Part shown: one piece after another, positions 1 to 32,715 of the stretch
Position numbering within the stretch: position 1 is the stretch's first letter
Layout of the letters: each line of letters begins with the position of its first letter
From: Leptolyngbyaceae cyanobacterium HOT.MB2.61
GTDB taxonomy: Bacteria; Cyanobacteriota; Cyanobacteriia; Leptolyngbyales; Leptolyngbyaceae
Length of the DNA stretch: 32,715 bases
Reading direction: 5' to 3'
NCBI GenBank assembly: GCA_023511615.1
Contig: JAIMBL010000026.1
Span: 1-32,715 of the forward strand
Notes under the pieces: generated by a model
Seen by the model: the letters and a program-made list of their open reading frames with translations, nothing else
Told to the model about the DNA's origin: nothing
The model's database searches: none
Made by a program: the position numbers and the translations under genes

Positions 1-43
1 CTGTTTCTGTCGGTTGAAATGCAATAACATTGTCGTTACTCAT
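1..43 (-). CDS. Partial CDS, N-terminus only, unknown product
   Basis: An ATG on the minus strand at 43-41 opens a frame that runs off the left edge after 14 codons (MSNDNVIAFQPTET). An AGGA core (GAGGA) lies about 7 nt upstream, which is good ribosome-binding spacing and the main support. No stop occurs before the edge. The product cannot be recognised from 14 residues. The overlapping plus-strand frame at 30-218 has no comparable start signal. Confidence 0.45.
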   Translation of the reverse strand, partial: MSNDNVIAFQPTET

Positions 44-194
44 GGTGTATCCTCGTCTGGTCTTTTTCCTTTTCCAGCAGGATACGCCGTTTCTTCTCCT
101 TTTCTCATACACCACAAATAAACATAGCTCGCGAATCTTCATGGCTCCCTACCTTGAGGAACGGTTATTCTACCGAACTTGGCCCCTCAGCTTT

Positions 195-276
195 TATAGC
201 TGTCGCCAGGTTACTTAGAACATTGGTTTTAAGGGGGGTGGGGGGAAACCCCTAGCCAAGGGTGGAACCCCTGTGC
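195..276 (-). repeat. Dispersed structured repeat, copy A
   Basis: Read on the minus strand, this ~82-bp segment aligns almost without gaps to 31525-31608 on the plus strand. The best match is the 3' part, which both copies end with CCTGGCGACAGCTATA, preceded in both by TTAAAACCAATG. The 5' part differs in sequence but keeps two small hairpins: GGGGT/ACCC around a 3-nt loop, then GGGG-TTT-CCCC. This suggests a non-autonomous intergenic repeat family under structural constraint. No coding frame is evident. Confidence 0.7.
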
Positions 277-419
277 CCCGTCATGAGCCTGGTAACTATA
301 GAATCCTGGAAGATAAGGTGAGACTGGAGTTGATGCGCCCACAGCACCCCGATAGAGAACAGAGGGAGAATATCTTTGAGTCTGCTTTAAAGCCCTCGAA
401 TTTTGCTAAGCAGTGCCGA

Positions 420-453
420 GTGCTGAGAACTCAGTATTCACTCTTCTCAGCAC
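420..453. repeat. Inverted repeat in degenerate heptamer tract, possible 3' hairpin of the giant gene
   Basis: GTGCTGAGAA (420-429) and TTCTCAGCAC (444-453) form a perfect 10-bp inverted repeat with a 14-nt loop, 28 nt past the stop codon of the giant minus-strand gene. On the minus strand the surrounding tract reads as 7-bp units (TACTGAG, AACAGGG, TGCTGAG, AAGAGTG, AATACTG), like the other heptamer tracts here. There is no T-run, so a terminator role is only possible. Confidence 0.4.
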
Positions 454-481
454 CCTGTTCTCAGTACCCTTAAAGCACGCC

Positions 482-3400
482 TCAGCCCTCCGGATAGGAG
501 AAGATGATGGTGAAGAACTCCGTGGGTAGCGTACCGCCTGGACCTCCATCTGAAATGCTGATCTGGAAGGTATCTGTGGAACCGCCACCGAGCGATCGAT
601 AAACCACCCTTCCGGCATCAATATCTGCCTGGGTAAAGGTTTGACCACTGATCAGTGGTGTCCCATTCAACTCCAGTTGCCCAAAAGCGGCATTGGGGGC
701 GGCAACAAGTTGATAGATAATCTGACTGGGTGTATTATCCACATCCGTTACCTGAAGCACACCTGAACTAATCTCCGTTACCGATGCCACATCACCAGGA
801 ACTTCGATCGTCGGATTAGGCGTTAGCAAAACTGGCGCATCATTTGTTGGCGTGACGTTAATTTCGAGGATACGATTCAGCGTTGCGGTTCCATCGGTAA
901 CTGAATAGAAGAAGGAATCCCTATTCTCAGGCGTTTCGCTACCGTTGTGTTGGTAAGAAATCAAGCCTGTATCGATGTCTGCCTGGGTAAAGGTTTGACC
1001 ATTAACCAGAGCTACACCGCTCCGGAAGAGGGTACCAAACAGAGGTTGTGCCACTAGGGTATAGGTAAGCGGCTGGCTCTCCGGATCGCTGGTCTGTAAG
1101 GTAGACCGGGTAATGGTCGTAATGGCTCCTTCAGAGATAGTCAACGGTCCGTTGGAAACGACCAGCGGTGGATCGTTGACCGGAATAACACCAATGTTGA
1201 ACACGGTTGAACCAATATTGCCGCCAGCGCCATCGCTCACTGTGAAGGTAAAGCTGTCGCTGGTAGTTTCGCTACCGTTATGGCGGTAAGTGACACGGTT
1301 GAGGTTGACATCATTTTGAGTGAAGGTTTGACCCACGCTCAAGTTACTGCCATTTAACCGCACACTACCGCTGGTTGGCAGATTAGTTACGGTGTACCGC
1401 AGTTGGGATGCGGTGTTGTCTGGATCGGTGACCTGCAGCAAGGTACTGCTAATGGTGCCGCTCTGCCCCTCAGTGACTGATAAGGTCTGACGGCTTGCCA
1501 GTACGGGGTTATCGTTGATCGGGTTGACCCGGATATTGAACTGAGCCGTAGTGGGCTGGGGGCCACCATCGTTCACTGTGAATGTAAAGCTGTCGAGGGT
1601 GGTTTCACTGCCGTTATGAATATACCGGATCAGGTTTTGCCCAATGTCTGCTTGGGTAAAGGTGTTACCAGCCAAAAGGGTTGTTCCACTTCTGGTCAGT
1701 ACTCCGTTACTGGCGGCTGCGCCGATGGTGTAGACGATTTCCGCTGTGGTGTTGTCTACATCAGTGGTTCTCAACAAACCATTGCTGACCACCTGGCTGG
1801 CTCCTTCGTTCAGGGTCAGGGTGTTGTTAGTAACCAGAACTGGTGGGTCATTGAAGGCTGTGACGTTGATATCAACGGTACGGGTGACGGGTGTACCCGT
1901 TGCGGCCCCTGTGAAACCATTGTCATTGAGACTAACGGTTAATCGGTCGGAACCGAAGTAGTTAGGGTTGCCTCTGTAAACCAGGCTGGAGAGGGCAGCG
2001 GCGATCGCGTCAATCGTGCCTTCGTAAACGGCACTGGCAGTCCCGTTCGAGCCACTAATAGTAGTCAATCCAGCCGGATTCAGGTTCAGCGTTCCGTTAT
2101 TGACAGATAGGGTCAGCCGCACGGGGTTGGTACCAGAATCCACATCGGTCACAACGATCGCCCTGGCCCCATCAAATGTCAGATCAGTATCTTCGACCAC
2201 GGGCACTGTCCCTGTCGGAAGTGAGAGGAAGACGGGCGGGTCATTAACTGCCGTGACATTAATGCTGAGGGTCTTGGTATCGGTTAATGCACCACCAATT
2301 CCGGTGTTCCCCAGGTCATTGACTGTGATTGTTGCTTCATCCGGTCCGTTATAGTCTTGCAGTCCCTGATAGCGGAGAGTACTCAAGGCCGAGTTAACCG
2401 ATGTGCGGGTACCCGTGATGGTGATGGTAGATGTGCCAGCTCCACTGATAGTTGCAGGTGGAGTGCCGGTCCCAGCGGTAAGCGTTCCCTGGAGAACTGA
2501 TATCGTTACCTCCAGATTGCCGGGTGTGGACTCCCCAGCATCCACATCGGTAACTGAGATGCCGGATAGGGTGATGAGTCCATCCTCCGGCCCCGTACGA
2601 ACACCGGGCGTAATATTCAGAACAGGAGCATCGTTCACCGGATTGATGTTGACGGTCAGGGTTTGGGTGACCGAGAGAGGATTACTGGGTGAATTGCCCT
2701 GATCGCTGACGGTGATCCGAATCTGATCCTGACCATTGATATTGGGCTTGCCCTGATAGCTGAACGTACTCAACGTAGCGTTCAGATCTGCCAGTCTGCC
2801 AGTAAGGGTGACACCATTGCTGTTGTTGCCAGTGACGACCACACTTCCGGTTGGGCTGAAGCCGAGGTTGCCACCTGTTGCGGCTCCGCTGGGACCTAAG
2901 GCCGTCAGGGTCACCCGCAGATTACCATTCCCAGCATCGACATCGTTAATGCTGACACCAGGGATGCCAATGGTGGCATCTTCATCCACCACTTGCGTAC
3001 CTGGCAGGGTCAGGGTTGGAGCGTCGTTGATGGCCGTCACGTTGATCGTGAAGGTCTGAGTGGGTGAGGTATTGACCCCACCGTTATCGATGCCACCGCT
3101 GTCGCGCAGCCTGACCGTCACAATGGCGATCCCGTTAGCATCCTGGGCCAGGGCATAGCTAAGGGTGCCGTTCGGGGCGATCGTGGGTTGGCCAGTGGTG
3201 GTAAACAGGGATGGGTTGTTGTTGGCCACGATGAAGCTGACCGTCTGGTTCGACTCGTTCGGTGGTAGAGGTGTACCCGGTCCCGGACTGATGTTCGTTG
3301 CCCACAGTACCGACTGGGGTGGAGCATCTTCGGCCACCGTAATGTTGGAACCGGGGGTGAAGGTCGGCGCATCGTTCACCGGGTTAACTGTAATGGTGAA

Positions 3401-6400
3401 GATGTAGTCATCCGAGGTATCATCACCGCCGAGGGTGGTTCCACCGCTATCTTGCAAGCTAACCGTTACCGTTGCTGTTCCAAACGCATTGTCAGCCGGG
3501 GTGTAAATCAAATTGCCCGTGTTCGGGTCAATGGTGGGTTGCCCAGCGGTTGTGAACAGGTCAGGGTTGGAGTTGCTGACAATGAAGCTGAGGCTCTGGT
3601 TGGATTCATTCGCCGGACCACGGGAAATATTGGTTGCCCAACCGTTGACAGTCTGGGTTCCCGCATCCTCATTCACCACCTGGTTCGGACCGCCAGTAAA
3701 GGTCGGAGCGTCATTCACTGGACGCACATTGACAGGGATAGTGCGCGTGACGCTCTGAGCACCAGGAGCACCTGTTGCACCCTGGTCGTTCACCGTGATA
3801 GTAATGGTGTCACTGCCATTGTAATCTGGGTTGCCCCGATAGACCAGGTTTGACAGGACGTTTCGGACGCTGGCGATCGCCCCTTGAATCGTCAGGTTGC
3901 TAGCTCCGTTGGTGCTGCTAATAAAGGTTACTCCAGCCGTTGAAGCCAGACTCAGGGTACCATTTTGGGCAGACAGAATGGCTCTCACCGGGCTGCCACC
4001 CGAATCAATATCGGTGGTTTCAATACCGGTGATGGTCAGTGGTGTATCTTCGATCGCAGGCAGAGTGGTCGTTGGAACCGTTAGGGTCGGTCCATCATTG
4101 ACAGCCGCAACCGTAATATTGATCGTACCGTTGGTAGTATTCGTTCCGTCACTGGCTGAAACAACCAGAGCATCAGGACCGCTGAATTCGCTGGCAGGAG
4201 TGTAGATCAGATTATCGAGGGCCGTTTCAACCGCCGTAACCGAGCCTGTCACCGTCACACTGGAAGAATTATTGTTGGTGACCCCAGCTCCGGAGTTCAC
4301 GGTAATGATGCCGTTGGCAACCGTCAGCGTCACAGTGATTGGGTCATTTTCGGCATCGCTGAGCCGAATTCGGTTGGCATTGGAGAAGGTGAGCTGGGTG
4401 TCCTCATCCATAGTTTGAGCCCCGGGCAATGTTAGTGCGGGTGCATCGTTGACGGGAGTGACGCTAATGTTAAATGTGGTCAGGGAAAGATTCCCCGTCG
4501 AACCATCGGAAGCGGTGAAGGCAAAACTATCGCTGGTGGTTTCGCTACCGTCATGACGGTAAGAAAGCTGCCCACTGTTAATGTCTCCCTGAGTAAAAGT
4601 CTGTCCGACTGCTAATGGCGTCGTTCCCAACAACAGGGTGCCGCGGTCAGGAAGATCGCCGAGGGTGTAGGTAACATCATTCGGACCATCGGGGTCAGTC
4701 ACCAACAGAGCAGTGCTGGCGATCGCAGACGAAGCTCCTTCAGATAGAGTCAGACCTGTATTCAGCGAAACTCTGGGTGGGTCATTGACCGGAGTGATGG
4801 TGATGTTGAAGGTATTGGGTCCAACCGCTGGGGAAATGACCCCATCCGAAAGGGTGAAGCTGAAACTATCTGAAACAGTCTCACTGCCGTTATGGGAATA
4901 CCGTAGTTGTCCACTGTTAATATCCGCCTGGGTAAACGTGGTGACCACGCTGCTACCCAGCAGCAATGTGCCACTGGTCGGAGCCGAGGTGACGGAGTAA
5001 ACCAGGCTGGCTGGTAGCGGGTTGTCGTTATCTGTAGCGAGCAGAGAGCCATTGCTAATTTGAACCAATCCGCCTTCCAGCAAACTGACTCCACCGTTGT
5101 TAACCAATACGGGTGCATCATTAACGGGTGTTACATTGATGCTGAAGGTCGTCAGCGACAGGATGCCCGTTGCGGTGCCATCGGAGGCGGTAAAGGTGAA
5201 GCGATCGCTCGTCGTTTCGCTGTCATCGTGAATGTAGGAAAGCTGTCCATTCGCAATGTCACCCTGCGTAAAGGTTTGCCCACCGGTTAACGGCGTGCTT
5301 CCCAAGAGTAAAGTCCCTCGTGTAGGCAGACTGTTAATGGTGTAAGTGACAGGGCTGGGGCCATCGGGGTCAGTCACCAACAGCGCGGTATCGCTGATGG
5401 TTGAAGAAGTCCCTTCGGAGAGGGTCAACCCGGTATTAAGGGAAACTCTAGGGGCATCGTTGACGGGAGCGATCGCAATATTAAAGACATTCGGGCCCAG
5501 CGGTGCCCCAATCACTCCATCCGTAATCGTAAAGCTGAAGGTATCAGAAACCGACTCACCCCCATTGTGGGAGTACCGCAGTTGACCACTGTTCACATCC
5601 GCCTGAGTAAAGGTTGTCACGGGATTTATACCCAGAAACAGGGTACCGTTGGTGGGTGCAGAAGTAACCGAGTACACCAGGCTGGCCGGAGGCGGATTGT
5701 CATTGTCAGTAATTTGCAAAACGCTATTGCTAATCAAGAATGTGCCGCCTTCTGACAGAGAGGCTCCGGTATTCGTCGCCAGCACAGGGGCATCATTGGC
5801 TGGAGTCACCGTGATGCTGAAGGTGGCCGTTGGAATCGCACTGCTAGAGCCGTCTGATGCTGTAAAGGTAAAGCTGTCTGTCAGCGGCGATTCAGAACCA
5901 TTATGTTGATAGGTAATTCGACCCAGGTTATCGATATCGTCCTGGGTAAAGGTTTGACCCACGCTTAAAGGTGTGCCAAACCGATTGAGAGTACCACGAG
6001 TTGGCGTACTGAGGAGAGTATAAACGAGCTGGGGTGGCGGGTTGTCCTGGTCTGTAATGCGCAGCAAGGTGTTACCAATTACAGCCGTGGTACCTTCAGT
6101 CACGTTCAGTCCAGCATTTGTTGCCAGGACTGGGACAAAGTTGGTTCGGTTGACTGTGATATTGAAAGTGGCAGGGCTTCCAGCAGGAATGGTATTAACC
6201 CCATCGGTTACCGTAAAGGTAAAGCTGTCACTATTGGTATTGCTGCCATCGTGGTCGTAGGAAACGGTGCCGTTGTTGATATCAGCCTGGGTGAAAGTGT
6301 TGGTTTGGGTACCATCACGATAGAGAGTACCTCTGGCAGGTCCGGTGACGACAGTGTAGACCACCTGATCCGGCAGGGTCAGAAATTCGGCATCCGTGGC

Positions 6401-8710
6401 CGTCAGTAAGGTTGAGGTAATCCTGGCAGTCGCGTCCTGGCTCACCGTCAGCCCCAGATTCGTTGTCAGAACAGGGGCATCATTCACCGGAGCGACATTG
6501 ATACTGAAGGTGGTCAGCGGCGGAGTCAGGGTGCCTCCGGCACCATCTGAGACCGTAAATACAAAGGTGTCGTTAGTTGTCTCGCTACCGTTGTGACTAT
6601 ACCGCAACCGCGTACTGCTATTGATATCAGCCTGGGTAAAGGTGCTGCCAGCCGAGAGGGTTGTTCCATTCAGCACCAGGCTGCCATTGGCCGGCGGGCT
6701 ATTGAGGCTGTAGACAATTTGCGAGGCCAGTTGCTGTTCAATGTCGGTGACCAACAAGCTATTGCTGGTCAGAACAGTTGCCTGTCCTTCAGTAACTGCA
6801 AGGACCGTATTGCTGACCAAAATAGGCGGATCATTGACCGGAACGATATTAATGGTGAAGGTTGTGTTTCCAATGGTTCCACCTACACCATCGGAAACGC
6901 TAAAGATGAAATTGTCAATCAGAGTTTCTGAGCCATCCTGGGTGTAGGACAATCTACCTGCATTGATATCGGCCTGAGTAAAGGTGCTACCTGCGATGAT
7001 GGCAGCACCGCTCAAACTGAGATTGCCGCGATCGGGCGGATCGACCAGCGTATAGGTAACTTGATCGGCAGAATTGTTATCGTCTGTGACAAGCAGCAGC
7101 GTACTGGCAATTGTCTGCGTGCCGCCCTCACTCAAAGTTAGATTGCTCTTAGTTGCCAAAACGGGCAGGTTGTTTGCCTCTATGTTTAACTCATAGAAAC
7201 TGGCCTCATTGGTTTTGGGGAAAATCCGAATAAAGTAGTTACCCGGATCGAGGTTGGCCGAGATGTTTTCTGGTGCACCCCCTGGATTAGTTGATTGCAG
7301 TGGACTTCCACCAATGACAACGGGATTGCCTATTGAGTCAAGAATTTGAATATCCAGGTCGCCATCTAAGTTCGTGCCGCTGAGACCAGTCAGGGAAAGA
7401 TTCAGGCTAGTGGGGCTACCCAGGAAGAAGCGGTAAAAATCGACTGGATCAGTACTATCAATAGAGTCTCGATAAAAACCATTGCCATTCAATGGACCGA
7501 TAGAGAAACCAGAGGCCCCAGTATTGCCAGCGAGATCGACTCGGGTTGGCGGCAGGTAACGGATGAAAGGAGCCGTTGCCTGGTAATTTAGATCAAGGAC
7601 TGAGACAATATTGGTGAATCCGGCAAAGGTTGTGCCATTTAAGAACCAGACAACATTTTCACCCGTGGCAACGTTACGGAAGAGGATGTCGGGTTTACCG
7701 TCGAAGTTGTAATCGCCCGTGCCTTGAATCTGGTATCTCAAGTCTGGTGCGGCGGGCAGTTCGACGGTTGACACCCGCGCGGTTCCGTTCATCAGCCAGA
7801 TGATATTGCCACCGCCACCGGGAGTGTAATCTCGGAATAAAAGGTCGATGTTGCCATCGTTGTTAAAATCGGCTGTTCCCTGGAGACGGAAGTTGGTGTT
7901 GGGCAGGGACTCAAGTTCGGCGAAGCCACCCGTAAATACCGGGCCGTTCATAAACCAGACCACATTTTGGCCAGTGGCATAGTTTCGCCAGACAAGGTCG
8001 TTTTTGCCATCTTTATTGAGGTCAGCAATTCCGTTAATTTGCCAGTTGAGATCCCCGTTGGGCGGCAGAATGACCGCTGAAGTTAATGCGGCTCCATTCA
8101 TGAGCCAGATGCTGTTTTCTCCGGTGCGGTAGTTGCGCCAAACCACGTCAGCATCGCCATCGCCATCCATATCCCCCGTTGCCTGAACTGTCCAGGCAAG
8201 ATCAGGGGCTGTGGTTGTAAAAGCAAACGATGCCAAGTTTGCCCCCTCCATGAACCAGACAGAGTTTTCACCCGTTGCATAGTTACGCCAGAAAATATCT
8301 GAACGGGCATTACTGTTTGCAGTAACGATGAGGGAGTAGTTAGTGCTGGGGGTCGTGAGCGGGTCTAATGGGTTGGTGGCAGGACCCGGAGAAACATGAA
8401 TATAGTAGGTACCTGCGTCCAGGACGGCGCTGAGCGCTTCAGGGAGTGTTCCTGAATTGAAGGAACTGAGGGCAGCGCCGCCTGCAACGACAACAGCTCC
8501 CGAACTATTGAGGACTTCAACATTTGCGTCTGCACTGAGCCCCCCTAAAACCAGGGTAAAACTGCTGCTTCTGGTAAGCGTGAATCGGTAGTAGTCGCTC
8601 GCATCCAGAACGCTATTTTCTAGCCCAACAAATTCTTGAAAGGTTTGTGAACTGGCAATAGGAAATATCGTCTTTGCAGTGGCAAAAGTATTACCAACAG
8701 TATCAGGCAT
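482..8710 (-). CDS. Giant modular surface/secreted protein (PPC, FG-GAP/VCBS, CSPG and cadherin-like repeats)
   Basis: The product is 2,742 residues. Domains in order: a PPC-like beta-sandwich (about 1-133); five FG-GAP/VCBS-like repeats (about 137-385), each with a (V/I)W(F/L)-(M/L)(N/E)G core, four preceded by calcium-type DxDxDGxxD loops such as DMDGDGDAD; a second PPC-like domain (about 390-512); eight CSPG-type repeats with an FTQ-D-(I/V) signature (about 515-1422); seven cadherin-like repeats with EDxx starts and P(V/I)ND ends (about 1422-2288); and four more CSPG repeats to the C-terminus. No Sec signal peptide and no RTX nonapeptides are visible, so export may use a type I system or another route (inference). 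Such architecture is typical of extracellular adhesion or matrix proteins. The ATG has no clear ribosome-binding site. Many antisense frames in this span are shadows of the repetitive coding sequence. Confidence 0.93.
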   Translation of the reverse strand: MPDTVGNTFATAKTIFPIASSQTFQEFVGLENSVLDASDYYRFTLTRSSSFTLVLGGLSADANVEVLNSSGAVVVAGGAALSSFNSGTLPEALSAVLDAGTYYIHVSPGPATNPLDPLTTPSTNYSLIVTANSNARSDIFWRNYATGENSVWFMEGANLASFAFTTTAPDLAWTVQATGDMDGDGDADVVWRNYRTGENSIWLMNGAALTSAVILPPNGDLNWQINGIADLNKDGKNDLVWRNYATGQNVVWFMNGPVFTGGFAELESLPNTNFRLQGTADFNNDGNIDLLFRDYTPGGGGNIIWLMNGTARVSTVELPAAPDLRYQIQGTGDYNFDGKPDILFRNVATGENVVWFLNGTTFAGFTNIVSVLDLNYQATAPFIRYLPPTRVDLAGNTGASGFSIGPLNGNGFYRDSIDSTDPVDFYRFFLGSPTSLNLSLTGLSGTNLDGDLDIQILDSIGNPVVIGGSPLQSTNPGGAPENISANLDPGNYFIRIFPKTNEASFYELNIEANNLPVLATKSNLTLSEGGTQTIASTLLLVTDDNNSADQVTYTLVDPPDRGNLSLSGAAIIAGSTFTQADINAGRLSYTQDGSETLIDNFIFSVSDGVGGTIGNTTFTINIVPVNDPPILVSNTVLAVTEGQATVLTSNSLLVTDIEQQLASQIVYSLNSPPANGSLVLNGTTLSAGSTFTQADINSSTRLRYSHNGSETTNDTFVFTVSDGAGGTLTPPLTTFSINVAPVNDAPVLTTNLGLTVSQDATARITSTLLTATDAEFLTLPDQVVYTVVTGPARGTLYRDGTQTNTFTQADINNGTVSYDHDGSNTNSDSFTFTVTDGVNTIPAGSPATFNITVNRTNFVPVLATNAGLNVTEGTTAVIGNTLLRITDQDNPPPQLVYTLLSTPTRGTLNRFGTPLSVGQTFTQDDIDNLGRITYQHNGSESPLTDSFTFTASDGSSSAIPTATFSITVTPANDAPVLATNTGASLSEGGTFLISNSVLQITDNDNPPPASLVYSVTSAPTNGTLFLGINPVTTFTQADVNSGQLRYSHNGGESVSDTFSFTITDGVIGAPLGPNVFNIAIAPVNDAPRVSLNTGLTLSEGTSSTISDTALLVTDPDGPSPVTYTINSLPTRGTLLLGSTPLTGGQTFTQGDIANGQLSYIHDDSETTSDRFTFTASDGTATGILSLTTFSINVTPVNDAPVLVNNGGVSLLEGGLVQISNGSLLATDNDNPLPASLVYSVTSAPTSGTLLLGSSVVTTFTQADINSGQLRYSHNGSETVSDSFSFTLSDGVISPAVGPNTFNITITPVNDPPRVSLNTGLTLSEGASSAIASTALLVTDPDGPNDVTYTLGDLPDRGTLLLGTTPLAVGQTFTQGDINSGQLSYRHDGSETTSDSFAFTASDGSTGNLSLTTFNISVTPVNDAPALTLPGAQTMDEDTQLTFSNANRIRLSDAENDPITVTLTVANGIITVNSGAGVTNNNSSSVTVTGSVTAVETALDNLIYTPASEFSGPDALVVSASDGTNTTNGTINITVAAVNDGPTLTVPTTTLPAIEDTPLTITGIETTDIDSGGSPVRAILSAQNGTLSLASTAGVTFISSTNGASNLTIQGAIASVRNVLSNLVYRGNPDYNGSDTITITVNDQGATGAPGAQSVTRTIPVNVRPVNDAPTFTGGPNQVVNEDAGTQTVNGWATNISRGPANESNQSLSFIVSNSNPDLFTTAGQPTIDPNTGNLIYTPADNAFGTATVTVSLQDSGGTTLGGDDTSDDYIFTITVNPVNDAPTFTPGSNITVAEDAPPQSVLWATNISPGPGTPLPPNESNQTVSFIVANNNPSLFTTTGQPTIAPNGTLSYALAQDANGIAIVTVRLRDSGGIDNGGVNTSPTQTFTINVTAINDAPTLTLPGTQVVDEDATIGIPGVSINDVDAGNGNLRVTLTALGPSGAATGGNLGFSPTGSVVVTGNNSNGVTLTGRLADLNATLSTFSYQGKPNINGQDQIRITVSDQGNSPSNPLSVTQTLTVNINPVNDAPVLNITPGVRTGPEDGLITLSGISVTDVDAGESTPGNLEVTISVLQGTLTAGTGTPPATISGAGTSTITITGTRTSVNSALSTLRYQGLQDYNGPDEATITVNDLGNTGIGGALTDTKTLSINVTAVNDPPVFLSLPTGTVPVVEDTDLTFDGARAIVVTDVDSGTNPVRLTLSVNNGTLNLNPAGLTTISGSNGTASAVYEGTIDAIAAALSSLVYRGNPNYFGSDRLTVSLNDNGFTGAATGTPVTRTVDINVTAFNDPPVLVTNNTLTLNEGASQVVSNGLLRTTDVDNTTAEIVYTIGAAASNGVLTRSGTTLLAGNTFTQADIGQNLIRYIHNGSETTLDSFTFTVNDGGPQPTTAQFNIRVNPINDNPVLASRQTLSVTEGQSGTISSTLLQVTDPDNTASQLRYTVTNLPTSGSVRLNGSNLSVGQTFTQNDVNLNRVTYRHNGSETTSDSFTFTVSDGAGGNIGSTVFNIGVIPVNDPPLVVSNGPLTISEGAITTITRSTLQTSDPESQPLTYTLVAQPLFGTLFRSGVALVNGQTFTQADIDTGLISYQHNGSETPENRDSFFYSVTDGTATLNRILEINVTPTNDAPVLLTPNPTIEVPGDVASVTEISSGVLQVTDVDNTPSQIIYQLVAAPNAAFGQLELNGTPLISGQTFTQADIDAGRVVYRSLGGGSTDTFQISISDGGPGGTLPTEFFTIIFSYPEG
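4446..5795 (-). repeat. Two-domain super-repeat inside the giant gene
   Basis: CSPG repeats 5 and 6 (about 5795-5122) and repeats 7 and 8 (about 5121-4446) form two tandem units of roughly 675 bp. Repeat 5 resembles 7 more than 6: both share SLVYSVTSAP and VTTFTQAD. Repeat 6 resembles 8: both share RVSLNTGLTLSEG and FTQGDI. The pattern implies duplication of a two-domain block rather than of single domains. Boundaries are approximate. Confidence 0.75.
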
Positions 8711-8741
8711 TGCTATGACCCCAACAATGGCATTGCTATGA
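8706..8741 (-). repeat. 13-bp direct repeat duplicating the start context of the giant gene
   Basis: The minus-strand sequence TCATAGCAATGCC, which contains the start codon at 8710-8708, occurs again 23 bp upstream (8729-8741). The upstream ATG is out of frame and stops after six codons (MPLLGS), overlapping the real start context. This may be a recent small duplication or an accidental upstream reading frame. No ribosome-binding site precedes either ATG. Confidence 0.6.
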
Positions 8742-8922
8742 TGCCCTCTAAGTACATAGCTACTAACAAAATTCTTAGAACTTTACAAAAAATTTGATTT
8801 TTCCAAAAAAATCAGGGTAATTACGGAGATGCGATCGCTCCGCGGCGCAAGAACCTGATTCAGACTCAGAACGAAAATGAAGCCAATCGCTGCCAACACC
8901 CTCCCCGCTCAACCACTCACAA

Positions 8923-10278
8923 TCAGTAATTTCGATTTGGGGTTGCCAGGTTGCGAAACTGGGTAAATTGAGACTCAAACAAGAGTTTGACCGTTCCCGT
9001 CGGCCCATTGCGATGTTTGGAGATGATCACTTCTGCGATGCCGCGATCGGGGGTGTCGGGGTTGTAGTACTCATCCCGGTAAAGCATCATAATCAGGTCT
9101 GCATCCTGTTCAATCGCTCCTGACTCTCGTAAATCCGACATCATTGGGCGCTTGTTGGTGCGTGACTCCACACTACGGCTTAATTGCGACAGTGCTATCA
9201 CCGGAACACTCAGCTCCCGTGCCAGACTCTTGAGCGCCCGTGTCACCTTCGATAGCTCCTGGACCCGGTTGTCTCCGCCCCCTTCCATCAACTGTAAGTA
9301 GTCCAGTATAACTAGACCCAGGGCACCTCCCTGCTCGGCCTGAAGCCGTCGTGCTTTTGAGCGCATTTCGGTAATGCTGATACTGGGTGTGTCATCGATA
9401 AAAATTGGCAATTGGGAAAGGGTACTGATAGCATGCCCCAAAGGTTCCCACTCATTCTGGCTGATTCGCCCTGCCCGCAGTCGCCCGCTCTCAATCCGAA
9501 CTTCGCTAGCCAGCAGCCGCTGTACCAGTTGCTCCTTTGACATTTCCAGGCTGAACACGGCAACAGGCAGTTTATGGAAAGCAGCGATATTGCGAGCTAT
9601 GTTGAGGACGAAACTCGTTTTCCCCATCGATGGACGACCCGCCACGATGATCAGGTCTGAACGCTGAAACCCTTGAGTCATTGCATCCAGGTCATAGAAG
9701 CCACAGGATAACCCTGGTAGCACCATTCCCAACGAACGGCTTTCGATGTCAGTAAAGGTATGAGTCAGGATATCAGCCGTTGCCATTAAACCCTGTTGAG
9801 GGCGCTCCTGGGTGATGCTAAAAATCTTCTGCTCCGCTTCATCCAGGACATGCTCTAAGTCAGTGGAAGAGTCATGTCCCAGGTGAGCAATTTCGTTACC
9901 TGCTCGAATGAGCTTGCGGCGCATGTACTTGTCTGTCACCAGCGCCGCGTACTGATCAATGTTGACGGCACTTACAGTACGGTCAACCAGTTGTACCAGC
10001 TTACCTTGTCCACCGACCTTCTCCAGCATCCCCCGATCGCGCAGCCAGGAAGTCATACTCATCAGGTCAGTGGGGTTTCCCTGACTCTGTAAAACCAGCG
10101 CTGCTCGATAAATTTCCTGATGGGCACTTAGATAAAACGCCTCTGGGCGCAGTAAGTCAGCAACCCGGTTAATGGCCTCCGGATCTAACAAGATACCACC
10201 CAAAATCGCTTCCTCTGCCTCAATATTCTGGGGGGGCAGGCGATCGCTGTAGGCCTGAAAATTAAGTTCCTGAACCAT
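8923..10278 (-). CDS. dnaB: Replicative DNA helicase DnaB
   Basis: Hexameric 5'-3' helicase that unwinds DNA at the replication fork and works with DnaG primase. The N-terminal domain begins RLPPQNIEAEEAILGG. The RecA-like domain has a Walker A motif (GRPSMGKTS), a Walker B segment (LVILDYLQLM) and the ALSQLSRSVE motif. From the ATG at 10278 the protein is 451 residues, normal for the family. This start gives the MVQELNF N-terminus expected of cyanobacterial DnaB, although AGGAG lies unusually close to it; a TTG at 10305 is the alternative. The Walker A region is uninterrupted, so there is no intein. The gene lies downstream of rplI but behind a strong terminator, so it probably has its own promoter in 10306-10571, where a LexA-like box occurs. 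Confidence 0.97.
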   Translation of the reverse strand: MVQELNFQAYSDRLPPQNIEAEEAILGGILLDPEAINRVADLLRPEAFYLSAHQEIYRAALVLQSQGNPTDLMSMTSWLRDRGMLEKVGGQGKLVQLVDRTVSAVNIDQYAALVTDKYMRRKLIRAGNEIAHLGHDSSTDLEHVLDEAEQKIFSITQERPQQGLMATADILTHTFTDIESRSLGMVLPGLSCGFYDLDAMTQGFQRSDLIIVAGRPSMGKTSFVLNIARNIAAFHKLPVAVFSLEMSKEQLVQRLLASEVRIESGRLRAGRISQNEWEPLGHAISTLSQLPIFIDDTPSISITEMRSKARRLQAEQGGALGLVILDYLQLMEGGGDNRVQELSKVTRALKSLARELSVPVIALSQLSRSVESRTNKRPMMSDLRESGAIEQDADLIMMLYRDEYYNPDTPDRGIAEVIISKHRNGPTGTVKLLFESQFTQFRNLATPNRNY

Positions 10279-10452
10279 TCTCCTGATTCTTCTGGCAACT
10301 GCCAAACCTGAGGTTTCTACTCGGCCCCTGATAAAGCCAAGCCGTACAATCCTACACTATATCTAGGGCTTTTAGTTGAAGCTTAAAATTTAAGCACTAA
10401 ACCTGGTGTAGGTAGTATAGGTTCTTTCTCCCAAAAGCTTGATTTGTCTATT

Positions 10453-10466
10453 CGTACCTTTGTACT
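10453..10466 (-). promoter_or_regulatory. LexA-like box upstream of dnaB
   Basis: The minus strand reads AGTACAAAGGTACG, which fits the cyanobacterial LexA consensus RGTACNNNDGTWCB (recalled from Anabaena work). It lies 175 nt upstream of the dnaB start and downstream of the rplI terminator, in the region that must hold dnaB's own promoter. In a manual scan of GTAC sites, only this one and the site before the parM-like gene had GTWC at the right spacing. About 0.6 such pairs are expected by chance, so support is moderate at best. Confidence 0.4.
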
Positions 10467-10571
10467 ACAGTAACCAGATTTACTGACAATCCGCAAGTCC
10501 AACCGCTGGCAGACTATAGCCTTACACGTTCTGGCCAGGACAGAGGGGAGTGGTGTGGTGACAATCGCATT

Positions 10572-10610
10572 AAAATACCCCCAGTAACGAGAACTTACCG
10601 AGGGTATTTT
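10572..10610 (-). terminator. Strong hairpin terminator after rplI
   Basis: A 16-bp stem (10572-10587 with 10595-10610, including G-T pairs) closes a 7-nt loop. The stem ends are A-rich and T-rich (AAAATACCC / GGGTATTTT), so a T-run follows the GC core on either strand. It lies 47 nt past the rplI stop and separates rplI transcripts from dnaB. Confidence 0.85.
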
Positions 10611-10656
10611 ATAAACTTTAGCAAGTAAGCTATAGCAGGCAACCAGCGACCTACAG

Positions 10657-11127
10657 CTACTCGCTGGCTTTCGCAGGTACTACCTGGATCTCTACTGTCG
10701 CTGTCACCTCTGGGTGCAACTTGATCTCGACTCTGTAAGAACCCAGCTTATGAATATCGGGCACAGTAATTCCGCGGCGGTCAATTTCCTGCTTCGTAGC
10801 TTCCCGAATAGCCGTTGCCACATCCTGGTTAGTAACCGTACCAAAGATAGCATCCTTCTCGCCAGCCTGCTTGGCAATTGTGAACCGCCCCACTGTTTCC
10901 AGGGCTTGTTTGAGGGTTTCCGCCTGCTGTTTTTCTTCCAGGAGGCGCTGCCGTTCCAGCTCTTTGCGCCGTTCAACTTGCTTTAAAATGCCAGGGTTAG
11001 CCTGCACCGCCAATCCCTGGGGAATTAAATAGTTACGGGCATAGCCCGGAGCAACATCCACCAAATCTCCTGCCCGGCCCAATTTGCTGACGTCTCTATT
11101 AAGAACTAACTGCACACGCTTCGCCAT
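10657..11127 (-). CDS. rplI: 50S ribosomal protein L9
   Basis: Structural protein of the large ribosomal subunit. The N-terminal domain carries [17 protein letters not shown] and [14 protein letters not shown] charged helix follows ([17 protein letters not shown]), and the C-terminal domain ends in [18 protein letters not shown]. Length is 156 residues, as usual. I chose the ATG at 11127 over the in-frame start seven codons upstream because AGGAAG lies just before it. A strong hairpin follows the gene. The leader holds an inverted repeat (GGAGGA/TCCTCC, 11187-11210) of unknown role. Confidence 0.97.
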
Positions 11128-11234
11128 ACTTCTTCCTGTGTTGCTCAACTCTTACCCACAGAAATACAATTCTACCGTAATCAGAGGGAGGATATCTATA
11201 TCACTCCTCCAAAAATTTTGCTTAGTAAGTGGAG

Positions 11235-11283
11235 CCTTCGTAGGAACCTTTTATGGAACGTCTATGGAACGTCCCTACGAAGG
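11235..11283. repeat. Palindromic intergenic element with two tandem 11-mers
   Basis: CCTTCGTAGG (11235-11244) and CCTACGAAGG (11274-11283) are a perfect 10-bp inverted repeat. Between them are two exact tandem copies of TATGGAACGTC (11252-11262 and 11263-11273). The element lies 20 bp past the stop of the ParR-like gene. It resembles the GTAGGGACGTTCC-type palindromes common in cyanobacterial spacers (recalled), and could act as a terminator. The 11-bp period also matches ParR iterons of plasmid parC sites, a speculative alternative. Confidence 0.6.
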
Positions 11284-11303
11284 TTGAATTGAGATCGCAG
11301 AAG

Positions 11304-11564
11304 TCAAAGCCCAAGAAGTTCGTCTAACGCATCCAGCGCTTCGCATCTAATCGAAGTAGATGCTTCGACTGCTGCGATCGGGGTTTGGATGCCCCAGTTT
11401 GCTGTTTCCTCAACTACCCGACGTGGTCCACTCAGGTACTCATCTGCATATCGACGGAAGACAGCCTCCACTGCGGCTCGTGGATTTTTCAGGCCCCACT
11501 CTGCAGCAATCAGGCTGGCCTTCTCCAACACGTCTCGGCTGAGCCTTACTTTGTTGTCATACAT
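11304..11564 (-). CDS. Small ribbon-helix-helix-like protein, candidate ParR partner of the ParM-like actin
   Basis: An 86-residue protein encoded 13 bp downstream of the parM-like gene, so surely co-transcribed. The N-terminal half fits a ribbon-helix-helix fold: a short strand (KVRLS, 5-9), helix A (about 10-23), a turn (LKNPR, 25-29) and helix B (about 30-44). Residues 23-34 (WGLKNPRAAVEA) recur at 57-68 as WGIQTPIAAVEA, an internal duplication with a 34-residue period. The C-terminus is acidic and leucine-rich (DALDELLGL), which could be a filament-binding tail. In plasmid type II segregation the gene after parM encodes ParR, an RHH protein that binds parC. Fold and role are inferred from pattern and context; I do not recognise the exact family. 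Confidence 0.8.
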   Translation of the reverse strand: MYDNKVRLSRDVLEKASLIAAEWGLKNPRAAVEAVFRRYADEYLSGPRRVVEETANWGIQTPIAAVEASTSIRCEALDALDELLGL

Positions 11565-11577
11565 TGCGATACTCCAT

Positions 11578-12588
11578 TCAAAAACTTAACTGTGCTCCGT
11601 TGAGAATGGGAAACAAACCCCGCACATTGGCAAATTGGGGGTCACCCATAACTGCGAACAGTTTGCGCCCTTGCAGTCGCTCCGAGATCAGGTGAGAACC
11701 ACCGCCTGTAACCAGGAAACGGGTTACCCGTGCCATATAGGGAGTGTACTGGGCTCGTACCGTTTGAAAGATGCCTTTAAACCAGGGATCGAGGTGTTCT
11801 TCCAGCCAGGGCAACCAGGACAGGCCAGTATCGGCATAGACGTGCCCGGCTCGAAAACCATCCATAACAATGCTGGGGTCTGCCGAAGTCCCAAGAGCAT
11901 CAGTCAGACGGCGATCGAAACTGATGGAGGTTGCCAGTTCGTAGGTGCCGCCTCGATCCATCACGTTTTCGTCGATGACTTCACCTTCGGCATCCACCAG
12001 ACGGGTCAACCAGGTACCCCCTCCAATGTCCACTACAATCGTGTAACCACTCTCGGGAATCAGCCCCATCCGTCGGGCATAGTGGTAAGCCCCCATTCCT
12101 TCCCGCTCAACTTCAACCCGTTCAACCAAAACCCGATAATCGATACCGTTGCGTTTGAATTCGTGCATTCCTAAAAGCTGCTGTCGAATGGCATCTTCGC
12201 TTTTGACCGGGTCTGGGGTTGAGGCATAAACGCTGAGGGTAAATTCGGTGGTGTTATCCCAGGGTTCGAGGCAGGCATAGAGGTGGAGTCGTGACAGTTC
12301 AACTTTGTTTTCAATCACGGTTTGCTGCTGCCGACGGTATTTGTAGGCCTGCCCACCAAAGTGAAAGCGAGTACCATCGGGCAGTTCAACCAGAGGAGAC
12401 GCTTCGGAGTAGCGGACGGAGTCCCGTCCCTGGGGAAGTTGAAACCGGACGGAGCGAATGGCTTTCGGGTGCCCCACCCCATCCCAAAATTTGAGGTCGT
12501 AGTTACCCGCATCCAGGGCCAGGATGCGACTAGTAAGAGAATTGGCAGATTCTTTTTTAGCTCTCGCCTGTCGGGTAGCGGTTGTCAT
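11578..12588 (-). CDS. ParM/StbA-like actin-family ATPase
   Basis: A 336-residue actin-fold ATPase that probably polymerises with ATP. The phosphate-1 motif is LDAGNYDLK (25-33), phosphate-2 is VVDIGGGTW (185-193), and the adenosine motif is FLVTGGGSHL (291-300). A basic, disordered-looking N-terminus (1-20) precedes the fold. The start at 12588 has a GAGGA ribosome-binding site. Plasmid homologues push replicated DNA apart; chromosomal members in cyanobacteria lack a settled role. The gene heads a two-gene operon with a ParR-like protein. Its promoter has good -35/-10 elements at 12690-12662 and overlaps a LexA-like box, suggesting induction by DNA damage. No replication initiator or transposase is nearby, so an integrated plasmid is not evident. 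Confidence 0.88.
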   Translation of the reverse strand: MTTATRQARAKKESANSLTSRILALDAGNYDLKFWDGVGHPKAIRSVRFQLPQGRDSVRYSEASPLVELPDGTRFHFGGQAYKYRRQQQTVIENKVELSRLHLYACLEPWDNTTEFTLSVYASTPDPVKSEDAIRQQLLGMHEFKRNGIDYRVLVERVEVEREGMGAYHYARRMGLIPESGYTIVVDIGGGTWLTRLVDAEGEVIDENVMDRGGTYELATSISFDRRLTDALGTSADPSIVMDGFRAGHVYADTGLSWLPWLEEHLDPWFKGIFQTVRAQYTPYMARVTRFLVTGGGSHLISERLQGRKLFAVMGDPQFANVRGLFPILNGAQLSF

Positions 12589-12650
12589 AGATTCCTCGCT
12601 TATACTGATTCCTGGCGGTGAGTTTTGGGTCGTTCTCGATTGTCCCCATC

Positions 12651-12664
12651 AGTACACATGTACT
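12651..12664 (-). promoter_or_regulatory. LexA-like box over the parM-like promoter
   Basis: The minus strand reads AGTACATGTGTACT. AGTACA and TGTACT are inverted arms around two bases, and the whole fits RGTACNNNDGTWCB on both strands. It overlaps the last three bases of the -10 hexamer and covers the predicted transcription start, as expected for a repressor site. The match and position are seen directly; LexA binding is inferred from the recalled consensus. Confidence 0.6.
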
Positions 12665-12690
12665 ATACAGGGTCCATGAATCTTTTGCAA
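12662..12690 (-). promoter_or_regulatory. Sigma-70-type promoter of the parM-like operon
   Basis: On the minus strand the -35 is TTGCAA (12690-12685, 4 of 6) and the -10 is TATAGT (12667-12662, 5 of 6), separated by 17 nt. The predicted start of transcription is near 12655, leaving a leader of about 66 nt before the ATG at 12588. The -10 abuts and overlaps the LexA-like palindrome. Confidence 0.65.
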
Positions 12691-12732
12691 GGGATCTGGC
12701 AAAGTTCTCTAAAGCTCTACTCTCATCACCTG

Positions 12733-13506
12733 CTATAGAACTGAGTCCCCGGTTTTCACAACCTTGCCTGCCTGGGAGGGGGGAATGACTGTGTTCACCG
12801 CCAGTCGATAGAAATGGTTAAATCGAGTGGGATTTGTCCAGGCTGGAAGGGTTTCTTTGCGTCTGGAGGTAAAGATCTTCTGAAAGCCAGGGTAGGTCTG
12901 GCCTGTGAGCGCGTCTCGTGTGATGACCACGCAGCGTTGACAGGGGTTGATTCCTTCCAACTGAACGGCTCCAATTTGAAATGGAAGGGGGCTATCTACC
13001 TCATCAAACAGGCGATCTTCCCAGAAAGGTTCAGTATCAGCAATTTCAAGATTTGTTCGAAAGCGCCGCCGGGTGTCTTCTAAGCTTAAGCCTGGAAACC
13101 AATCGGCTACGGTTTGCAGGGTTGCTGTGCTGATGACGGTTGGGCCGGGTGAGAGGGTGTCGTCGGGAAAACCCATTTCCAGGTTTTGCAGCAATTGGAC
13201 TGGAAAGCCAAAATACTCACTCAACCAGGTTTCCAGAGCAGCACGATCGCCCTCCAGATGAAAAGTTTCAGTCTCAGAAGTGCCTTCAACCCGAAGGGAG
13301 ACCGTGCGGGCTACCAGATCAAACGTAGAGCGCAGGCGATGAACATTGGCATTGCGCTTACCATTCACAAAATTGCCCTGAGTGTCGATTATGACGAATT
13401 CGCGATCGCCCTTAAGTGCCCCACTCTTCAGTACAGTTGCTGCCTGAACCCGCACTCCATCCAGCGACTTAATCGGAAAAATAGAAATCTGGGCCAGGTG
13501 GGGCAT
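12733..13506 (-). CDS. MOSC domain-containing protein
   Basis: A 257-residue protein from the ATG at 13506. The N-terminal beta-barrel domain begins ISIFPIKSLDGVRV and contains GDREFVIID. The MOSC domain follows, with FRTNLEI, the cysteine pair of NPCQRCVVITRD and a C-terminal NTVIPPSQAGKVVKTGD segment. Relatives include the mARC and YcbX molybdenum-cofactor proteins, in which a conserved cysteine ligates molybdenum; which cysteine would do so here is not established. The upstream in-frame start at 13566 would overlap chorismate mutase by 46 nt and add residues unlike the family, so I prefer 13506. It follows aroH by 14 bp and probably shares its transcript. Substrate unknown. Confidence 0.9.
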   Translation of the reverse strand: MPHLAQISIFPIKSLDGVRVQAATVLKSGALKGDREFVIIDTQGNFVNGKRNANVHRLRSTFDLVARTVSLRVEGTSETETFHLEGDRAALETWLSEYFGFPVQLLQNLEMGFPDDTLSPGPTVISTATLQTVADWFPGLSLEDTRRRFRTNLEIADTEPFWEDRLFDEVDSPLPFQIGAVQLEGINPCQRCVVITRDALTGQTYPGFQKIFTSRRKETLPAWTNPTRFNHFYRLAVNTVIPPSQAGKVVKTGDSVL

Positions 13507-13520
13507 AGTCGCGCAGCGGA

Positions 13521-13925
13521 TTACATTATCGATTTTTTCGCCAATGCGGCTTGAGCCAGCGTCCAATCGGGACGAAGGCTCCGAGCCTGGCGCAGGTAAG
13601 GATGATAAACCTCAACGTCCGGATCGGGAGTGTTGAAGTGGATCAAAAAACGGATGCAGCGGGGCAAGCTCCCTTCCACGTGCATCTGTTGCACATCAAA
13701 CAGAGGCACATTTGACCAGTTGGGACGCTCACGAGCGATGGTTGCTGGAAAGGTCGCATCTAGGTCACGAGTGACCGAAAATGTAGCACTCACAATTTCA
13801 TTGGTATCGAGGTTATTTCGAGCTTCTAATTCATCCAGCAATTCATGGACAGCTTCCCTGATTGCCTCTACAGAATTTTCTGAGACAGTTGTTGCTCCTC
13901 GAATAGCTCGAACTCGCCAACCCAC
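13521..13925 (-). CDS. aroH: Chorismate mutase, AroH class
   Basis: Converts chorismate to prephenate, the first committed step to phenylalanine and tyrosine. The 134-residue protein opens with WRVRAIRGATTVSENS, the AroH signature. It also carries ATFSVTRDLDATFPA and FDVQQMHVEGSLPRCIRFL, matching the monofunctional Bacillus-type enzyme rather than the helical AroQ fold. I chose the GTG at 13925 because GGAGG lies 7 nt upstream; the frame extends to another GTG at 13952, which would place that GGAGG inside the gene. The MOSC gene follows closely. Confidence 0.95.
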   Translation of the reverse strand: MGWRVRAIRGATTVSENSVEAIREAVHELLDELEARNNLDTNEIVSATFSVTRDLDATFPATIARERPNWSNVPLFDVQQMHVEGSLPRCIRFLIHFNTPDPDVEVYHPYLRQARSLRPDWTLAQAALAKKSIM

Positions 13926-14130
13926 GCCCAATCCTCCGCTAATAAATCTCACAACTTTCTGATCTCAATCTTGGCTGAAAAACGGTCTATCGTCAGCAGG
14001 AACGCCGCCATCTTACCGAAAATTTGCTCCAATGCTAGCTAACTTGATAAGTAGCCATCATAAACGGCATACAGCCCACAAGTGAAAATAAGCGAGTCAG
14101 GGGAATCGAGGGGTTTATAGCAGTAGTCAT

Positions 14131-14970
14131 TCAAGGTCGGTAAAGCCAGAGGGGAAGTCCATTGGTTTCCAGCTCAAATTCCAACCATTCCATTCCGGCG
14201 GCCACTCCTGATAGCACCGTTAATTGGCTAAAAGCGCTCTGCTTACTGGAAAACACCCGATTGACAATGGACTTGCGCTCTCCCAGAGTGATGCACCGAG
14301 TTTTTTCAGGATCTAACCCAGCCAGTTCTGCGGCCCAGCGACGGGCATCCTCCTCAGTGCCGAGACGATCTACAATTCCCAGTTCCAGGGCTTGTTGCCC
14401 GGTAAAGATGCGCCCATCAGCAAAGCTGTGGACCGTTTCAACAGCCAGTTTTCGGGCTTCGGCAACGGTTTGCACAAACTGTTGATAACTGATGTCAATC
14501 AACTCTTGCAGAATATCTTTTTCCGGGTCGGTGAGTTCCCGGTCAAAGGCCAGAATGTCTTTGTAGGGGCCGGATTTAATCACCTTGAACGAAACCCCGA
14601 TTTTCTCCAGCAGCCGTTCCAGGTTGTTGCCGCGCAGGATGACGCCAATACTGCCTGTGATGGTGCCAGGATTGGCCATGATGTAGGGAGCGCCCATACC
14701 AACGTAGACTCCACCGGAGGCGGAGATATTGCCAAAGCTGGCAACGACTTTCGTTTTATCCTGGAGCCGCTTGAGGGCAGTATAAATTTCCTGGGAATCA
14801 CCAACTGTACCACCAGGACTGTCGATCCGCACCAGCAGAGCCGGAAATTTGCGTTCTTCAACCAGCTTCAAGGATTCTAGAACGCGCTTACGGGTTGAGC
14901 CGGCGATCGCTCCTGTAATTTCAATGCGAGCAATTTGTTTACGAGCGCGAGACTTGAGAAACCAAACCAT
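14131..14970 (-). CDS. sppA: Signal peptide peptidase SppA, short form
   Basis: Membrane-associated serine protease that degrades cleaved signal peptides. The 279-residue protein matches the short SppA form. It has RIDSPGGTVGDSQEIY, then the nucleophile segment NISASGGVYVG with Ser85 as likely catalytic serine, and SGPYKDILAFDRELT with Lys137 as likely base. A classical N-terminal membrane anchor is not obvious (MVWFLKSRARKQIARIEI), so it may attach peripherally. No ribosome-binding site is seen at 14970; heptamer repeats lie directly upstream. It precedes aroH in the same direction across a 205-bp gap. Confidence 0.94.
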   Translation of the reverse strand: MVWFLKSRARKQIARIEITGAIAGSTRKRVLESLKLVEERKFPALLVRIDSPGGTVGDSQEIYTALKRLQDKTKVVASFGNISASGGVYVGMGAPYIMANPGTITGSIGVILRGNNLERLLEKIGVSFKVIKSGPYKDILAFDRELTDPEKDILQELIDISYQQFVQTVAEARKLAVETVHSFADGRIFTGQQALELGIVDRLGTEEDARRWAAELAGLDPEKTRCITLGERKSIVNRVFSSKQSAFSQLTVLSGVAAGMEWLEFELETNGLPLWLYRP

Positions 14971-14974
14971 AGGA

Positions 14975-15048
14975 GAGTTGTTAGTTGTGAGTGAAGGGGG
15001 GAGGAGTAATAGTCAGTTGTTAACTGTTGGTTGTTAGTTGTTGATTGT
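14975..15048. repeat. Degenerate heptamer tandem repeat (STRR-like, TAGTTGT)
   Basis: Units at 14975-14988 (GAGTTGT, TAGTTGT) and 15014-15048 (CAGTTGT, TAACTGT, TGGTTGT, TAGTTGT, TGATTGT) keep a 7-bp register. Short tandemly repeated heptamers are known in filamentous cyanobacteria as STRR sequences. The tract begins 4 bp upstream of the sppA start codon. Confidence 0.7.
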
Positions 15049-15325
15049 TAGTGAGGGCTGGGGATAGAAGAGTACACACTCAGACCAGGGCAGGGGGCAG
15101 AGGTAGAATGCCTGATTGAGAGCGAAGTCCCCACCCCCCTTTGACGCCCTTTAAACTGATGTTCTAATACATTTGTGTCGAACCCTACTCATTTCTAGTT
15201 TGCTCTATCCTGCTGACAAGAGGGCAACTTTGTCGGGAAGCATTGCCCCCCAGCCTTCCATGACTTGAAAATAACCCATGCGCAGCACCGATGAAATCAG
15301 GCAATCGGGAGTCAGAAGCGGAAGG

Positions 15326-15353
15326 AATTCTGGATTCTGGTTCCTGGCTCCTG
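15326..15353. repeat. Degenerate heptamer tandem repeat (four units)
   Basis: Four consecutive 7-bp units, AATTCTG, GATTCTG, GTTCCTG and GCTCCTG, lie between sppA and the EamA gene. A related reverse-complement phrase (ATCAGGAGCCAGA) ends the glycosyltransferase gene near 17720, so similar heptamers can reach into coding 3' ends. Confidence 0.65.
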
Positions 15354-15534
15354 ACTGCTATTTTCAAACCAGCTCTTAAAGACTTCACCCTCCCTAAAAC
15401 CTGGCTGATTGATCGCAAAATAGCGTTACCAGAAAAATATAGTGATTTAGACTACTTAACATAACTTTAAATTGGGTACAATTTCAGAAAGCGATCGCAC
15501 CATTGCTCGCTCCATTTATCCAGGTTGCTTCCTC

Positions 15535-16605
15535 ATGGATTCAAAACTTGCCACACAGAGATTGCCCTTTTTCCCACTACTTCTAATTGCCCCCTTCTTC
15601 TTCTGGGGAACCGCAATGGTTGCTATGAAGGGCGTAATTCCCAATACAACTCCTCTATTCATGGCAGGGGTTCGTCTTGTGCCTGCGGGACTGCTGGTGC
15701 TGCTAGTTGGCCTGGTAATGGGCAGGCCCCAGCCGAGGGGATGGCTGGCATGGCTGTGGATTTCTTTGTTTGCGCTGGTCGATGGTGCTCTATTTCAAGG
15801 CTTTCTGGCAGAGGGTCTGGTCAGAACGGGAGCTGGTCTCGGTTCGGTCATGATTGACTCTCAACCTCTGGCGGTTGCGCTCATGGCCCTCTGGTTGTTT
15901 GGAGAAAAAATTGGGTTGTGGGGCTGGCTGGGGCTGGCTTTGGGGGTGACTGGAATCAGCCTCTTGGGATTGCCCGATGAGTGGATTCTGGCTGTTCTAC
16001 AGAACCACTCCCTTCCCGAAGGCTGGCAGGAGGGAGTCCATTTGCTGAGTGACCTGTTCCAGAACGGGCAATGGTTGATGCTACTGGCGGCTCTGTCAAT
16101 GGCGGTTGGTACGGTGGTAATGCGGTATGTCAGCCATCATGCCGATCCGGTAACGGCTACAGGCTGGCACATGATCCTGGGGGGGCTGCCGCTGTTTGCC
16201 CTTTCTTCTCAGTTTGAAACAGCACAAATTGTTCATCTAAATCTTTCAAATTGGGCGGCAATGGGCTATTCCACTGTGTTTGGCAGTGCGATTGCCTACG
16301 GTCTGTTCTTCTACTTTGCAGCCAGTGGAAGTCTTACCAGCCTCAGTTCCCTCACTTTTCTCACGCCTGTTTTTGCCCTTATGTTTGGCAATCTCTTTCT
16401 GAGTGAAATGTTAAGCCCCATCCAGTGGATTGGCGTGGGTTTGACTCTGGTCAGCATTTATTTGATCAATCAGCGGGATGTTATTTCTGAGAAAATTAGT
16501 CAGCTTCAGAAAAGGCCAGCCTCAGAAGCAAACCATTTACCCCAGGCAGAATCTTCTGTTGTGAATTTTCCCAAGCTGCCTGTACGTGTGGCTGAGCCGG
16601 AATAG
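15535..16605 (+). CDS. EamA/DMT-family transporter
   Basis: An inner-membrane protein of 356 residues from the ATG at 15535, with about ten hydrophobic segments in two EamA halves. The first half begins LLLIAPFFFWGTAMVAMKG, the WG element typical of drug/metabolite transporters; the second starts near WLMLLAALSMAVGTVVMRY. The C-terminus is a hydrophilic tail of about 45 residues. The frame is open from a TTG at 15472, but the ATG leads directly into the first membrane segment. Substrate cannot be told from sequence; relatives move amino acids, metabolites or drugs. It is followed by a glycosyltransferase gene in the same direction after an 18-bp tandem duplication. Confidence 0.9.
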   Translation: MDSKLATQRLPFFPLLLIAPFFFWGTAMVAMKGVIPNTTPLFMAGVRLVPAGLLVLLVGLVMGRPQPRGWLAWLWISLFALVDGALFQGFLAEGLVRTGAGLGSVMIDSQPLAVALMALWLFGEKIGLWGWLGLALGVTGISLLGLPDEWILAVLQNHSLPEGWQEGVHLLSDLFQNGQWLMLLAALSMAVGTVVMRYVSHHADPVTATGWHMILGGLPLFALSSQFETAQIVHLNLSNWAAMGYSTVFGSAIAYGLFFYFAASGSLTSLSSLTFLTPVFALMFGNLFLSEMLSPIQWIGVGLTLVSIYLINQRDVISEKISQLQKRPASEANHLPQAESSVVNFPKLPVRVAEPE

Positions 16606-16632
16606 TTTGGTTTACCGGAATAGTTTGGTTTA
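16597..16632 (+). repeat. Perfect 18-bp tandem duplication
   Basis: CCGGAATAGTTTGGTTTA occurs twice in a row (16597-16614 and 16615-16632). The first copy contains the stop codon of the EamA gene, and the second ends 3 bp before the GTG of the next gene. Identity of the copies suggests a recent duplication that widened the junction by 18 bp. Confidence 0.9.
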
Positions 16633-16635
16633 AGT

Positions 16636-17748
16636 GTGCCTGTCCTTAACCATCCGTTGAATCTCCTCTTGCTATCAACCCCCGTTGGGCCATTGGGTTC
16701 CGGTCTGGGCGGTGGTGTGGAACTGACCCTCCATAACATTGCCAAAGCTTTATCTGAGCGGGGTCATGGGGTAAAGATTGTGGCTCCTGTAGGTTCGGTT
16801 TGCCCGTCTTTTTCGCTGGTGGAAATTCCCGGTGAGTTACAGACCACAGTCCAAAGCGAGGGGCGAGATGCCTGGATTACTCTGCCGCCCGATCCAGTCC
16901 TGGCGAATATGTGGAACTATGCTCGCCAGGTACAGGATGAGTATGATTTGCTGCTGAACTTTGCCTACGATTGGCTCCCCTTTTACCTGACCCCATTTTT
17001 CCAGCGTCCCATTGCCCACCTGGTCAGTATGGGGTCGCTTACCAATGCGATGGATCGGATCATTGGGCAAGTCGCCCTTCAATTTCCCGATACCATTGCT
17101 GTTCACACCCAGGCTCAGGCAGATACCTTTCCGTTTTCAGAGCGTTGCCGTCCTATTGGTAACGGGTTGGATCTCTCCCTTTATCAGTTCTGTCCTGAGC
17201 CTGCCGATTACCTGGGCTGGGTGGGGCGAATCGCACCGGAAAAGGGGTTGGAGGATGCAGTCGCAGCGGCCCAAAAAACGGGAGTGCTGCTCAAAATCTG
17301 GGGAGTTTTGCAAGATGTCCCCTACTGGCACGCTATCTGCGATCAGTTTCCCAATGGGCCTGTTCGCTATGAGGGATTTTTGCCTACCCAGGAATTGCAA
17401 CAGGAACTGGGGAAATGTCGGGCGTTGCTGATGACACCGCGCTGGGTAGAAGCGTTTGGCAATGTGGCGATAGAAGCGATCGCCTGCGGAGTTCCCGTCA
17501 TCGCCTACCGAAGAGGCGGCCCTGCCGAAATCATTACCGATGGCAAAACTGGCTGGCTGGTAGAACCGGATAGCGTTGATGGACTGGTGCAGGCAATCGC
17601 CCGGCTTGACCAGATCGACCGCTATGTCTGCCGCCAGCAAGCGGAAGCTGAATACTCCCTGGCAGCGATGGGCGATCGCCTGGAGCAATGGTTTGCAGAG
17701 ATAGCAGGAATCAGAAATCAGGAGCCAGAGGGGGAAAGGAGTGGATAA
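16636..17748 (+). CDS. GT4-family glycosyltransferase, possibly tetrahydrobiopterin glucosyltransferase-like
   Basis: A 370-residue GT-B enzyme. The N-terminal domain begins LLLLSTPVGPLGSGLGGGVE, including the glycine-rich acceptor loop. The C-terminal domain has GRIAPEKGLEDAV and the donor-binding EAFGNVAIEAIACGVPV segment with the E-x7-E spacing of GT4 retaining transferases. The N-terminal LSTPVGPLGSG phrase recalls cyanobacterial proteins annotated as UDP-glucose:tetrahydrobiopterin glucosyltransferase, but this is from memory and the acceptor is uncertain. It starts at a GTG without a clear ribosome-binding site, 30 bp after the EamA stop, so it probably depends on upstream transcription. 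Confidence 0.9.
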   Translation: MPVLNHPLNLLLLSTPVGPLGSGLGGGVELTLHNIAKALSERGHGVKIVAPVGSVCPSFSLVEIPGELQTTVQSEGRDAWITLPPDPVLANMWNYARQVQDEYDLLLNFAYDWLPFYLTPFFQRPIAHLVSMGSLTNAMDRIIGQVALQFPDTIAVHTQAQADTFPFSERCRPIGNGLDLSLYQFCPEPADYLGWVGRIAPEKGLEDAVAAAQKTGVLLKIWGVLQDVPYWHAICDQFPNGPVRYEGFLPTQELQQELGKCRALLMTPRWVEAFGNVAIEAIACGVPVIAYRRGGPAEIITDGKTGWLVEPDSVDGLVQAIARLDQIDRYVCRQQAEAEYSLAAMGDRLEQWFAEIAGIRNQEPEGERSG

Positions 17749-17775
17749 GTGGACGGACAGATGAGTGGATGAGTG

Positions 17776-17810
17776 TAGCCCCTAATCTCTAGCCCCTAGC
17801 CCCTCTGCCA
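17776..17810. repeat. Degenerate heptamer tandem repeat (TAGCCCC)
   Basis: Units TAGCCCC, TAATCTC, TAGCCCC, TAGCCCC and TCTGCCA lie in the 81-bp gap between the convergent glycosyltransferase and UPF0182 genes. The sequence just before (17742-17775) is also low-complexity, GATGAGTG-like. No classical terminator was seen between these genes. Confidence 0.65.
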
Positions 17811-17829
17811 CCCCTCCCCCTATCCTTCC

Positions 17830-20800
17830 TCAGTTCTCATCTAACTGCTCTACCGGACGCACGATGGCAGGAGTGGTAGGCTGAGCTGGATCAAAGATGG
17901 CTCGCAGGGATTGCTCCAGGGTTTCGGCCATAACGATTCGATTTTCGTAGGCAACAATAACCCGTGCCAGAGTTGGCAAACTATTTTGAGTGGCTTCCAG
18001 GTACAGGGGCTCCACATAAAGTAGCGATTGGTTAATGGGGATCACCAGCAGATTCCCTTGAATTGCCTGAGACCCCTGACGGTTCCATAGCGAAATTTGC
18101 TGCGAAATGACCGGATCTTGATTGATCCGGGCTTCAATCTGTTCAATTCCAAAAACTAATTGTTCTTTAGGAAAAACATAGAGCAGGGACTTACCGTAGT
18201 TCTCTCCATCAGAGCGGGCAGCTAGCCATCCTGCCAGATTAGTCCGGGCTCGCGGTGTGAAAGGAAGCAACTGGATAAACTCTTCCGTTGCTTCAAACGG
18301 CAGTTTCATGATCAGGTAATAGGGTTCTACCGATTGTGGCTGATTGCCATAAATCTCAGTGGGTATCTGCCACTGGTCTTCCCGGTTATAAAAAACCTGT
18401 GGATCGGTCATGTGATAGGTCATCAACCGTTCAGACTGGGCTGTAAAAAGGTCAATTGGGTAACGAATATGACTCCGTAAAACGGCTGGCATATCATCCA
18501 ATGGCTTAAACAGATTGGGGAAGATGGCTGACCAGGTTTGAATAATCGGATCTCTGGGATCTGCTACATAGAAATTGACCGAACCGTTGTAGGCATCAAT
18601 GACAACCTTGACCGAGTTGCGGATGTAGTTAAACGAGCTAACACCAGGAACCTGGGTGGGATCGGAGTAGGGATAGCGATCGCTTGATGTGTAGGCATCG
18701 ACGATCCAGTAAAGGTAGTTGGGGGTTATGGAACCGGGGGCTTTTGAATTCGTCCGTTTTTCCTGTCCTTTTTCCCAGGTGCCTTCCACATCTGCCACCA
18801 CGAGATAGGGATCCCGGTCATAGGTTAGAAAAGGAGCGATCGCCCGGATGCGCTGATTAATGTTACGGCGGAATAGCAGTTTAGTCTGGGGCGTAAAGTT
18901 ATTAGTTAGAACCATCTGCCAATCCTTTAAGTAGACAGCAAACAGCCAGCGCCGCCAGAGTGGCCCGATATTCACCCCCCCTGAACCGTCATAGACGTTA
19001 TAAACATTTTCGTTGCCGCTGGGGTAGTCCAGTTCCTGTACCCGCGTCCCCGTCATGATGTAAGTATTGGTCAACTCGCCGTAGTAGATGCGGGGGTGGT
19101 AAATAGGAATTCGCTCGCGAATGAGTGGACTGGAAGTATTCAATGCTCCGGCATCGGCGGTTCCTGCCCCTGTTCCAATATCTTTGACAAAGTAGTAGGG
19201 TAACCCACCTTCTGCCACCTGGTTAACGGGACTCAGGGTAAAGCCATAACCGTGGGTGTAAACCAGGTGTTCGTTAACCCAGGTTTGGGCAATTTGCGGA
19301 ACCGCACTATAGTCCAGTTCACGGGCAGAGATCAAAACCTGCTGGTTTTCAGAGGGAATCGGAGAAGCCAGGGAGGGAGCGATCGCTTCTTTGCTGTCGA
19401 AAGCGTATCGATCAATATCAGCATCGTAGAAGCGATAGTAAAGACGAATTTGCTGGAGTTGACGGTTCGTTTGCAACAGGGGACGCGTGTCCCACAGGCG
19501 AATGTTGCGAACTGTGAGGTCATTCTCTTGCAGAGCAGTGTAAGTAAGCGTGCCCTGGGGATTAAAGGTTTGAACGTCAATACTTTCCAGGTCAAAAGCT
19601 TCTCTGGTGAAGGCAATGTTGTGCTGAATGAAGGGCCTCTCCTGTGCCAGTTCGTTGGGTTGCACTATTATACGCTGAACGATATCAGGCACGAGGGAAC
19701 CAGCGATCACCACCAGTGCTGCATAGCCGCAGAGCAAAACTAGCGTATAAGGGCGAACCTTCTGCGTACCCGTGAGCCGGAAGCCATTGGCAGCAACCTT
19801 GCTTCCATTTTTAGGGACGCCCCAGAATGCCTGCCAGAAAAGGAAAAGAGCGATCGCCACCGCCAGCAAACTCAATATCATATAGGCTGGCAGCACTACT
19901 CTCACATCCGTATAGCTGGCTCCGTAAACAACTCCCCGGGGTGAGTAAAGCAGTTCATAGCGGCTTACCCAGTAGCTCAAAGCCACCACCAGCATCAAGC
20001 CCCCTCCCAGGCCGCACAGGTGCCGCCGCTGCACAGGTGAAAATCCGATAAAACGTCCCTGGCTGAGGCTATCCCCCGACAGCAGGTAAGTCAGCGTGAC
20101 GGCGGCTAATCCGTAAAGCAGCAGCCCCGCCAGCCAAAATTCCAGCAGTATCCAAAACGGCAGAGAAAAAATGTAAAAGCTGATATCTCTTGAGAACAGG
20201 GGATCTGTCTGGTTAAAGGAGGTGGGATGGAAGAACTGCAAAATCTTGCCCCAGTTAGCGGACAGTACCGCACCCAGGGCAACACTCAGGGTCACAGCAA
20301 TCACCCTGAGCAGGATGCTGGGGTAAATCAACAGGGCGATCGCACCCAAAATCAACAGCCCCATGCCCAAAAAGGGAATGAACGGGAAATCGCTCGGAAA
20401 GATTAAATTCCGAATCATTTCCCAGACTGCTTCGGGTCGGAAACGGTCTGGGATGGAAGGCAGCGTCCCCGGCTGCTCCAGTGGCAGCAACCACAACTTC
20501 CACACCACCTGACTGTAGTGGAGGGTGAGGAGACCTAAAAACAAGCTCAATCCCAGAGCCAGGGGAAGCAGCCACCGAAACGGAAGGGAAAGAAAGTAAG
20601 ATGTGGGCGGTGAGAAGTCAACTGAGGATTTTGCTGATGGTCTGCGTTGAAAGTTCCAGACACCTGTTTCCCTGATTCGGTCAGAAACTTTTCCTGCCCT
20701 CTGGCTGGCCGAGATCTGCAGCCTACGATGCTTCAACTGCTGGGCCAGGTTCAGGTTGCTCAGTAAAAAGAAAAGACTGGCTGAACTGGCGATCGCCCAG

Positions 20801-20952
20801 ATCACTACCTTCGACTGGAGCCGCAGCCAGTAAGCGGAAAGATAGCCTAATTCCTGAAACCACAGGATCTCCCCAATCAAGCGGCAACCCAGCCAGGCTA
20901 CCAGCAGTAGCCCCAGAAATACAACAATGAGCCGGGGTATCCGCCTCTTCAT
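17830..20952 (-). CDS. UPF0182 family large membrane protein
   Basis: A 1,040-residue protein of the UPF0182 family, present in cyanobacteria and actinobacteria with no settled function. About nine hydrophobic segments lie in the first ~430 residues (for example [16 protein letters not shown] near 8-23). A large soluble, probably extracytoplasmic region follows. Family-typical phrases include [53 protein letters not shown] and PIYYGE-like [10 protein letters not shown]. The C-terminus is acidic (PVEQLDEN). Length is usual. It lies 49 bp downstream of thiL on the same strand and may be co-transcribed with it. Confidence 0.95.
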
Positions 20953-21001
20953 GGGATAAACCTATCGCGTGGATAGCGAACGAACCTCAACTGTCTAAAG
21001 T

Positions 21002-22063
21002 CTAGCGTTCAAAGGTACTTTCAAAATGCTGAAATCCCCGTTCAAGTGTCAATGGTACCTCTGGATGACTTTTGTCAGCATCAACCAGAACAATTCCAGG
21101 TTCAGCAGTGATGACTCCAACAATGGCCGCTCCTGTTAGCGTGTTCACCAACCGTTGAGCCATCTCTAAAGGCAGACAAAGCACCAGTTCAAAATCTTCC
21201 CCACCGTATAGGGCCCAGTCCAGGGCCTTTTCTGACCCTACCCACGCTACCAGCGCAGGTGGAAGCGGAATTTGACTGCGTTCTACTCTGGCACCGACTC
21301 CACTGGCAGTACAGATTTGAACGATCGCATCCGCCAGACCATCGCTGCTGTCCATCCCGGCAAGGTGGAGCGCAGGGAAGTGAGAGGTAGGGAGGGTAGG
21401 TTGGCTCTTTCCCTCTGCTGCCCAAACCTGCCACAGGAGCGGCAGCACATCCAACCGGGGATTGGGACGCTGGTGAGCCTGGATCAGGGCGGCGCGATCG
21501 CCAGGCTCCAGTTCCTGCCCAGATTCGGGGTGCAGCAGAAGCTCCAGGCCAGCACGGGAGGCACCGTGAATGCCCGTAACCAGGATGGCATCGCCGGGTC
21601 TGGCGGCGGACCGACGAATGATATGGGTAGGCTCGGCTTCTCCAAAGGCCGTAATCGCGATTGTGGTGACGGGCGATCGCACCACGTCCCCTCCGACAAT
21701 GGCCGTTCCGTAAAGTTGTAAACAGTCCACCATGCCCTGGTAAAGCCGTTCTACCCAGGTAACGGGGACGGTTCCCAAAACCGCCAGTCCAACCGTAATG
21801 CCCAGGGGTGAAGCTCCCATTGCTGCGAGATCTGATAAGTTAGCCGCTGCCGCTCGCCAACCAGCATCCTCCGGCTGGGTGGTTTGGTCACTGAAGTGAA
21901 CTCCATCCACCAACAGGTCGGATGTGACAACGAGCGATCGCCCCGGTGATGGCGTCAGTACCGCCCCATCATCTCCCACCAGTTCTGCTGGACAAAAAGA
22001 CTGCAAGCGCTTAAGGAGTCCCTGCTCTCCCACGTCTCGAACCAGCAAACCATCTCTCACCAC
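21002..22063 (-). CDS. thiL: Thiamine-monophosphate kinase
   Basis: Phosphorylates thiamine monophosphate to thiamine diphosphate with ATP, the last step of cofactor synthesis. The 353-residue protein shows the ThiL/PurM-fold motifs VGDDGAVL, SDLLVDGVHF (metal and ATP binding), VGGDVVRSP, GMDSSDGLADA and YGGEDFELVL. It starts at a GTG (22063) that overlaps the end of the small membrane-protein gene by 7 nt, suggesting translational coupling. The UPF0182 gene follows. No thiamine riboswitch was recognised upstream. Confidence 0.96.
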   Translation of the reverse strand: MVRDGLLVRDVGEQGLLKRLQSFCPAELVGDDGAVLTPSPGRSLVVTSDLLVDGVHFSDQTTQPEDAGWRAAAANLSDLAAMGASPLGITVGLAVLGTVPVTWVERLYQGMVDCLQLYGTAIVGGDVVRSPVTTIAITAFGEAEPTHIIRRSAARPGDAILVTGIHGASRAGLELLLHPESGQELEPGDRAALIQAHQRPNPRLDVLPLLWQVWAAEGKSQPTLPTSHFPALHLAGMDSSDGLADAIVQICTASGVGARVERSQIPLPPALVAWVGSEKALDWALYGGEDFELVLCLPLEMAQRLVNTLTGAAIVGVITAEPGIVLVDADKSHPEVPLTLERGFQHFESTFER

Positions 22064-22380
22064 TCATCCCCTGGCTTTTCACTCAGAGGGGTTCTACGAA
22101 GTTTTGGAAATCGGTAGAAGGTATCTCCATCGGCGTCTACTTCAATCTCTGCTCCAAAGTATTTCACCTGAGTATCGAGAAATTGTTTGGTGGTTTCTGC
22201 ATCCACCTTAGCTTCTACTGCCAGCTGAATCAGAGAGAGGCAGCCATTCTCTGCTTCCAATAAGTAGTAAAAGGCTCTTTCCAGCCGCTGCTTTTGTTGA
22301 TGAGTGCTAATTGATCGGATCAGGGCTGAACTGGCCAGCAAGCAAACTCCAGCGATGAAGATCCATTCGAGAATAGCCAT
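22057..22380 (-). CDS. Small single-pass membrane protein of unknown function
   Basis: A 107-residue protein. Residues about 3-23 form one membrane segment (LEWIFIAGVCLLASSALI). The remainder is a soluble domain: two helices (QKQRLERAFYYLLEAENG and LSLIQLAVEAKVDAETTKQFLD) then a short beta hairpin (AEIEVDADGDTFYRF), which looks like a small winged-helix. The TGA stop overlaps the thiL start. I do not recognise a named family; a cytosolic winged-helix tethered to the membrane is my reading of the pattern. Confidence 0.85.
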   Translation of the reverse strand: MAILEWIFIAGVCLLASSALIRSISTHQQKQRLERAFYYLLEAENGCLSLIQLAVEAKVDAETTKQFLDTQVKYFGAEIEVDADGDTFYRFPKLRRTPLSEKPGDEW

Positions 22381-22460
22381 GGCATACAGATAAAACTGGA
22401 TTTTAACGTAGCCATAAACAGAGTTGTTAGTGATGGGAGGGGCAAGGAGAGGGGGGTAGA

Positions 22461-22515
22461 TGAGTTCTGAGTTCTGAGTTTTGAATTCTAAGTTCTAACC
22501 TTGAGTTCTGAATTT
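22461..22515. repeat. Degenerate heptamer tandem repeat (TGAGTTC)
   Basis: About eight units lie in the 177-bp gap between the cyclophilin and small membrane-protein genes: TGAGTTC twice, TGAGTTT, TGAATTC, TAAGTTC, a 6-bp TAACCT, TGAGTTC and TGAATTT. This is the clearest heptamer tract in the window. Confidence 0.85.
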
Positions 22516-22557
22516 TCCCTTCACCCCTCTCCTTCCCTGGCACCTACCTCCTAATTC

Positions 22558-23670
22558 CTACGCCACATTGGGCTCGACTAAATTCTCCAATCCTTTAATC
22601 ACTCTGGCTGACTCAATCTTGTCGCCCGCTTTTAGCTGTCCTAAAACTTCTTTGCCTTCGACTACGAAGCCAAATACAGAATAGCGCCCATCGAGCAAGT
22701 TCAAGCCTGCTGGAGTTAACTCCGGTTCAAATAAGAAGAAGAAGAATTGGGAAGAGCCTCCGTTGGGATCTTCCGCAGGGCGAGCCATTGCCAGAGCCCC
22801 ATAGGCAGAAAAAGGGAGTACGGGCAGATCCTTATATCGTCCGACATCTTCCAGGGTTACTCCGTAGGTAGGAGCCTCATCTCCCTGTACCAAAATTTCT
22901 AGAGGAATGGCCCGATACTTTTTCGTTTTTGGATCAATAAATCCAACTTCGGGACCGGGTGGGTCACCGACTTGCAGAACGTAGGAATCTTCCTGGCGAG
23001 TAAAGGGAAGGCCATTGTAGAAACCTCGCTGTACCAGGTCAACAAAGTTACCAGCCGTCACTGGAGCACTGTAGCCATCCACCACGGCCACCATCCTGCC
23101 TTTGTTGGTGACAAATTCGATGGTGGCGCGTCCTTTCAGCTGGGGCAAATGGCTATATTCCTCTGGCACCTCGTAGGGAAACTTCTGAACCATTAGTTCT
23201 TCAAGTTGCCCTACCAGATTCAATAGGTTGATTCGTTCAGTCAATACTTTTTCCCGGTCTTTTGCTTCCCCAGCAGCCTGAAGCTGGGGGAGGGCTTCTT
23301 TTAATTCGGTAATCAAACGTTCAGCTTCGGGTTTCCGGTCATCAGGAACACTAGCCAGCAAGGCCGCTTCGTGATCGCTCAAAATCCTGGAGGCTTTTTT
23401 GATATCGCTTGAAACCGCACTCCAACGTCGCTGAGCACGGAGTTGCTCTGAAATATCTTCCAGATCTTTTTGCAGCTCACGCACGGTAGGGTTATCGATA
23501 GGCAATGCATTGCGCAGCAGGGCCCTACCATCGGTGATTGCATTTCCAGCAGGCATAGTGCTGGTTCGTTTGGCCGCCGCACTAAGCCCCAGAGATAGAA
23601 CCACCAGCAAAACAAGAGTGACTGCGGTTCTTAGCCAAGACTGAATGCGGTCAAAATTTTTGAATTGCAT
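22558..23670 (-). CDS. Exported cyclophilin-type peptidyl-prolyl isomerase (TLP40/CYP38-like)
   Basis: Catalyses proline cis-trans isomerisation or acts as a chaperone, probably in the thylakoid lumen or periplasm. From the ATG at 23670 it has 370 residues; an ATG at 23694 is also possible. A signal peptide (hydrophobic core AVTLVLLVVLSLGLSAAA) precedes a helical N-terminal domain (about 45-170), like the PsbQ-like bundle of plant CYP38/TLP40. The cyclophilin domain has VDGYSAPVTAGNFVDLVQRG, GLPFTRQ, GALAMARP, SSQFFFFL and RYSVFGFVVEG. Canonical active-site residues are altered, as usual in the TLP40 group. It is divergent from efp, an arrangement common in cyanobacteria. Confidence 0.93.
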   Translation of the reverse strand: MQFKNFDRIQSWLRTAVTLVLLVVLSLGLSAAAKRTSTMPAGNAITDGRALLRNALPIDNPTVRELQKDLEDISEQLRAQRRWSAVSSDIKKASRILSDHEAALLASVPDDRKPEAERLITELKEALPQLQAAGEAKDREKVLTERINLLNLVGQLEELMVQKFPYEVPEEYSHLPQLKGRATIEFVTNKGRMVAVVDGYSAPVTAGNFVDLVQRGFYNGLPFTRQEDSYVLQVGDPPGPEVGFIDPKTKKYRAIPLEILVQGDEAPTYGVTLEDVGRYKDLPVLPFSAYGALAMARPAEDPNGGSSQFFFFLFEPELTPAGLNLLDGRYSVFGFVVEGKEVLGQLKAGDKIESARVIKGLENLVEPNVA

Positions 23671-23885
23671 ATTTAACCATCGCTCGAACGGCATTCATCC
23701 GGGCAACCTGGATAGCGCAGGCAATCCTTTTCCAGGAAAGAGCCCCACGCAAAAGCAGCCCTAACCTCTTATCTTGCCACAGGGGGAGACATCAGAACTG
23801 ACTCTGGCGACTCCTTAGTATTGGTCAGCCTTTGGGGGGTAAAATGGGGTGCCAAGCATTTTCTCAAACGATTTTCAAAGAACTC

Positions 23886-24443
23886 ATGATCTCCAGTAAT
23901 GATTTTCGGCCAGGCGTCAGTATCGAGCTAGACGGGGAGGTCTGGCGGGTCAGGGATTTTCTCCACGTTAAGCCAGGAAAGGGTTCAGCATTCGTGCGCA
24001 CAACGCTTGAAAACGTCAAGACTGGCAAGGTGTTGGAGCGGACTTTTCGGGCGGGTGAAACAGTACCCCAGGCAAACCTAGAAAAAATCACCATGCAGCA
24101 CACCTATAAGGACGGGGAAGACTACGTCTTCATGGATATGGAATCCTATGAAGAGTCGCATTTGAGTGCGAGTCAGATTGGCGATCGCGTCAAGTACCTG
24201 AAAGAAGGGATGGAGGTCAACGTGGTGCGCTGGAATGATCAGATCATGGGGGTTGAATTGCCCAACTCAGTTGTACTGGAAGTGATTCAAACCGATCCGG
24301 GAGTCAAGGGAGATACGGCAACGGGCGGCACCAAACCAGCAATCGTTGAAACTGGAGCCCAGGTGATGGTTCCTTTATTCATCTCCGTTGGGGAACGAAT
24401 CAAGATTGATACCCGCAATGATAGCTATCTGGGTCGAGAATAG
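23886..24443 (+). CDS. efp: Elongation factor P
   Basis: Binds stalled ribosomes between the P and E sites and promotes bond formation at polyproline. The 185-residue protein begins [20 protein letters not shown]. The modification-site loop is [11 protein letters not shown] with Lys32 at the tip. It has all three EF-P domains, the last carrying [16 protein letters not shown]. The frame is open upstream to 23832, but ATG 23886 gives the family N-terminus. No EF-P modifying enzyme is seen nearby. accB follows 177 bp downstream, a neighbourhood conserved in cyanobacteria. Confidence 0.97.
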
Positions 24444-24620
24444 CTAGTAGGGTTTGCTTTAAGCTCAGCCCGGTTTCAGTCCTGGTTAGGGGTGAATGGG
24501 TGGATGAGTCGATGGGCAGGCTCCGATGGGATGAGTCGTTCTTGCTGACCTCTACCAGAACAGGCAAATAACTAGCGAAATAACGGACAATTGGTGTGAT
24601 TGAAGGGAGCTACGAAGACT

Positions 24621-25121
24621 GTGCCACTGGATTTGAACGAACTCCGCGAACTACTGGCAGCGATTGGTCAGACCGATATTGCGGAACTCACGCTGAAAAG
24701 TACCGATTTTGAGTTGACCGTGCGGAGGGGAGTCCAGGCTGGGGATCTGGCTTCTTCTGGCAGCATCACCGCTGCTCCTTTGCCAGCTCCCGCTGCCAGT
24801 ACTCCGGCACCGTCGGCAAAGGCTGTTCCTGAAGTAGCTCCCACCTTGCCTACCTCCTCGCCGCCACCGAGCAATCGCCGGATGCTGGAGGTGGTTTCTC
24901 CCATGGTGGGTACCTTCTACCGTGCGCCCGCGCCTGATGAACCGCCGTTTGTAGAAGTGGGCGATCGCATCCGCAAAGGGCAAACTGTCTGCATCATTGA
25001 AGCCATGAAGCTGATGAACGAACTGGAGTCAGAAGTTTCTGGGGAAATCGTTGAAATTCTGGTGCAAAACGGCGAACCTGTCGAATACGGTCAGTTGCTG
25101 ATGCGGGTAAACCCCGATTAA
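24621..25121 (+). CDS. accB: Biotin carboxyl carrier protein of acetyl-CoA carboxylase
   Basis: Carries the biotin of acetyl-CoA carboxylase, moving carboxyl groups from biotin carboxylase to the transferase for fatty-acid synthesis. From the GTG at 24621 it has 166 residues: an N-terminal segment ([19 protein letters not shown]), a Pro/Ala/Ser-rich linker (about 45-85) and the biotinyl domain (about 88-166) with MVGTFYRAP and the biotinylation site EAMKLMN, Lys130. The frame also opens at a TTG seven codons upstream (24600); I prefer GTG because cyanobacterial AccB usually starts MPLDxNE. The next gene starts 7 bp after its stop. Confidence 0.97.
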
Positions 25122-25128
25122 ACCTTCT

Positions 25129-26211
25129 ATGCCCTATCCAATCCTCTACGTTGCCGTTACCAATCATGGGTTTGGGCACGCAACTCGTTCTGCGTCTATT
25201 GTCGCAGAAATCAAGCGGCTCCGCCCTGATATCACGATCATCCTGACAACGACTGCGCCCTACTGGTTACTGGAATCCTATATTCAAACCGACTTTATCC
25301 ATCGGCCTCGGGCTCTGGATATTGGCATCTTGCAGAGTGACAGCATTACGATGGACAAGCCCGCAACCCTGGAAAAGCTCAAACAAATTCGGGCTCAGCA
25401 GGACAGCCTGATCGCTTCCGAAGTCACCTTTATCAAACAAAATCGAGTCGGGCTCATCCTGGCCGACATTCCACCAATCGCTGCCCTGATTGCAAAAGCA
25501 GCAGGAATTCCTTGCTGGATGTGCAGTAACTTTGGTTTTGACTTTATTTACCGATCCTGGGGAGGTGAGTTTGTCGAAATTGCCGATTGGATTGCAGACT
25601 GTTTTCACCAGTGCGATCGCCTCTTCCGACTCCCGTTACACGAACCGATGAGTGCCTTTCCGGTAATTACCGATGTTGGTTTTACTGGCGGCTCTCCCCG
25701 CTACAGTCCAGACTCCATTCGTCAGGCATTGGGAGTTCAAGCTGAGCGCGATCGCACCGTGTTAATGTCCTTTGGCGGCCTGGGGCTAAGCGCCATTCCC
25801 TACCACAATCTCCAGCGCTTTCCTGACTGGCAATTTCTCACCTTCGATCGCAACGCTCCCCCCCTCCCGAACCTGATCAAAGTTGCAGATAACAGCTACC
25901 GTCCAGTTGACCTCATGCCGATTTGTGGGCGAGTTCTTTCAAAACCAGGCTACAGCACCTTCTCTGAAGCCTGCCGCACAGAAACTCCTCTTATTTCCAT
26001 TACCCGTGACGATTTTGCAGAAGCCAGAGTCCTGATTGACCGCGTCCAGCACTACATTCCTCACCAGATACTGGCTCCAACCGAGTTTTTTGAAGGAGAT
26101 TGGGAGTTTTTGCACCAGCCTATGCAGCCTCCCCGCACTCCCCAGATGGATATCACCGATGGTAACCAGACTGTGGCCCAGACGGTGATCAACTTCTTCC
26201 AAAACGCGTAA
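25129..26211 (+). CDS. Glycosyltransferase-like GT-B protein
   Basis: A 360-residue cytosolic protein in the MurG/GT28-like GT-B group. It opens with YVAVTNHGFGHATRSASIV, the glycine-histidine loop of such enzymes. A central LMSFGGLGLSAIP segment resembles the start of the C-terminal Rossmann half, and GYSTFSEACRTETPLI resembles the donor-binding region. The same module forms the N-terminal part of plant L-arabinokinase-type proteins. Donor and acceptor are unknown. It starts 7 bp after accB, so the two are almost certainly co-transcribed, though no functional link to biotin carboxylation is obvious. Confidence 0.85.
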   Translation: MPYPILYVAVTNHGFGHATRSASIVAEIKRLRPDITIILTTTAPYWLLESYIQTDFIHRPRALDIGILQSDSITMDKPATLEKLKQIRAQQDSLIASEVTFIKQNRVGLILADIPPIAALIAKAAGIPCWMCSNFGFDFIYRSWGGEFVEIADWIADCFHQCDRLFRLPLHEPMSAFPVITDVGFTGGSPRYSPDSIRQALGVQAERDRTVLMSFGGLGLSAIPYHNLQRFPDWQFLTFDRNAPPLPNLIKVADNSYRPVDLMPICGRVLSKPGYSTFSEACRTETPLISITRDDFAEARVLIDRVQHYIPHQILAPTEFFEGDWEFLHQPMQPPRTPQMDITDGNQTVAQTVINFFQNA

Positions 26212-26220
26212 CATACTCAC

Positions 26221-26327
26221 ATATAGCAGTCCTAAATCGGTCGTGAGATGGAGAGGCTTTGTGAGAAGGGGTTTCCGCGGAACCCTTTCCCACAATCCAA
26301 ATAGGATCGCTATTAGGATCGCTATAT
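26221..26327. mobile_element. MITE-like element with imperfect terminal inverted repeats
   Basis: About 107 bp bounded by ATATAGCAGTCCTA (26221-26234) and TAGGATCGCTATAT (26314-26327), which pair at 12 of 14 positions. Inside, 26260-26292 folds into a long hairpin (GTGAGAAGGG arm against CCCTTTCCCAC) around TTCCGCGGAA. The right end is doubled: TAGGATCGCTAT occurs twice in tandem (26302-26313, 26314-26325). No coding capacity. It lies 9 bp past the glycosyltransferase stop and could serve as its terminator. No second copy was seen in this window. Confidence 0.6.
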
Positions 26328-26376
26328 AAGTTGGTGGCACCAATGAAATAAAAAACCATTGCAGGGAGCAAACTCT

Positions 26377-26649
26377 ATGACATCCACGCCTGTTAGAGAA
26401 AAGCATCGAGTTAAAATCTACACCACTGATCAGTGGGAAATTCAGGGAGATGTTTCAATCCCTGCTGGAGGCTACAATGCTCGGCTATCGGACTTTCTAA
26501 ATAATGACAATACCTTTATTGCATTAACCGATGCAGTCATATATGGCACTGACGGCAAGCTGCTGGCAAACGAAAGTTTTCTCTCTGTTAACAAACAGGC
26601 GATTAAACTGGTGATCGAAGAAAATCAGGATGATTCTCTGTTTCCATAA
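26377..26649 (+). CDS. Conserved hypothetical protein, 90 residues
   Basis: A small, soluble, beta-rich protein (KHRVKIYTTDQWEIQGDVSI, then DFLNNDNTFIALTDAVIYG, ending IKLVIEENQDD). The pattern resembles small cyanobacterial proteins of unknown function with a barrel-like fold; I do not assign a family. I chose the ATG at 26377 because AGGGAG lies about 9 nt upstream, rather than the TTG at 26359. It is convergent with the L,D-transpeptidase gene across an 83-bp gap. Confidence 0.85.
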   Translation: MTSTPVREKHRVKIYTTDQWEIQGDVSIPAGGYNARLSDFLNNDNTFIALTDAVIYGTDGKLLANESFLSVNKQAIKLVIEENQDDSLFP

Positions 26650-26732
26650 ACCAGTTTCAAGCGATCGCATGGGCGGATTACCGCAATACCTGAAGTACTG
26701 CTCAATTTTTGGGTTTCACTCCATTGGTTCTA

Positions 26733-27413
26733 CTAGTCCACTACTTTTACCTGATCGCCCAGGCTCACTTTTTGATACATCTCCTCAATGTCTTTGTTGT
26801 ACATCCGAATACAGCCGTGGGATGCCGCCCGCCCTACCGATGCTGGGTTGGGAGTACCATGGAACCCAATCCAATTTTTGCCATCGGTCCAGAAGCCAAT
26901 CCAGTGACGGCCAAGGGGATTTTCAGGGTCACCGGCAGGAATGGATACCCCCTTTTTAAGGGGATGGATCCAGGTGGGGTTCTTCAGTTTTTGCAAGACC
27001 TTGTAAGTTCCTTTGGGCGTTTCCCACCCTGGACGACCGATCGCAATGGGATAGCTCTTAACCACTGCTTCTCCCTGATAAAGCACGACTCGCCGCCGCT
27101 TAAGCTGAACCTCTAATCGTAATGTCTGCGGCTCCGTCTCGGAATTGAAATCATCAGATTTAGAGGGATCAGACTCAGATGTAGATGAATCGGAGGTGGA
27201 TGAACCGGAGGTGGCGGTGGGCAGAGAACTGGAAGGCGCCTTTGCTGGAGGTTTAGGAAGGGGAATATTCAACTCAACTACATTACCTGGTTGAGACAGC
27301 AAATCAAGCGTTGAAGTGTTTGCATAAACTCGTTTGTTGAAATCCAGCGCGGCATGGGTCAGCGCGATTGCCGCAAGTGACCCGAAGGCTAGTTTGACCA
27401 GGCAATGCTGCAT
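26733..27413 (-). CDS. L,D-transpeptidase (YkuD domain), exported
   Basis: Peptidoglycan enzyme that forms 3-3 cross-links or attaches proteins, acting in the periplasm. The 226-residue protein has an N-terminal hydrophobic segment (about 5-22), a proline then Ser/Asp-rich linker (about 50-95) and a YkuD catalytic domain (about 98-226). The active-site motif is HGT (185-187) followed by SHGCIRM, with Cys201 as nucleophile and His185 and His199 nearby. All catalytic residues are present. The hydrophobic segment may be a signal peptide or an anchor. Confidence 0.94.
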   Translation of the reverse strand: MQHCLVKLAFGSLAAIALTHAALDFNKRVYANTSTLDLLSQPGNVVELNIPLPKPPAKAPSSSLPTATSGSSTSDSSTSESDPSKSDDFNSETEPQTLRLEVQLKRRRVVLYQGEAVVKSYPIAIGRPGWETPKGTYKVLQKLKNPTWIHPLKKGVSIPAGDPENPLGRHWIGFWTDGKNWIGFHGTPNPASVGRAASHGCIRMYNKDIEEMYQKVSLGDQVKVVD

Positions 27414-27981
27414 TTTGGAAATTAGAAGACAAAGTAGGGTTTACAGAGAGCTAAGGGGTTAGTTAGGTGAGATGTGAGCGGAAGCAAAGGGCGATTGGTA
27501 GAACAACACTGCTATCCTGGCATCGGTAAAGAACATCTGGATCTTATAAGCCGGAGTCAGAAAAACACAACGGTAGTCGTCTAATCATTCATGCATGATC
27601 TCCTGGAGAAAGTCCTCTTACCATTATGGCGATCGCTACAGCAGACTGATTGTAATCCGGAAGACACCCGTATCTCCATCAACCTTTAGTTAAAGCCTGG
27701 GTTACTTGAACTGTTCTCAATACACCAATGATCTGTAGTAATCCTGTACCCCTGCAACAGTATCGAGTTATTCCTGAGAAAATTCTCAGAAAACTATCAT
27801 AGGTCTTCAATCAACACCTCAGACGACTATCATTCCAGGGCTTGGGCCTCAAGCCATAATTAGCTTGAGCCACAAGGAATGGTGTTGAAGCAATAGCTTC
27901 TATTTCAATGATGAGTTGAAGCTATGGATTCCAATACCCTCTTGATTTGGCTGTATTTGCTTACTTATTGAAGGACTTCCA
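27414..27981. other. Divergent intergenic region rich in inverted repeats
   Basis: This 568-bp spacer lies between the L,D-transpeptidase and the DM13 lipoprotein genes, which point away from each other, so it must hold both promoters. The part nearest the lipoprotein (27774-27925) is dense in inverted repeats (separate entry). The part nearest the transpeptidase shows no repeat, frame or clear promoter that I can support. Confidence 0.6.
27774..27925. other. Cluster of inverted repeats, possible structured RNA or leader
   Basis: Four inverted repeats lie in 152 bp: CTGAGAA/TTCTCAG (27774-27780, 27783-27789); CATTCC/GGAATG (27831-27836, 27876-27881), enclosing CTCAAGC/GCTTGAG (27848-27854, 27863-27869); and ATAGCTTC/GAAGCTAT (27893-27900, 27918-27925). 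The middle two nest into one extended hairpin. This could be a lipoprotein leader or small RNA, or remains of a non-coding repeat. No T-runs follow. Confidence 0.4.
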
Positions 27982-28512
27982 ATGATGAGAATTAAAAATC
28001 TTCTAATCCTGGGAGTGGTTCCCGTTCTGGTTTTGGGTTGTGCCAAAGAAGCACCCACTACTCAATCTGTTGCCAGCCCTACCGTTAAAAGCCCAGTTGC
28101 CACCTCAAGTCCAACCTCATCGGACATGAGTGCTGAAGCAACAAAATCTGTCAAGCAAGTGAATACAAAATCTGGCAACTTTGTTTCGGGAGAGCATCCC
28201 ACTCAAGGAACCGTTCGGGTTGTGTCCCAAAATGGCAAAACACTGATAGAGCTCGATTCCGCATTCAAAACTTCGGAAATGGGGCCTGATCTGGTCGTTG
28301 GTTTGCATCGCTCCAGTGATGTCATCGGCTCTACGACTCCCCCTGCCTACCCTTTGGAAGAGGGCGACTATGCTGTTATTGCTCCCCTCAAGAAGTTCAG
28401 TGGTGCCCAGAGCTACGAGGTTCCCAAAACAATTAACGTAGCAGATTACAAATCAGTTGTGATCTGGTGTCGCAAATTCAATGCAACCTTTGGTGCAGCA
28501 AATTTGATGTAG
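27982..28512 (+). CDS. DM13-domain lipoprotein
   Basis: A 176-residue envelope lipoprotein. The signal sequence ends in the lipobox LVLG-Cys20, followed by a Thr/Ser/Pro-rich linker (about 24-60). The DM13 domain (about 64-175) begins SGNFVSGEHPTQGTVRVV, continues GPDLVVGLHRS and ends SVVIWCRKFNATFGAANL. DM13 domains are proposed redox or electron-transfer modules, with Cys163 in the conserved IWC motif. AAGGA lies 6 nt before the first of two adjacent ATGs, so 27982 is preferred over 27985. No partner gene is adjacent. Confidence 0.93.
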   Translation: MMRIKNLLILGVVPVLVLGCAKEAPTTQSVASPTVKSPVATSSPTSSDMSAEATKSVKQVNTKSGNFVSGEHPTQGTVRVVSQNGKTLIELDSAFKTSEMGPDLVVGLHRSSDVIGSTTPPAYPLEEGDYAVIAPLKKFSGAQSYEVPKTINVADYKSVVIWCRKFNATFGAANLM

Positions 28513-28722
28513 CGATGGACCTGACAAGGTAATGATAAGCGGTACTAACCGTCATCATTGACAACTCAACAATCATCACGATTTGGGCACTACCAATGTA
28601 GAGCTGTTGCCAGATTGCTCAGGGACATCGGGTTTAGAGGGGGGTAGGGGCTTTATTCCCTCCCTGCACCCTGCTCTCAGCCTTTGGCGATGCTACAGCC
28701 GTAATTTTTTTGGAGAATACCC

Positions 28723-29526
28723 ATGACACTTGAAGGAAAAGTGGCCCTGGTTACGGGAAGTAGCCAGGGAATTGGTCAAGCGATCGCCGTTCGTCTGGCT
28801 CAGGAAGGAGCCCAGGTGGTAATTAACTATCGCTCGAACCCCCAGGGGGCAGAGGAAACCCTGGCTAAAGTGCAGGCAGCAGGGGGACAATGCCACCTGG
28901 CTGAAGGTTATTGCGATCACGAAAAGGGCTACAGCGTGGGTGCCGATCTGGGGATGGTTGGGGATGTGCGTCGCCTGATTAAAGCAGGGATTGAACATTT
29001 TGGCCGATTAGATGTTCTTGTCAATAATGCCGGGATTGAGAAACACGCTCCCTTTTGGGAGGTTGCCGAGGCTGACTATGAGGCGGTGATGAATGTCAAT
29101 TTGAAAGGCGTCTTTTTTGCCACTCAGGAAATGGTGAAACATTTAATCGAAACGAGACGTCCTGGCAAAATCATCAATATCAGTTCTGTCCACGAGGATC
29201 TACCCTTCCCGAACTTCACAGCCTATTGTTGCAGCAAAGGTGGAATGAAAATGCTGACCCGCAACCTGGCGGTGGAGCTGGGTCCTCTGGGAATTACGGT
29301 GAATAATGTCGCCCCTGGTGCGATCGAAACTCCTATCAACACCAAACTGCTGAATGATCCGACCAAGTTGGGGGCTCTTCTGCAAAATATTCCCCTGAGC
29401 CGGTTGGGACAACCCGGAGACGTGGCTTCCCTGGTGGCATTTCTGGCCTCCTCCGATGCCAACTACATTACGGGGACTACGTTCTTTGTGGATGGTGGGC
29501 TGTTGTGGAATTATCACGAACAGTAG
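28723..29526 (+). CDS. Short-chain dehydrogenase/reductase, glucose-1-dehydrogenase-like
   Basis: A classical SDR of 267 residues. The cofactor-binding motif is TGSSQGIG (11-18), the structural motif is NNAG (101-104), and the catalytic residues are Ser155, Tyr168 and Lys172 (YCCSK). The ending TGTTFFVDGGLLWNY is typical of glucose 1-dehydrogenase-like SDRs. The segment CHLAEGYCDHEKGYSVGADL (57-76) looks longer than the usual link before the DLxxxxDV element, perhaps an insertion of about a dozen residues. GGAG precedes the ATG. The aquaporin gene starts 1 bp after the stop, suggesting translational coupling. Substrate unproven. Confidence 0.93.
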   Translation: MTLEGKVALVTGSSQGIGQAIAVRLAQEGAQVVINYRSNPQGAEETLAKVQAAGGQCHLAEGYCDHEKGYSVGADLGMVGDVRRLIKAGIEHFGRLDVLVNNAGIEKHAPFWEVAEADYEAVMNVNLKGVFFATQEMVKHLIETRRPGKIINISSVHEDLPFPNFTAYCCSKGGMKMLTRNLAVELGPLGITVNNVAPGAIETPINTKLLNDPTKLGALLQNIPLSRLGQPGDVASLVAFLASSDANYITGTTFFVDGGLLWNYHEQ

Positions 29527-29527
29527 T

Positions 29528-30358
29528 ATGAACTCCTTCCGTCACCACTATCCGGAGTACCTGATAGAAGCGGCTGGTTTAGGGATTTTTATGATCTCAG
29601 CCGGATCTGTAACCGCCATTTTAGAACACCCCGCTTCTTCAATCCATCAGGCAATAACCGATCCATTATTGCGCCGATTAGTCATTGGAATCGGGATGGG
29701 ACTAACGGCGATCGCGATCGTCTATTCCCCCTGGGGCAAACAGTCGGGTGCCCACCTCAACCCCGCTTTTACCTTTACCTTCTTCCGCTTAGGTAAGGTG
29801 AAACCGTGGGATACATTCTTTTATATCCTGTTTCAGTTTTTGGGCGGATTGATTGGGTTATCCCTGGTAGGGCTGTTATTGCCAGAAGTACTTACCCATC
29901 CATCAGTCAATTACATTGTCACCATTCCCGGTCCTAGTGGTGTTGCAGTCGCTTTTTTAGCAGAAATCATCATCTCCTTTGGCATGATGCTGATGGTGTT
30001 GTTTGTTTCCAATCACCGACGACTCCATTGTTACACGGGAATCTTCGCTGGAATTTTGATTGCCATCTACATCACAGTTGAAGCTCCTCTTTCTGGCATG
30101 AGTATGAATCCAGCTCGCAGCTTTGCTTCAGCCTTATCTGCAAACGTGTGGACTGCATTCTGGGTTTACGTTACAGCTCCTCTCACCGGGATGTTGCTGG
30201 CAGCAGAAATTTATGTGCGTCTCATAGGAGCAAACGCTGTTCATTGCGCGAAGCTACACCATCACAACAATAAACGTTGCATCTTTCGATGTGCTTATCG
30301 AGAGTACGCAACTCGAAATGGATCGGAATTAAGCGATTCCTTCAAAAAATTGCATTAG
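29528..30358 (+). CDS. Aquaporin / MIP-family channel
   Basis: An inner-membrane channel for water or small neutral solutes, 276 residues from the ATG at 29528. The two NPA boxes are intact: GAHLNPAFT (NPA 78-80) and GMSMNPARS (NPA 194-196, with pore Arg197). Six membrane segments are visible. The C-terminal tail of about 40 residues is basic and histidine-rich (KLHHHNNKR). The frame extends upstream into the SDR gene, but this ATG sits 1 bp past the SDR stop and leads into the first membrane helix. Selectivity (water, glycerol or other) cannot be read with confidence. Confidence 0.94.
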   Translation: MNSFRHHYPEYLIEAAGLGIFMISAGSVTAILEHPASSIHQAITDPLLRRLVIGIGMGLTAIAIVYSPWGKQSGAHLNPAFTFTFFRLGKVKPWDTFFYILFQFLGGLIGLSLVGLLLPEVLTHPSVNYIVTIPGPSGVAVAFLAEIIISFGMMLMVLFVSNHRRLHCYTGIFAGILIAIYITVEAPLSGMSMNPARSFASALSANVWTAFWVYVTAPLTGMLLAAEIYVRLIGANAVHCAKLHHHNNKRCIFRCAYREYATRNGSELSDSFKKLH

Positions 30359-30396
30359 ATATACTCACCCATTTAATCCTCTTCTCATTTGCCACT

Positions 30397-31512
30397 ATGA
30401 AACAGCCGATCAAAATCATCAGATGGGCGATCCTGTCTGTTTGTATTTCCGTTTCTGTGACGACCTTTGCTCAGGGACGTACCCTTCCCAAACCGGGTAG
30501 CAGCCAGCAGTCCATTGGGGATCTCACCGCCCAACAGGTATGCAACCAGCGAGCAGTAGTCGCTGTGGAATCGGCAGGGATGACGGTCTCTGATATGGAT
30601 CGAGTGGTTGAATTTTACTCGCAGGTTCTTTCCTTCAAAAAGGTATTCGATGTGGAGGTGTTGGGCACCGAGTATGAGCAGTTGCAGGGGGTATTTGGAA
30701 TCCGGCTGCGAGTGGTGAAAATGCAATTAGGAGAAGAGTTGATTGAACTGACAGAGTATCTGACACCTAGGGGGAGACCTATTCCGATTGATTCAAGGAG
30801 TAATGATCATTGGTTTCAACATATTGCAATTGTGGTCAGTGATATAGACAGAGCCTACCAGCATCTGCGCAAGTTTAAGGTGCAACATGTCTCTACCGCA
30901 CCCCAACAATTGCCTGAATGGAACAAAGCTGCCGCAGGCATTCGTGCCTTTTACTTCAAAGATCCCGATGGACACAATCTAGAGATCATTGATTTCCCAC
31001 CTGGTAAAGGAAACCCCAAATGGCAAAAGTTTACAAATCAATTATTTCTGGGAATTGACCATACGGCGATCGTGGTTTCCAGCACGACTAACAGCCTCAA
31101 ATTTTATCGAGACTTATTAGGTTTAGAACTTGCGGGCGAAAGTATGAATTACGGCATTGAGCAGGAGTATTTGAATAATGTACAGGGAGCGAGACTGCGC
31201 ATCAGCGGACTCAAATCACCTGCCGGACCGGGAATCGAATTTTTGGAATATCTGCGCCCCACCGACGGGCGATCGCTGCCCACAGATGCCCGACCCAATG
31301 ATTTACTGCACTGGCAAACAACACTGGTTGTGAAAAATATAGAGGCGATCGCTCAACGATTACGCCTGAACCAATCCACTTTTATCTCTGACCGTGTGGT
31401 CACCCTTCCTGAGCAATCATTAGGCTTCAAAAGAGGAATCCTGGTACGGGATCCCGATGGTCACGCCTTGCGGCTGGTAGAGAAAGCAGAGATGAATAGA
31501 TGTAGCCAGTAG
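30397..31512 (+). CDS. Exported protein with two VOC (glyoxalase/dioxygenase-like) modules
   Basis: A 371-residue protein from the ATG at 30397. A Sec signal peptide (AILSVCISVSVTTFAQG) suggests periplasmic location, which is uncommon for VOC enzymes. The first VOC module (about 50-205) contains MDRVVEFYSQVLSF, FQHIAIVVSDID and a DPDGHNLEIIDF end. The second (about 215-370) contains IDHTAIVV, SLKFYRDLLGL and DPDGHALRLVEK. Histidine and acidic residues at metal-ligand positions are mostly kept, but the first module's opening strand (GMTVSD) lacks the usual histidine. The open frame from 30277 overlaps the aquaporin gene and is less likely. Substrate unknown. Confidence 0.9.
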   Translation: MKQPIKIIRWAILSVCISVSVTTFAQGRTLPKPGSSQQSIGDLTAQQVCNQRAVVAVESAGMTVSDMDRVVEFYSQVLSFKKVFDVEVLGTEYEQLQGVFGIRLRVVKMQLGEELIELTEYLTPRGRPIPIDSRSNDHWFQHIAIVVSDIDRAYQHLRKFKVQHVSTAPQQLPEWNKAAAGIRAFYFKDPDGHNLEIIDFPPGKGNPKWQKFTNQLFLGIDHTAIVVSSTTNSLKFYRDLLGLELAGESMNYGIEQEYLNNVQGARLRISGLKSPAGPGIEFLEYLRPTDGRSLPTDARPNDLLHWQTTLVVKNIEAIAQRLRLNQSTFISDRVVTLPEQSLGFKRGILVRDPDGHALRLVEKAEMNRCSQ

Positions 31513-31524
31513 GCTCAGGACGGA

Positions 31525-31608
31525 GCGCAGGGGTGGAACCCCAGGCTGGGGGCTTTGCCCCCGCACTCCTTTAAAACCAATGCCCTAAATAGCCTGGCGA
31601 CAGCTATA
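31525..31608 (+). repeat. Dispersed structured repeat, copy B
   Basis: This plus-strand 84-bp copy matches the minus-strand copy at 195-276. It contains two perfect hairpins, GGGGT-GGA-ACCCC and GGGGGC-TTT-GCCCCC, followed by the conserved TTAAAACCAATG and CCTGGCGACAGCTATA blocks. It fills much of the 175-bp gap between the VOC gene and pgsA and could end VOC transcription. No other feature is seen in that gap. Confidence 0.7.
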
Positions 31609-31687
31609 GTACGTCAAATGCGAATACAAAAATAGCGGTAGCATAAACCCAGGCAAGTGTGGATTCCCCACCCAATCACCTCAGTTT

Positions 31688-32218
31688 ATGAATCTTCCTA
31701 CCTGGATTACCATTTCCCGTTTGCTGGTCGTACCGCTTTTGCTTTATGGTCTACGCAATCCAACTCCAGAGGGGCGTTGGGTCATGCTGGTACTGTTTCT
31801 CATTGCAGCAGGCACTGACTGGCTGGATGGTTATCTGGCCCGTCGGTTGAACCAGGTCACCGAACTGGGAAAGTTTCTTGACCCACTGGTGGATAAGTTC
31901 CTGGTGTTGGCTCCCCTGCTGGCGCTGATTGAACTGGGACAGGTACCCGCCTGGGGAGTGTTTCTGATCCTGGCACGGGAACTGGCGATCGCGGGCTGGC
32001 GGGTTAACCCTAACCTGCGCGGCAGTTCAGAAATTCAGGGGGCAAATCTTTGGGGTAAGTTGAAAACCGTGAGTCAGATTGGAGCGATCGCCCTCCTGAT
32101 TGCTCCTCTGTCAGAGGATTGGCGAATTCCATCCCTGGTTGCTTTCTGGATTTCCGTAGCGCTCACACTGATTTCGGGAGCCATTTACCTGTTGCCGGAA
32201 ACAGTAAACCAGAAGTAG
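31688..32218 (+). CDS. pgsA: CDP-diacylglycerol-glycerol-3-phosphate 3-phosphatidyltransferase
   Basis: Makes phosphatidylglycerol phosphate, the precursor of phosphatidylglycerol, an essential thylakoid lipid. The 176-residue membrane protein carries the full CDP-alcohol phosphatidyltransferase motif with Asp44, Asp47, Gly48, Ala51, Arg52, Gly61, Asp65 and Asp69 (DWLDGYLARR then GKFLDPLVDK). It has several hydrophobic segments, starting with a helix after NLPTWITISRLL. No strong ribosome-binding site is seen. Its last 34 bases overlap the end of the convergent ChaN-like gene. Confidence 0.96.
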   Translation: MNLPTWITISRLLVVPLLLYGLRNPTPEGRWVMLVLFLIAAGTDWLDGYLARRLNQVTELGKFLDPLVDKFLVLAPLLALIELGQVPAWGVFLILARELAIAGWRVNPNLRGSSEIQGANLWGKLKTVSQIGAIALLIAPLSEDWRIPSLVAFWISVALTLISGAIYLLPETVNQK

Positions 32219-32715
32219 TCTGCGATCGCCTTGTCCTGCTGGCTCTGAAACTCTTCCGATGGGTTTAGTAGAATCGAGACCTGGGAAACTTTTGGGACAC
32301 GACGAGCGACACGACTGGGAATGCCTTCGCCATAGATCACGTGCCCCTGGCCTACAAGAACGACAACCAGGCGTTTGGGCTCCTGTTGCAGGCTCCGGGC
32401 AATGCGTTCTGCCATCGTCTCATCCCACAGAACTTGGGCCTGAAAGAAGCGCTCAAAATTGGCCTGACTGGTTTTGCCGTGGTGAATATCATCGTAGATC
32501 TGGCGGAGTCTCTGGCGGTAGGAGGCCGGACCGAGGGCGATCGCAGAAATTGGTGGAATGAATCGCTTTTCAGCCAGTGTCAGACTCTCTAGCCCAGAAC
32601 GGGCAACCTTGCGCGTCACTTCAGTGGGGGTGTTGAGCGCAATTACAGGCAACCCCTGAAATGACCCCCAATTTTCGGACAGGAGGCTAAGAGTAGTATC
32701 CTTGTTCTTAAAAGG
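32185..32715 (-). CDS. ChaN-like haem/iron-uptake family protein, C-terminal part, cut by window edge
   Basis: The frame is open from the right edge (32715) to a TAA at 32187-32185, giving 176 residues of a C-terminal part. In the last 21 codons before the edge there is no stop, and the phrase FQGLPVIALNTPTEVTRKVA runs on without a start, so the TTG at 32652 is not the true start. Matching ChaN/DUF399 features are LNTPxEVTRKVAR, AQVLWDETMAERIA and VVVLVGQGHVIYGEGIPSRVARR. ChaN of Campylobacter binds haem, while cyanobacterial roles are unproven. Convergent with pgsA, overlapping it by 34 nt. Confidence 0.85.
   Translation of the reverse strand, partial: PFKNKDTTLSLLSENWGSFQGLPVIALNTPTEVTRKVARSGLESLTLAEKRFIPPISAIALGPASYRQRLRQIYDDIHHGKTSQANFERFFQAQVLWDETMAERIARSLQQEPKRLVVVLVGQGHVIYGEGIPSRVARRVPKVSQVSILLNPSEEFQSQQDKAIADYFWFTVSGNR

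Follow-up and report, generated by a model that had tools for sequence, protein, structure and literature searches.

The gene pair and its surroundings

The window, meaning the whole 32,715 nt stretch of DNA analyzed here (Leptolyngbyaceae cyanobacterium HOT.MB2.61, GCA_023511615.1, contig JAIMBL010000026.1), carries two adjacent minus-strand genes, one for a ParM-like actin-fold ATPase of 336 aa (11578..12588) and, 13 nt downstream on the same strand, one for a ParR/FcmC-like small protein of 86 aa (11304..11564). Both open reading frames and the spacing between them are as given in an earlier note on this DNA, and a GAGGA precedes the ATPase start codon. The core-gene neighbors named in that note were also recovered: RplI and a type I (AroH-type) chorismate mutase are confirmed by Pfam, and DnaB (8923-10305) is identified by its translation and by tblastn matches beside rplI in four relatives. 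Directly 3' of the small gene lies an inverted repeat (11235-11283; 23-nt arms, 78% complementary, with a 3-nt loop), which may be either a terminator or a mobile repeat of small size. Elsewhere on the minus strand, an open reading frame of 2742 residues (482-8710) contains numerous repeated segments that resemble cadherin-like and FG-GAP repeats, and its product is probably a surface or adhesion protein.

The small gene follows the ATPase gene in all 64 loci that are readable downstream, and the pair is adjacent, intact and in the same order in 63 of the 64 readable related loci, so that its adjacency exceeds chance and the type II partition gene order recognized in the earlier note is borne out. 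The locus left out of the 63 (L063, Alkalinema bin RU_4_3, downstream of a match ending at 10933) shows the conserved domain of the small protein in parts only; its frame leaves that domain past AWGLK, but the C-terminal motif is read in frame again, a pattern that compensating frameshifts or errors of assembly would produce. An overlap of about 20 bases joins the two genes in most relatives, where the ATPase ends in CMTTK; the spacing is 13 nt in the window and about 190 in a same-genus relative (L068). No third neighbor gene is shared across the loci: only the closest relatives have rplI nearby, and four of these have dnaB.

The ATPase

The window ATPase matches Pfam ALP_N above the cut-off and MreB-like_C more weakly, and PHROG partition family 691 is hit at 1e-18. 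An alignment of 23 sequences, a plasmid relative (below) among them, shows no variation in the phosphate-1, phosphate-2 and adenosine motifs or at D26, G28, K33, E163, D187, GGG189-191, T192 and GG295-296. AlphaFold predicts a full actin fold (pLDDT 83.9, pTM 0.81), and a Foldseek search with this model returned the archaeal actin Ta0583 first (2.7e-18), with pSK41 ParM at 3.6e-17 and CorM at 1.3e-16. The ALP_N match, the invariant nucleotide motifs and the predicted fold sustain the earlier reading of an actin-fold ATPase with intact motifs, and a ParM-like actin fold with intact ATP motifs is what type II partition (ParMRC) ATPases have. From its fold and motifs, the protein would very probably polymerize with ATP into filaments. 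Its N-terminus bears a short basic motif, MxTxTRxxRxxK, followed by a variable linker. The Pfam scan gave no match of the window ATPase to MreB_Mbl, and the genome's own MreB is encoded elsewhere (E = 2.7e-147), so the pair is no MreB replacement.

The small protein

Three parts can be distinguished in the small protein: an RHH-like N-terminal domain, a linker variable in length and sequence, and a conserved C-terminal CEALDALDELLGL helix. The N-terminal domain has the pattern DNKVRLSxDVLEKA..EWGLKNxRAAVEAVFRxY, in which D3, N4, K5, R7 and S9 are invariant, and comprises two helices; AlphaFold places helices at 10-23, 28-44 and 75-84. The protein has no Pfam match, RHH families included, a PDB profile search with it returned nothing, and an hhalign comparison with one known RHH protein failed to support an RHH relationship. 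Foldseek with the small-protein model gave RHH folds prominently, with a best E of 0.78 that is not significant. The missing profile match is weak evidence, because pSK41 ParR and AlfB are likewise without a Pfam match above the cut-off. The arrangement plausibly represents a tailed RHH protein; the RHH-like character proposed in the earlier note thus finds backing in the predicted RHH-type helices, but not in any significant profile or fold match. Such a protein would be the adaptor of the ATPase, with a dimerizing RHH-like domain, a flexible linker and a C-terminal amphipathic helix that would most likely dock onto the filament in the manner of the ParR tail and ParM.

Chromosomal residence, distribution and selection

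The ATPase is present at ≥68% identity in 40 of the 42 genomes of the window's family (in one of these as a short fragment). In each of the eight relatives that are assembled in five or fewer contigs (G012, G015, G016, G017, G018, G019, G025 and G052), it lies on contig C1, which is 5.3 to 7.3 Mb long. The chromosomal location suggested in the earlier note is borne out by these chromosome-sized contigs, and conservation of the pair in other cyanobacterial chromosomes, which that note had asked about, was found. The named hosts include Leptolyngbya, Stenomitos, Tildeniella, Nodosilinea, Phormidesmis, Myxacorys, Oculatella, Alkalinema and others, genera that we take to be filamentous cyanobacteria; a few host metagenome bins carry ambiguous names, e.g., Cyanothece. 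Among the hosts is the laboratory strain Nodosilinea nodulosa PCC 7104 (L049). Purifying selection on the pair is strong; dN/dS is 0.028 against the same-genus relative L068, a comparison in which dS is near saturation.

These observations bear on whether the pair is a plasmid partition locus that integrated recently or is defective, and that has no present role. The closest relative outside the lineage is indeed plasmid-borne: the best plasmid match is on Allocoleopsis pMIC7113.05 (48% identity over 99% of the length), and the remaining plasmids reach at most 31%. Lineage-wide conservation, purifying selection and chromosome-sized contigs speak against such an origin, as does the lack of any relative among viral contigs, for which reason a viral origin was also rejected. 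Presence in 40 of 42 family genomes largely refutes the reading, and we regard it as extremely unlikely; the possibility that the pair occurs only on recent plasmid integrations is contradicted by the distribution and the contigs together. In one lineage of thread-forming cyanobacteria, the pair has become a fixture of the chromosome.

Relationship to FcmBC and CorMR

A ParM-like gene with a downstream partner, FcmB/FcmC, has been described on the Nostoc punctiforme chromosome (mSphere 2025, PMC12645912); FcmBC is needed for rod shape, its filaments lie at the membrane around the cell, nucleoids show no obvious change, and FcmB groups with AlfA (PMC12645912). A Nostoc-type ATPase example from our set matches CorM (PDB 9RMI, from Anabaena PCC 7120) over its full length at 7.5e-224. 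The Nostoc-type gene is in 53 of 53 genomes of one genus, and a family search found it in all genomes examined of a heterocyst-former-like family (f7) that is taken to be Nostocaceae from its plasmid matches, among other indications. Because the gene is universal in that genus and groups with AlfA, as reported for FcmB (PMC12645912), we infer that CorM/CorR is FcmB/FcmC.

Our first hypothesis was that the window pair is FcmBC. The two have much in common: both consist of a chromosomal ParM-like ATPase gene and then a gene for a small ParR-like protein, both occur in filamentous cyanobacteria, and both ATPases have an N-terminal tail. The ATPases are distant homologues by profile comparison (E = 1.6e-4 over 307 columns), but pairwise BLAST finds only a 54-residue patch at E = 0.059, and the adaptors do not align at E ≤ 100. 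The Nostoc adaptor is 149-172 aa long and starts with an invariant MFQWSKK, whereas the window adaptor has 86 aa and lacks this start. In two trees, in which the deep branches are long and have weak support, the window type forms one supported group and the Nostoc type a separate one beside AlfA, and an AU test rejects placing the two types in one clade (p-AU 0.0007). Orthology was therefore rejected for the ATPase (BLAST and AU test) as well as for the adaptor (absence of an alignment and of the MFQWSKK start), and the pairwise comparison and AU test rule out the first hypothesis. That the pair is the FcmBC/CorMR of another lineage, as gene order, chromosomal location, filamentous hosts and the distant ATPase homology might suggest, is in our estimation very unlikely; one relative (G007) has both types.

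By sequence and phylogeny, then, the window pair is a family separate from FcmBC/CorMR, the second such chromosomal pair in cyanobacteria after the one already described (PMC12645912). The expectation in the earlier note that a chromosomal actin module in a cyanobacterium would be little described has been overtaken since 2025 by FcmBC (PMC12645912) and CorM/CorR (PDB 9RMI).

Of 386 genomes sampled across the phylum, 6 have the window type and 61 the Nostoc (FcmB) type, with none carrying both; with so few window-type genomes this absence of overlap is not statistically telling by itself. In the window's own family, 40 of 42 genomes have the window type and 2 of 42 the FcmB type (L158 of G007 and L159 of G008), G007 carrying both. 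In G008, whose genome is just 69% complete, the copy appears broken and may have been mis-binned. The near-complementary distribution suggests that the two types stand in for each other; as it tracks lineages, it neither counts as independent evidence nor proves substitution.

Relationship to plasmid and other ParM systems

Phylogenetically, the ParM of pMIC7113.05 sits on a long branch within the window-type group (99/99 in the seven-row set). The next gene on this plasmid encodes a 109-aa protein ending in ALDALLSA, where the window's small protein has ALDELLGL; the plasmid ATPase differs from that of the window in lacking the basic N-terminal motif, and a LexA-type box (below) was not found upstream of the plasmid gene. 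A perfect 13-nt inverted repeat upstream of the plasmid gene (L123 4921-4953) differs from the palindrome at the chromosomal loci and is a possible operator.

Fold and gene order are those of type II partition systems (R1/R100 ParMRC, pSK41, AlfAB, Alp7AR), with an actin-fold ATPase and a small adaptor, and the pair would descend from such a ParM/ParR system, now resident on the chromosome and kept in one filamentous cyanobacterial lineage. Unlike those plasmid systems, it is chromosomal, has no Pfam StbA_N match and shows no iteron array. The absence of a visible parC array at the locus is no evidence that iterons are absent, since the scan set only the R100 control apart from shuffles and failed to separate pSK41, AlfA and Alp7A from them. 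Its place on chromosome-sized contigs in near-complete relatives means that the pair is not a plasmid-borne stabilizing system. The cParMR systems of Desulfitobacterium and Clostridium are also chromosomal ParM-like genes, and they form filaments (PMC12270681); they are distant from the window pair, Dh-cParM1 matching only at E = 0.069. Further ParM-like genes were seen in Nostocaceae-like genomes (L104-L108, L112, L147 and L152), many on small contigs and most followed by a small open reading frame with its own conserved C-terminal tail; they are a rich set of uncharacterized type II partition systems.

The promoter and its LexA-type box

Upstream of the ATPase gene, all on the minus strand, are a predicted sigma-70-type promoter, TTGCAA-17-TATAGT (12662..12690, 9 of 12 consensus positions), a LexA-type box AGTACATGTGTACT that overlaps its -10 element (12651..12664), and a conserved element TGGGGACAA (12640..12648). 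The region has 2 sigma-70-type sites versus 1.2 in shuffles, so that the promoter call is weak by itself; TATAGT is conserved together with the box. The 63 orthologous upstream regions share, in whole or in part, TATAGTAC-N4-GTACTAATGGGGACAA. With at most one mismatch, AGTACN4GTACT is found in 44 of the 63, against 9 of 1260 shuffles and about 2% of random 250-base windows from the same loci, windows over the promoter included; six Nostoc-type upstream regions match it at best with 2 mismatches. The cyanobacterial LexA box is RGTACNNNDGTWCB, with consensus AGTACWNWTGTACT (PMC3091678). The window's box fits this pattern and closely resembles the consensus, and exact matches are in the window and in 27 of the 63 upstream regions overall versus 0.5% of shuffles. 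The palindrome has 3 exact copies in the 5.29-Mb genome, no more than a backward-read control pattern, so the evidence for the box is its conservation across species and not its rarity. GGG[GTA]ACA occurs in 53 of the 63 regions versus 3.7% of shuffles; its distance to the GTACT half-site is mostly 8 or 28-29 bases, two spacings that lie two DNA turns apart. A second box, AGTACAAAGGTACG (10453-10466, minus strand), lies about 150 nt upstream of dnaB and also fits RGTACNNNDGTWCB, for which roughly 0.6 chance matches are expected in the window by our estimate.

This promoter, which is LexA-type by its match to the published box and is conserved among orthologues, was absent from the earlier note. 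Lying over the predicted -10 TATAGT, the box is positioned suitably for repression, and the pair is probably repressed by LexA or by the RHH-like protein that it encodes. Such a promoter could belong to a stress module that DNA damage or another LexA signal induces and whose filaments alter the nucleoid or cell shape during repair. Its conservation over the -10 element fits this, and lexA of this genome is itself preceded, at 57 nt, by an exact RGTACNNNDGTWCB match; recA of the same genome has no such box upstream in our search, cyanobacterial LexA controls non-repair genes too (PMC3091678), and the palindrome might serve the RHH-like protein as its own operator. We consider this stress role unlikely, to about the same degree as one in chromosome segregation or nucleoid positioning, in which the filament would move or space the copies of the chromosome through small protein bound to sites on them. 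The latter would agree with the type II order and fold and with the basic residues that are invariant along the predicted ribbon strand, and the palindrome and TGGGGACAA could be binding sites; the mere 3 exact palindrome copies, the unseen iteron array (a weak test) and the Nostoc analogue without an obvious nucleoid defect (PMC12645912) weigh against it.

What the pair may do

At this locus is a conserved, chromosomal, selected two-gene ParM/ParR-type module that has a conserved promoter and is distinct from FcmBC. We judge it about evenly balanced whether the pair is a second, separately chromosomal ParM/ParR-derived filament module that acts, most likely, as a cell-shape cytoskeleton, and among the roles considered this one comes first. 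The pair would then most likely no longer segregate a replicon but serve as a cytoskeletal module, probably for cell shape, in parallel to FcmBC/CorMR; lineage-wide chromosomal conservation, the near-complementary FcmB distribution and the lack of a visible centromere array point this way. The earlier note had left segregation and a cytoskeletal role side by side, and in the FcmBC counterpart it is cell shape, not segregation, that is served, with no obvious nucleoid defect (PMC12645912). What speaks against an FcmBC-like role is that the window's small protein does not begin with MFQWSKK, a start that never varies in the Nostoc adaptor. A DNA-linked role fits as well, since the invariant K5, R7 and S9 of the RHH-like ribbon would suit DNA binding and the LexA-type site, at which LexA or the RHH protein itself may repress, points to DNA metabolism. 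A further reading, which we hold only tentatively, is that a second plasmid partition actin was independently turned into a chromosomal cell system and came under the control of LexA, so that DNA damage, or some related signal, would act on both the filament and its DNA-binding-type adaptor.

The conserved LexA-type promoter gives a concrete handle on any link of the pair to DNA damage. If the cytoskeletal reading is right, partition actins of plasmids would have been fixed on chromosomes at least two times in thread-forming cyanobacteria, in lineages that barely overlap. One could then ask by direct comparison whether multicellular cells put two unrelated ParM-derived modules to the same use, and the window and Nostoc modules would bear on the changes needed to turn a DNA-pulling machine into a cytoskeleton.

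Follow-up and report, generated by a model that had tools for sequence, protein, structure and literature searches.

Results

The analysed window, by which we mean the whole stretch of 32,715 nucleotides, carries on its minus strand a gene for a ParM-like actin homolog of 336 aa (11578..12588), followed after 13 bp by a gene for an 86-aa ParR-like partner protein (11304..11564). Upstream of the two genes, a consensus scan places a -35 hexamer TTGCAA (12685..12690) and a -10 hexamer TATAGT (12662..12667) on the same strand, separated by a 17-nt spacer. A LexA-type operator palindrome, AGTACATGTGTACT (12651..12664, listed without strand), was assigned by pattern match and by its conservation in orthologous promoters, and shares three bases with the -10. 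A second conserved cis-element, TGGGGACAA (12640..12648, minus strand), lies 2 bp downstream of the palindrome and is an exact match to its motif.

The larger protein scores 27.8 bits against PF17989 ALP_N (cut-off 26.3) and matches phrog_691, the profile of a phage partition protein family. Its AF2 model (pLDDT 84.5) resembles CorM (Z 29.0), Ta0583 (28.4), Dh-cParM1 (26.9), Alp7A (26.6) and Cbc-ParM (25.4) in fold, with chains of Hsp70, MreB and MamK next in the ranking at Z of about 21 to 22. Because these last proteins match as well, fold alone is no proof of function. The ParM-type nucleotide motifs (ALDAGNYDLK, DIGGGTW and the TGG columns) read as conserved in the alignment. NCBIfam searches with the actin-like protein and with its partner gave weak matches, far below cut-off.

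With a threshold of E 0.001, homologs of the actin-like protein are present in 40 of the 42 genomes of its own family, a number that falls to 39 at E 1e-60. Of 386 genomes drawn from the whole phylum, 6 have a match at E 1e-40, and the window genome is one of these. Named genomes were scanned as well and contributed 70 loci, distributed among Stenomitos, Tildeniella, Oculatella, Myxacorys, Nodosilinea, Phormidesmis and Leptolyngbya, among others. In a second genome of the same genus (G025) the copy sits on a 6.4-Mb contig, and the operon is therefore taken to be chromosomal. This location, together with the ALP_N and fold matches, bears out the original prediction of a chromosomal, ParM-like operon. 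The idea that this copy came from a phage was also considered and found to be unsupported, as rplI and dnaB lie next door and a search of a phage collection at E 1e-5 gave no match to it.

The small partner gene stands beside the ParM-like gene in 66 of the 70 named loci; among the four loci without it, L130 runs into a contig end and L191 contains a gene fragment. The protein has the layout of a ParR, with a well-conserved, RHH-like N-terminus (DNKVRLSxDVLEKA...WGLKNARAAVEAVFR in the alignment), a variable linker and a conserved C-terminal helix, the end of which reads CEALDxLDxLLxL. Its structure model contains helices at residues 10-23, 28-44 and 75-84. The RHH assignment is weakly indicated by the sequence pattern and by weak fold matches: Foldseek with the partner model had no match at E 0.001; plant TCP-type transcription factor domains head its list at E of about 0.7 or more, and NikR and Arc stand below them at E 3 to 6. 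Likewise, the sequence profile of the partner reaches CopG at E 1, ranked under Lon protease and an archaeal histone, and Pfam gave no match for the window protein.

TTGCAA-17-TATAGT (12690 to 12662, minus strand) is the sole promoter returned by the consensus scan of 12560-12800, with 0.2 expected in shuffles. The 14-bp palindrome AGTACATGTGTACT fits RGTACNNNDGTWCB read on either strand; its first three bases (AGT) form part of the -10, and it spans the predicted start region. Both the overlap with the -10 of this promoter and the fit to the cyanobacterial LexA consensus had been claimed in the original prediction, and the promoter scan and pattern match confirm them. The operator class, AGTACWNWTGTACT or RGTACNNNDGTWCB as the Nostoc LexA consensus, is itself in print (PMC3091678).

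By itself, the motif match is weak evidence for a LexA site in this genome. RGTACNNNDGTWCB occurs three times in the window versus 0.27 times expected, a number reached in 1 of 100 shuffles, and two of these three matches are the same palindrome counted once on each strand. Across the 5.29 Mb of the genome there are 59 matches versus 39 for the reversed control, an enrichment of about 1.5-fold, and among the matches listed the strict form AGTACNNNNGTACT is found in 3 places, with about 5 expected in random sequence. Since the motif class is barely enriched genome-wide, the claim is carried by the place of the palindrome over the -10 and by its conservation in orthologous promoters.

The search for the palindrome in those promoters had been put forward as a check on the original prediction, and the palindrome is found there. 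Sufficient upstream sequence was available for 67 of the 70 named loci, and 250 bp of each was scored with a matrix of 35 distinct published cyanobacterial LexA boxes. A score of at least 11 was reached in 63 of these 67 promoters, which come from related species and do not count as independent events, versus 14 of 1285 background tiles. In 49 of the 67 loci, the 200 bp before the gene contain the strict pattern [AG]GT[AT]CNNNNGT[AT]C[TC], versus 6 of 1581 200-bp tiles drawn from the same named loci; in these 49 upstreams the right half-site, which lies outside the -10, is kept. A first ortholog set of 40 loci, whose genomes are partly duplicated among the named loci, gave the box by pattern in 32 of 39 upstreams, L022 having no upstream and the pattern match of L049, a different site, being left out of the count. 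By reading, L013 to L017 and L049 carry AGTACNNNNATAC[TC] and L048 a near variant, and in genus g18 the right half-site is degenerate (ATAC).

The overlap of -10 and box, TAxxGT[AT]C, occurs in 39 of the 67 named upstreams, in L181 away from the box. The four central bases of the box differ between orthologous promoters, and the window neighbours dnaB, rplI, a MOSC gene, chorismate mutase and the 279-aa gene at 14131 were found at none of the 70 named loci (E 1e-8). These two observations suggest that the box travels with the operon. The box is missing upstream of two Symploca loci (L188 and L189, 53% identity), although lexA is preceded by one in their genomes. In L183 and L184 it is possible that a second LexA-like site lies near the -35. 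Taken as a whole, the conservation makes for strong evidence, and the reading of the site as a likely LexA operator is well supported at the level of sequence.

The second element shows a conservation of its own. Sequences of the form [TC]GGG[GT]AC[AG], on either strand and within 220 bp, occur in 61 of 66 upstreams of operons whose partner has the NKxR strand, versus 23 of 603 background tiles. Among the 7 other upstreams, the element is absent from three with a diverged NKxR strand (two of them close relatives) and from three with no detected partner, and present in L130, at the contig end. A second GGG stands exactly 20 bp upstream of the element in 11 of 23 non-redundant leaders, with about 0.2 expected; only this 20-bp spacing stood up, the 10-bp signal in the leader being weak and no regular 10-bp repeat array being found there. 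We infer that the GGG[G/T]ACA element is a candidate binding site of the small partner. In Nodosilinea, GGTACAACCGTTCC had been considered as a second LexA box and was dropped, as it overlaps the TGGGTACA form of this element.

Two LexA proteins of this genome, encoded at C346 and C26, exceed the NCBIfam lexA cut-off, and the lexA gene at C346 has GGTACAGGTGTTCT upstream. Among the relatives, a box of the same class, as scored by the matrix, precedes lexA in 30 of 30 upstreams of a first set (the best 30 of 43 genomes with a match) and in 27 of 29 of a second (the best 30 of 32, L200 having no upstream). The recA upstreams reach the matrix score in 4 of 30 cases (L092-L121, the best 30 of 42 genomes). 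With lexA boxed and recA mostly without a box, the predicted regulon is not the textbook one. The operon box is kept in G012, G009, G029 and G032, each with a single LexA match, and in G003 (L021), where the LexA-like matches are only 43-45% identical. Box-like sites are also kept in G426 (L130) and G435 (L154), in which no LexA match was found at E 1e-30; missing contigs or incomplete assemblies may account for the absent LexA in these last three genomes.

In an alignment of 61 LexA rows, of which 60 are from the relatives, with the main LexA of this genome counted among them, and one is its C26 paralog, every row retains the protease-site Ser and Lys. The expected cleavage pair, positioned by alignment, is Ala-Gly in 41 rows and Ala-Thr in 20; Ala-Gly is the pair described for LexA in PMC3091678. 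The main LexA of this genome has Ala-Thr at the expected bond, and the C26 paralog Ala-Gly. Autocleavage is thus possibly altered or lost in the Ala-Thr proteins (L009/L062 and relatives).

The genes next to ten pattern matches in this cyanobacterial genome were also inspected. Directly upstream of an integron integrase gene (TIGR02249, 456.8 bits, cut-off 265) lies AGTACAAGTGTTCT (L001, G000:C12:14514-14527), the SOS control of such integrases being the subject of PMC3108266, and AGTACATGTGTTCT precedes a Rad50/SbcC-like ATPase gene, sbcC being a putative LexA target in two Nostocales (PMC3091678). Other boxed neighbours, namely a bilin reductase, phycobilisome genes and a polyketide cyclase-like gene, have no evident SOS link, and the same applies to one pattern match far upstream of a gyrA-like gene.

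Discussion

Our findings point toward LexA as the repressor that, with good probability, shuts the promoter of this chromosomal ParM/ParR-like operon. The LexA reading of the original prediction holds as regards the type of site, its conservation and the chromosomal ParM-like operon, while the Ala-Thr pair of the main LexA speaks against the simple SOS induction that it implied. Control by LexA is likely, and induction of the operon by damage only plausible. In the model that we propose, LexA seated on the palindrome would block RNA polymerase, and its inactivation, through cleavage after DNA damage or by another route, would allow the filament protein and its adaptor to be made. The adaptor would probably bind the GGGGACA element through its RHH-like N-terminal part and would probably contact the filament, in the fashion of ParR, through its C-terminal helix. 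Possible tasks of the filament during recovery would be the movement or holding of chromosomal DNA, or an effect on cell shape.

LexA might also bind this promoter without being a damage switch, answering to another signal such as salt stress, with the operon serving ordinary growth or cell shape. The Ala-Thr bond of this LexA and the scarcity of boxed recA genes are consistent with such a role, and so is the description of Synechocystis LexA as a non-SOS regulator with a reported salt-stress response (PMC7567884, PMC4759255). In the same line, cell shape is affected by FcmB, which is derived from ParM and encoded on the chromosome (PMC12645912). However, the protease-site residues are kept in every LexA row and Ala-Gly in the larger number of them, and the boxed genes of this genome include the Rad50/SbcC-like gene and the integron integrase. 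We regard this alternative as less likely than not. A role of the operon in cell shape, by analogy with FcmB, is possible.

Autorepression from parC is common among ParR proteins. The palindrome could accordingly be the operator of the partner itself, its likeness to a LexA box being the result of convergence. The RHH-like partner, the second conserved element 2 bp from the palindrome and the retention of the box in G003, G426 and G435, where no clear main LexA was found, would agree with this autoregulation. Nevertheless, the same half-sites recur upstream of the lexA genes of relatives and, in this genome, before the integron integrase and the Rad50/SbcC-like gene. Moreover, L183 and L184, in which the strand of the partner is diverged, keep the box and lack the GGGGACA element, as expected if that element were the site of the partner. 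Autoregulation through the palindrome is, on this evidence, improbable.

It is very doubtful that the operon is a local variant of the CorMR/FcmBC system for cell shape. We take CorM (Anabaena PCC 7120; PDB 9rmi) and FcmB (Nostoc punctiforme) to be members of the same family. CorM is the best structural match of the actin-like protein, at 2.9 A over 294 residues, and both systems occur in filamentous cyanobacteria and have a partner gene downstream of a ParM-derived one, as with FcmB and FcmC of N. punctiforme (PMC12645912). Orthology was nonetheless dropped on sequence grounds, given the low identity to CorM, the different partner and the lack of a box. With a stretch of CorM as query, identity does not exceed 31% in the 19 family-f1 genomes that were searched, and this genome gives no match at E 1e-8, whereas identity is 81 to 94% in 8 of 8 genomes of f7, which is inferred from the source organism of CorM to be the heterocyst-forming group. 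The open frames that follow corM, compared by reading, are 149 to 179 aa long and differ in sequence, and the box is present in 0 of 8 corM upstreams of 400 bp each. Conversely, the actin profile of the present operon has a match in 2 of the 8 f7 genomes, at a best E of 2e-27.

Finally, the idea that the palindrome is a chance match, or a mere palindromic extension of TATAGT under -10 constraint, is compatible with the lack of genome-wide enrichment of the strict motif but was discarded as scarcely credible, in view of the right half-site kept outside the -10 and of strict-pattern and matrix counts far above those of the background tiles.

Several known systems come close to the reading that we favour, LexA control of a ParM/ParR-like operon. 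The cyanobacterial LexA regulons share its operator class and a boxed lexA (PMC3091678), and differ in that recA is mostly without a box here; the words ParM and actin are absent from the main text of that study. The cParM of Desulfitobacterium and Clostridium (PMC12270681) is alike in its ParM fold (Dh-cParM1, 8x1i), chromosomal location and ParR partner, but belongs to a different phylum and is 16% identical in the structural alignment, and the main text of that paper mentions neither LexA nor SOS. AlpC/AlpA of the C. glutamicum prophage CGP3 likewise join an actin-like filament to a DNA adaptor and are induced by mitomycin C; they are, however, prophage genes, and those described as directly LexA-controlled are other genes of the prophage and not alpAC (PMC4446434). 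The best match in a plasmid collection is the ParM of Allocoleopsis franciscana PCC 7113 pMIC7113.05 (NC_019741.1), with 47.9% identity over 99%, and the product of the gene that follows it ends in NALDALLSA. Unlike the present operon it is plasmid-borne, and by eye its upstream has no LexA-type box; therefore, the operator may have come with the move to the chromosome or after it.

ParM filaments, known from plasmids, have recently been recognised on a few chromosomes as well, where their roles are unclear, and a conserved LexA-type switch offers a direct clue to when the operon is used. A filamentous cyanobacterium has many chromosome copies. As a tentative proposal, to which we give somewhat less than even credence, the operon may illustrate a third fate of ParM, namely that of a domesticated chromosomal ParMR under LexA, which would form an actin-like spindle only after DNA damage and separate or hold chromosome copies during repair. 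If true, this fate would stand beside plasmid partition and the cell shaping by CorM/FcmB in cyanobacteria. The LexA switch on such an operon, if true, would connect the SOS response of filamentous bacteria with an active, filament-driven handling of DNA or control of shape, and a cytoskeletal gene would join the cyanobacterial LexA regulon. A full-text search of published articles returned no LexA-controlled cyanobacterial ParM operon, and neither did a word search of the main texts of PMC3091678, PMC12645912, PMC12270681, PMC13416735 and PMC4446434.

Some minor observations were made along the way. The first of the start codons listed for dnaB (8923-10305) has, about 150 bp upstream of it, a second match to the LexA consensus in the window, AGTACAAAGGTACG (10453-10466, minus strand), with a lower matrix score (10.3). 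Elsewhere in the genome, at L059 (G000:C100:9632-9645), the LexA-type sequence AGTACATTTGTACG stands where a listed open frame, one with a CopG/RHH domain (PF01402), begins. Further along the window, an open reading frame of 2742 aa (482-8710, minus strand) is composed, by eye, of many similar repeats and probably encodes a secreted or surface repeat protein.
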